Positions 1 to 34,723 of a stretch of DNA of 34,723 nucleotides are shown here, one piece after another (position 1 is the first letter of the stretch; the number at the start of each line of letters is the position of its first letter). A model generated the notes under the pieces. It did not search any database. It saw only the letters and a program-made list of their open reading frames with translations, and had not been told where the DNA came from. The stretch spans positions 6,068 through 40,790 of the forward strand of contig NZ_KK082115.1 in assembly GCF_000598065.1 (NCBI RefSeq), read 5' to 3'. This DNA is from Paenibacillus darwinianus. Its GTDB lineage: Bacteria; Bacillota; Bacilli; Paenibacillales; Paenibacillaceae. The position numbers and the translations under genes are program-made.

Positions 1-108
1 GTCGATCAATTCCGGGACCCCGCCGATCCGGACGCGTCCGTCGGGCAGGCATGGATGGAGAAGGCACAGTTGATGCTGAGAGAGATCGAACCTCTATTTC
101 CCGGGTAA
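1..108 (+). CDS. C-terminal end of an unidentified protein (partial)
   Basis: Frame 1 is open from the window edge to a TAA at 106-108 and encodes 35 residues rich in D, P and E, ending in LREIEPLFPG. A strong terminator follows at once, which supports a real gene end. The fragment holds no motif I recognise, so no function is assigned. Confidence 0.5.
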   Translation, partial: VDQFRDPADPDASVGQAWMEKAQLMLREIEPLFPG

Positions 109-115
109 TGGCCCG

Positions 116-150
116 ACCCGTTTCGACACGAAACGGGTTTCTCTTTTTTT
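116..150 (+). terminator. Rho-independent terminator
   Basis: A perfect 10-bp stem (116-125 with 129-138, loop ACA) is followed by TTCTCTTTTTTT. It closes the partial upstream gene and separates it from the htrA gene. Confidence 0.85.
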
Positions 151-232
151 ATTTCCGTTTATAATTTTTTTAAGATTGGTTTAATGTAGAATGTGCATTA
201 TAGTTTTAGCGATAGTCAAGGAGGAGAGTAAC

Positions 233-1834
233 ATGGACGATCATAACAAAAAGAACCCGTTCGACGATTTCTTCGGCAAGCAAAGCTCCGGAAACAACGG
301 AGAGGGCGACAGGAACGAGCGGGAGAAAGCCGACGATACGCAAAAGCCGTCCTACTACTATTCTTACGGACCGTTTAAATCCTCGCATACGGAGCAGGAA
401 GGGACGCCTGCTCCGGAAGGACGCACGGAGCGTGAGCGCCGGAACGACCATACGCTCGTTTCGCAAGGCTCGGTCGAGATGACCCCGCCCAAGGCGGTGC
501 CCGTTTATTCGCCTGGGCAGCCGTCGCCTGCAGCAACCAAAAACTGGCAGGTGCGGGAGAGAAAACGGACCTCGTTCAAGGCGCTGTTCGCATCGTTCAT
601 GGCCGGCGTGCTCGTGCTTGGCGGCCTGACCGTCGCTTCCGACCGCATGAACTGGTTCACATCCGATCAGGCTTTGGCTCCCCAGGAATTGTCGGCAAGC
701 GCCGGCAATACTTCGGTGAAGGCCGCGGGAAACAATGGCGCCGAGCCGGTCTCAAACGCATTGGACATCGTACGGCCGAACAACATCGCCAAAATCTTTG
801 AACAGTCCAGTCCGGCGGTCGTTAAGATCGAGACCTATGTTCAGAGCCGCGGCAACGGGGGAGGGACCAGCGGCGGCGGACTTTTCGAAGACCCGTTCTT
901 CCGCCAGTTTTTCGGGGGCGACTTCAGCGCGCCGACTCCTGGTCAGGGGCAAGGGGGCAGCGGCGGCCAGTTGGTGCCGAACGGGCTCGGTTCGGGATTC
1001 CTGTACAAGAAAAACGGATATATCCTGACCAATCAGCATGTCGTGGGCGAGGCCGACCAGATCAAGGTCACTTTGCAAGGCTACGATAAACCTTTTGAAG
1101 CGAAGCTTCTGGGCAATGATTATAATCTGGACTTGGCGGTTCTGAAAATCGAGGGCAACAATTTCCCGACGATTCCGCTCGGCGACTCGAATCAGATCAA
1201 TGTAGGCGAATGGGTGGTTGCGATCGGCAATCCGAACGGCTTTGACCATACGGTAACGGTCGGCGTGCTCAGTGCCAAGGAACGTCCGATTTCAATTCCC
1301 GATGCGCAAGGCACCCGCAATTATGAACACCTGCTGCAAACGGATGCTTCCATTAACCCGGGTAACTCCGGAGGGCCGTTGATTAATCTGAACGGCGAGG
1401 TAGTCGGGATCAATACGGCGGTCAGCACGCAATCCCAAGGGATCGGCTTCGCGATTCCGACGACGACGATCAAGGATGTGCTCGATACGCTGGAGGCGAA
1501 CAAAGAGATTCCGAAGACGCCGGCGCCATTCATCGGCGCGACGCTGTCGGACATTACCGAACAGATGGCGTCCCAGCTCGGATTGGCCGACACGAACGGC
1601 GCGATCGTATACAACATCACCTATAATGCGCCGGCTTTTAAAGCGGATCTTCGCCAATATGACGTAATCGTTGCATTGGACGGCAAAAAATACAATAATA
1701 AAGAGGATTTGATCGCCGCCATCCAGAAGAAAAAAGTAGGCGACAAAGTAACCTTGAATGTGATCCGCAACGGCAATACGATCGATGTGCAAGTCACGAT
1801 CGGCAACCGGAACGATTTTAACGTGGGGCAGTAA
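233..1834 (+). CDS. htrA: HtrA/DegP-family membrane-anchored serine protease (S1C) with PDZ domain
   Basis: Envelope quality-control protease that degrades misfolded exported proteins. The 533-residue protein has a charged, low-complexity cytoplasmic N-terminus (about 1-105), one membrane segment (about 110-132, FKALFASFMAGVLVLGGL), a Gly-rich linker, a trypsin-like domain and a C-terminal PDZ domain (about 430-525). The catalytic triad is visible: His269 in TNQHVV, Asp300 in LDLAVLK and Ser379 in GNSGGPL. The ATG at 233 is preferred to an upstream in-frame ATG at 191 because AAGGAGGAG sits just before it. A TATAAT at 160-165 could be its -10 box, but the -35 is poor. A response regulator and a kinase follow in the same direction, suggesting an envelope-stress unit. 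The family call is firm; the exact HtrA/HtrB/HtrC orthology is not resolved. Confidence 0.95.
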   Translation: MDDHNKKNPFDDFFGKQSSGNNGEGDRNEREKADDTQKPSYYYSYGPFKSSHTEQEGTPAPEGRTERERRNDHTLVSQGSVEMTPPKAVPVYSPGQPSPAATKNWQVRERKRTSFKALFASFMAGVLVLGGLTVASDRMNWFTSDQALAPQELSASAGNTSVKAAGNNGAEPVSNALDIVRPNNIAKIFEQSSPAVVKIETYVQSRGNGGGTSGGGLFEDPFFRQFFGGDFSAPTPGQGQGGSGGQLVPNGLGSGFLYKKNGYILTNQHVVGEADQIKVTLQGYDKPFEAKLLGNDYNLDLAVLKIEGNNFPTIPLGDSNQINVGEWVVAIGNPNGFDHTVTVGVLSAKERPISIPDAQGTRNYEHLLQTDASINPGNSGGPLINLNGEVVGINTAVSTQSQGIGFAIPTTTIKDVLDTLEANKEIPKTPAPFIGATLSDITEQMASQLGLADTNGAIVYNITYNAPAFKADLRQYDVIVALDGKKYNNKEDLIAAIQKKKVGDKVTLNVIRNGNTIDVQVTIGNRNDFNVGQ

Positions 1835-1854
1835 TCGCATACTGTTCTCACGCG

Positions 1855-1890
1855 GAGCGCAGGCAGGCCGCAGGCCGTCTGCGCTCTTTT
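1855..1890 (+). terminator. Hairpin with short T-run between htrA and the response regulator
   Basis: Arms GAGCGCAG (1855-1862) and CTGCGCTC (1879-1886) enclose a nested GGCC-GCA-GGCC stem and are followed by TTTT. It could stop or attenuate transcription from htrA into the two-component genes. Confidence 0.6.
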
Positions 1891-1921
1891 GCCATGGAGG
1901 AAGCCTTAAGGGGGAACATCG

Positions 1922-2614
1922 GTGAGACAAAAAATATTGGTTGTGGACGACGATGAGAAAATAACTTCGCTGCTGCGGCGCAGTCTGGCGTTTGAAGGCT
2001 ATGAGGTGACAACGGCGGCCAACGGCCTGGAAGGTTTAAAAGCGATGCTTGCGGCCGACCCGGATCTCGTCGTGCTGGATGTCATGATGCCGCATGTCGA
2101 CGGCTGGGAGGTGTGCCGCCGCATTCGCGAGGGAGGCAGCGCCGTACCGGTTCTTATGCTGACGGCAAAGGACGAGATCAAGGACCGAGTCAAAGGGCTC
2201 GACACAGGCGCCGACGATTATTTGGTTAAACCGTTTGCGCTGGAAGAGCTTTTGGCGCGCGTGCGCGCGCTGCTCAGGAGGAAGAGCGACAAGAGCGAGA
2301 AAGGCTCGGCGCAGCTTGCTTTTGAGGATCTCGTGCTCGATCTCGATTCCCGAGAGGCGATCCGTGCGGGGCGCGCGTTCGATCTGACCAGCAAGGAGTT
2401 CGATCTGCTTCATTTGTTCATGCAGAATCCGAGGCGGGTGCTCATGCGGGAGACGATTATGGAGAAAATCTGGGGCTACGACTACAGCGGGGAATCAAAT
2501 GTGCTGGAAGTCTACATCGCCATGCTTCGCCAAAAAACGGAGGAAGGCGGCGCGCGGAGGCTTATTCAAACCGTCCGGGGCACCGGCTATGTGCTTAAGG
2601 GAGAGAACGGATAA
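1922..2614 (+). CDS. OmpR/PhoB-family response regulator
   Basis: DNA-binding half of a two-component system, 230 residues. An N-terminal receiver domain (about 1-118) has the acidic pocket DDD at 9-11, phosphoacceptor Asp53 in VVLDVMMP, and the conserved K of YLVKPF. A C-terminal winged helix (about 130-228) ends in the typical VRGTGYVL. It starts at GTG 1922 behind AAGGGGG. Its TAA overlaps the ATG of the kinase gene by one base, so the two are translationally coupled. With htrA just upstream, the likely job is sensing envelope or secretion stress, comparable to CssRS or MprAB, but the stimulus cannot be read from sequence. Confidence 0.93.
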   Translation: MRQKILVVDDDEKITSLLRRSLAFEGYEVTTAANGLEGLKAMLAADPDLVVLDVMMPHVDGWEVCRRIREGGSAVPVLMLTAKDEIKDRVKGLDTGADDYLVKPFALEELLARVRALLRRKSDKSEKGSAQLAFEDLVLDLDSREAIRAGRAFDLTSKEFDLLHLFMQNPRRVLMRETIMEKIWGYDYSGESNVLEVYIAMLRQKTEEGGARRLIQTVRGTGYVLKGENG

Positions 2615-4122
2615 TGTCCATCCGGTTAAGACTGACTTTGTGGTACTCCTGCTTGGTGGCGGTGACGATGATCGTGCTCGGCAGCGGGATTTATTTTTTC
2701 GTCCAGTATAATACGTTCAGTGAGACGAAGCAGCAGATTCACAACCAGGTCGGCAGGATCGACGTAAGCTCATCCATCGACTACTTCAATAATTTCAAAA
2801 TCAATCCGACTGTACGGGTCGGTTATGAGGGCATGTACGCGCAGGTCGTCAATTATGTGACCGATTCGATAATCCGATCGAGCAATCTTCGGGAAGCGGA
2901 AATCCAGCTGCCCTACCCATCCCTGCAGAGCAATCCCAAACCGGGTTATGTGGAATTGACGGTGAACGGTACTTCTTTCCTGGTGTATCAAACGCCGCTT
3001 ATTCTGGAGGAAAGCAATAAGATTATCGGCCTGCTGCAGGTCGCCGCGAGCACCGAGCGTGAGCGCCGCTTTCTCGAGGGATTGCGGACGATCCTGATTT
3101 TCGCCTCGATCGTCGTGATTTTCCTGGCGTTTACGCTCGGTTTATTCATCGCCCGGAAGGCGCTGCGGCCGATCGAGAACGTCATTCTGGCCACAAACCG
3201 GATCGAGAACGGCTCCAACCTCGGCATGCGCATCCCGCGCGGGAAGCCCAACGATGAGATCGGGCTGCTCACGGACACGCTGAACGGCATGCTGGCGCGG
3301 ATCGAGACGACCTATAATGAGCTTGACGATGCGTACAAAGCGCAGCGGCGGTTCGTGTCGGATGCTTCGCACGAGCTGCGGACACCGCTGACCACAATCA
3401 GAGGCAACATCGATTTGCTCGAGAAAATGTGGCAGACGGAGCTGAAGGCGATCAAGGCCGGTCAGGCCGGCGGATCGTCCTTGATTCTAGAGCCGGACCG
3501 GGCCGGGCTGTCACTGGAAGCGATGCAGGACATCTCCGAGGAAGCGAAGCGGATGAGCCGGCTCGTGGCGGATATGCTTTCGCTAGCGCGTGCAGATGCC
3601 GGATACGAGATGGAGAAGGAGCCTGTGGAGCTGCTGCCTCTTGTGGAAGAGGTGGCGCGGCGCGCCCACCTGCTGCCGCGCAAGGCCGAATGGCTGGTGG
3701 GCGATTTATCGTCCTTGCGGGGTTTTGTCGTGAACGGCAATCCGGACTATTTGCGGCAGCTCGTGTTTATTTTTATCGAAAATGCTTTCAAATACACGAC
3801 CTCGGGCGAGGTGGAATTAAAGGCGATCAAGGTCGACGGCCAGGCCGGTCTTGTCGTGCGGGACACGGGCATCGGCATGAACAGCGAGGAAATTCCCCAC
3901 ATTTTCGAGCGTTTCTACCGGGCGGATCTGTCGCGGGGCAAAACGACGGGCACCGGGCTCGGCTTATCGATCGCCAAGTGGATTATCGACGAGCACAACG
4001 GCTCGGTTGAGGTGAAAACGCGCGAAGGCGAAGGCACCACGTTCATCGTCTGGCTGCCCGAATGGTTTCCTCTCAAGGACGATTCGGGTATAATGGAAGA
4101 ACCGGACCGGCTGGACGGTTAG
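2614..4122 (+). CDS. Membrane sensor histidine kinase (HisKA-HATPase), partner of the adjacent regulator
   Basis: 502-residue kinase that should phosphorylate the regulator encoded just upstream. Order seen: TM1 (about 6-30), an extracellular sensor region of about 125 residues, TM2 (about 160-180), a HAMP linker, a HisKA dimerisation domain with phospho-acceptor His253 in [11 protein letters not shown], and an ATPase domain with N-box NAFKYT, G1-box DTGIGM and G2-box GTGLGLS. The stretch between the two HisKA helices ([18 protein letters not shown] region) is longer than in the simplest HisKA domains. The start ATG overlaps the regulator stop. Sensor ligand unknown. Confidence 0.93.
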
Positions 4123-4153
4123 CCGTCGGACAGCCGGACAGAAAGCGGGTGGC

Positions 4154-5110
4154 ATGTTGGAAATCGTAAAAATATCACCTCGCGGCTATTGCTACGGAGT
4201 CGTCGATGCCATGGTATTGGCCTTGCAGACGGCCAAAAATTTGGAGCTGCCGCGGCCTATTTATATTTTGGGCATGATTGTCCATAATCAGCATGTCACC
4301 GATGCGTTCGAGAAGGAAGGCGTCATTACGCTCGACGGCGCCAACCGGCTTGATATTCTCGATCAGATCGATCAAGGCACCGTTATCTTCACGGCCCACG
4401 GGGTTTCCCCGGAAGTTCGCCGCATTGCGCGGGAGAAGGGTCTCGCCGTGGTCGATGCCACTTGTCCGGACGTCACTAAGACGCATGATCTGATCCGTGA
4501 GAAGGTGGCGGACGGTTATGAGGTTGTCTACATCGGCAAGAAAGGGCATCCCGAACCGGAGGGCGCGATCGGCATCGCCCCGGAGCATGTGCATCTGATC
4601 GAACGCGAAGAGGAGATCGACAAGCTTCAGGTGTCTTCCGGCAAAATCATCATCACGAACCAGACGACGATGTCGCAATGGGATATCAAGCATCTGATCG
4701 CCCAGCTGCTTGAGCGGTTTCCCGCAGCGGAAATTCATAACGAGATCTGCCTCGCGACGCAGGTTCGCCAGGAGGCGGTAGCCGAGCAGGCGGGTCAGGC
4801 CCAGCTTTGCATCGTCGTCGGCGACCCCCGCAGCAACAACTCGAACCGGCTGGCGCAGGTATCGGAGGAAATCGCCGGCGTCAAGGCGTACCGTGTGGCC
4901 GACGTCACGGAGATCCGGCGGGAATGGCTGGCGGGCATCAGCCGGGTGGCGGTAACGTCCGGCGCTTCGACGCCGACCCCGATCACGAAGGAAGTGATCG
5001 CGTATCTGGAGCAATACGACAACGACCGGCCCGAAACCTGGGACGTCAACCGGACCGTCAACATGAACAAGCTGCTTCCGACGGTACGGGAGAAGTCGGC
5101 TACCTTATAG
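4154..5110 (+). CDS. ispH: 4-hydroxy-3-methylbut-2-enyl diphosphate reductase IspH (LytB)
   Basis: Last enzyme of the MEP isoprenoid pathway; a [4Fe-4S] enzyme that reduces HMBPP to IPP and DMAPP. The 318-residue protein shows the three cluster cysteines in their family contexts: Cys13 (RGYCYGV), Cys104 (DATCPDV) and Cys199 (NEICLATQ). It also has the HGV and GHPE histidine motifs and the SGASTP motif near the C-terminus. Length is normal for the family. The ribosome site (AAGCGGGTGG) is modest. It lies 31 bp behind the kinase gene with no terminator between, so it may be co-transcribed with the two-component genes, although no functional link is known. Confidence 0.95.
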
Positions 5111-5165
5111 GCTGCCTACGGGCAAGCAAGCGAAAAGCAAATTTAACCTAAAGTGCTGTTAGTGC

Positions 5166-5202
5166 AAAGGCTGTGGACATAAAATGTTCGCAGCCTTTTG
5201 TG
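5166..5202 (+). terminator. Terminator-like hairpin after ispH
   Basis: A 15-bp stem (5166-5180 with 5184-5198, two G-U pairs, loop AAA) is followed only by TTG after CCTTT, so the U-tract is short. A probable but weak intrinsic terminator for the htrA-ispH stretch. Confidence 0.6.
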
Positions 5203-5230
5203 ATGGTTGAAGGTTCGCATAAATTTGTTC

Positions 5231-5260
5231 TTGACTGGATAGCGCCTTATCCGGTATGAT
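5231..5260 (+). promoter_or_regulatory. Sigma-A promoter of the DAHP synthase gene
   Basis: TTGACT (5231-5236), an 18-bp spacer and TATGAT (5255-5260) fit the sigma-A consensus well. The start point would fall near 5267, placing the octamer repeats at 5273-5320 inside the leader RNA. Confidence 0.7.
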
Positions 5261-5272
5261 TGCTTTACTGAT

Positions 5273-5320
5273 TAAAAGCATAAAAGCATAAAAGCATAAA
5301 AGCTAAAAAGCATATAAGCG
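5273..5320 (+). repeat. Six tandem copies of an 8-bp unit TAAAAGCA in the leader
   Basis: Three perfect copies (5273-5296) are followed by three diverging ones (TAAAAGCT, AAAAAGCA, TATAAGCG). The array lies between the predicted transcription start and the ribosome site of the DAHP synthase gene. Confidence 0.9.
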
Positions 5321-5346
5321 TTGAAGCGCGAAAGGGGAACGTGGCG

Positions 5347-6411
5347 ATGATTGTCATTACGAAGCCGGATGTAACGGAAGATAAAATTCAGGAGATCGTT
5401 CAGCATATTGAGAGAACGGGCGTGCAGGCGCATGTATCGCGCGGCACGGACCGCACGGTGATCGGGATTATCGGTAAGGCCGACCCGGCGCTCGCGGAGC
5501 ATCTCCGTTCGATGAAGCAGGTCGAGAATGTGATCAAAATTTCGAAATCGTATAAGCTGGCCAGCCGGGACTTCCATCCGGACGACACGGTCATTGAGAT
5601 CAAGGGTGTGAAAATCGGCGGTCCCAATCTGGTCGTGATGGGCGGGCCGTGTGCCGTTGAATCGCCGGAGCAGATCGATGAAATCGCGCGTCTCGTAAAA
5701 GCGGCCGGCGGCCAGGTGCTGCGGGGCGGAGCGTTCAAGCCGAGAACCGGACCGTACAGCTTCCAAGGCATCGGGGTAGAAGGACTCACGATGATGGCGG
5801 AGGCCGGCAAGAAGCACGGGCTGCTGACGATTACGGAAGTTATGACGCCCGAGTATGTCGATGTGTGCGCCGAATATGCCGACATCCTGCAGGTAGGTAC
5901 GCGTAACATGCAGAACTTCGATCTGCTCCGCAGGCTCGGCACGATCAAGACGCCTGTCCTGCTGAAACGCGGTTTCAGCGCCACTTACGATGAATTCCTT
6001 AATGCAGCGGAGTACATTCTGGCCGGCGGTAATCCGAACGTCATGCTGTGCGAACGCGGCATCCGCACCTTCGAGACGTATACACGGAACACGCTCGATC
6101 TTGCCGCCATTCCGGTGCTGCAAAGCCTCAGCCATCTGCCGGTCATCTCCGACCCGAGCCACGGCACAGGCCGCCGCGAGCTGGTGGAGCCAATGGCCAA
6201 AGCATCGGTGGCTGCCGGGGCGAACGGCTTGATTGTCGAAATGCATACCGACCCCGACAATTCGGCGACCGGCGACGGCGTGCAATCGCTTTTCCCGGAC
6301 CAGTTCGCTGCGCTGCTGAAGGACCTTGAGGTTATCGCCCGAGTCGTGGGCAAAACCTTTGAGACGAACAAAGAGCCGAAGGAAAAATTCGTGGCCTGGA
6401 AAGTCGTCTAA
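5347..6411 (+). CDS. aroF: 3-deoxy-7-phosphoheptulonate (DAHP) synthase, AroA-beta type
   Basis: First step of the shikimate pathway: condenses phosphoenolpyruvate and erythrose-4-phosphate. The 354-residue protein resembles the Thermotoga-type enzyme, with an N-terminal ferredoxin-like/ACT-like regulatory domain (about 1-80, [18 protein letters not shown] onward) and a TIM-barrel catalytic domain. The barrel has GGPCAVES, the PEP/E4P-binding [11 protein letters not shown], and [10 protein letters not shown] near the end. A GTG at 5341 is in frame, but AAAGGGG at 5331-5337 is correctly spaced only for ATG 5347. The N-terminal domain implies feedback by aromatic end products. It stands alone, between its own promoter and a terminator. 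Confidence 0.93.
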
Positions 6412-6445
6412 TATTCGGAAAATACCGGAAGAACGAAACGAAAAA

Positions 6446-6490
6446 GCCTCTCTCCAAGGTGAACTTTCCAAGTAGAGAGGCCGTTTTTTT
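6446..6490 (+). terminator. Rho-independent terminator after the DAHP synthase gene
   Basis: Stem GCCTCTCT (6446-6453) with AGAGAGGC (6474-6481), followed by CGTTTTTTT. Confidence 0.85.
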
Positions 6491-6526
6491 GTTGTGCCGC
6501 AAGGATTTCTTGAAAATGTGAACAAT

Positions 6527-6543
6527 TGTTAGCATAGCTGACA
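6527..6543 (+). promoter_or_regulatory. Perfect GlnR/TnrA box upstream of glnA
   Basis: TGTTAGCATAGCTGACA matches the GlnR/TnrA consensus TGTNA-N7-TNACA at every fixed position. Its centre lies about 73 bp upstream of the predicted start point. A second, imperfect copy (TGACA-N7-TGACG, one mismatch per half) at 6561-6577 overlaps the -35 box, 34 bp downstream centre to centre. Confidence 0.85.
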
Positions 6544-6571
6544 CTTCCGTAAAAAATACCTGACATAAGTA

Positions 6572-6601
6572 TTGACGGTGTAAAGTGCCGAGTTCTATAA
6601 T
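6572..6601 (+). promoter_or_regulatory. Sigma-A promoter of glnA
   Basis: TTGACG (6572-6577), an 18-bp spacer and a perfect TATAAT (6596-6601). Transcription should begin near 6608, giving a leader of about 70 nt. Confidence 0.85.
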
Positions 6602-6678
6602 AATGACAGTTTGGAAGAGGAAAATAGAACGTTCGTCGTTCTAACTACCGTTAATGTTCGGAAATGGAGGAAGTTTAG

Positions 6679-8103
6679 ATGTCAGTTCAAAGTGTTTTGG
6701 ACAAAATTAAAGAAAACAACATTCAATTTGTCGATTTCCGTTTCGTGGATCTCGCGGGGCGCGCGCATCATATTACGCTGCCTGCCACCGAGGTTGACGG
6801 CGATACGTTCGTAAACGGCGTAGCGTTCGACGGTTCGTCTATTGTCGGCTTCCGCGGCATCGAGGAGTCCGATATGGTCATGATGCCCGATACGGAAACG
6901 GCTTATGTCGACCCTTTCACGGACCATCCGACACTGTTGATTATGTGTAACATCCATACGCCGGACGGCGAGCGTTATGAGCGCGACCCGCGCAGCATTG
7001 CTCAGAAGGCGGAGGAATTCCTGCAGAAATCCGGTGTAGGCACGGCAGCGTTTTTTGCTCCTGAATCGGAATTTTTCATTTTCGACGATGTCCGCTATGA
7101 GAGCGGCATGAATACGTCCTACTTCTCGGTTGACTCCGAGGAAGCGGGCTGGAACAGCGGCCGCAAGGAAGAAGGCGGCAACCTCGGCTTTAAAGTGCGC
7201 ACCAAAGGCGGTTATGTGCCGGTTCAACCGATCGACACACAACAGGACATCCGTTCCGAAATGGTTCGCCTGATGCAAGAAGCGGGACTGCGCGTTGAGC
7301 GTCATCACCATGAAGTGGCGACTGCGGGCCAAGGCGAAATCAACTTCCGCTTCGACACGCTGACCAAAACGGCCGACAACCTGATGAAATACAAATATAT
7401 TATTCATAACACGGCTCGCCAATACGGCAAAACGGCCACATTCATGCCGAAACCGCTGTTCGGAGACAACGGCAGCGGCATGCACGTTCACTCCTCGATC
7501 TTCAACGGCGACACTCCGTTGTTCTACGAGAAGGGCGCTTATGCGAACCTGAGTAAATTGGCCATGCATTACATCGGCGGCATTCTGCACCACGCGCCGG
7601 CGCTGATCGCGCTGACGAACCCGTCGACGAACTCGTTCAAGCGTCTCGTACCGGGTTACGAGGCACCGGTTAACCTGGTATTCTCCAAAGGCAACCGTTC
7701 CGCAGCTGTCCGGATTCCGGTCGCAGCCGTTACGCCTAAAGGCTGCCGCATCGAATTCCGTACGCCGGACTCGACCGCTAATCCTTATCTTGCATTTGCA
7801 GCTATGCTGCTTGCGGGTCTGGACGGCATTAAGCGCAAAATCGATCCGCAAGCGCTTGGCTACGGTCCGTTCGACAAGAACATCTACGATCTGTCCGACG
7901 AAGAGAAAAGTGAGATCCGCAGCGTTCCAGGCTCGCTGGACGAGGCGCTTGACGCTCTCGAAGCGGACAGCGAATTCCTGATGGAGGGCGGCGTATTTAC
8001 GCAGGACTTCATCGACAACTATGTTGCCGTTAAGCGCCAGGAAGCGAAAGCCGTATCGATCCGGATTCATCCGCACGAGTATAGCCTGTATTACGATTGC
8101 TAA
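6679..8103 (+). CDS. glnA: Glutamine synthetase, type I-beta (adenylylation-motif form)
   Basis: Makes glutamine from glutamate, ammonia and ATP. The 474-residue length, longer than the roughly 444-residue GSI-alpha enzyme of Bacillus, and the alignment throughout match the enterobacterial type. Visible are FDGSSI, the metal-site segment FAPESEFFIFDD, EVATAGQGEINFRF, the ATP-site KPLFGDNGSGMHVH, and NRSAAVRIP. KNIYDLSDEE (Tyr403) corresponds to the adenylylated tyrosine loop KNLYDLPPEE of E. coli. The start ATG follows ATGGAGGAAG. A GlnR-type operator and a strong promoter sit upstream. No glnR precedes it and no adenylyltransferase gene is in the window. A second, alpha-type copy elsewhere in the genome is likely but not seen here. 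Confidence 0.96.
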   Translation: MSVQSVLDKIKENNIQFVDFRFVDLAGRAHHITLPATEVDGDTFVNGVAFDGSSIVGFRGIEESDMVMMPDTETAYVDPFTDHPTLLIMCNIHTPDGERYERDPRSIAQKAEEFLQKSGVGTAAFFAPESEFFIFDDVRYESGMNTSYFSVDSEEAGWNSGRKEEGGNLGFKVRTKGGYVPVQPIDTQQDIRSEMVRLMQEAGLRVERHHHEVATAGQGEINFRFDTLTKTADNLMKYKYIIHNTARQYGKTATFMPKPLFGDNGSGMHVHSSIFNGDTPLFYEKGAYANLSKLAMHYIGGILHHAPALIALTNPSTNSFKRLVPGYEAPVNLVFSKGNRSAAVRIPVAAVTPKGCRIEFRTPDSTANPYLAFAAMLLAGLDGIKRKIDPQALGYGPFDKNIYDLSDEEKSEIRSVPGSLDEALDALEADSEFLMEGGVFTQDFIDNYVAVKRQEAKAVSIRIHPHEYSLYYDC

Positions 8104-8174
8104 GCATTCCGTTACGCTAAGCTTTGCGGCTTATGCCGGCCGTTTGCCGGGGGAGCTGCAATCCTATGAATACA

Positions 8175-8210
8175 AGCGCAAAAGGTTCCCGGGAGGGAAC
8201 CTTTTGCGCT
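8175..8210. repeat. Long perfect inverted repeat between glnA and thpR
   Basis: A 16-bp perfect stem (8175-8190 with 8195-8210, loop GGGA) lies between convergent genes and overlaps the stop codon of the minus-strand gene. Neither side carries a T-run, so it could be a two-way terminator of low efficiency or an RNA-stabilising hairpin. Confidence 0.6.
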
Positions 8211-8518
8211 TATCCGAGCGGCGACCGGTGTATGATTTCATACATCGACGAACGTCCCAGACTGCTCTGGAACAGCACGGTTTCATGAACCATGATCGAC
8301 AGCGGAGTAAAACCGTCGTCCATCATTGAAGCGTCCCACCTGTCGGTTCCCTTATATTTACGGGCGATGGTTAGGTGAGGATGATACGGGCGTTTCTCGG
8401 CTTCAGGCCAACGCTCGAAGACGAGCTTGCGCCGCCACTCGGGCAACCGGCTGCGCAGTTCACTGCGGATCGGTTCAGGCAATGCGATGCCGGTGAACAG
8501 TCGAATCGAATTGTTCAC
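8210..8518 (-). pseudogene. thpR: RNA 2',3'-cyclic phosphodiesterase ThpR/2H-family protein with internal deletion
   Basis: 102 residues, where ThpR proteins are usually about 180. The N-terminus (RLFTGIALPEPIRSELR) and the second 2H signature (YHPHLTIARKY) with the family's C-terminal part (TVLFQSSLGRSSMYE) are clear. The middle, including the first HxT motif, is missing: the chain passes from KLVFERW directly to the segment before the second motif. The reading frame is intact, so this is an in-frame internal loss of about 80 residues. 2H enzymes need both HxT motifs, so catalysis is probably lost. It starts with GTG behind an AGGGGG site. It could still make a small protein; decayed gene is the simpler reading. 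Confidence 0.7.
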
Positions 8519-8548
8519 AAAGGTTACCCCCTATGTGCATGTATTCAC

Positions 8549-8577
8549 TTGAAGCACCCGGTTAAACTTGCTATCAT
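8549..8577 (+). promoter_or_regulatory. Probable sigma-A promoter of serC
   Basis: TTGAAG (8549-8554), 17-bp spacer, TATCAT (8572-8577), about 37 bp before the serC start codon. Five and four matches in clean spacing make it plausible but untested. Confidence 0.5.
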
Positions 8578-8613
8578 AACGATATCAGAAAAAGAAAGTA
8601 AGGGGTGGGTAGA

Positions 8614-9702
8614 TTGAGCAACCGCGCATACAATTTCAATGCTGGACCGGCCGCGCTGCCGCTTGAGGTGCTGCAGCAGGCGCAGGAGCAATTCGTCGAT
8701 TTCAACGGAGCCGGGATGTCGATTATGGAAATGTCGCATCGCAGCGCCGCTTACGAGCAAGTGCATAACGAGGCCCAAGCGCTTCTGCGCGAGCTTTTCG
8801 CGATTCCGGACAATTACCGCGTCTTGTTTCTGCAAGGGGGCGCTAGCACGCAATTCGGCATGTTGCCGATGAACCTGCTGACGGCCGGCCGCGCAGCCGC
8901 TTATGCCATTTCCGGCAACTGGGCGAACAAGGCGGTCAAAGAGGCCAAGCTGATCGGCGAGACGATCGTTGCGGCATCGTCCGAGGGCGACGGTTACCGC
9001 CGGACTCCGGCTCTTACCGATATTATCGTCCCCGAGCATGCCGCTTATGTACATATTACCTCGAATGAAACGATTGAAGGCACCCAGTATCAGGCTTTTC
9101 CGGATACGGGCAGCGTCCCGCTGGTGGCGGATATGTCGAGCGATATTTTATCCCGCCCGGTGGATGTGTCGAAGTTCGGCGTCATTTACGCGGGGGCGCA
9201 AAAAAATCTCGGTCCTTCCGGCGTAACGCTCGTCATCATACGCGAAGATCTGGCGGCCGAAAGCCCCAAATCGCTGCCGTCGATGCTGCGCTATGATACG
9301 CATATCAAGAATAACTCACTGTATAATACGCCCCCGTCCTTCGCGATCTATATGGTTAATCTGATGCTGAAATGGATTCGCTCGAGCGGCGGCGTCGACG
9401 CAATCGCGCAGGCGAACCAGGCCAAGACCGCGCTTGTGTACGACACGATCGATAACAGCGGCGGATTTTACACAGGTTTCGCGCTTCCGGTAAGCCGCTC
9501 GCGCATGAACATCACGTTCCGCATTCATAACGAAGAGCTGGAGAAGCTGTTTGTCAAGGAATCCGAGCAGCAGGGCTTTGTCGGACTGAAGGGCCATCGC
9601 GATGTCGGCGGCCTTCGCGCTTCCACCTATAATGCCGTTCCGCTTGAGAGCTGCCAGGCGCTTGCGCAATTCATGGCCGATTTCCAGCGCCGCAACGGGT
9701 AG
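8614..9702 (+). CDS. serC: Phosphoserine aminotransferase SerC
   Basis: PLP enzyme converting 3-phosphohydroxypyruvate to 3-phosphoserine in serine synthesis; the family also serves pyridoxal phosphate synthesis in some bacteria. 362 residues beginning SNRAYNFNAGPAALP, with SIMEMSHRS, LQGGAS, the Schiff-base lysine Lys197 in YAGAQKNLGPSG, and the C-terminal GHRDVGGLRASTYNA. A GTG at 8605 is in frame, but AAGGGG (8600-8605) points to TTG 8614, which also matches the family N-terminus. It is a single gene, closed by the hairpin at 9772-9807. Confidence 0.96.
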   Translation: MSNRAYNFNAGPAALPLEVLQQAQEQFVDFNGAGMSIMEMSHRSAAYEQVHNEAQALLRELFAIPDNYRVLFLQGGASTQFGMLPMNLLTAGRAAAYAISGNWANKAVKEAKLIGETIVAASSEGDGYRRTPALTDIIVPEHAAYVHITSNETIEGTQYQAFPDTGSVPLVADMSSDILSRPVDVSKFGVIYAGAQKNLGPSGVTLVIIREDLAAESPKSLPSMLRYDTHIKNNSLYNTPPSFAIYMVNLMLKWIRSSGGVDAIAQANQAKTALVYDTIDNSGGFYTGFALPVSRSRMNITFRIHNEELEKLFVKESEQQGFVGLKGHRDVGGLRASTYNAVPLESCQALAQFMADFQRRNG

Positions 9703-9771
9703 TGTCCGATTGTTCGGTGTCTTCGCTCTGTTTCGCGCCCGTTTCCTGATCCAATAAAACGCAAAGCAACA

Positions 9772-9807
9772 ACCGCCCTTTCCTCCGGCGACGGAGGAAA
9801 GGGCGGT
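9772..9807. terminator. Bidirectional terminator hairpin between serC and the PhoP-like gene
   Basis: A perfect 15-bp stem (9772-9786 with 9793-9807, 6-nt loop) lies between convergent genes. The T-runs are weak on both sides, so efficiency is uncertain. Confidence 0.65.
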
Positions 9808-9821
9808 GTGCTGTGTATTTG

Positions 9822-10520
9822 TCAGCCTTGCGGAGCGGACAGCTTGTACCCGACATTGCGGACGGTCCAAATATATTCCGGCATCCGGGCGTTATGCTCG
9901 ATTTTGTCGCGCAGATGGCTGATATGGACATCGACGATGCGTGTGTCGCCGAGAAAATGATAATCCCAGACGCCATGCAGCAGCTGCTGGCGGCTGAGGA
10001 CCTTGCCCTTGTGGCGGCATAGAAACAGGAGCAGCTCGAATTCCTTGGGCGTCAGATCGACCGGTTTGCCGTCCATTCGGACCTCGCGCCCCTCGGCCAG
10101 AACGGTCAAGCGTCCCAATTCGTAACGCAGCCCGTCTCCTGAAGCAGGCAGTGTATGGATGCGGCGGAAAATGGCCTGGATGCGTGAGACGAGCTCCTGC
10201 GGACTGAATGGCTTGGTCATATAATCGTCGGCCCCGTTGTCAAGCCCGGCGATCTTGTCGGTCACGTCTTGCAAGGCGGTCAGCATGACAATCGGCACTT
10301 CGTTTCTTTGTTTGCGCAGCTCGCGGCACACTTGAAAGCCATCCATTTTGGGCAGCATCAGGTCGAGCACGATCAAATCGGGCCGGAACGGCTTGAGCAC
10401 ATCGAACACGGCTTCTCCGTCATTCACGCAGCGTACTTCGTAGCCCGCCAGCTTCAGATTGAATTCGATGAGCATCGAGATCGACGGCTCGTCGTCTACG
10501 ACCAATATTTTTTTATTCAC
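9822..10520 (-). CDS. PhoP/PhoB-like orphan response regulator
   Basis: 232-residue OmpR-family regulator, closest by eye to Bacillus PhoP (VNKKILVVDDE, ADDYMTKPFSPQE, LTPKEFELLLFL, GDTRIVDVHISHLRDKIE). The receiver domain has D9/D10 and phosphoacceptor Asp53 in IVLDLMLPK; a winged helix follows. A longer open frame runs upstream to 10640, but the GTG at 10520-10518 is the start: AAAGGAGAG lies just before it and the family N-terminus begins there. No histidine kinase gene adjoins it on either side, so it is an orphan or is paired in trans. PhoP identity is a family resemblance only. Confidence 0.85.
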   Translation of the reverse strand: MNKKILVVDDEPSISMLIEFNLKLAGYEVRCVNDGEAVFDVLKPFRPDLIVLDLMLPKMDGFQVCRELRKQRNEVPIVMLTALQDVTDKIAGLDNGADDYMTKPFSPQELVSRIQAIFRRIHTLPASGDGLRYELGRLTVLAEGREVRMDGKPVDLTPKEFELLLFLCRHKGKVLSRQQLLHGVWDYHFLGDTRIVDVHISHLRDKIEHNARMPEYIWTVRNVGYKLSAPQG

Positions 10521-10656
10521 ACTGGTCTCTCCTTTGCCCTGAATAGTACCTTTATCATACGGAGTGGCGTTAATCGTGATATTAAGCCGGCGTAAACCAA
10601 TTGTTAAACCTTGACGGGATCGAGAGAAAAATAGACGCAAGCAAGGAGGAAGGACG

Positions 10657-11121
10657 ATGGCTTTTCATATCGTATTGGTCGAGCCGGAAATTCCGGCCAA
10701 TACCGGCAACATCGCACGCACATGCGCCGCTACCGGCACGCATCTGCATCTGGTGCATCCGCTCGGCTTCCGGACGGATGATGCGACGCTGAAACGGGCG
10801 GGCCTCGATTACTGGTACGCGGTGAATGTGGAACACCATGATTCGTTCGACGATGTCAGGCGGAAATATGCGGACGGCCGTTATTTTTTTGCCAGCACCA
10901 AAGGAAATAAACGGTATTCGGATTTCCAGTTCAGGGACGGCGATTTTTTCGTATTCGGCAAAGAAACGAAGGGACTGCCGCGTGAGCTGTTGGACGCATA
11001 TCCGGAAAATGGCATGAGAATGCCGATGACGGATAAGGTTCGTTCGCTGAATCTGTCGAACTCCGCGGCCATTGTGGTGTATGAGGCGCTTCGCCAAAAT
11101 CGGTTCCCGGGGCTGATGTAA
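10657..11121 (+). CDS. trmL: tRNA (cytidine/uridine-34 2'-O)-methyltransferase TrmL
   Basis: SPOUT-fold methyltransferase that modifies the wobble base of tRNA-Leu isoacceptors. The 154 residues show the three SPOUT motifs: VEPEIPANTGNIARTC at the N-terminus, FVFGKETKGLP in the middle, and SLNLSNSAAIVVYEALRQ at the end, which forms the SAM-binding knot. Length is typical. AGGAGGAAGG lies directly before the ATG. It is transcribed divergently from the PhoP-like gene. Confidence 0.95.
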   Translation: MAFHIVLVEPEIPANTGNIARTCAATGTHLHLVHPLGFRTDDATLKRAGLDYWYAVNVEHHDSFDDVRRKYADGRYFFASTKGNKRYSDFQFRDGDFFVFGKETKGLPRELLDAYPENGMRMPMTDKVRSLNLSNSAAIVVYEALRQNRFPGLM

Positions 11122-11234
11122 GCCGTTTCAAAAGAGGCCGGCTGGTTTAATTTGAATTGGAGCTTCCTGCTCTTGAAGATGGAACCAAGTTGCGGGAAAT
11201 TAAGCAAAAACGAAAACAAGGAAGGAAAAGCAAC

Positions 11235-11259
11235 GCACTTAAAGAAAGTTTATAAGTGC
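11235..11259 (+). repeat. Inverted repeat upstream of the AbrB-like gene
   Basis: GCACTTA (11235-11241) and TAAGTGC (11253-11259) are perfect inverted arms separated by 11 A/T-rich bases, about 57 bp before the start codon. It may be an operator or a leader hairpin; no convincing -35/-10 pair was found next to it. Confidence 0.4.
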
Positions 11260-11315
11260 ACAGGGTTTCTGCACATGTCATTGACTAGGACTAGGACACA
11301 GGAGAGGTGATATAA

Positions 11316-11564
11316 TTGAAACCGGCTGGAGTTGTGCGTAAAGTTGATCAGTTGGGCCGTATCGTGCTGCCCAAATCGCTTAGAAAAAGGTATCAGATGA
11401 ACGAAGGAGATCCTGTCGAAATTTTGGTACAGGGCGATCACATCATATTGGAGCGCTATCGCCCGAGATGCGTTTTTTGCGGCGCTATGGACGAGGTTCG
11501 CGAATTTAAGGACCGTTATTTATGCGCCGGCTGCATATCCGATATGATCACATTGCGGAAATAA
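11316..11564 (+). CDS. AbrB/SpoVT-family regulator with C-terminal Cys4 zinc ribbon
   Basis: 82-residue transition-state-type DNA-binding protein. The N-terminal swapped-hairpin domain is clear (AGVVRKVDQLGRIVLPKSLRKR, residues about 4-25; DPVEILVQGDHIILERY, about 32-48), and the AbrB-like RIVLPKSLR is intact. Unlike AbrB or Abh, the C-terminal part carries two CxxC pairs (CVFCG and CAGC), which suggests a small zinc ribbon. It starts with TTG 11316 after GGAGAGGTGA. The target genes cannot be inferred. It is followed by a strong two-way terminator. Confidence 0.88.
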   Translation: MKPAGVVRKVDQLGRIVLPKSLRKRYQMNEGDPVEILVQGDHIILERYRPRCVFCGAMDEVREFKDRYLCAGCISDMITLRK

Positions 11565-11603
11565 GCGGTCACCCCAGGCGCTTTTCAACCGAATAGAAAT
11601 CGA

Positions 11604-11635
11604 AAAGAAGCTTCCCGCGACCGGGAAGCTTCTTT
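11604..11635. terminator. Bidirectional terminator between the AbrB-like gene and the mini-protein gene
   Basis: A perfect 14-bp stem (11604-11617 with 11622-11635, loop CGAC) begins with AAA and ends with TTT, as expected for a terminator serving convergent genes; the T-tract is short. Confidence 0.75.
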
Positions 11636-11664
11636 CAATGTCACTTGTCCGGCCGGGGAACCGG

Positions 11665-11769
11665 TTACAGACCTTTGGTCTTGTCGTCGTTGTAGGCCGC
11701 CGTAAGAATGGAGCCGAGGAACAGGACGAAAACGGTCATGACGATGAGGAACTTTAAGCTGAACACCAT
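11665..11769 (-). CDS. 34-residue single-span membrane mini-protein
   Basis: An ATG at 11769 opens a 35-codon frame. Residues 3-24 are a continuous hydrophobic segment (FSLKFLIVMTVFVLFLGS...), followed by a polar tail ending NDDKTKGL. GGAGGTG lies 7-8 bases before the ATG, and a TATAAT (minus strand, 11801-11796) lies upstream. The two-way terminator at 11604-11635 ends it. The promoter element, ribosome site, membrane segment and terminator together argue for a real gene. I do not recognise the family and give no function. Confidence 0.6.
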   Translation of the reverse strand: MVFSLKFLIVMTVFVLFLGSILTAAYNDDKTKGL

Positions 11770-11862
11770 CTCGTACACCTCCAATAGTTGCTTTTATTAT
11801 AACCAATCGTTGGAGAAAAGAAAACGCTCGACATTGTGAACAGATTGTTACAGCTTGTCAGC

Positions 11863-13485
11863 TTATCCGTCCAAGGCTTTGCGGTATTGGCCCGGCGAGC
11901 ATCCGGCTTGCTTCTTGAACACCTTACTGAAGTATTTCTCGTCCTCGTAGCCGACCATGGCTGCGATGTCGGCGATCCTCATCTGAGGATTGCTGAGCAA
12001 TATCTTCGCTTTCTCCATCCGCAGCCGCTCGACGTATTCCGAGAGCGTGCTCCCCGTTTACTGCTTGAAGCGGCGCGAAATGTACTCCCGGCTTAAATAA
12101 AACCGGCCCGCAACGTTGAACAGCGAAAGATCCTTGTCCAGGTGCTGGTCGATGTATTGCAGAATTTCGGCGATTACGCTGCGTTCGGAGCGCTTGCGGA
12201 CGGACAGCGCCTCGGACATTCGGGACAAGGTGCGGATGAGTCGCCTCTCCATCTCACCCGTGAGAAACATGCCTTCTTCATCGTAGACGACGGGCAGTTC
12301 CTCCATAGAGGCGGCCGGCGCATCCTCAGCCGGGGCGACGCCTCTGAATAACGATTGAAGCCATTTCGATTTCAGAATCCGATACTCCTGCTCCCACGCG
12401 GCGACATCGGCCGGGGTGATTTTGTCCATGGCTTGCAGCTCCGAAGTCCATCTCCTGAGCGCAGAAGCTATTTCTTCTTCGCTGCGGCTGACGACCGCCA
12501 AACGAAGCGCTTCCTCAACATCGGACAGGTGAGGTCGTACGGCGGCTGAGGAGCTCCGCGGACGGTAGGAGTGGATAAGCGTTCGCGGATCAAGCAAGTT
12601 ACGGCCCGCCAGCGCCTCCTTGGCTTGTTGCACCGCAACCCTTAAGCCTTTAGGACAAGGCTGCGGGAGGCTGAGGGCGAAATGCATCGGAGCGTTCATC
12701 GTGCGCGATAAGGCCGACTGAAGCTTTTCCAATCTTTCGGAAAGTCTATCGAATCCGTCCCAGAACAGCATGACCACCGCATCCGTCCCGCCGGCAAGCC
12801 GGAACGCGTAACCTGCTTGCCACTGCAGCCGTACGAAGTCGTTCAGCACATTGGCGACCGCGAATGCCAGCAGCTCGCTGTCGCCCCGGAACCGCTTCAG
12901 CAGTGAGACCGGCGACGGATTCAATCCGCATACCACCGCCACGCACGGCGCACCGCCCGTGGGACACCCGAATTCCTTGCCCAGCTGCTCCGCGAGCGGG
13001 ACGTTGACGGACGGCTCCGTTGCAAGCCGCGTAAATACGCTGTCCCAATAAACGGGCTTGTACTGGTTGCGCTCGATATTATGAGCCGATTGCCGCAGAA
13101 GCGCTTCCTTCCGCGCGCGTATGAGATCCGTCGATTTACGGACGGCTTCGTTCAACTGATCGGGCTCCAGCGGTTTGAGCAGGTAGTCGGAGCCGCCGTA
13201 TTTGACAGTATGCCGCATATAATCGAAATCGCTGAAGCCGCTGATCACGATCGTTTGCGTGCCCGGGTAATGGCCGGCAATCCATTCCATCAACGCCTTG
13301 CCGTCCGCGATCGGCATGTGCATATCCGTCAGCACGAGCTCGGGCCGATGCTCGGTGATGAGGCGCTTGGCCTCCTCGCCGTTATCGGCCTCGAGCAGCT
13401 GCTCGAAGCCGTGGCCGGACCAATCGACGAGCAGTTTTACAGCTTCGCGCGCATGTTGTTCATCATCCACAACGAGCACCTTCAT
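11863..13485 (-). pseudogene. YesN-type AraC response regulator interrupted by an in-frame TAA
   Basis: The reading frame has a receiver domain (D7/D8, phosphoacceptor Asp54 in LVLTDMHMP), a middle region, and an AraC-type C-terminus whose first helix-turn-helix reads LSLFNVAGRFYLSREYISRRFKQ. A TAA at 12060-12058 then stops translation at 475 residues. Beyond it the same frame stays open for 64 more codons and encodes exactly the missing part: TGSTLSEYVERLRMEKAKILL, then the second helix-turn-helix IADIAAMVGYEDEKYFSKVFKK and the end at TAA 11865-11863. Intact relatives read KQxTG here, so a single base change (for example GAA or CAA to TAA) explains it. Its ATG overlaps the kinase stop. The product of 13485-12058 would probably bind DNA poorly. 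Confidence 0.85.
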
Positions 13486-15311
13486 CCGACCATTCCCTCC
13501 TTATCGGCGACGGGGATTCGGAGCGTCACCCGCAGACCGGCTCCACCCTCCGTCGATTCGATCGGCTCAAGCTCCAGCCGGGCATCCGGACCGCAATACA
13601 ACCGCAGCCGTGTCATGACATTGGCGAGGCCGATGTGTTCATCCGGCCATTTCTCCTCAAGCTCGTTGCTCCGCAGCATGCCGCGAACCTCCTCCAGCCG
13701 CTGCGCGCTCATGCCCGCGCCGTTGTCCTCGACGGTCACCGTAACCGTCTCGCCGTCCATCCATGCCGATACGGAGAGACGGATAAGTCCGCCGGCCGGA
13801 TCGAACCCATGCTTGAATACGTTCTCGACGAGCGGCTGAACGATCATACGCGGCACCTTGCAGGAGGCCGCTCCCGGCTCGACGGCGACGTCAACGGTCA
13901 GCTTGTCGCCGAACCGCTGCTGCTGCAGATCGAGGTAAGCTTTTACATGCTCGATTTCCTGCGAAATATCGACCTTCTCATCCGAGCCGTTCATCGAATA
14001 GCGCATCATTTTCGCCAATTGGGCGATCAGCGCGTACACCTTGGGCGCCTGGTGCTGCAGGGCGAGCGTGCCGATCGATTGCAGGGCGTTATACAGGAAG
14101 TGCGGCTGGAGCTGCGCCTGCAGCGCTTTTAACTGGTGCGACGTATTGGCCAGCTGCAGCTTGTACTCCCGCAAAATAAGATGGTTGATCGTTTCCATCA
14201 TTTTACGGAATCGGGCGGCCATGATGCCGATTTCATCCGAGCCCTGCAACTTGATGTCCACCTCCAGGTCTCCGGCCTGCACATGACTGATATAGCGGAT
14301 AAGCCGCTTGATCGGATGCGTGATCCGGAACGAAACATAGATAGCCGCCGCGATCGCCGCGAGCAGAAAGGTCGACAGGATGATCGTGTTGACGGCGGTG
14401 ACCTGGCGGGTGCTTGCGGTGACGACGGATTTCGGCAGCAGCCGCACCAGCGTCCAGTTCATGTACGGGGTATTCAGCTTCTCATACACGTACCAGCCGT
14501 CGAAATCGTCGGTTTGCAGCGTCCGCGTGCCGCGCTCCTCCTTGAGCTGCAGCACTTCATCGACCCATTCCTCGCCGAGCCGCTCGCCTCTTGCCGTTCC
14601 TTCCGGCCCGTACACGACGGAGCCCGTCTCGCTCAGCAGGTACAATTGCTCCTTGTCGTCTCCAAACAACTGGCTGGAGATCGAATTGATGACATCGGTC
14701 CGGATGTCAATTGCGATCGTGCCGATTTGTTTGTTTTCCGGAATTTGCATGATTTTGCGGTGGATCGTAATGACTTCTTCCGAAGCATAGTAGGGCGTAT
14801 TAAAAATGCCATAAGGATGGCTGGTATGGGCCTGCTCGATATAAACGCTGCGGTCCGCCGGGATGCGGTCACCGCCGTAGGGCTCGGCCTGCACGGCTTT
14901 GTACAGATTGCCCTTGATGACCAGATATCCTTTGCCCGCGGCTTGGGTATGCAGATACACCTGGCGGATTTCTTTGACGGAACGGGCGATGGACTGCACG
15001 GTCCGGTAAATTTCCTGCTCGGATAAATAATCGGTTTTGCCCTGCTCGAGCACCTTGTACAGCGTATCGCCGAATTTGCTGTCATTATAGGGAAGCAGCG
15101 ATGCCTGATTCGTCACATTGAAATATTGGATCAGATTGGTCTTCCCTTGAAACATCAGGTTTGAAGCTTGCCGCAGCGCGTCTTTCTTGACGATATCCGA
15201 CGTTCGGGCGTTCGTGACAATGATGGACAGCAGCATCGGGACGGCGATCGCGAGGATCAGAAAAACGATGAGCTTCGCCCGCAGACTGCGGCGCATCCAT
15301 TCGAAACGCAT
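13482..15311 (-). CDS. YesM-type membrane histidine kinase
   Basis: 609-residue sensor kinase, partner of the AraC-type regulator whose gene overlaps it by 4 bases (ATGA). TM1 is at about 12-33. The extracellular Cache-like region spans about 34-290, TM2 about 295-317, followed by a HAMP linker. The His_kinase domain contains LQPHFLYNALQSIG with phosphoacceptor His404, and the C-terminal ATPase has VENVFKHGF and EDNGAGMS. ATG 15311 is chosen over an in-frame TTG at 15317 because GGGGAGG is properly spaced for it. Divergent from the sugar importer genes, which it probably controls. The substrate sensed is unknown. Confidence 0.92.
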   Translation of the reverse strand: MRFEWMRRSLRAKLIVFLILAIAVPMLLSIIVTNARTSDIVKKDALRQASNLMFQGKTNLIQYFNVTNQASLLPYNDSKFGDTLYKVLEQGKTDYLSEQEIYRTVQSIARSVKEIRQVYLHTQAAGKGYLVIKGNLYKAVQAEPYGGDRIPADRSVYIEQAHTSHPYGIFNTPYYASEEVITIHRKIMQIPENKQIGTIAIDIRTDVINSISSQLFGDDKEQLYLLSETGSVVYGPEGTARGERLGEEWVDEVLQLKEERGTRTLQTDDFDGWYVYEKLNTPYMNWTLVRLLPKSVVTASTRQVTAVNTIILSTFLLAAIAAAIYVSFRITHPIKRLIRYISHVQAGDLEVDIKLQGSDEIGIMAARFRKMMETINHLILREYKLQLANTSHQLKALQAQLQPHFLYNALQSIGTLALQHQAPKVYALIAQLAKMMRYSMNGSDEKVDISQEIEHVKAYLDLQQQRFGDKLTVDVAVEPGAASCKVPRMIVQPLVENVFKHGFDPAGGLIRLSVSAWMDGETVTVTVEDNGAGMSAQRLEEVRGMLRSNELEEKWPDEHIGLANVMTRLRLYCGPDARLELEPIESTEGGAGLRVTLRIPVADKEGMVG

Positions 15312-15355
15312 GAGCAAAGCCTCCCCATTATCCAGTCATCGGACCTTGTACAGGT

Positions 15356-15385
15356 ATTATAGCGATGATGATTCGAAAAGATCAA
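15356..15385 (-). promoter_or_regulatory. Sigma-A promoter of the YesM/YesN-type genes
   Basis: On the minus strand TTGATC (15385-15380), an 18-bp spacer and a perfect TATAAT (15361-15356), about 40 bp before the kinase start codon. Confidence 0.7.
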
Positions 15386-15492
15386 TATGTTCCACCTTTC
15401 GCGTCATTCGCATCGGTTCCTCGGGCAGACGCGTTTTTTTATACTTGGGTTATCTTGTTATTGTAGTTAACCGTCTGAGAGGAGTAGGTACA

Positions 15493-16371
15493 ATGAGAGG
15501 CAATCGGGTCAGCGAATGGCTGCAGCAGATTGTATTCACGGGACCGGCTACGTTGGCGTTTGCCATAATCGTAGTGCTCCCGTTCTTCATGGGCATGTAT
15601 TATTCGTTTACTGATTGGAATGGAGTTGCAGGCAATCCGACCTTCGTGGGCCTGGACAATTTCAAAGCACTGCTTGCTGACGAGAACTTCCGTACATCGT
15701 TCGGCTTTACGGCCCGCTTCACGGCGGTTGCCGTCGTGCTTACGAATGCGGTCGCTTTCTTGTTGGGGCTGCTGCTCACGCAGCGGCTGAAGACCCGCAA
15801 CATGCTCCGGACGCTGTTTTTTCTGCCCAACGTAATCGGCGGCCTGCTGCTCGGTTTTATCTGGCAGTTTATTTTCGTAAAAGGGTTTGCCGCGATCGGC
15901 GGGCTGACCGGCATCCCGTTCTTCAACCTGCCATGGCTCGGCGACGAGGCAACCGCGTTCTGGGGCGTCGTGATCGTCAGCGTGTGGAGCGGTGCGGGCT
16001 ACCTCATGGTTATTTATATTGCGGCACTGATCAACGTGCCGCAGGATTTGACGGAAGCGGCGGAGATCGACGGAGCAACCGCCTGGCAGCGCCTGCGGCA
16101 CATCATTGTCCCGCTGATCATGCCGGCTGTCACGATTTCGCTGTTTCTGGCATTATCCTGGTCATTCAAAACGTTCGACGTCATCCTGTCGCTCACCGGA
16201 GGCGGCCCCTTCGCCTCGACGAGATCGGTGGCGCTCGACATTTATTTGGAGGCATTCACGAATAACCGTTACGGACTCGGAACGGCGAAGGCATTCGTCT
16301 TCTTCCTCATCGTGGCGGCCATCACGACCTTGCAGGTTTGGATCACGAAGAAACGGGAGGTGCAAGCCTAA
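15493..16371 (+). CDS. Sugar ABC transporter permease, MalF/UgpA type
   Basis: 292-residue inner-membrane subunit of a CUT1-type carbohydrate importer, with about six membrane spans. The cytoplasmic EAA loop (LTEAAEIDGATAWQRLRHIIVPLI) that contacts the ATPase is clear. An upstream extension of the open frame is not used: ATG 15493 follows GAGAGGAG and matches the family N-terminus. Its TAA shares one base with the next ATG. No ATP-binding subunit is encoded nearby, which is common for CUT1 systems that share an MsmX-type ATPase. Confidence 0.93.
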   Translation: MRGNRVSEWLQQIVFTGPATLAFAIIVVLPFFMGMYYSFTDWNGVAGNPTFVGLDNFKALLADENFRTSFGFTARFTAVAVVLTNAVAFLLGLLLTQRLKTRNMLRTLFFLPNVIGGLLLGFIWQFIFVKGFAAIGGLTGIPFFNLPWLGDEATAFWGVVIVSVWSGAGYLMVIYIAALINVPQDLTEAAEIDGATAWQRLRHIIVPLIMPAVTISLFLALSWSFKTFDVILSLTGGGPFASTRSVALDIYLEAFTNNRYGLGTAKAFVFFLIVAAITTLQVWITKKREVQA

Positions 16372-17204
16372 TGGGAATGAAACGATATAGCTTCAGAACC
16401 TTCACAATGGAAATCGCCGCCATTCTGCTGGCCATCGTATTCCTCATCCCGTTTTATTTCCTGATCGGCAACTCGCTGAAGCCGTTCGCGGAAATTCTGC
16501 TCGATTCGGCGGCGCTTCCCAAAAAGCTGAACTGGGACAATTATGCGAAGGCTTGGGAAATCATGAAATATCCGCGGGCGTTCGGCAACTCGCTGCTCAT
16601 AACGGTGACGAGCATCGCAGGTCTTGTATGGATCAGCTCGATGGCCGCCTACCGCATGGTGCGCAGGCCGACAAAGTACAATCAGATTCTGTTCCTGCTG
16701 TTTGTCGCAGCGATGGTCATTCCGTTCCAATCCATTATGATTCCGCTTATGCGGGTAGCCAATTGGTTCAGCCTGATGGGCAGCATGCCGGGGCTCTGGT
16801 TCGCCTATCTCGGCTTCGGCTCGTCGCTGACGATTTTTCTCTATCACGGCTTCGTCAAGTCGATCCCGCTGGAGATCGAGGAATCGGCGGTGGTGGACGG
16901 CTGCTCGCCGTACGGCGTATTTTGGCGAATCGTGTTCCCGCTGCTCAAGCCGATGACGGTCACGATCGTCATTCTGAACAGCCTCTGGATCTGGAACGAC
17001 TTTCTGCTGCCCCAGCTCATGCTTAGCGGGCCGGAGCTGCGCACCATCCCGTTGTCCACGTTCTCGTTCTTCGGGCAATATACAAAAAAATGGGACCTGG
17101 CCCTTGCCGCTCTCGTGATGGGCGTGACGCCGATCGTTATTTTCTTCCTGACGCTGCAGCGTCATATTATCGAAGGGATCACGGCAGGATCGGTCAAAGG
17201 GTAA
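16371..17204 (+). CDS. Sugar ABC transporter permease, MalG/UgpE type
   Basis: 277-residue second permease. Six membrane spans are visible (first at about 13-33, AAILLAIVFLIPFYFLI), with the EAA loop EIEESAVVDGCSPYGVFWRIVFPLL and the typical C-terminal end HIIEGITAGSVKG. ATG 16371 overlaps the upstream stop and is served by GGGAGGTG inside the upstream gene, so the two permeases are coupled. The binding protein gene follows 119 bp downstream. Confidence 0.94.
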   Translation: MGMKRYSFRTFTMEIAAILLAIVFLIPFYFLIGNSLKPFAEILLDSAALPKKLNWDNYAKAWEIMKYPRAFGNSLLITVTSIAGLVWISSMAAYRMVRRPTKYNQILFLLFVAAMVIPFQSIMIPLMRVANWFSLMGSMPGLWFAYLGFGSSLTIFLYHGFVKSIPLEIEESAVVDGCSPYGVFWRIVFPLLKPMTVTIVILNSLWIWNDFLLPQLMLSGPELRTIPLSTFSFFGQYTKKWDLALAALVMGVTPIVIFFLTLQRHIIEGITAGSVKG

Positions 17205-17323
17205 TGGTCAACATTCTACACTTTTTTGTTCAACATCATCGGTGTAGGCGTTTTCAAAGAACAATTATACTGGAAATGTAAAGATTTTAACAGGTTCACA
17301 CAAAAAAGGGAGGAATCAACAAA

Positions 17324-18658
17324 ATGAAAAAGACGATGCTGTTCATGTTGTCCGTCATACTGGTCGTGGTGCTCGCAGCCTGCGGCGGAAAAGGCAACAA
17401 TGCCAACACGCCGGGCAACGCCGCTGAACCAGGCACGAATTCCGGAGCGGGCGGAACGAACGGCGCGGAAGCGCCGAAGGAGCCCGTCACGATCAAAATG
17501 TTCCAATTTAAGGTTGAAATCGCGGAAGCGCTCGCCAAAATGATCGCGGATTACGAGAAAGAAAATCCGAATGTGAAGATTCAACTCGAAACGGTCGGCG
17601 GCGGTGCGGATTACGGCGCGGCGCTGAAGGCGAAGTTCGCCGCGGGCGACGAGCCGGACATTTTCAACAATGGCGGCAACGCAGAGATGGACACCTGGTT
17701 GGAGTATCTTGAAGACCTGTCCGATCAGCCTTGGGTCGGCGATGTCGTTGATGCGGCTAAAGACCAAATTACCAAAGACGGCAAAATGTACGGCATGCCG
17801 ATGAACCTCGAAGGCTACGGTTACATCTACAATAAAGACCTGTTCGCCAAGGCGGGCATCACGGAGCAGCCGAAAACGCTCACCCAACTGAACGAAGCTG
17901 CTCAAAAGCTGCAGGACGCGGGCATCACGCCTTTTGCCAACGGCTATCAGGAATGGTGGGTTCTTGGCATTCATAACTTCAACGTGGCGCTTGCGCAGCA
18001 GGAAGACCCGACTGCATTCATCGCAAGCATGAACGACGGCATCGGCAAAATTCCAGGCAACCCGATCTTCGAACAATGGGTTAACTTGCTTGACACGACA
18101 GTCGAATTCGGCAACAAAAATCCGCTCACGACGGATTACAACACGCAAGTCACGCTGTTTGCGAGCGGTGAAGCGGCTATGATGCAGCAGGGCAACTGGA
18201 CGCAGGTTCAAATCGACGGCATCAATCCGGATCTGAACCTGGGCGTGCTGCCTATGCCGATCAGCGACGATCCTGCAAAGAACGATAAGCTGTATGCGGG
18301 CGTACCGAACAACTGGGTAGTCAACAATAAATCCGCGGTGAAGGAAGAAGCGAAAGCGTTCCTCAACTGGATGGTCAGCACGGAAACGGGTAAGCGTTAT
18401 GTCGTCGAGGAGTTCAAGTTCATTCCCGCGCTGAAATCGATCGAAGTGAAAGACCAGAAAGTTCTGGGCGATATCGCGAACGAAGTCATCGCTTACAGCA
18501 ACGCAGGCAATGCCTTGACCTGGAACTGGACCCGCATGCCTGAAGGCGTAACGCAAGAGCTTGGCGCTGCTATGCAATCCTACATTGCCAAGAAGACGAC
18601 CAAAGAGCAGATGCTCGAAGCGTTCCAGAAATCGTGGGAAAACCTGCGGAAGAAATAA
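17324..18658 (+). CDS. Extracellular sugar-binding lipoprotein of the ABC importer
   Basis: 444-residue solute-binding protein. It has a lipoprotein signal with lipobox LAAC (Cys20), a low-complexity N/G/A linker (about 21-50), and then a periplasmic-binding fold of family 1 (SBP_bac_1). Recognisable parts are NVKIQLETVGGGADY, FAAGDEPDIF, YGMPMNLEGYGYIYNKDLF and FASGEAAMMQQGNW. AAGGGAGGA precedes the ATG. The gene order permease-permease-binding protein is the reverse of the usual binding-protein-first order. The sugar cannot be deduced; the divergent YesM/YesN pair is the probable regulator. Confidence 0.94.
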   Translation: MKKTMLFMLSVILVVVLAACGGKGNNANTPGNAAEPGTNSGAGGTNGAEAPKEPVTIKMFQFKVEIAEALAKMIADYEKENPNVKIQLETVGGGADYGAALKAKFAAGDEPDIFNNGGNAEMDTWLEYLEDLSDQPWVGDVVDAAKDQITKDGKMYGMPMNLEGYGYIYNKDLFAKAGITEQPKTLTQLNEAAQKLQDAGITPFANGYQEWWVLGIHNFNVALAQQEDPTAFIASMNDGIGKIPGNPIFEQWVNLLDTTVEFGNKNPLTTDYNTQVTLFASGEAAMMQQGNWTQVQIDGINPDLNLGVLPMPISDDPAKNDKLYAGVPNNWVVNNKSAVKEEAKAFLNWMVSTETGKRYVVEEFKFIPALKSIEVKDQKVLGDIANEVIAYSNAGNALTWNWTRMPEGVTQELGAAMQSYIAKKTTKEQMLEAFQKSWENLRKK

Positions 18659-18668
18659 GAACGTCGAC

Positions 18669-18707
18669 AATGTCCCGGCCGCGCAAAAGCGGTTCGGGGC
18701 ATTTTCT
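18669..18707 (+). terminator. Terminator hairpin after the binding-protein gene
   Basis: AATGTCCCGGCCGC and GCGGTTCGGGGCATT form an imperfect GC-rich stem with G-U pairs, followed by TTCTG. It ends the sugar importer unit. Confidence 0.6.
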
Positions 18708-18780
18708 GTTGCCGGGGGACGGGAATCGGCGTAAAATACAAGGATAAGTCATCGAATGAGACGGAAGGCGGGACACGGAC

Positions 18781-19983
18781 ATGGACATGGACTACCGATT
18801 CTCGAGTCGGGTGAATCAATTGCAATCCTCCGCAGTGCGGGATATTCTTAAGCTGACGCAGGGTCAGGAAATCGTATCGTTTGCGGGCGGGCTGCCCGCG
18901 GAGGAGCTGTTTCCGCTCGACGCCGTCCGGCAGGCGGCCGACCGGGTTTTCACAAACGGCAGCGGCTCGCTGCAGTACGGCTTGACGGAGGGCTTTCTCC
19001 CGCTGCGCGAGCAGCTGTGCGGGCGGATGGCAAATAAAGGCATGCCGGTATCGCCGGACGAAATGATTCTGACGACAGGCTCCCAGCAGGCGATCGATCT
19101 GATCGTGCGCGTGCTGACTGAACCGGGCGATACGGTGCTGGTGGAAAATCCGACGTATTTGGCGAGTCTTCAGGTGTTTGCGATGAACGGCCTGAACGTG
19201 GAAGCGGCGGAGAGCGACAATGACGGGATGCTGCTGGACGCGGCGGAGCGCATTTTACGCGAGCGCAAGCCGAAGCTCGTCTATGTCGTGCCGACGTTCG
19301 GCAATCCGACCGGGCGCGTATGGAGTCTGGAGCGGCGGACGGGACTGCTTGAGCTTTGCCGGAAATACGGCGTTCCGATTCTTGAGGATGACCCTTACGG
19401 CGACATTCGGTTCGATGCGTCCGCGAGCTATCCGACGATTTTCTCCTTGGGCGGCCAGGCCGAGGGGGGCTGCGTGCTTTATACAGGCACCTTCTCGAAA
19501 ACGGTTGCTCCTGCGCTTCGCACCGGCTGGGCGATCGGTGACAAACGCGTAATTCGCAATATGGCAAAGGTGAAGCAGGCGGCCGATTTGCATTCGAGTA
19601 CGCTGGATCAGCAGACGCTTAGCGAGCTGCTGCGGCATTTTGCGCTGGACGATCATATTCGACTCATCGCAGATGAATATGGCAAACGGATGCGCCATAT
19701 GGTGTCGCTGCTCAAGGGCTGCGGCGTACCGGAGTTGAATTGGGCGGAGCCGCAGGGCGGGATGTTCATTTGGTTGGAGCTGCCGGAAGCGCTCGACGCG
19801 GAAGCGCTGCTGCGCAGCGCGGTGCAGAAGGGCGTGGCGTTCGTGCCGGGCGTATCGTTCTACGCCGGCGAGCCGAAACGCAACACGGTCCGCATGAACT
19901 TCACGTATACGACCGGGCAGCGCATGGAAGCGGGCGTGGCGCGGTTGGCGGAAGCGATCGGGGAGTTTACGGCCCGCAGGTAG
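18781..19983 (+). CDS. PLP-dependent class I aminotransferase (2-aminoadipate/MocR-like catalytic domain)
   Basis: 400-residue fold-type I aminotransferase. It has the N-terminal FAGGLPAEELFP, LQYGLTEGFLPLREQL, TTGSQQAIDLI, the NPTGR-type loop (PTFGNPTGRVWSLERR), LEDDPYGDIRF, Schiff-base lysine Lys240 in GTFSKTVAPALRTGW, and a C-terminal Arg in NTVRMNFT. This set matches the LysN/aminoadipate and MocR-like subgroup, but there is no DNA-binding domain. The ribosome site is weak (GGAAGG 12 bases upstream), and ATG 18787 is an alternative start. The substrate is uncertain: alpha-aminoadipate, kynurenine or aromatic amino acids. It overlaps the convergent downstream gene by 17 bp. Confidence 0.9.
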   Translation: MDMDYRFSSRVNQLQSSAVRDILKLTQGQEIVSFAGGLPAEELFPLDAVRQAADRVFTNGSGSLQYGLTEGFLPLREQLCGRMANKGMPVSPDEMILTTGSQQAIDLIVRVLTEPGDTVLVENPTYLASLQVFAMNGLNVEAAESDNDGMLLDAAERILRERKPKLVYVVPTFGNPTGRVWSLERRTGLLELCRKYGVPILEDDPYGDIRFDASASYPTIFSLGGQAEGGCVLYTGTFSKTVAPALRTGWAIGDKRVIRNMAKVKQAADLHSSTLDQQTLSELLRHFALDDHIRLIADEYGKRMRHMVSLLKGCGVPELNWAEPQGGMFIWLELPEALDAEALLRSAVQKGVAFVPGVSFYAGEPKRNTVRMNFTYTTGQRMEAGVARLAEAIGEFTARR

Positions 19984-20794
19984 GATTGAATGTAGAGGTG
20001 CGGAAGGCCTGATCACCGCCGAGCGAACCGCCGCCGACTGGACCACCATCGATTGAACCCCCGTCGGCGGACGCCGGAGCAGGCCGGCTGGCCAGCCAGG
20101 CTTCGACGACGTCCGCATAGTCGAGCAGCGCCTGCTCGCCGGTTGGACGAAGGCGGTACAGCCCGCGGCTGACGCGCTCGAACCAGCCGTAATGGTCGGC
20201 CCGCAGCATGCGGGCCGCCTGGCCGAAGCCCGTCAGTTCCGCGGTACGGCGCGGCGCTGACGGGCCTTCCTCGCGCAGCACCCAAGCGCAGCGGAGCGCC
20301 TTCTCGCGGTAAGAGGTGACGAGCTTGCGCTTCGTGCTGCCACCGACGTTATAGTCGCCGCTCCGTTCCTTGAACTCGTTCAGCAGCCTCGACTGCCGCT
20401 TTCGCCGCATGCCGCGAACCGGCGGCTCGCCCGGCTCGCAAAGCACCTCGAGGACCGGCTTTTTCGTTTTGAAGAAAGTGACGGTCATCAGTCCCAGGCC
20501 GAGCAGCCGGCACAGCTCCGCCAAGTCGCCGAAACGCTGGTTGACCGCGCCTGTTTTCATCCGGTTCCGCTCAACCGCGAGCATGACCCGGTCCGTCAGA
20601 CGCAGCCGTTCGACGCCCTGCAAGAGCAGCCCGAGCGTGAACGTTTTTTTCATCTCCACGATAACCGTCGTCTCTCCGCCGGGCAGGACGGCCACCATGT
20701 CGCAGTGCAGCACCTCGCTTTTCACCTCGTATCCCCGCTGCTCGAAGAACGATTTGACCGGTTCGTATAGTTCCGTTTCATGTTTGACGGCCAA
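19967..20794 (-). CDS. DUF2161-family protein with PD-(D/E)XK nuclease-type core
   Basis: 275-residue cytoplasmic protein. The N-terminal part (1-150) carries the restriction-like core: Asp32 (CDMVAV), then a strand with Glu47-x-Lys49 (VIVEMKK), matching D...ExK. The middle has basic RRKRQSRLLNEF, which could contact nucleic acid. The C-terminus looks like a winged-helix-like segment followed by a Gly/Ser-rich tail (DGGSIDGGPVGGGSLGG). A longer open frame exists, but AAGGGGGAG points to TTG 20794. An extended -10 promoter lies at 20920-20912. Biological role unknown; annotated as a phosphodiesterase family by fold. Confidence 0.8.
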   Translation of the reverse strand: MAVKHETELYEPVKSFFEQRGYEVKSEVLHCDMVAVLPGGETTVIVEMKKTFTLGLLLQGVERLRLTDRVMLAVERNRMKTGAVNQRFGDLAELCRLLGLGLMTVTFFKTKKPVLEVLCEPGEPPVRGMRRKRQSRLLNEFKERSGDYNVGGSTKRKLVTSYREKALRCAWVLREEGPSAPRRTAELTGFGQAARMLRADHYGWFERVSRGLYRLRPTGEQALLDYADVVEAWLASRPAPASADGGSIDGGPVGGGSLGGDQAFRTSTFNPTCGP

Positions 20795-20911
20795 GCCGGG
20801 CTCCCCCTTTCCTGATGACGAATGCCGAAGCGCTGCGAACACTCCGTTTCTGATAGAAGGCATAGTCGAACCCGCCTGCGCTCCTCGCAGGTTCGCGTTG
20901 AAGTTTTTCCC

Positions 20912-20920
20912 ATTATAGCA
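20912..20920 (-). promoter_or_regulatory. Extended -10 promoter of the DUF2161 gene
   Basis: On the minus strand TGCTATAAT (20920-20912) gives a perfect extended -10 with no good -35. It would leave a leader of about 110 nt before TTG 20794. Confidence 0.6.
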
Positions 20921-21084
20921 TAGGAACGCCTGCCGCCGTCCCGAGAACAAGGTCGCAATTTGATGGAACAAGACATAAAATATGGAGCAATTTCCCGTCC
21001 GACTTTGCATAGTTATGTATTACTCGCTTGCGGGAGCTTTGGGCGGTCGCTATAACGGCAACGGAGACAGGGAGGAGGCAGGGC

Positions 21085-22980
21085 ATGGATATATTCAAAC
21101 GGGTTTCGGAGTACAATGCGGAGAACGAGAGGTTGGTTTGGTCAGGGACGTTCAAGGAGTACATTGCACTGCTCGAGAAAGATCCGACACCGGCAATGAC
21201 CGCCCATGCGCGCGTCTATGAGATGATCAAGTCTTTCGGGGTAGAGGAAACCGGCGGGCATAAGCGATATAAGTTTTTTGAACGGGAAATTTTCGGGCTG
21301 GATCGCTCGGTGGAGAAGCTGGTTGAGGAGTATTTCCACTCGTCGGCCCGCCGGCTGGATGTGCGCAAGCGGATTTTGCTGCTCATGGGGCCTGTCAGCG
21401 GCGGCAAATCGACGATCGTGACGCTGCTCAAGCGGGGACTGGAGCTTTTCTCACGGACGGAGCAAGGCGCAGTGTACGCCATTAAGGGGTGTCCGATGCA
21501 CGAGGAGCCGCTGCACCTTTTTCCGAATGAGCTGCGGCCCGACGTGGAAAAAACGCTTGGCGTACGCATTGAAGGCAACCTTTGCCCTTCCTGCCAAATG
21601 CGGCTAAAAACCGAATACGGCGGCAACATCGAGAATGTGATGGTGGAACGGGTCACCATCTCCGAGGACAGCCGGATCGGCATCGGCACGTTCAGCCCGT
21701 CGGACCCGAAATCCCAGGACATCGCGGATCTGACAGGCAGCATCGACTTCTCGACGATTACCGAATACGGCTCCGAATCGGATCCGCGCGCATACCGGTT
21801 CGACGGCGAGCTGAACAAGGCGAACCGCGGTCTGATGGAGTTCCAGGAAATGCTGAAGTGCGACGAGAAATTTCTGTGGAATTTGCTGTCCCTGACGCAG
21901 GAGGGCAACTTTAAAGCGGGCCGCTTCGCCTTGATATCCGCTGACGAGCTGATTATTGCCCACACCAACGAATCCGAGTACAAGTCGTTTATCGCCAACA
22001 AGAAGAACGAGGCGCTGCAGTCGCGGATGATCGTCATGCCGATTCCATACAACCTGAAGGTGTCGGAGGAAGAGAAGATTTACAACAAACTGATCGGCCA
22101 GAGCGACATGAAGCATATCCATATCGCGCCGCACGCGCTGCGGGCCGCGGCGATCTTCTCGATACTTACCCGGCTCAAGGAAACGAAGAAGCAGGGCATG
22201 GATCTGATCAAAAAAATGCGGATGTACGACGGGGAAGAGGTCGAAGGCTACAAGGAAGCCGATCTGAAGGAAATGCAGAACGAATATTTGGAGGAGGGCA
22301 TGTCGGGCATCGACCCGCGCCATGTCATCAACCGGATTTCAAGCGCCTTGATCAAGCAGGACCTGGCATGCATCAATGCGCTCGATGTGCTGCGGGCATT
22401 GAAGGACGGCCTTGACCAGCATCCTTCCATCACCAAGGAGGAGCGCGAGAAATATCTCAATTTCATCTCGTCGGCGCGCAAGGAATACGACAATCTGGCG
22501 AAAAAGGAAATACAAAAGGCGTTCGTTTACTCCTTCGAGGAGTCTGCCCGCACGCTGTTCGAGAACTATCTGGACAACATTGAAGCGTACTGCAACTGGA
22601 ACAAAATCAAGGATCCGCTGACCGGCGAGGAGCTCGATCCGGACGAGAGGCTGATGCGTTCGATCGAGGAGCAAATCGGCATATCGGAGAATGCGAAAAA
22701 AGCGTTCCGCGAAGAGATTCTGATCCGCATCTCCTCGTACTCGCGCAAAGGAAAAAAATTCGATTATGCGAGCCACGAGCGGCTGCGGGAAGCGGTGGAG
22801 AAAAAGCTGTTCACCGACCTGAAGGACATCGTCAAAATCACGACCTCCACCAAAACGCCGGATGAGCTGCAGCTGAAGCGGATCAACGAAGTGACCAAAC
22901 GGCTGATCGACGAGCATGGCTATTGCCCCGTGTGCGCCAACGAGCTGATGCGGTATGTCGGCAGCCTGCTGAACAGGTAA
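21085..22980 (+). CDS. prkA: PrkA serine protein kinase
   Basis: 631 residues, the same length as Bacillus PrkA. An N-terminal AAA+ ATPase domain has Walker A GPVSGGKST (Lys108). A cysteine pair sits in GNLCPSCQMRL, and a C-terminal PrkA-specific domain ends CPVCANELMRYV. PrkA is a sporulation-associated cytoplasmic kinase, and its AAA domain has also been linked to Lon-type protease activity. ATG 21085 follows GGGAGGAGG with 6-base spacing; the longer open frame from 21028 lacks such a site. In many spore formers yhbH and spoVR accompany prkA; neither is adjacent here. No clear sigma-E promoter was recognised. Confidence 0.95.
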   Translation: MDIFKRVSEYNAENERLVWSGTFKEYIALLEKDPTPAMTAHARVYEMIKSFGVEETGGHKRYKFFEREIFGLDRSVEKLVEEYFHSSARRLDVRKRILLLMGPVSGGKSTIVTLLKRGLELFSRTEQGAVYAIKGCPMHEEPLHLFPNELRPDVEKTLGVRIEGNLCPSCQMRLKTEYGGNIENVMVERVTISEDSRIGIGTFSPSDPKSQDIADLTGSIDFSTITEYGSESDPRAYRFDGELNKANRGLMEFQEMLKCDEKFLWNLLSLTQEGNFKAGRFALISADELIIAHTNESEYKSFIANKKNEALQSRMIVMPIPYNLKVSEEEKIYNKLIGQSDMKHIHIAPHALRAAAIFSILTRLKETKKQGMDLIKKMRMYDGEEVEGYKEADLKEMQNEYLEEGMSGIDPRHVINRISSALIKQDLACINALDVLRALKDGLDQHPSITKEEREKYLNFISSARKEYDNLAKKEIQKAFVYSFEESARTLFENYLDNIEAYCNWNKIKDPLTGEELDPDERLMRSIEEQIGISENAKKAFREEILIRISSYSRKGKKFDYASHERLREAVEKKLFTDLKDIVKITTSTKTPDELQLKRINEVTKRLIDEHGYCPVCANELMRYVGSLLNR

Positions 22981-23020
22981 CGGATTGGCGGCGGTCTAAC
23001 CCGGCTCGATCGGCAAGCGC

Positions 23021-23050
23021 ATAAACCGTCAGGGCTGCCTGACGGTTTAT
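23021..23050 (+). terminator. Terminator-like hairpin after prkA
   Basis: A perfect 13-bp stem (23021-23033 with 23038-23050, loop GCTG) ends in GGTTTAT without a longer T-run. It separates prkA from the riboswitch promoter. Confidence 0.6.
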
Positions 23051-23101
23051 CGCAATGCGCACCGCGCAAAGTCAATGTAGGACCGCGGAATTAATTTTCG
23101 G

Positions 23102-23129
23102 TTGCAAGTCGAATTTTGTCGTGTATAAT
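23102..23129 (+). promoter_or_regulatory. Sigma-A promoter of the riboswitch-folE operon
   Basis: TTGCAA (23102-23107), a 16-bp spacer and a perfect TATAAT (23124-23129). The start near 23136 gives a leader of about 230 nt containing the riboswitch and terminator. Confidence 0.75.
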
Positions 23130-23199
23130 TTATCATACATAGAACATTCAGGATATTGTAGTAGGAATAAAGACCAGACAACTAACCGCCTAGCACTGT

Positions 23200-23297
23200 T
23201 TTTCTTAACGAAACGGCAAATCCACCGAAAGATGGAGGCGCAAAGCCACGGGCCTAAGGCGAAATGCTATGGCAGCCGGGTTGCCGAATTAGGAACG
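23200..23297 (+). ncRNA. Cyclic di-GMP-I (GEMM-I) riboswitch aptamer
   Basis: Class I c-di-GMP aptamer. Closing stem P1 is TTCTTAA (23202-23208) with TTAGGAA (23289-23295). The conserved core CGGCAAA is at 23214-23220 and GCAAAGCC at 23240-23247. A GAAA tetraloop (23227-23230) is closed by C-G, and its 11-nt receptor CCTAAG (23253-23258)/TATGG (23268-23272) is present, followed by GCAGCCGGGTTGCC. By alignment to the Vibrio Vc2 aptamer, the ligand-contacting G20 is G23215, A47 is A23242 and C92 is C23284. All are the c-di-GMP-type bases; the cGAMP-sensing variant has A at position 20. It lies between a promoter and an intrinsic terminator upstream of folE. Confidence 0.95.
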
Positions 23298-23310
23298 GAT
23301 CTGCAAAGAC

Positions 23311-23345
23311 AAATCCAGTCCTTTATTCGGGCTGGATTTTTTTTA
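23311..23345 (+). terminator. Intrinsic terminator serving as riboswitch expression platform
   Basis: AAATCCAGTCC (23311-23321) pairs with GGGCTGGATTT (23329-23339; one G-U), with a 7-nt loop and a run of eight T (23337-23344). The folE ribosome site follows directly. GGAACGGAT (23292-23300), part of the P1 3' strand, can alternatively pair with ATCCAGTCC (23313-23321), which would make ligand binding favour termination. Confidence 0.9.
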
Positions 23346-23365
23346 TCTTACTGGGAGGGACATCG

Positions 23366-23950
23366 ATGAAACCGCTAGTTAAAACGAGATTGGCCGGCAG
23401 CGATCCGCTCGAAATGAGCATTCGAACCATTCTGGAGGAGATCGGAGAAAATCCGAACCGGGAAGGCCTTCTGGATACGCCCAAACGCGTCGCCAAAATG
23501 TACCGCGAGGTTTTCGCGAATGTCGGAGTCGATCCCGCAACGGCATTGACGACAACCTTTGAAGAGGAGTACGACGGGATCATAACCGTCAAAGATATCG
23601 CTTATTACACGTTCTGCGAGCACCACCTGATCCCGTTCTACGGACAAGCTCATATCGGCTATATGCCGGAGGGACGAATCGTCGGATTAAGCAAATTCGC
23701 GAGGCTGGTAGAGCTCGTCTCCGGGCGGCCGCAGGTCCAGGAGAGAATGACCCAGCAAATTGCAGCTGCGGTTGTCGACGTGCTGAAACCGAAGGGCGTC
23801 ATCGTTACGGTTGAAGGAACGCATCTGTGCATGTGCGCGCGCGGCGTGAAAAAACCGGGCACCTCGACGGTAACGACGGTGAAGAAAGGCATATTCGCCG
23901 ACAACGTGGCCTTGTGCGAGGAATTTGACCGTTCGATTTCAAGGAAATAG
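23366..23950 (+). CDS. folE: GTP cyclohydrolase I (FolE)
   Basis: Converts GTP to 7,8-dihydroneopterin triphosphate, the entry to folate and biopterin. The 194 residues have REGLLDTPKRVAKMY, the zinc site Cys84/His87 (FCEHH) and Cys155 (THLCMCARG), GLSKFARLVEL, and RPQVQERMT. The open frame extends upstream into the riboswitch, but GGGAGG at 23353-23358 sets ATG 23366 and the family N-terminus agrees. It is first in a three-gene operon with the tandem PTPS and an SDR, so biopterin-type rather than folate synthesis is the likely purpose. Transcription must pass the c-di-GMP riboswitch terminator. A separate housekeeping copy for folate is expected elsewhere. Confidence 0.95.
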   Translation: MKPLVKTRLAGSDPLEMSIRTILEEIGENPNREGLLDTPKRVAKMYREVFANVGVDPATALTTTFEEEYDGIITVKDIAYYTFCEHHLIPFYGQAHIGYMPEGRIVGLSKFARLVELVSGRPQVQERMTQQIAAAVVDVLKPKGVIVTVEGTHLCMCARGVKKPGTSTVTTVKKGIFADNVALCEEFDRSISRK

Positions 23951-23988
23951 ACATGTCCGTTCCAATCGGAGGCGGGGGGAGGTCCCAT

Positions 23989-24810
23989 ATGCTTTTCATA
24001 TCAAGAAGAATCGATTTTTCCGCGACCCACGTCTATCGGGTTTCGTCCTGGAGCGAAGCGGAAAACAAGCGGGTATTCGGGCTTTGCAGCAACCCGAACG
24101 GCCATGGCCATGATTACCGGCTCGAGGTGGTGGTCAAAGGCGCTTTGAACGAAAAATCCGGCATTGTGGTGAATACGACCGATATTAAGCATATCGTCGG
24201 TTCGTTTGTGGAAGACGAGCTCGACGGCAAATTTCTGGACAGGCAGCATCCTTACTTCGTGACCCATATGCCGACGACGGAAAATCTGGCCGGCTATATT
24301 TGGCAGTCCCTTGAAAACCGCTTTGAAAATTGCGAGCTTCACCGGATTCGACTGTATGAAAACCATTATTTGAGCGCGGAAAAGGAGAAGGCTGCTTTGA
24401 CACGGCTTACGCGAAAATACCACTTTTGTGCGGCTCACCGGTTGCACAGCGACCAGTTGTCCGCGGAGGAAAATTTGGAGTTGTTCGGCAAATGCAACAA
24501 CCCGCACGGACACGGGCACAATTACTACCTTGATGTGACGGTCCATGGGGAGCCCGATCCGGTTACCGGCATGATCGTCAATCTGGCCGAGCTCGATGAA
24601 ATCGTGCAGAAGCAGGTGCTTGACAAGGTCGATCATAAGCATCTGAACCTGGACACTGCGGAATTCAAGGACCTGAATCCGACGTCGGAGGCGGTGGCGA
24701 TGGTTATCTACAATATGCTTCATCCCCATCTTCCGGAGCTGCATAAAATCGGGCTATGGGAAACCGAAAAAAATTATTTTGAGTACCGCGGTGCCGGAGA
24801 GCTGTCATGA
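23989..24810 (+). CDS. Tandem-fused 6-pyruvoyl-tetrahydropterin synthase (PTPS-PTPS)
   Basis: 273 residues made of two PTPS/QueD domains. The C-terminal copy (about 138-268) is strikingly like animal PTPS: zinc ligands His150, His175 and His177, catalytic Cys169 in FGKCNNPHGHGHNY, the Asp215-His216 pair in DHKHLN, and Glu in LWETEKN. The N-terminal copy (about 1-130) keeps His14, Cys33 (GLCSNPNGHGHDY), His39 and His41, but has Asp79-Gly80 (LDGKFLD) where the catalytic Asp-His is expected. The reaction is dihydroneopterin triphosphate to 6-pyruvoyl-tetrahydropterin. GGGGGAGG selects ATG 23989 over ATG 23953. Its TGA overlaps the next ATG. A queuosine role (QueD) is less likely given the neighbours and the NNPxGHGHNY signature. 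Confidence 0.9.
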   Translation: MLFISRRIDFSATHVYRVSSWSEAENKRVFGLCSNPNGHGHDYRLEVVVKGALNEKSGIVVNTTDIKHIVGSFVEDELDGKFLDRQHPYFVTHMPTTENLAGYIWQSLENRFENCELHRIRLYENHYLSAEKEKAALTRLTRKYHFCAAHRLHSDQLSAEENLELFGKCNNPHGHGHNYYLDVTVHGEPDPVTGMIVNLAELDEIVQKQVLDKVDHKHLNLDTAEFKDLNPTSEAVAMVIYNMLHPHLPELHKIGLWETEKNYFEYRGAGELS

Positions 24811-25526
24811 TCGATTTCGGGCAGCTGAAAGGGAAAACGATCGCCATCACCGGGGCGTCCCGCGGCATCGGCAAAGAAACGGCGCGATTGTTGGCAGGTC
24901 TGGGAGCAAATCTGGCGCTCGGGGCAAGAAATACGGACGAATTGGATGAGGCCGCGTCACAGCTGGATACGGAGGTTCTAACGCTGCCGCTTGACGTGAC
25001 CGATGAGGAATCGGTGCGGAGCTTTGCGGAGGAAGCTGTCTCAAAATTCAAAAAAATAGACGGACTGATCAACAGCGCCGGCACAGGCGTATTCGAGTCC
25101 CTGATCACGATGGCGGCCGACGATTTCGACCGTATGATCGCCGTTAACCTTACAGGCACGTTCTTGAGCTGTAAATGGTTCGGTCAGCACATGGTACGCA
25201 ACGGGGCCGGCAAAATGATCAATGTCGTTTCGATCGCCGGTACGACCGCGCTGCCGGGCTGCGGCGGTTACTCCGCCTCGAAATTCGGCGTGCTGGGGCT
25301 GACAAGGGTGCTGCAGGCCGAGTTGCGGGACAAGGGCATACAGGTGACGGCGGTTTTGCCGGGAGCGGCGGCCACTTCATTCTGGAACGGGATCGACCCG
25401 AAACCCGACATGTCGAAAATGATTCCCGTCGAATCGCTGGCCAAACATCTGGTTTATCTTCTGTGCCAGCCTGCAGGCAGCGTAGTGGATGAAATCACGA
25501 TAATGCCTCCGCTAGGTATCTTGTAA
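24807..25526 (+). CDS. Short-chain dehydrogenase/reductase, probable sepiapterin-reductase role
   Basis: 239-residue classical SDR. Cofactor loop TGASRGIGKE near residue 16, with an Arg in GARN that favours NADPH. DVTDEE, NSAGTG, catalytic Ser142 (VVSIAG), Tyr155 and Lys159 (YSASK) are also present, followed by PGAAAT. The ATG overlaps the PTPS stop (ATGA), so the two are translationally coupled. Reduction of 6-pyruvoyl-tetrahydropterin to tetrahydrobiopterin (sepiapterin reductase step) is inferred from the operon; SDR sequence alone does not fix the substrate, and a pteridine or monapterin reductase is an alternative. Confidence 0.85.
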   Translation: MIDFGQLKGKTIAITGASRGIGKETARLLAGLGANLALGARNTDELDEAASQLDTEVLTLPLDVTDEESVRSFAEEAVSKFKKIDGLINSAGTGVFESLITMAADDFDRMIAVNLTGTFLSCKWFGQHMVRNGAGKMINVVSIAGTTALPGCGGYSASKFGVLGLTRVLQAELRDKGIQVTAVLPGAAATSFWNGIDPKPDMSKMIPVESLAKHLVYLLCQPAGSVVDEITIMPPLGIL

Positions 25527-25650
25527 GGGGAGGAAGCTGAATCGCAACCGAACAGATGACATTACGAGGGTGACTCTGAAAGCAGGGGCTGCGAAAATGC
25601 CAAGATCACCGTTTTAACGTCCCTGTCATCGCCTGAGGAGGTTGGTTAGC

Positions 25651-27708
25651 TTGAAAGCACAAGGAAAAAGCATCATATCGAAAGGGAAAAACGTCAAGGA
25701 AGCGGTCATGATCGCTTTGGATTTATTAAATGAAAAGCTTGACGCCGTAGATGTGGTGGTGATGGAAAACGGGTCGAAGGGGATTTTGGGGCTCGGCTCA
25801 AAGCTGGCGGTTGTGCGGGTGACGGTGATAGGGAGAACGGCTGAACCTGTGGCCGACCTTGAGGCGGCCGTCGAATCGATGGAATTGCCGGAGCTTGCCG
25901 ATGCTCCCATGGGGAGCGAGAATAAGCGGACCTTCGAAGACGAGAGCCTGTCCGGCAAAGCATGGATTCGAAACGGACAAATCAATTGCAAAGAGGCGCC
26001 CGACAAATATCCGATGGTCAAGCCGTGCGACAAGGTGCAATTGTATAAAAATAACGAGCTTGTGAAGAACGCGGTGCTCATTCGCGAAACCGATCATCTG
26101 ACGGTGGACATTCAGGATGAGATCCGGGAGCCCGTCTGGGAACTGGAAATACGGCCGGGGAAAATGTCAGCCGTGTTGAAAATCGTACCGGGCTTCCGCA
26201 TCCGGCGCAAAATAAAAGACAAGGCGCCGGACACCTGCGTTCAGATCGAGGTAGAGGAAAAAAAGATTCCGCTCGTTATCGAAACCGAGCCGCTGCTTGA
26301 AAAGCTGCGCGAACTGGGCATTGTCCACGGTGTCGACTATACCGAGATTGCCCGCGCTTGCACAACTGACGAGGCGGGAACGTTCGTCATCGCCGTAGGA
26401 ACGCCTCCGTCCCCGGGCAAAAACGGGTACTTCCTGCCGCTGCAGGAGCTTGAAGTGAAAAAGGGGTTGAAGGAGCGATCCGACGGCTCGATCGATTACC
26501 GGGAGCTTCAGCAGTTTCCATCCGTTGAGCCGGGACAGGTATTGGGAACGGTCCGGCCGCCGGTGCCGGGCGTGCCCGGGTCGACGGTGACCGGCGAAGC
26601 CGTTTATCCGCCGGAAGCGCTGCCCCTTGCACTTCTAGCCGGCAAAGGTATCATTGCGGTAGAGGATGCGGGGGGCACCCGAATAATCGCGACCGAAGCG
26701 GGACACCCGGACGTTAAACTGAAAGGGAGATCGGCCCAAATATCGATTGTGACGATGCTTAGGATCGGCAAGGACGTCGACCTTCAGCTCGGCAATGTGC
26801 ATTACGCGGGCGACGTGGAAATTGTCGGTTCGGTGCAGGACGGGATGCTGGTCGAAGCGCAAGGGAACATCATGGTTTACGGGAATATCAATATGGCCAA
26901 GGTGAGCGCGGGCAGCTCTGTCATCGTGAGGCACAATATTGTGACAAGCGAGGTTACCGCCGGCAAAAGCAGCTTTTTGAAAGCGGAAATTCACCAGCTG
27001 CTGAGCCGGTTTGTGCAGCAAATGAGACTGATGGAGGCGGCGATTCAGCAGCTTTCCACCGTCCCGGCGTTCAAGGCATCGTCTTTCACGCGGACAGGGC
27101 TCGGGCCCCTGATTAAAATTTTATGCGACGGCAAGTTCAAGTCGTTTCCGGCTTTGACCCAGTCATTGATTCATAAAATTGAGAGCGGCCAGGATGTGCT
27201 GGAGAAGGAGTGGAAGGATTTTGCCCAACGATTGCACAAAGGCTTTATCATGAGCCATGCTTCGGAATTCAAATCGGTGGAAGATATCGTACAGACGATT
27301 CAGATGGCCGAACAGTTCCTGGCGGATACAAGCGATGAGGAGCAGGGCGCCGGTTGCTTCATCAAAGCGGGGGGCGTTCATAACAGCCGGTTGTACTCCA
27401 GCGGCGATATCACGATTTCCGCGCAAGGCATCTATCAATCGATCATTCGGTCCGGCGGACACGTCGAGGTGGAGGGATCTGTGCGCGGAGGAGAAATATA
27501 CGCTTCAAAAAGCGTGAAAATAGGAGAAACCGGGACCAAGGGAGGAGCACCCACCAAGATCGTTGTCCCCAAAGGGGAAACCATTAAAATCAACGATGCC
27601 ATGGAAGAAACCGTTGTTCAGGTAGGCGCCCGGATATACAAATTCGACGTTCGATCTTCCAATGTGTACGCAAGACTGGATTCAGATGGGGAACTGCTAC
27701 TTTACTGA
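25651..27708 (+). CDS. Jag_N-DUF342 (FapA-like) protein
   Basis: 685-residue cytoplasmic protein. The N-terminal Jag_N domain (about 1-55) has the signature NVKEAVMIALDLL and GSKGILGLGSK; a FapA/DUF342 core and a beta-helical repeat region (about 330-430) follow, then a helical insert (about 445-560, LLSRFVQQMRLMEAAI) and more beta-repeats to the end. FapA-type proteins affect flagellar assembly or cell-envelope polymer localisation; their biochemistry is poorly known. GAGGAGG places the start at TTG 25651. No flagellar genes are adjacent; STAS and PilZ-like genes follow. The gap of 124 bp to the SDR gene has no evident terminator, so read-through from the riboswitch operon is possible. Confidence 0.85.
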   Translation: MKAQGKSIISKGKNVKEAVMIALDLLNEKLDAVDVVVMENGSKGILGLGSKLAVVRVTVIGRTAEPVADLEAAVESMELPELADAPMGSENKRTFEDESLSGKAWIRNGQINCKEAPDKYPMVKPCDKVQLYKNNELVKNAVLIRETDHLTVDIQDEIREPVWELEIRPGKMSAVLKIVPGFRIRRKIKDKAPDTCVQIEVEEKKIPLVIETEPLLEKLRELGIVHGVDYTEIARACTTDEAGTFVIAVGTPPSPGKNGYFLPLQELEVKKGLKERSDGSIDYRELQQFPSVEPGQVLGTVRPPVPGVPGSTVTGEAVYPPEALPLALLAGKGIIAVEDAGGTRIIATEAGHPDVKLKGRSAQISIVTMLRIGKDVDLQLGNVHYAGDVEIVGSVQDGMLVEAQGNIMVYGNINMAKVSAGSSVIVRHNIVTSEVTAGKSSFLKAEIHQLLSRFVQQMRLMEAAIQQLSTVPAFKASSFTRTGLGPLIKILCDGKFKSFPALTQSLIHKIESGQDVLEKEWKDFAQRLHKGFIMSHASEFKSVEDIVQTIQMAEQFLADTSDEEQGAGCFIKAGGVHNSRLYSSGDITISAQGIYQSIIRSGGHVEVEGSVRGGEIYASKSVKIGETGTKGGAPTKIVVPKGETIKINDAMEETVVQVGARIYKFDVRSSNVYARLDSDGELLLY

Positions 27709-27722
27709 GAGGAATGAACCGG

Positions 27723-28055
27723 ATGTTCCGTTATAAAATCGTTGATGAGGAAACAAGGACCGTCGTCTTCCTGCAAGGGGATATGGACATCGATGTCACG
27801 GAGACGATCGAGGAGGAAGTCATGCCGGCGTTGACGTACCGCAAAGAAGTTCACCTCGATTTCGCAGAGGTTCAGTTTGTAGACTCCTCCGGCATCGGAC
27901 TGTTGATTTCGCTCGTTCAGCATTTGACGGAGCAGGGAATAAAGACACGGATTATTCATCTGAATGCGGAAGTGAAGCAGGTGTTTGAGCTGCTGCAGCT
28001 GCCGGATATTTTGGGGCATGACGTGATGAGCGATTTTGAGGGCGGCGCATCATAA
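27723..28055 (+). CDS. STAS-domain protein, anti-sigma-factor-antagonist-like
   Basis: 110 residues forming a single STAS domain. The phosphorylation loop VDSSGIGLL has Asp54-Ser55-Ser56; Ser56 aligns with the regulated serine of SpoIIAA/RsbV. The start ATG 27723 fits the TGAGAGGA ribosome site better than ATG 27714. It begins 14 bp after the DUF342 gene. No partner kinase (RsbW-like) or phosphatase lies in the window, so it may act on a remote partner-switching module or directly with its neighbours. Confidence 0.88.
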   Translation: MFRYKIVDEETRTVVFLQGDMDIDVTETIEEEVMPALTYRKEVHLDFAEVQFVDSSGIGLLISLVQHLTEQGIKTRIIHLNAEVKQVFELLQLPDILGHDVMSDFEGGAS

Positions 28056-28075
28056 AAGGAACAGGGGGAGCCGGC

Positions 28076-28366
28076 ATGGAGCTGGAGAACCGCAAATATC
28101 AAGGCACCCGAACGGAGCCGTTGGAGATCGTGATCGAAGAGATGGAAGGCAGCGAGGACAAATACGAAAATGTCCGCGTCGTGATTGAAGAGGTCAGCTT
28201 TGAGGGGGTGAGATTTACGGCCGACGTTGAATTTCGGAAGGACGAGGAGATTCATTTTCGTCTTCCCAGCATTAACGTCGAATCCCTCGTTGCCGGCCGA
28301 ATCGTCTGGAAAAAGGAATTGGAAACCAAGCAGTATCAATACGGCCTTCATATCCTGAGCGAGTAA
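28076..28366 (+). CDS. Small PilZ-like protein with degenerate c-di-GMP motif
   Basis: 96 residues matching a lone PilZ barrel: EEVSFEGVRF aligns with the D/N-x-S-x-x-G motif but with Glu in place of Asp/Asn, and the N-terminal RKYQGTR lacks a clean RxxxR. Later strands (INVESLVAGRIVWKKE, YQYGLHIL) fit the family. c-di-GMP binding is therefore possible but not assured. AGGGGGAG precedes the ATG; 20 bp after the STAS gene. Its position downstream of a c-di-GMP-riboswitch operon strengthens the PilZ assignment. Confidence 0.7.
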   Translation: MELENRKYQGTRTEPLEIVIEEMEGSEDKYENVRVVIEEVSFEGVRFTADVEFRKDEEIHFRLPSINVESLVAGRIVWKKELETKQYQYGLHILSE

Positions 28367-28398
28367 ACGCGCCGCAGGGGTAATGGGTTTACGGCGGC

Positions 28399-28470
28399 TT
28401 ACTGCGCACTTTGTTGAAGCTGCTGGGCGTTCTGCTGTGTACTGTTTTGCGCATTTTGCTGATTATTCAT
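28399..28470 (-). CDS. Candidate 23-residue Gln/Asn-rich micro-protein
   Basis: An ATG at 28470 opens a frame of 23 codons of almost only N, Q, A and S with repeated QQNAQ, ending TAA at 28401-28399. An AGGGA lies about 8 bases upstream. The composition recalls gamma-type small acid-soluble spore proteins, but it is far too short to call. The compact open frame and ribosome-like site are the only support. Confidence 0.35.
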   Translation of the reverse strand: MNNQQNAQNSTQQNAQQLQQSAQ

Positions 28471-28534
28471 CGTGAATATCCCTCGTGGCTGATGGATGTT
28501 CGTACCCCACTAAGGTGAAACAAAACGCGGAATT

Positions 28535-30334
28535 TTATACAAGCGGCAGTTCGATCCGAATTCGGGTTCCGCGTTCCGGCTCCGTGCGGATCTGAAACCG
28601 GACCCGCTCGCCGTAGGCAAGCAGGAAACGGCGGTACACGTTGAGAATACCCGTATGATTGCGGAAAAACGGATCGACTTGCTCGGTCCTGGAATCGATC
28701 AGCCGGTTCAACTTGTCCATCACATCGTCGGGCATGGACATCCCGGTGTCGTGGACCTCGATCAGCAGCATATCCTCCTGGCGGTGGGCCATGACGGTTA
28801 AGGTGAACGCACCGGGATTCATATGGGGGCTCCAGCCATATTTGATCGCGTTCTCCACAAACGGCTGGATGCTGAGCTTCATGATCGGGATGTCGAGCGC
28901 GGCCGGATCGACCTCAAATACCGCATCCACATCCGTACCGTTCCGGTAATAATGGATCGTCAGGAAATTACGGATGTAGGCCAGCTCTTCCTTCAGCGGG
29001 GCCCGCCCGCCGTCGTTTCTTACACTGTACCGCATCATGCGCGATACCGATTGCACCATCTCCCCGACCGCTTCCCCGTTATTTTTGCCGGCATAGGATT
29101 CGATCGTCTCCAGTGTATTGAACAGAAAATGCGGGTTGATCTGGGCCTGAAGCTGGAGCAGCTCGCGTTCTTTCTCCTTCAGCTTCGATTGGACAACTTC
29201 CTGCTCCATCCGCTTCAGCTCGTTCAGCATTTGATTATAGCCGTGAATCAGAAATCCGATCTCGTCGTTGTTGGACGGTTCGCTGATCGGATGGTATGAG
29301 CCTCGTCCTAGACGTGCCATTCCCTGTTTGAGCTTGGAAAGCGGGCGGAGGACGATGTTCATCATGGGATAGGCTACGAACAGGGATATGGAGAAGCTTG
29401 CGACCGCAATAAGCAGCGTCAGGCTGGTGGATTGCGCAGCGCCCTTCGTCATGCTGCTCAGCGGGGCGATCCATACGAGCTTCCAATCGCCGTAAGGCAA
29501 ATCGGAATAGGTGACCTCGTACCGGACCGCGTCCGAAGTGAACATGAATTCACGATTATTGCGCGGGCCCAAATGAAGCGCATTCCTGAAGTCCCGCAGC
29601 AGGAGGTCCTCCATGTTCACATTGGACACTGCGGCGTTATTGGAATCATGATATAGTAGAAGATGCCCCTCCTGCTCATACTCCGGTCCGCTGAGCAGGC
29701 TTTTGATTTTATCCTCGCTGATTTCAATCGAGAACCAGGCGCCGATGCTGCCGGTCCGCAGATTGTAGACGGGACGCATGAAAGAGAACACCGTTTCCTT
29801 CGTATCCAGCGCATAATTAAGGGGATGGGGGGCGCTCAGCGTCGTCTCGTTCAGACGATCCATATTGCCGTACAAGCGGTCGCTGGCGAGCGGATAATTG
29901 AAATCGAATCTTTTCTGGTATGAATCGAAATACGTTTTGCCAAGTTTGTCCATGTAGAGAACGCCCAGAATTTCATTGCGCTCCTGCAGCGACTGCCGCT
30001 GGATCGGCTGATAATCGATCGTATAACCCGCTTGCGCAACCAGATCGTCGGGCGGCGTCTCCATAAATCGTTGAAACGCGGAATTGGTGAACAGCGAATC
30101 GAAAGAATCGCTGACATCCTGAAGATAGGCGGTAAGGTCCTTGGACACCGATTGCACATATTGAGAGGAGATTGAAGACGAGTATTCGGTGCCCGAACGG
30201 AACATGAAATACTGTGAGCTGTAGCTCACAATTGCGGTAGGGACAATTGAAATCGCTACCAGAATAACAAATAATTTATGCTTGAGCGACAGATACACCA
30301 GTATCCGTTTCAGGGAAAGCAGGAGCGACTTCAT
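28535..30334 (-). CDS. YesM-type membrane histidine kinase (second system)
   Basis: 599-residue kinase. TM1 is at about 20-42, a long extracellular region (about 43-290) contains DYQPIQRQSLQERNEI, TM2 lies about 295-318 and a HAMP linker follows. The His_kinase domain reads INPHFLFNTLETIES with phosphoacceptor His402, and the ATPase has VENAIKYGW and EVHDTGMS. GAGGAGGTCACC precedes the ATG. It is divergent from an AraC-type response regulator 88 bp away, which is its probable partner; most YesM/YesN pairs are instead in one operon. Probably tunes the sugar ABC cassette at 32116 onward. Confidence 0.92.
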   Translation of the reverse strand: MKSLLLSLKRILVYLSLKHKLFVILVAISIVPTAIVSYSSQYFMFRSGTEYSSSISSQYVQSVSKDLTAYLQDVSDSFDSLFTNSAFQRFMETPPDDLVAQAGYTIDYQPIQRQSLQERNEILGVLYMDKLGKTYFDSYQKRFDFNYPLASDRLYGNMDRLNETTLSAPHPLNYALDTKETVFSFMRPVYNLRTGSIGAWFSIEISEDKIKSLLSGPEYEQEGHLLLYHDSNNAAVSNVNMEDLLLRDFRNALHLGPRNNREFMFTSDAVRYEVTYSDLPYGDWKLVWIAPLSSMTKGAAQSTSLTLLIAVASFSISLFVAYPMMNIVLRPLSKLKQGMARLGRGSYHPISEPSNNDEIGFLIHGYNQMLNELKRMEQEVVQSKLKEKERELLQLQAQINPHFLFNTLETIESYAGKNNGEAVGEMVQSVSRMMRYSVRNDGGRAPLKEELAYIRNFLTIHYYRNGTDVDAVFEVDPAALDIPIMKLSIQPFVENAIKYGWSPHMNPGAFTLTVMAHRQEDMLLIEVHDTGMSMPDDVMDKLNRLIDSRTEQVDPFFRNHTGILNVYRRFLLAYGERVRFQIRTEPERGTRIRIELPLV

Positions 30335-30366
30335 GCCGGGGTGACCTCCTCATATAGGTGCGCTGC

Positions 30367-30410
30367 TTGAAGCAATGTATTCAACATTCCGTGACGGAAT
30401 CCTTGCAAGG
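30367..30410. repeat. Cluster of three palindromes in the divergent kinase-regulator region
   Basis: TTGAA-N8-TTCAA (30367-30384), ATTCCG-TGA-CGGAAT (30386-30400) and CCTTGCAAGG (30401-30410) follow one another within 44 bp between the two start codons. They may be operators; no clear sigma-A promoter was resolved among them. Confidence 0.6.
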
Positions 30411-30422
30411 AGCTGACGAACG

Positions 30423-31838
30423 ATGAAAATCTGCGTCGCAGACGATGAAAAGGAAGTAAGGGAAAGCATCATTCATAAGCTGAGGGCCTTGTACCCGCAA
30501 GATGAAATCTACGATGTGGAATTCGGGCGCAAGGCGCTGCGGCAAATCGCCGCGGTCAATCCCGATCTCGTTTTTCTCGATATCCGGATGCCGGAAATGG
30601 ACGGGCTCGATATTTTGCAGTCGATCAAGCAACGCAGGCCTTCCATACAGGCGGCGATGCTGTCTGGTTATGACGATTTCGTGTATGCGAGAAAGTCGCT
30701 CCATCTGGGCGCGATCGATTATTTGCTGAAGCCGGCGGACCGGGAGGAGCTGCGAGCGGTCGTCGAACGGGTCAAATCGGAAACGGACAAGGCGTTCGGC
30801 AAGGAAATCGACATTCATCTGGGAAGGCTTTCCGCCAAGTATGTATTCATCGATACGCTGCGCTATTTTAACACAAGCCTGTGGTTCGATGAAAGAAGGG
30901 AAAAAACGGTCCTGTTCGGACACGCCGGGAGCTTGCACCGGCAGCTTGAGGAGACCCCGAAGGATACCGTGTTTACTTTTTGCGTCAATCACGACTATGA
31001 AGGAGCGGTAGTCGTCCGCCAGCCGGTGCACCGGGGGCCTTTTTTTCAGCTTGTGGAACATTTCGTGCCGGCGGTGCTGGAGGGCATCGACAGATGGGAG
31101 AGCGAGCGCTTTTTCGGCAGACCGCCGGAAGGGAGAAGCCATGCAAATACCCGGAGGACAGCCGGTCGGCGGGCCGCCCAGCTGCGCCGTCAGATTATGG
31201 CCACCGCACGGACGGGCAGCCATCAGCGTCTGGAGCAATCCTTGAATGAATGGCTGGAATGCTTGTATGGCCTCGATTTGTCGATGCTAAGAAAGGAATG
31301 CGTCAACCTGATGGCGTTGCTGGATGAAGGGCTGGCCGGCGGCGGCGAAGTCATTGTGCTCGAGGAGGAGAAAATCCATTACTGGACGCAATGGGTGAGC
31401 AAGCACCGGACCTGGGGCGAATTAAGCGGCAAAATCCGCAAGTTTGTGCTCGACGGCATCAGGGCTTTGACGCAGCCGGAAAGCCAGTCGCATACAGGCT
31501 GGTTTCAGCAGGCGCTGCATATGCTCGACACCTCGGCCGATCCGAATCTGAGCCTCGAGCTGGTGGCTGAGGCGGTAGGCGTTCATTCCGTCACATTAAG
31601 CCGTATTTTCAAGCAGCAGACGGGCATGAACTTTGTCCGGTATTTGGTGCGGAACCGGCTGCGCCTCGCGCAAAAGCTGCTGCTGAACTCGGAGAAAAAT
31701 ATTAACGATATCGCGGAAGAGGTCGGATACGTCGATTACCGATATTTCCGCACGCTCTTCAAAAAGGAGTTCGGCATGACGCCGTCCGAATACCGGAGAA
31801 GCAACGGGATCGCAGGCGGCGTAGACGAGGTGGATTGA
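30423..31838 (+). CDS. YesN-type response regulator with AraC DNA-binding domain
   Basis: 471 residues. A receiver domain (1-120) has D7/D8, phosphoacceptor Asp53 (FLDIRMPEMDG) and the conserved LLKPAD. A variable middle region (about 130-360) is followed by a complete AraC-type domain (about 370-463). Both helix-turn-helix units are present: LSLELVAEAVGVHSVTLSRIF, and INDIAEEVGYVDYRYFRTLFKKEFGMTPSEYR. AAGGAG precedes ATG 30423. Unlike the first regulator in this window it is intact. The sugar-binding protein gene downstream, with direct repeats in its promoter region, is the likely target. Confidence 0.92.
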   Translation: MKICVADDEKEVRESIIHKLRALYPQDEIYDVEFGRKALRQIAAVNPDLVFLDIRMPEMDGLDILQSIKQRRPSIQAAMLSGYDDFVYARKSLHLGAIDYLLKPADREELRAVVERVKSETDKAFGKEIDIHLGRLSAKYVFIDTLRYFNTSLWFDERREKTVLFGHAGSLHRQLEETPKDTVFTFCVNHDYEGAVVVRQPVHRGPFFQLVEHFVPAVLEGIDRWESERFFGRPPEGRSHANTRRTAGRRAAQLRRQIMATARTGSHQRLEQSLNEWLECLYGLDLSMLRKECVNLMALLDEGLAGGGEVIVLEEEKIHYWTQWVSKHRTWGELSGKIRKFVLDGIRALTQPESQSHTGWFQQALHMLDTSADPNLSLELVAEAVGVHSVTLSRIFKQQTGMNFVRYLVRNRLRLAQKLLLNSEKNINDIAEEVGYVDYRYFRTLFKKEFGMTPSEYRRSNGIAGGVDEVD

Positions 31839-31882
31839 TGCGGGTGCTTTCAACCGGCGCGTCGGAAAATAGCAACGGAAAC

Positions 31883-31913
31883 AACCGTTAACGCAAAGTT
31901 GACGGTTTTTTTA
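31883..31913 (+). terminator. Rho-independent terminator after the AraC-type regulator
   Basis: AACCGTTAAC (31883-31892) pairs with GTTGACGGTT (31898-31907; one G-U), loop GCAAA, followed by a T-run. It isolates the regulator gene from the sugar cassette. Confidence 0.88.
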
Positions 31914-31989
31914 TATTTAGTTGATTATTGGAAAAAATAATCGATCCAGACAGCGGTTACCGTGCCAATCTAAATCATTTGGCCGTTAA

Positions 31990-32056
31990 CGTTAAAAAAT
32001 TCTCTACCTCGCGTTAAATTATTCCGCTGTGAACCGTATGAGCTAACTTTTATAAT
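31990..32056 (+). promoter_or_regulatory. Promoter of the second sugar cassette with AraC-type direct repeats
   Basis: A perfect TATAAT (32051-32056) has no good -35 hexamer. Just upstream, CGTTAAAAAATTCT (31990-32003) and CGTTAAATTATTCC (32012-32025) match at 11 of 14 positions, spaced 22 bp apart. This is the arrangement expected for an AraC-family activator touching the -35 position. The rest of the 277-bp gap holds only the upstream terminator. Confidence 0.55.
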
Positions 32057-32115
32057 CATTCTATAGGCGCTTACAAAGACGACGCCGATCATAAAACATT
32101 TTGGGGGATGAAGCA

Positions 32116-33594
32116 ATGCGCGTGCTAAAAGGGTGTATGATCCTCGTTCTGGTTTTGATCATCGGCATGACGACCGCATGCTCGACCAATAACGGGAAAA
32201 CGAATTCCCAAGGCTCCGCGAATACCGCCGATACCGGCGGCGCCGGAAACGCCAGTGGCGCTGCGGAGAAGCCGAAGGAGCTGAGAATCCTGTATGCGAC
32301 GGCCGAGGCCGGCTCCGAAGCGATTCTGGATGCGGTGAAGAAATACGAGACTGAGTTCGGCATCAAGGTGTCCGTGGACACGTTCCCTTATAACAATCTG
32401 CAGGAGAAAGTATTTTCCGAGCTGGCGCAAAAAAGCGACTACTACGACCTGATGGCGATCGATACGCCTTGGGTGCCGCAGCTGATCCAGCATCTGGAGC
32501 CGCTTTCATCCTACATGAGCGCCACGAAAAACCCGGATCTGCTGGCGCTGGACGACTACATCGCCAAAGTGTTCCTTGACACGTCGGTGTTCAAGCTGGA
32601 CGCGCCGAACGAGCAGCCGCCGGCAATGAACACCATCTCGCTCGATGCGATTACAGGCGCAGGCTTCGAGGCGGTCGGGCTTCCGATCCAGTCGAATGCG
32701 CTGACGGTCAGCTACCGTAAGGATTTGTTCGAGGACCCAGCCAACCAGGCCGCGTTCAAGGAGCAATTCGGCCGTGAGCTTGCGGTGCCGAATACGCTGG
32801 ATGAATACCTCGACGTCGCCAAGTTTTTTACCCGCGATACGGACAACGACGGCAAGATCGATATGTACGGGACGACGCTGATGGCGAAAAAGCATGAAGC
32901 GGGCTTCGTCGATTTCAAGTCGTTCCTGAGCGATTTCGGCGGTTCCATTTTCGACGCGAACATGAAGCCGATGTTCAATAACGAGCAAGGCGTTAAAGCT
33001 CTGGAGCTGTACGGCAGCTGGATTAACGAGTACAAGGTGACGCCTCCGGGAACGACGACCTATACGTGGGATGAAGTCGCAACCGTTTTTGGCTCCGGTC
33101 AAGTCGCAATGGGCATGAACTACCACGATATGCAGCTTGATCCGAAGGTGAACGGCAAGACCGGATACTTCCTGTTCCCCGGCCGCGAGGACGGCAGCGG
33201 CAATGTCCGCGGCCCGCATTTCGGTTCGTGGGAGCTGTCAGTCAGCAAATACTCGAACAACAAACAGGCTGCATACGATCTGGCGGAGTGGCTGACCAGC
33301 CCTGCGACGCAGGAAGGCTACATTCCGTTCAAGCAGCACGTCACTCGGCTTTCAAGCTACAAGGCGGCCCAAGCCATTGAAGACGAAACGGTCAGAGAAT
33401 TTTATCAAGTGCTGGGCGAGTCGCTGAAGGTCGGCGTCGGCCGTCCGAGAATTACGAATTACGGTCAAGTATCCGAAGCCGTGCAGGTCGGGATGAACGA
33501 TTATCTCACCGGCCGCAAAGGGGCCAAGGAAGCGCTGGACAGCGCCGCCAAGCAGGTCGAGGCCATTATGGAGCAGGCGGGGTACTACAAGTAA
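32116..33594 (+). CDS. Extracellular sugar-binding lipoprotein (second ABC cassette)
   Basis: 492-residue SBP_bac_1-type binding protein with lipoprotein signal (hydrophobic stretch 8-17, lipobox TTAC, Cys22) and a low-complexity S/N/T/G linker to about residue 55. The binding fold follows (ELRILYATAEAGSEAILDAV; YDLMAIDTPWVPQLIQHLEPL; FGSGQVAMGMNYHD). It contains RDTDNDGKIDMYGT, a calcium-loop-like DxDxDG motif. GGGGGATGA precedes ATG 32116; an in-frame TTG at 32101 lacks a ribosome site. A permease gene follows 39 bp downstream. Confidence 0.92.
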   Translation: MRVLKGCMILVLVLIIGMTTACSTNNGKTNSQGSANTADTGGAGNASGAAEKPKELRILYATAEAGSEAILDAVKKYETEFGIKVSVDTFPYNNLQEKVFSELAQKSDYYDLMAIDTPWVPQLIQHLEPLSSYMSATKNPDLLALDDYIAKVFLDTSVFKLDAPNEQPPAMNTISLDAITGAGFEAVGLPIQSNALTVSYRKDLFEDPANQAAFKEQFGRELAVPNTLDEYLDVAKFFTRDTDNDGKIDMYGTTLMAKKHEAGFVDFKSFLSDFGGSIFDANMKPMFNNEQGVKALELYGSWINEYKVTPPGTTTYTWDEVATVFGSGQVAMGMNYHDMQLDPKVNGKTGYFLFPGREDGSGNVRGPHFGSWELSVSKYSNNKQAAYDLAEWLTSPATQEGYIPFKQHVTRLSSYKAAQAIEDETVREFYQVLGESLKVGVGRPRITNYGQVSEAVQVGMNDYLTGRKGAKEALDSAAKQVEAIMEQAGYYK

Positions 33595-33633
33595 TATGTA
33601 AGCTCACGTCTCATAAGCATAAGGATGATCGCC

Positions 33634-34485
33634 ATGCACGCAGCTTATAGGAAGACGAACAAAACGCTCATTTCCGCCCTGTTGAACATCGTCATGTATG
33701 CCGCGTTGTTCGTGGCGCTATTTCCCGTACTCTGGATGGTCATGACCTCCTTCAAGACGTCATGGGACGCGCAGGCTTTGCCTCCGATCTGGTTTTTTGC
33801 GCCGGTGATGGAGAACTACGTGAATCTTTTCAACGGGGGGAGCAGCTCGGGCGATTTCAAGGTGCTGCTCACCAACAGCACGATTGTAGCGCTGTCCTCG
33901 ACGATTCTGTCCGTCGTGTGCGGTGCGCTGGCTTCCTACTCGTTATCACGGTTCAAGACAAAGCGAGGCAAGGATATCGCGATGTGGATTCTGTCCACCC
34001 GGATGTTTCCCCCGGCGGCAACGCTAATACCTGTTTTCATGATGATGAATGGGCTGCGCCTGATGGATACGTATGCGGCGCTCATCATCCCGTATACGGC
34101 GTTCAACCTGTCGTTCGTCGTATGGATGCTGAAAGGGTTCTTCGATGAAATTCCGAAGGATCTGGAAGAGTCCGCGATGGTTGACGGCTGCACGAGGTTT
34201 CAAGCTTTTCGCCGGATTATTCTCCCGCTTGTAGCTCCGGGCCTCGCGGCAACGGCCATTATCTGCCTGATGTTCAGTTGGAACGAATTTATGTTTGCCC
34301 TTGTGCTGACGCGCAACGAGGTCGTCACGGCCCCGATTATCGCCAACCAGTTCGTGACGATGTACGGCATACAATGGGGCGAATTGACCGCAGCCTCCAC
34401 GCTGATGACGGCGCCCGTCCTTATTTTCGCCATTCTGGTCCGCAACCACATGATCAAGGGCTTGACGTTCGGATCGGTGAAATGA
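33634..34485 (+). CDS. Sugar ABC transporter permease, MalG type
   Basis: 283-residue membrane protein with about six spans (first about 16-38, ALLNIVMYAALFVALFPVLW), the EAA loop DLEESAMVDGCTRFQAFRRIILPLV, and the C-terminal family end MIKGLTFGSVK. AAGG at 33621-33624 fits ATG 33634 better than ATG 33625. The MalF-type partner permease normally found between the binding protein and this gene is absent; only 39 bp separate them. A polyol/alcohol dehydrogenase gene follows, suggesting a polyol or sugar-alcohol substrate. Confidence 0.93.
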   Translation: MHAAYRKTNKTLISALLNIVMYAALFVALFPVLWMVMTSFKTSWDAQALPPIWFFAPVMENYVNLFNGGSSSGDFKVLLTNSTIVALSSTILSVVCGALASYSLSRFKTKRGKDIAMWILSTRMFPPAATLIPVFMMMNGLRLMDTYAALIIPYTAFNLSFVVWMLKGFFDEIPKDLEESAMVDGCTRFQAFRRIILPLVAPGLAATAIICLMFSWNEFMFALVLTRNEVVTAPIIANQFVTMYGIQWGELTAASTLMTAPVLIFAILVRNHMIKGLTFGSVK

Positions 34486-34540
34486 GCGGCGTGGCGGATG
34501 GCCGCATCGGGTCAAGATCAATGGACAGGAGAGAGCGACG

Positions 34541-34723
34541 ATGAGAGCAGTCATACTGCCCGGAAACAAAGAGGTGCATGTCGTTGACCGGCAGAAGCCG
34601 GCGCCGAAGGAAGGAGAGGTGCTCATCCGCCTGCGGGTTTCCGCGATTTGCCGAAGCGACATGAGTCTGTATAACGGAACGCCGATCGTCGGCGGCAATG
34701 CCGCCAAGACGGGCTACATCATT
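34541..34723 (+). CDS. Zinc-type medium-chain alcohol/polyol dehydrogenase (N-terminal part)
   Basis: The first 61 residues are visible before the window ends. MRAVILPGNKEVHVVDRQKP is the usual GroES-like N-terminus of MDR dehydrogenases. Cys37 in ICRSDMSLYNG takes the place of the catalytic-zinc cysteine of the family CGTD/CRTD motif. The start ATG follows GGAGAGAGCG. Located 55 bp behind a sugar permease, it probably oxidises the imported polyol (sorbitol-dehydrogenase-like), but the substrate cannot be read from this fragment. Confidence 0.8.
   Translation, partial: MRAVILPGNKEVHVVDRQKPAPKEGEVLIRLRVSAICRSDMSLYNGTPIVGGNAAKTGYII

Follow-up and report, generated by a model that had tools for sequence, protein, structure and literature searches.

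Control of c-di-GMP by pterins has been described in Proteobacteria only, where PruA-PruR-DcpA of Agrobacterium forms a pterin/c-di-GMP pathway (PMC13259868). The SiaABCD partner switch of Pseudomonas comprises a sensor, a PP2C phosphatase, a kinase-like HATPase, a STAS-type protein and a link to a diguanylate cyclase (PMC7647112). BH4 is made in bacteria by single- or dual-domain PTPS, as related from Kong et al. (2006) in PMC3546692.

The window analysed here, a stretch of 34,723 nucleotides from Paenibacillus darwinianus, carries a riboswitch followed by a pterin operon. The riboswitch is like the c-di-GMP-I (GEMM-I) family RF01051 in aptamer sequence and structure and in the transcription terminator behind the aptamer, and differs from known members in having pterin biosynthesis genes downstream. 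A literature search found no paper with pterin biosynthesis as a c-di-GMP-I riboswitch target, in agreement with the initial annotation, which had known of no c-di-GMP-gated pterin operon.

As with PruA-PruR-DcpA, an SDR-made reduced pterin would be combined with a membrane GGDEF-EAL enzyme that has an extracytoplasmic domain, the latter in sister clusters. The differences are the host group (Bacillales, not Proteobacteria), a PTPS-II route instead of monapterin, a dCache-type sensor, an SDR without TGX3RXG, and a riboswitch that would give control in the reverse direction. Relatives of the locus share with SiaABCD the sensor, PP2C, HATPase, STAS-type protein and diguanylate cyclase link; here, however, sensor and PP2C are separate proteins, the operon holds pterin genes, and control is by a riboswitch. 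Bacterial BH4 synthesis is similar in having a two-domain PTPS together with FolE and an SDR; here, domain 1 has lost its catalytic His, c-di-GMP control would be added, and no glycosyltransferase recurs in the operon. The locus would be best read as a c-di-GMP-gated pterin signalling operon – PruA/DcpA- and SiaABCD-like in logic, a member of neither.

Riboswitch and operon in the window

The aptamer is a member of the c-di-GMP-I riboswitch family. The RF01051 match spans the full model (positions 1–87), with a score far above the gathering threshold of 35 bits; it is the only Rfam match within the window, and the same aptamer was recovered by a whole-genome riboswitch search. Both G20 and C92 are present, and a G rather than an A at position 20 is, as we take it from established knowledge of the key contacts, the residue expected for c-di-GMP over cGAMP. 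The aptamer would bind c-di-GMP. Other c-di-GMP-I riboswitch targets in the same genome include GGDEF, CheX and MCP genes. The initial annotation had placed a promoter, this aptamer and a terminator here; the covariance search bears out the aptamer, and the promoter and terminator were found in the described places (Table 1). The promoter is supported by position only, since chance matches of its quality are expected in the region.

Table 1. Features of the leader and operon (positions of the window)
Feature	Position	Strand	Evidence
Sigma-A-type promoter	23102..23129	+	TTGCAA-16 nt-TATAAT; consensus scan, 10/12 positions
c-di-GMP-I riboswitch aptamer (GEMM-I)	23205..23288	+	RF01051, 82.9 bits, E 4.4e-15
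Predicted P1a helix closing the aptamer	23204..23293	+	23204-23210 with 23285-23286 and 23289-23293, bulge 23287-23288; duplex prediction
Predicted antiterminator hairpin	23284..23330	+	Outer helix CCGAAU 23284-23289 with AUUCGG 23325-23330; -17.2 kcal/mol
Intrinsic terminator	23311..23339	+	11-bp stem then T8; -15.0 kcal/mol; terminator scan
folE paralogue, GTP cyclohydrolase I, 194 aa	23366..23950	+	NCBIfam 242 bits (cut-off 162); Pfam PF01227, E 7e-69
Two-domain PTPS-II (PTPS2)	23953..24810	+	Pfam PF01242 twice; rat PTPS 1b66, E 9e-40
SDR, candidate sepiapterin-reductase-like	24807..25526	+	Pfam adh_short, E 6e-52
FapA-like protein with Jag_N domain	25642..27708	+	PF20250, PF03961, PF14804; start may be TTG 25651
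STAS protein, anti-anti-sigma type	27714..28055	+	PF01740, E 4e-16; DSSG phosphosite motif by alignment
PilZ-domain protein	28076..28366	+	PF07238, E 6e-7; c-di-GMP motif partly kept (ExSxxG) by alignment

The folE gene of the initial annotation was found with NCBIfam and Pfam models, and its SDR gene with a Pfam model. Its tandem PTPS is indeed two PTPS domains, but these are fused in one protein, and the coupled start it described is therefore only the ATGA overlap of the PTPS2 stop and the SDR start. The true start of PTPS2 is more likely ATG 23989, which is preceded by GGGGGGAGG. The operon probably runs on through the FapA, STAS and PilZ genes to 28366; the annotation had the genes up to 25526 and missed these three. 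FapA was counted as an operon member by comparison with two other loci (L013 and L097), in which the gene order is conserved.

PTPS chemistry and the pterin product

The signature of PTPS-II is CxxxxxHGH (PMC5041015). It occurs in both domains of PTPS2 in the window, and in domain 2 of all 36 homologues. Domain 2 has its catalytic Cys, Asp and His, the pterin-anchoring Glu and the zinc histidines complete in the window and in 35 of the 36, while domain 1 lacks the catalytic His89 in the window and has Gly in its place in 34 of 36. The sequence matches rat PTPS (E 9e-40) far better than QueD (about 2e-9). The CNNPHGHGH of domain 2 fits either the PTPS-II or the QueD (PTPS-I) motif, and the homologues retain only CxxxxxHGH. 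The residues and the rat-like sequence support PTPS2 as a BH4-type PTPS-II, not a QueD.

PTPS2 also scores above the cut-off of the NCBIfam QueD model TIGR03367, as would be expected if folE and PTPS were ordinary housekeeping genes for folate or queuosine. This is highly improbable: against it stand the PTPS-II motif and rat-like sequence, and the same genome keeps a second FolE (G000:C90) and a separate QueD (G000:C63) with the motif CRRVHGH (CxxxHGH), which makes supply of folate or queuosine by the operon unlikely. The folate/queuosine reading was rejected on these two genes.

The SDR is a classical one, with TGASRGIG matching TGX3GXG rather than TGX3RXG; a PruA/FolM-type pteridine reductase was rejected on this motif. 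When its profile was compared with solved structures, Chlorobium sepiapterin reductase 2bd0 came sixth over the full length (E 4e-44), close to other SDRs, a result compatible with sepiapterin reductase but not diagnostic of it. Of the complete BH4 pathway of the initial annotation, FolE, the PTPS-II residues and an SDR are present, the SDR as a candidate sepiapterin reductase; completion of the pathway to BH4 is putative. The end product of the operon would be BH4-like.

Direction of the switch

The initial annotation was silent on the direction of control, and the folding analysis adds a likely one. In the window, the predicted antiterminator is mutually exclusive with both P1a and the terminator, and is predicted to beat the P1a state until the 3' arm of the terminator has been transcribed. 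In 19 of 21 leaders, the aptamer 3' strand can pair either in P1 or downstream, each helix excluding the other. By folding energies, its downstream pairing is preferred before the terminator is complete in 19/21, and the terminator is kept in the P1 state in nearly all of the 21. RNA folding favours an OFF switch, with pterin made at low c-di-GMP. An energy-difference test against shuffled sequences, used in place of a paired-base count that had little power, gave a combined Fisher p of 3e-6 for the antiterminator, a value that overstates the support because the leaders are related to one another.

An ON switch, with read-through promoted by c-di-GMP, is unlikely. The window antiterminator alone had p 0.06, which is not significant, and two leaders (L022 and L075) go the opposite way, with no OFF energetics; both points would suit an ON switch. 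It sits poorly with the exclusive helices of the other 19 leaders and with the terminator retained in the P1 state. The L012 terminator looks degraded.

Conservation and linked signalling genes

The riboswitch precedes the gene set in 16 of 22 named loci, from ten named genera, so that the riboswitch-folE arrangement recurs across genomes. In the family/class sample it lies before the operon in 8 of 11 folE-type genomes; in two of these (G478 and G550) it stands before a whole rearranged STAS-PP2C-FapA-STAS-folE operon, and in one folE-type genome of the sample a riboswitch relic remains before folE. Chance placement was rejected, given the conservation over ten named genera and the riboswitch ahead of the rearranged operon. 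Some folE-type loci have no riboswitch (L017, L019, L021, L026, L033, G087 and G247). The PTPS2 gene is rare in Bacilli (9 of 399 genomes), consistent with the initial description of the pathway as uncommon in Firmicutes, and PLSDB holds no plasmid-borne copies.

The operons of relatives hold genes for a dCache-HAMP sensor, a SiaA-like PP2C (its best NCBIfam match is SiaA), STAS and HATPase. The sensor gene adjoins PTPS2 in 12 of 14 genomes and is absent only from two incomplete MAGs; in a sister cluster, a homologous sensor is fused to GGDEF-EAL. Comparison of a sensor model with structures (VIA-align) gave Cache-type sensors at Z 10–13, which indicates fold, not ligand. A pterin ligand for this dCache domain is a guess, made from the linkage of the genes. 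In the PruR-DcpA system a SUOX-like PruR gene lies immediately next to dcpA; at the PTPS2 loci, the GGDEF-EAL sensor has no additional recurring neighbour family, and no PruR-type gene recurs. All parts of a SiaABCD-type system, with sensor and PP2C split, are near PTPS2 in some relatives, and the window has STAS only. The window genome is a MAG, 75% complete, and its operon has no gene for a dCache sensor, PP2C or HATPase and no acyl gene beside it; a signalling role for the window is therefore carried over from relatives and from FapA-STAS-PilZ. The coupling of pterin to the c-di-GMP lifestyle proposed at the outset is partly supported, by the riboswitch on a BH4-type operon; the signalling genes and the dCache/GGDEF-EAL sister cluster had been missed. 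A defence-system reading was rejected: PADLOC had no match for the HATPase, hydrolase or ligase.

BH4-type pterins are cofactors of hydroxylases and NO synthase, and the pterin could be an ordinary cofactor of NO synthase or of an unrecognised hydroxylase or monooxygenase, its synthesis tied to lifestyle by happenstance and the signalling genes merely co-regulated. NO synthase occurs in 8 of 14 PTPS2 genomes, in line with such a use. Its distribution is patchy, however, with four complete genomes lacking it (G074, G231, G247 and G534), and aromatic amino-acid hydroxylase (PF00351) is absent from all 14; both specific cofactor roles were rejected on these counts. Signalling genes recur beside PTPS2, oxygenase genes never, and the cofactor explanation as a whole seems rather unlikely. 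It is also doubtful that the operon makes a secondary metabolite, a released signal or pigment formed when an alpha/beta hydrolase, an AMP-ligase and acyl carrier proteins, found in relatives, load or acylate the pterin. Such genes do lie downstream of the SDR and HATPase genes in many relatives, but the operons of the window, L013 and L096 have none of them, and we know of no modification chemistry for this set.

The locus is, on balance, probably a c-di-GMP-responsive, dedicated reduced-pterin operon within a signalling module, with an OFF switch, a FolE-PTPS2-SDR route and mutual control. What has been computed is the family of the riboswitch, the genes present, their conservation, the PTPS-II residues and the duplicate FolE; ligand binding, OFF direction, product and signalling role are proposed. 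Transcription would start near 23136. At low c-di-GMP, the aptamer 3' end would pair downstream in the antiterminator and RNA polymerase would read on; with c-di-GMP bound, P1a would close, freeing the terminator and stopping transcription, so that low c-di-GMP would be the state in which the pterin enzymes are made. FolE of the operon itself would form dihydroneopterin triphosphate, PTPS2 would convert it to 6-pyruvoyl-tetrahydropterin (in domain 2, with domain 1 degenerate), and the SDR would reduce this to a BH4-like tetrahydropterin. The most likely use of the pterin would be in signalling: the dCache sensor, the partner-switching proteins and the c-di-GMP enzymes whose genes accompany PTPS2 in relatives would take it as a ligand or a sensory cofactor, and pterin and c-di-GMP would control each other.

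A wider Bacillales system can be sketched only tentatively: c-di-GMP may repress a BH4-like pterin operon by riboswitch, and the pterin may be read by the dCache membrane sensor, acting through the SiaA-like partner switch, or through the fused GGDEF-EAL of sister clusters, back on c-di-GMP and motility. The riboswitch and pterin genes, travelling with sensor, phosphatase and c-di-GMP-enzyme genes in many Bacillus-like bacteria, point to unstudied Gram-positive pterin signalling. To our knowledge, biopterin-type pterins made by Firmicutes have no assigned role; a conserved c-di-GMP riboswitch on a PTPS-II operon with sensor and partner switch would give them one. Riboswitch targets would also gain a new class, pterin operons, and the idea that reduced pterins act as signals in bacteria generally would become testable. 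The operon is carried by the named isolates Paenibacillus validus, Paenibacillus cremeus, Brevibacillus gelatini, Cohnella pontilimi and Oceanobacillus massiliensis.

The operon in the window

An Rfam search of the whole window returned a single match, a c-di-GMP-I aptamer, and a riboswitch of this type very probably controls the genes that follow. The initial annotation had placed a promoter, aptamer, terminator, folE, tandem PTPS and SDR here, with coupled starts for the last two genes. These features were recovered, except that PTPS is one two-domain protein (PTPS2), so that the only coupled start is the PTPS2/SDR overlap. For PTPS2, a start at 23989, after GGGGGGAGG, fits homologues better than 23953. 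The operon had been ended at 25526; it probably runs on to 28366, because Paenibacillus cremeus (locus L013) has exactly the same layout (folE-PTPS2-SDR-FapA-STAS-PilZ), as does locus L097 once its middle genes are left out. A terminator scan called none in the SDR–FapA gap.

Features of the operon and its leader
Feature	Position	Strand	Remarks
Promoter-like TTGCAA-16-TATAAT	23102-23129		consensus match only
c-di-GMP-I aptamer	23205-23288	+	Rfam, 82.9 bits (gathering score 35), full length
Terminator, 11 bp + T8	23311-23339		consensus match only
FolE	23366-23950
PTPS2	23953-24810		single protein, two PTPS domains
Classical SDR	24807-25526		ATGA overlap with PTPS2
FapA with Jag_N domain, STAS, PilZ	25642-28366		~115 nt beyond SDR

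The host genome is a 3.0 Mb MAG (111 contigs, 75% complete) in which searches found seven c-di-GMP-I riboswitches and eight GGDEF matches. Of the other six riboswitches (L002-L007), four lie upstream of a GGDEF protein, CheX, an MCP and a dCache protein whose reading frame runs on to a GGDEF match; the remaining two precede a glycosyltransferase region and a gene weakly resembling YvyF. A two-component set typical of uptake systems adjoins the operon at 28535-33594: a divergent Cache-type histidine kinase, an AraC-type response regulator and a solute-binding protein. The window encodes a second histidine kinase/response regulator pair at 12058-15317.

Conservation of the riboswitch and gene set

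PTPS relatives were sought in 84,980 species genomes by a protein-guided scan, which gave 36 loci, nearly all encoding two-domain proteins. In 22 (L008-L027, L033, L040) folE-PTPS2-SDR or a remnant is found, L027 and L033 lacking folE. Using a covariance model built from the host genome's seven aptamers only, with Rfam on a subset, a riboswitch was found directly upstream in 16 of the 22, loci that are related by descent and not independent events: Cohnella, Brevibacillus, four Paenibacillus, two Oceanobacillus, Pontibacillus, Ornithinibacillus, Salinibacillus, two Gracilibacillus, Aquibacillus, Terrihalobacillus and one MAG. L014 begins near a contig end, where an upstream riboswitch is hard to judge. 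On the PTPS2 tree the riboswitch requires three changes, e.g. one gain and two losses.

An independent sample had PTPS2 in 9 of its 399 class genomes and in 6 of its 199 family genomes (host included in both), in line with the rarity first proposed for a BH4-type pathway. The riboswitch is immediately 5’ of folE in 6 of the 11 genomes with folE-PTPS2-SDR, and in two others (G478, G550) it precedes a rearranged operon beginning STAS-PP2C-FapA-STAS. Nothing points to selection more strongly than this position at the new 5’ end. G550 has a weak riboswitch relic (22.5 bits) before folE. A weak, probably decayed c-di-GMP-I aptamer sits between STAS and folE at L094:7834-7912; that genome's rearranged operon is fronted by a strong riboswitch. 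Oceanobacillus salinisoli (L018) has three c-di-GMP-I riboswitches in 5 kb (564-648, 1640-1723, 5235-5318), adjoining MotA/MotB genes and the pterin operon. PTPS2 is broken in MAG G015 (L098), and in G534 (L099) it is interrupted along with the HATPase gene, which suggests operon decay in some lineages, or assembly errors.

Predicted direction of the switch

P1a, the helix closing the aptamer, is predicted to pair 23204-23210 with 23285-23293, and an antiterminator 23284-23289 with 23325-23330 plus inner helices; the same 3’ strand is common to both. With RNA polymerase at 23332, the predicted antiterminator state has -41.1 kcal/mol, versus -30.3 with P1a forced. In the full leader the antiterminator and P1a-plus-terminator states are predicted to differ by at most 1 kcal/mol, a modelled balance that ligand binding can tip. 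Under softer constraints 19 of 21 leaders preferred the antiterminator (the window's difference was then -4.1), and the P1 state almost always retained the terminator. A test with shuffled expression platforms gave a combined p of 3e-6 (0.06 for the window alone). In G478 and G550, GGGUUGCU is predicted to pair with AGCA(A/G)(U/C)CC, which belongs to the 5’ arm of the terminator – the same exclusion in different letters. From the mutually exclusive folds, the 19 leaders and this exclusion we predict an OFF switch; the operon would likely be silent at high c-di-GMP. The YvyF-like gene's leader has OFF-type pairing as well (p 0.01).

The pterin and its possible role

Supply of folate or queuosine was rejected as the operon's function, since a second FolE (G000:C90; best operon-type match 57% identical) and a separate QueD carrying CRRVHGH are present in the genome. 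These genes mark the operon as a dedicated branch, which, judging from sequence, very likely makes a PTPS-II-type pterin. Two FolE occur in all 11 folE-PTPS2-SDR genomes, one in all three with the other cluster type.

Domain 2 of PTPS2 matched rat PTPS (1b66) at E 9e-40 over its length, versus only about 1e-9 for QueD structures. In all 36 homologues domain 2 has the PTPS-II signature CxxxxxHGH (PMC5041015), the zinc ligands, Cys42, Asp88 and Glu133; His89 is retained there in 35. In domain 1 the zinc ligands are mostly kept and Gly replaces His89 in 34 of 36; domain 2 is therefore the likely catalyst, domain 1 a degenerate partner. In a Poribacteria MAG (L041:6001-8376) the degeneracy is reversed: the two-domain PTPS encoded beside folE and an SDR has Tyr for His89 in domain 2. 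BH4 synthesis by dual-domain PTPS in bacteria was reported by Kong et al. 2006, as cited in PMC3546692. The SDR has the motif TGX3GXG; the TGX3RXG motif of PruA/FolM was not found in it. Chlorobium sepiapterin reductase ranks sixth among solved SDRs in its profile, which is compatible with such a function but not proof. Of the complete BH4 pathway proposed initially, FolE and a PTPS-II-type PTPS thus stand, with the SDR compatible, and the chances that BH4 itself is the product are about even.

Aromatic amino-acid hydroxylases were found in none of 14 PTPS2 genomes, and NO synthase is missing from six of these, four of them complete. The recurrent neighbours of PTPS2 are signalling genes. In about 20 relatives the order, in variants, is folE-PTPS2-SDR-HATPase-(alpha/beta hydrolase-ACP-AMP-ligase)-sensor-STAS-PP2C-FapA-STAS-PilZ. 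The sensor profile matches beside PTPS2 in 12 of 14 genomes, the two MAGs being the only exceptions; no sensor gene was found beside the operon in the incomplete host genome. The sensor is modelled (pLDDT 82) as a membrane protein whose extracytoplasmic domain is of Cache type, and the model matches, among others, Chlamydia RsbU, McpH and WalK sensors. Among NCBIfam families the PP2C comes closest to SiaA (E 6.5e-14, below cut-off). Twelve loci (L028-L032, L034-L039, L042), grouped to one side of a branch of the PTPS2 tree (94/92), instead have PTPS2 linked to a homologous sensor fused with GGDEF and EAL, signature motifs present. Neighbours further include an EAL protein (L008), dCache-GGDEF (L013), PAS-GGDEF (L100), REC-PAS-GGDEF-EAL-LuxR (L097) and MotAB (L018). 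This gene linkage, the basis of a putative pterin–sensor link, tips the balance slightly towards a signalling role for the pterin.

The latest review of pterin signalling (June 2026, PMC13259868) deals with PruA-PruR-DcpA in Proteobacteria; neither Firmicutes nor riboswitches come up in it. Full-text searches, with few subscription journals covered, found no paper in which GTP cyclohydrolase I or PTPS is tied to a c-di-GMP riboswitch, in agreement with the initial statement that no described c-di-GMP-gated pterin operon was known. Each part of the locus is of a known kind; what would be new is how they are combined, as well as signalling by pterins in Gram-positives.

An alpha/beta hydrolase (with a carrier domain in some loci), free ACP and AMP-ligase lie inside the pterin/signalling operon at L008:8444-11198 and similar places. 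c-di-GMP-I riboswitches also occur near SDR-PTPS2-GGDEF-EAL clusters, though not preceding PTPS2, at L039:9579-9665 (Paenibacillus cremeus) and L034:12243-12332 (-) (Ammoniphilus).
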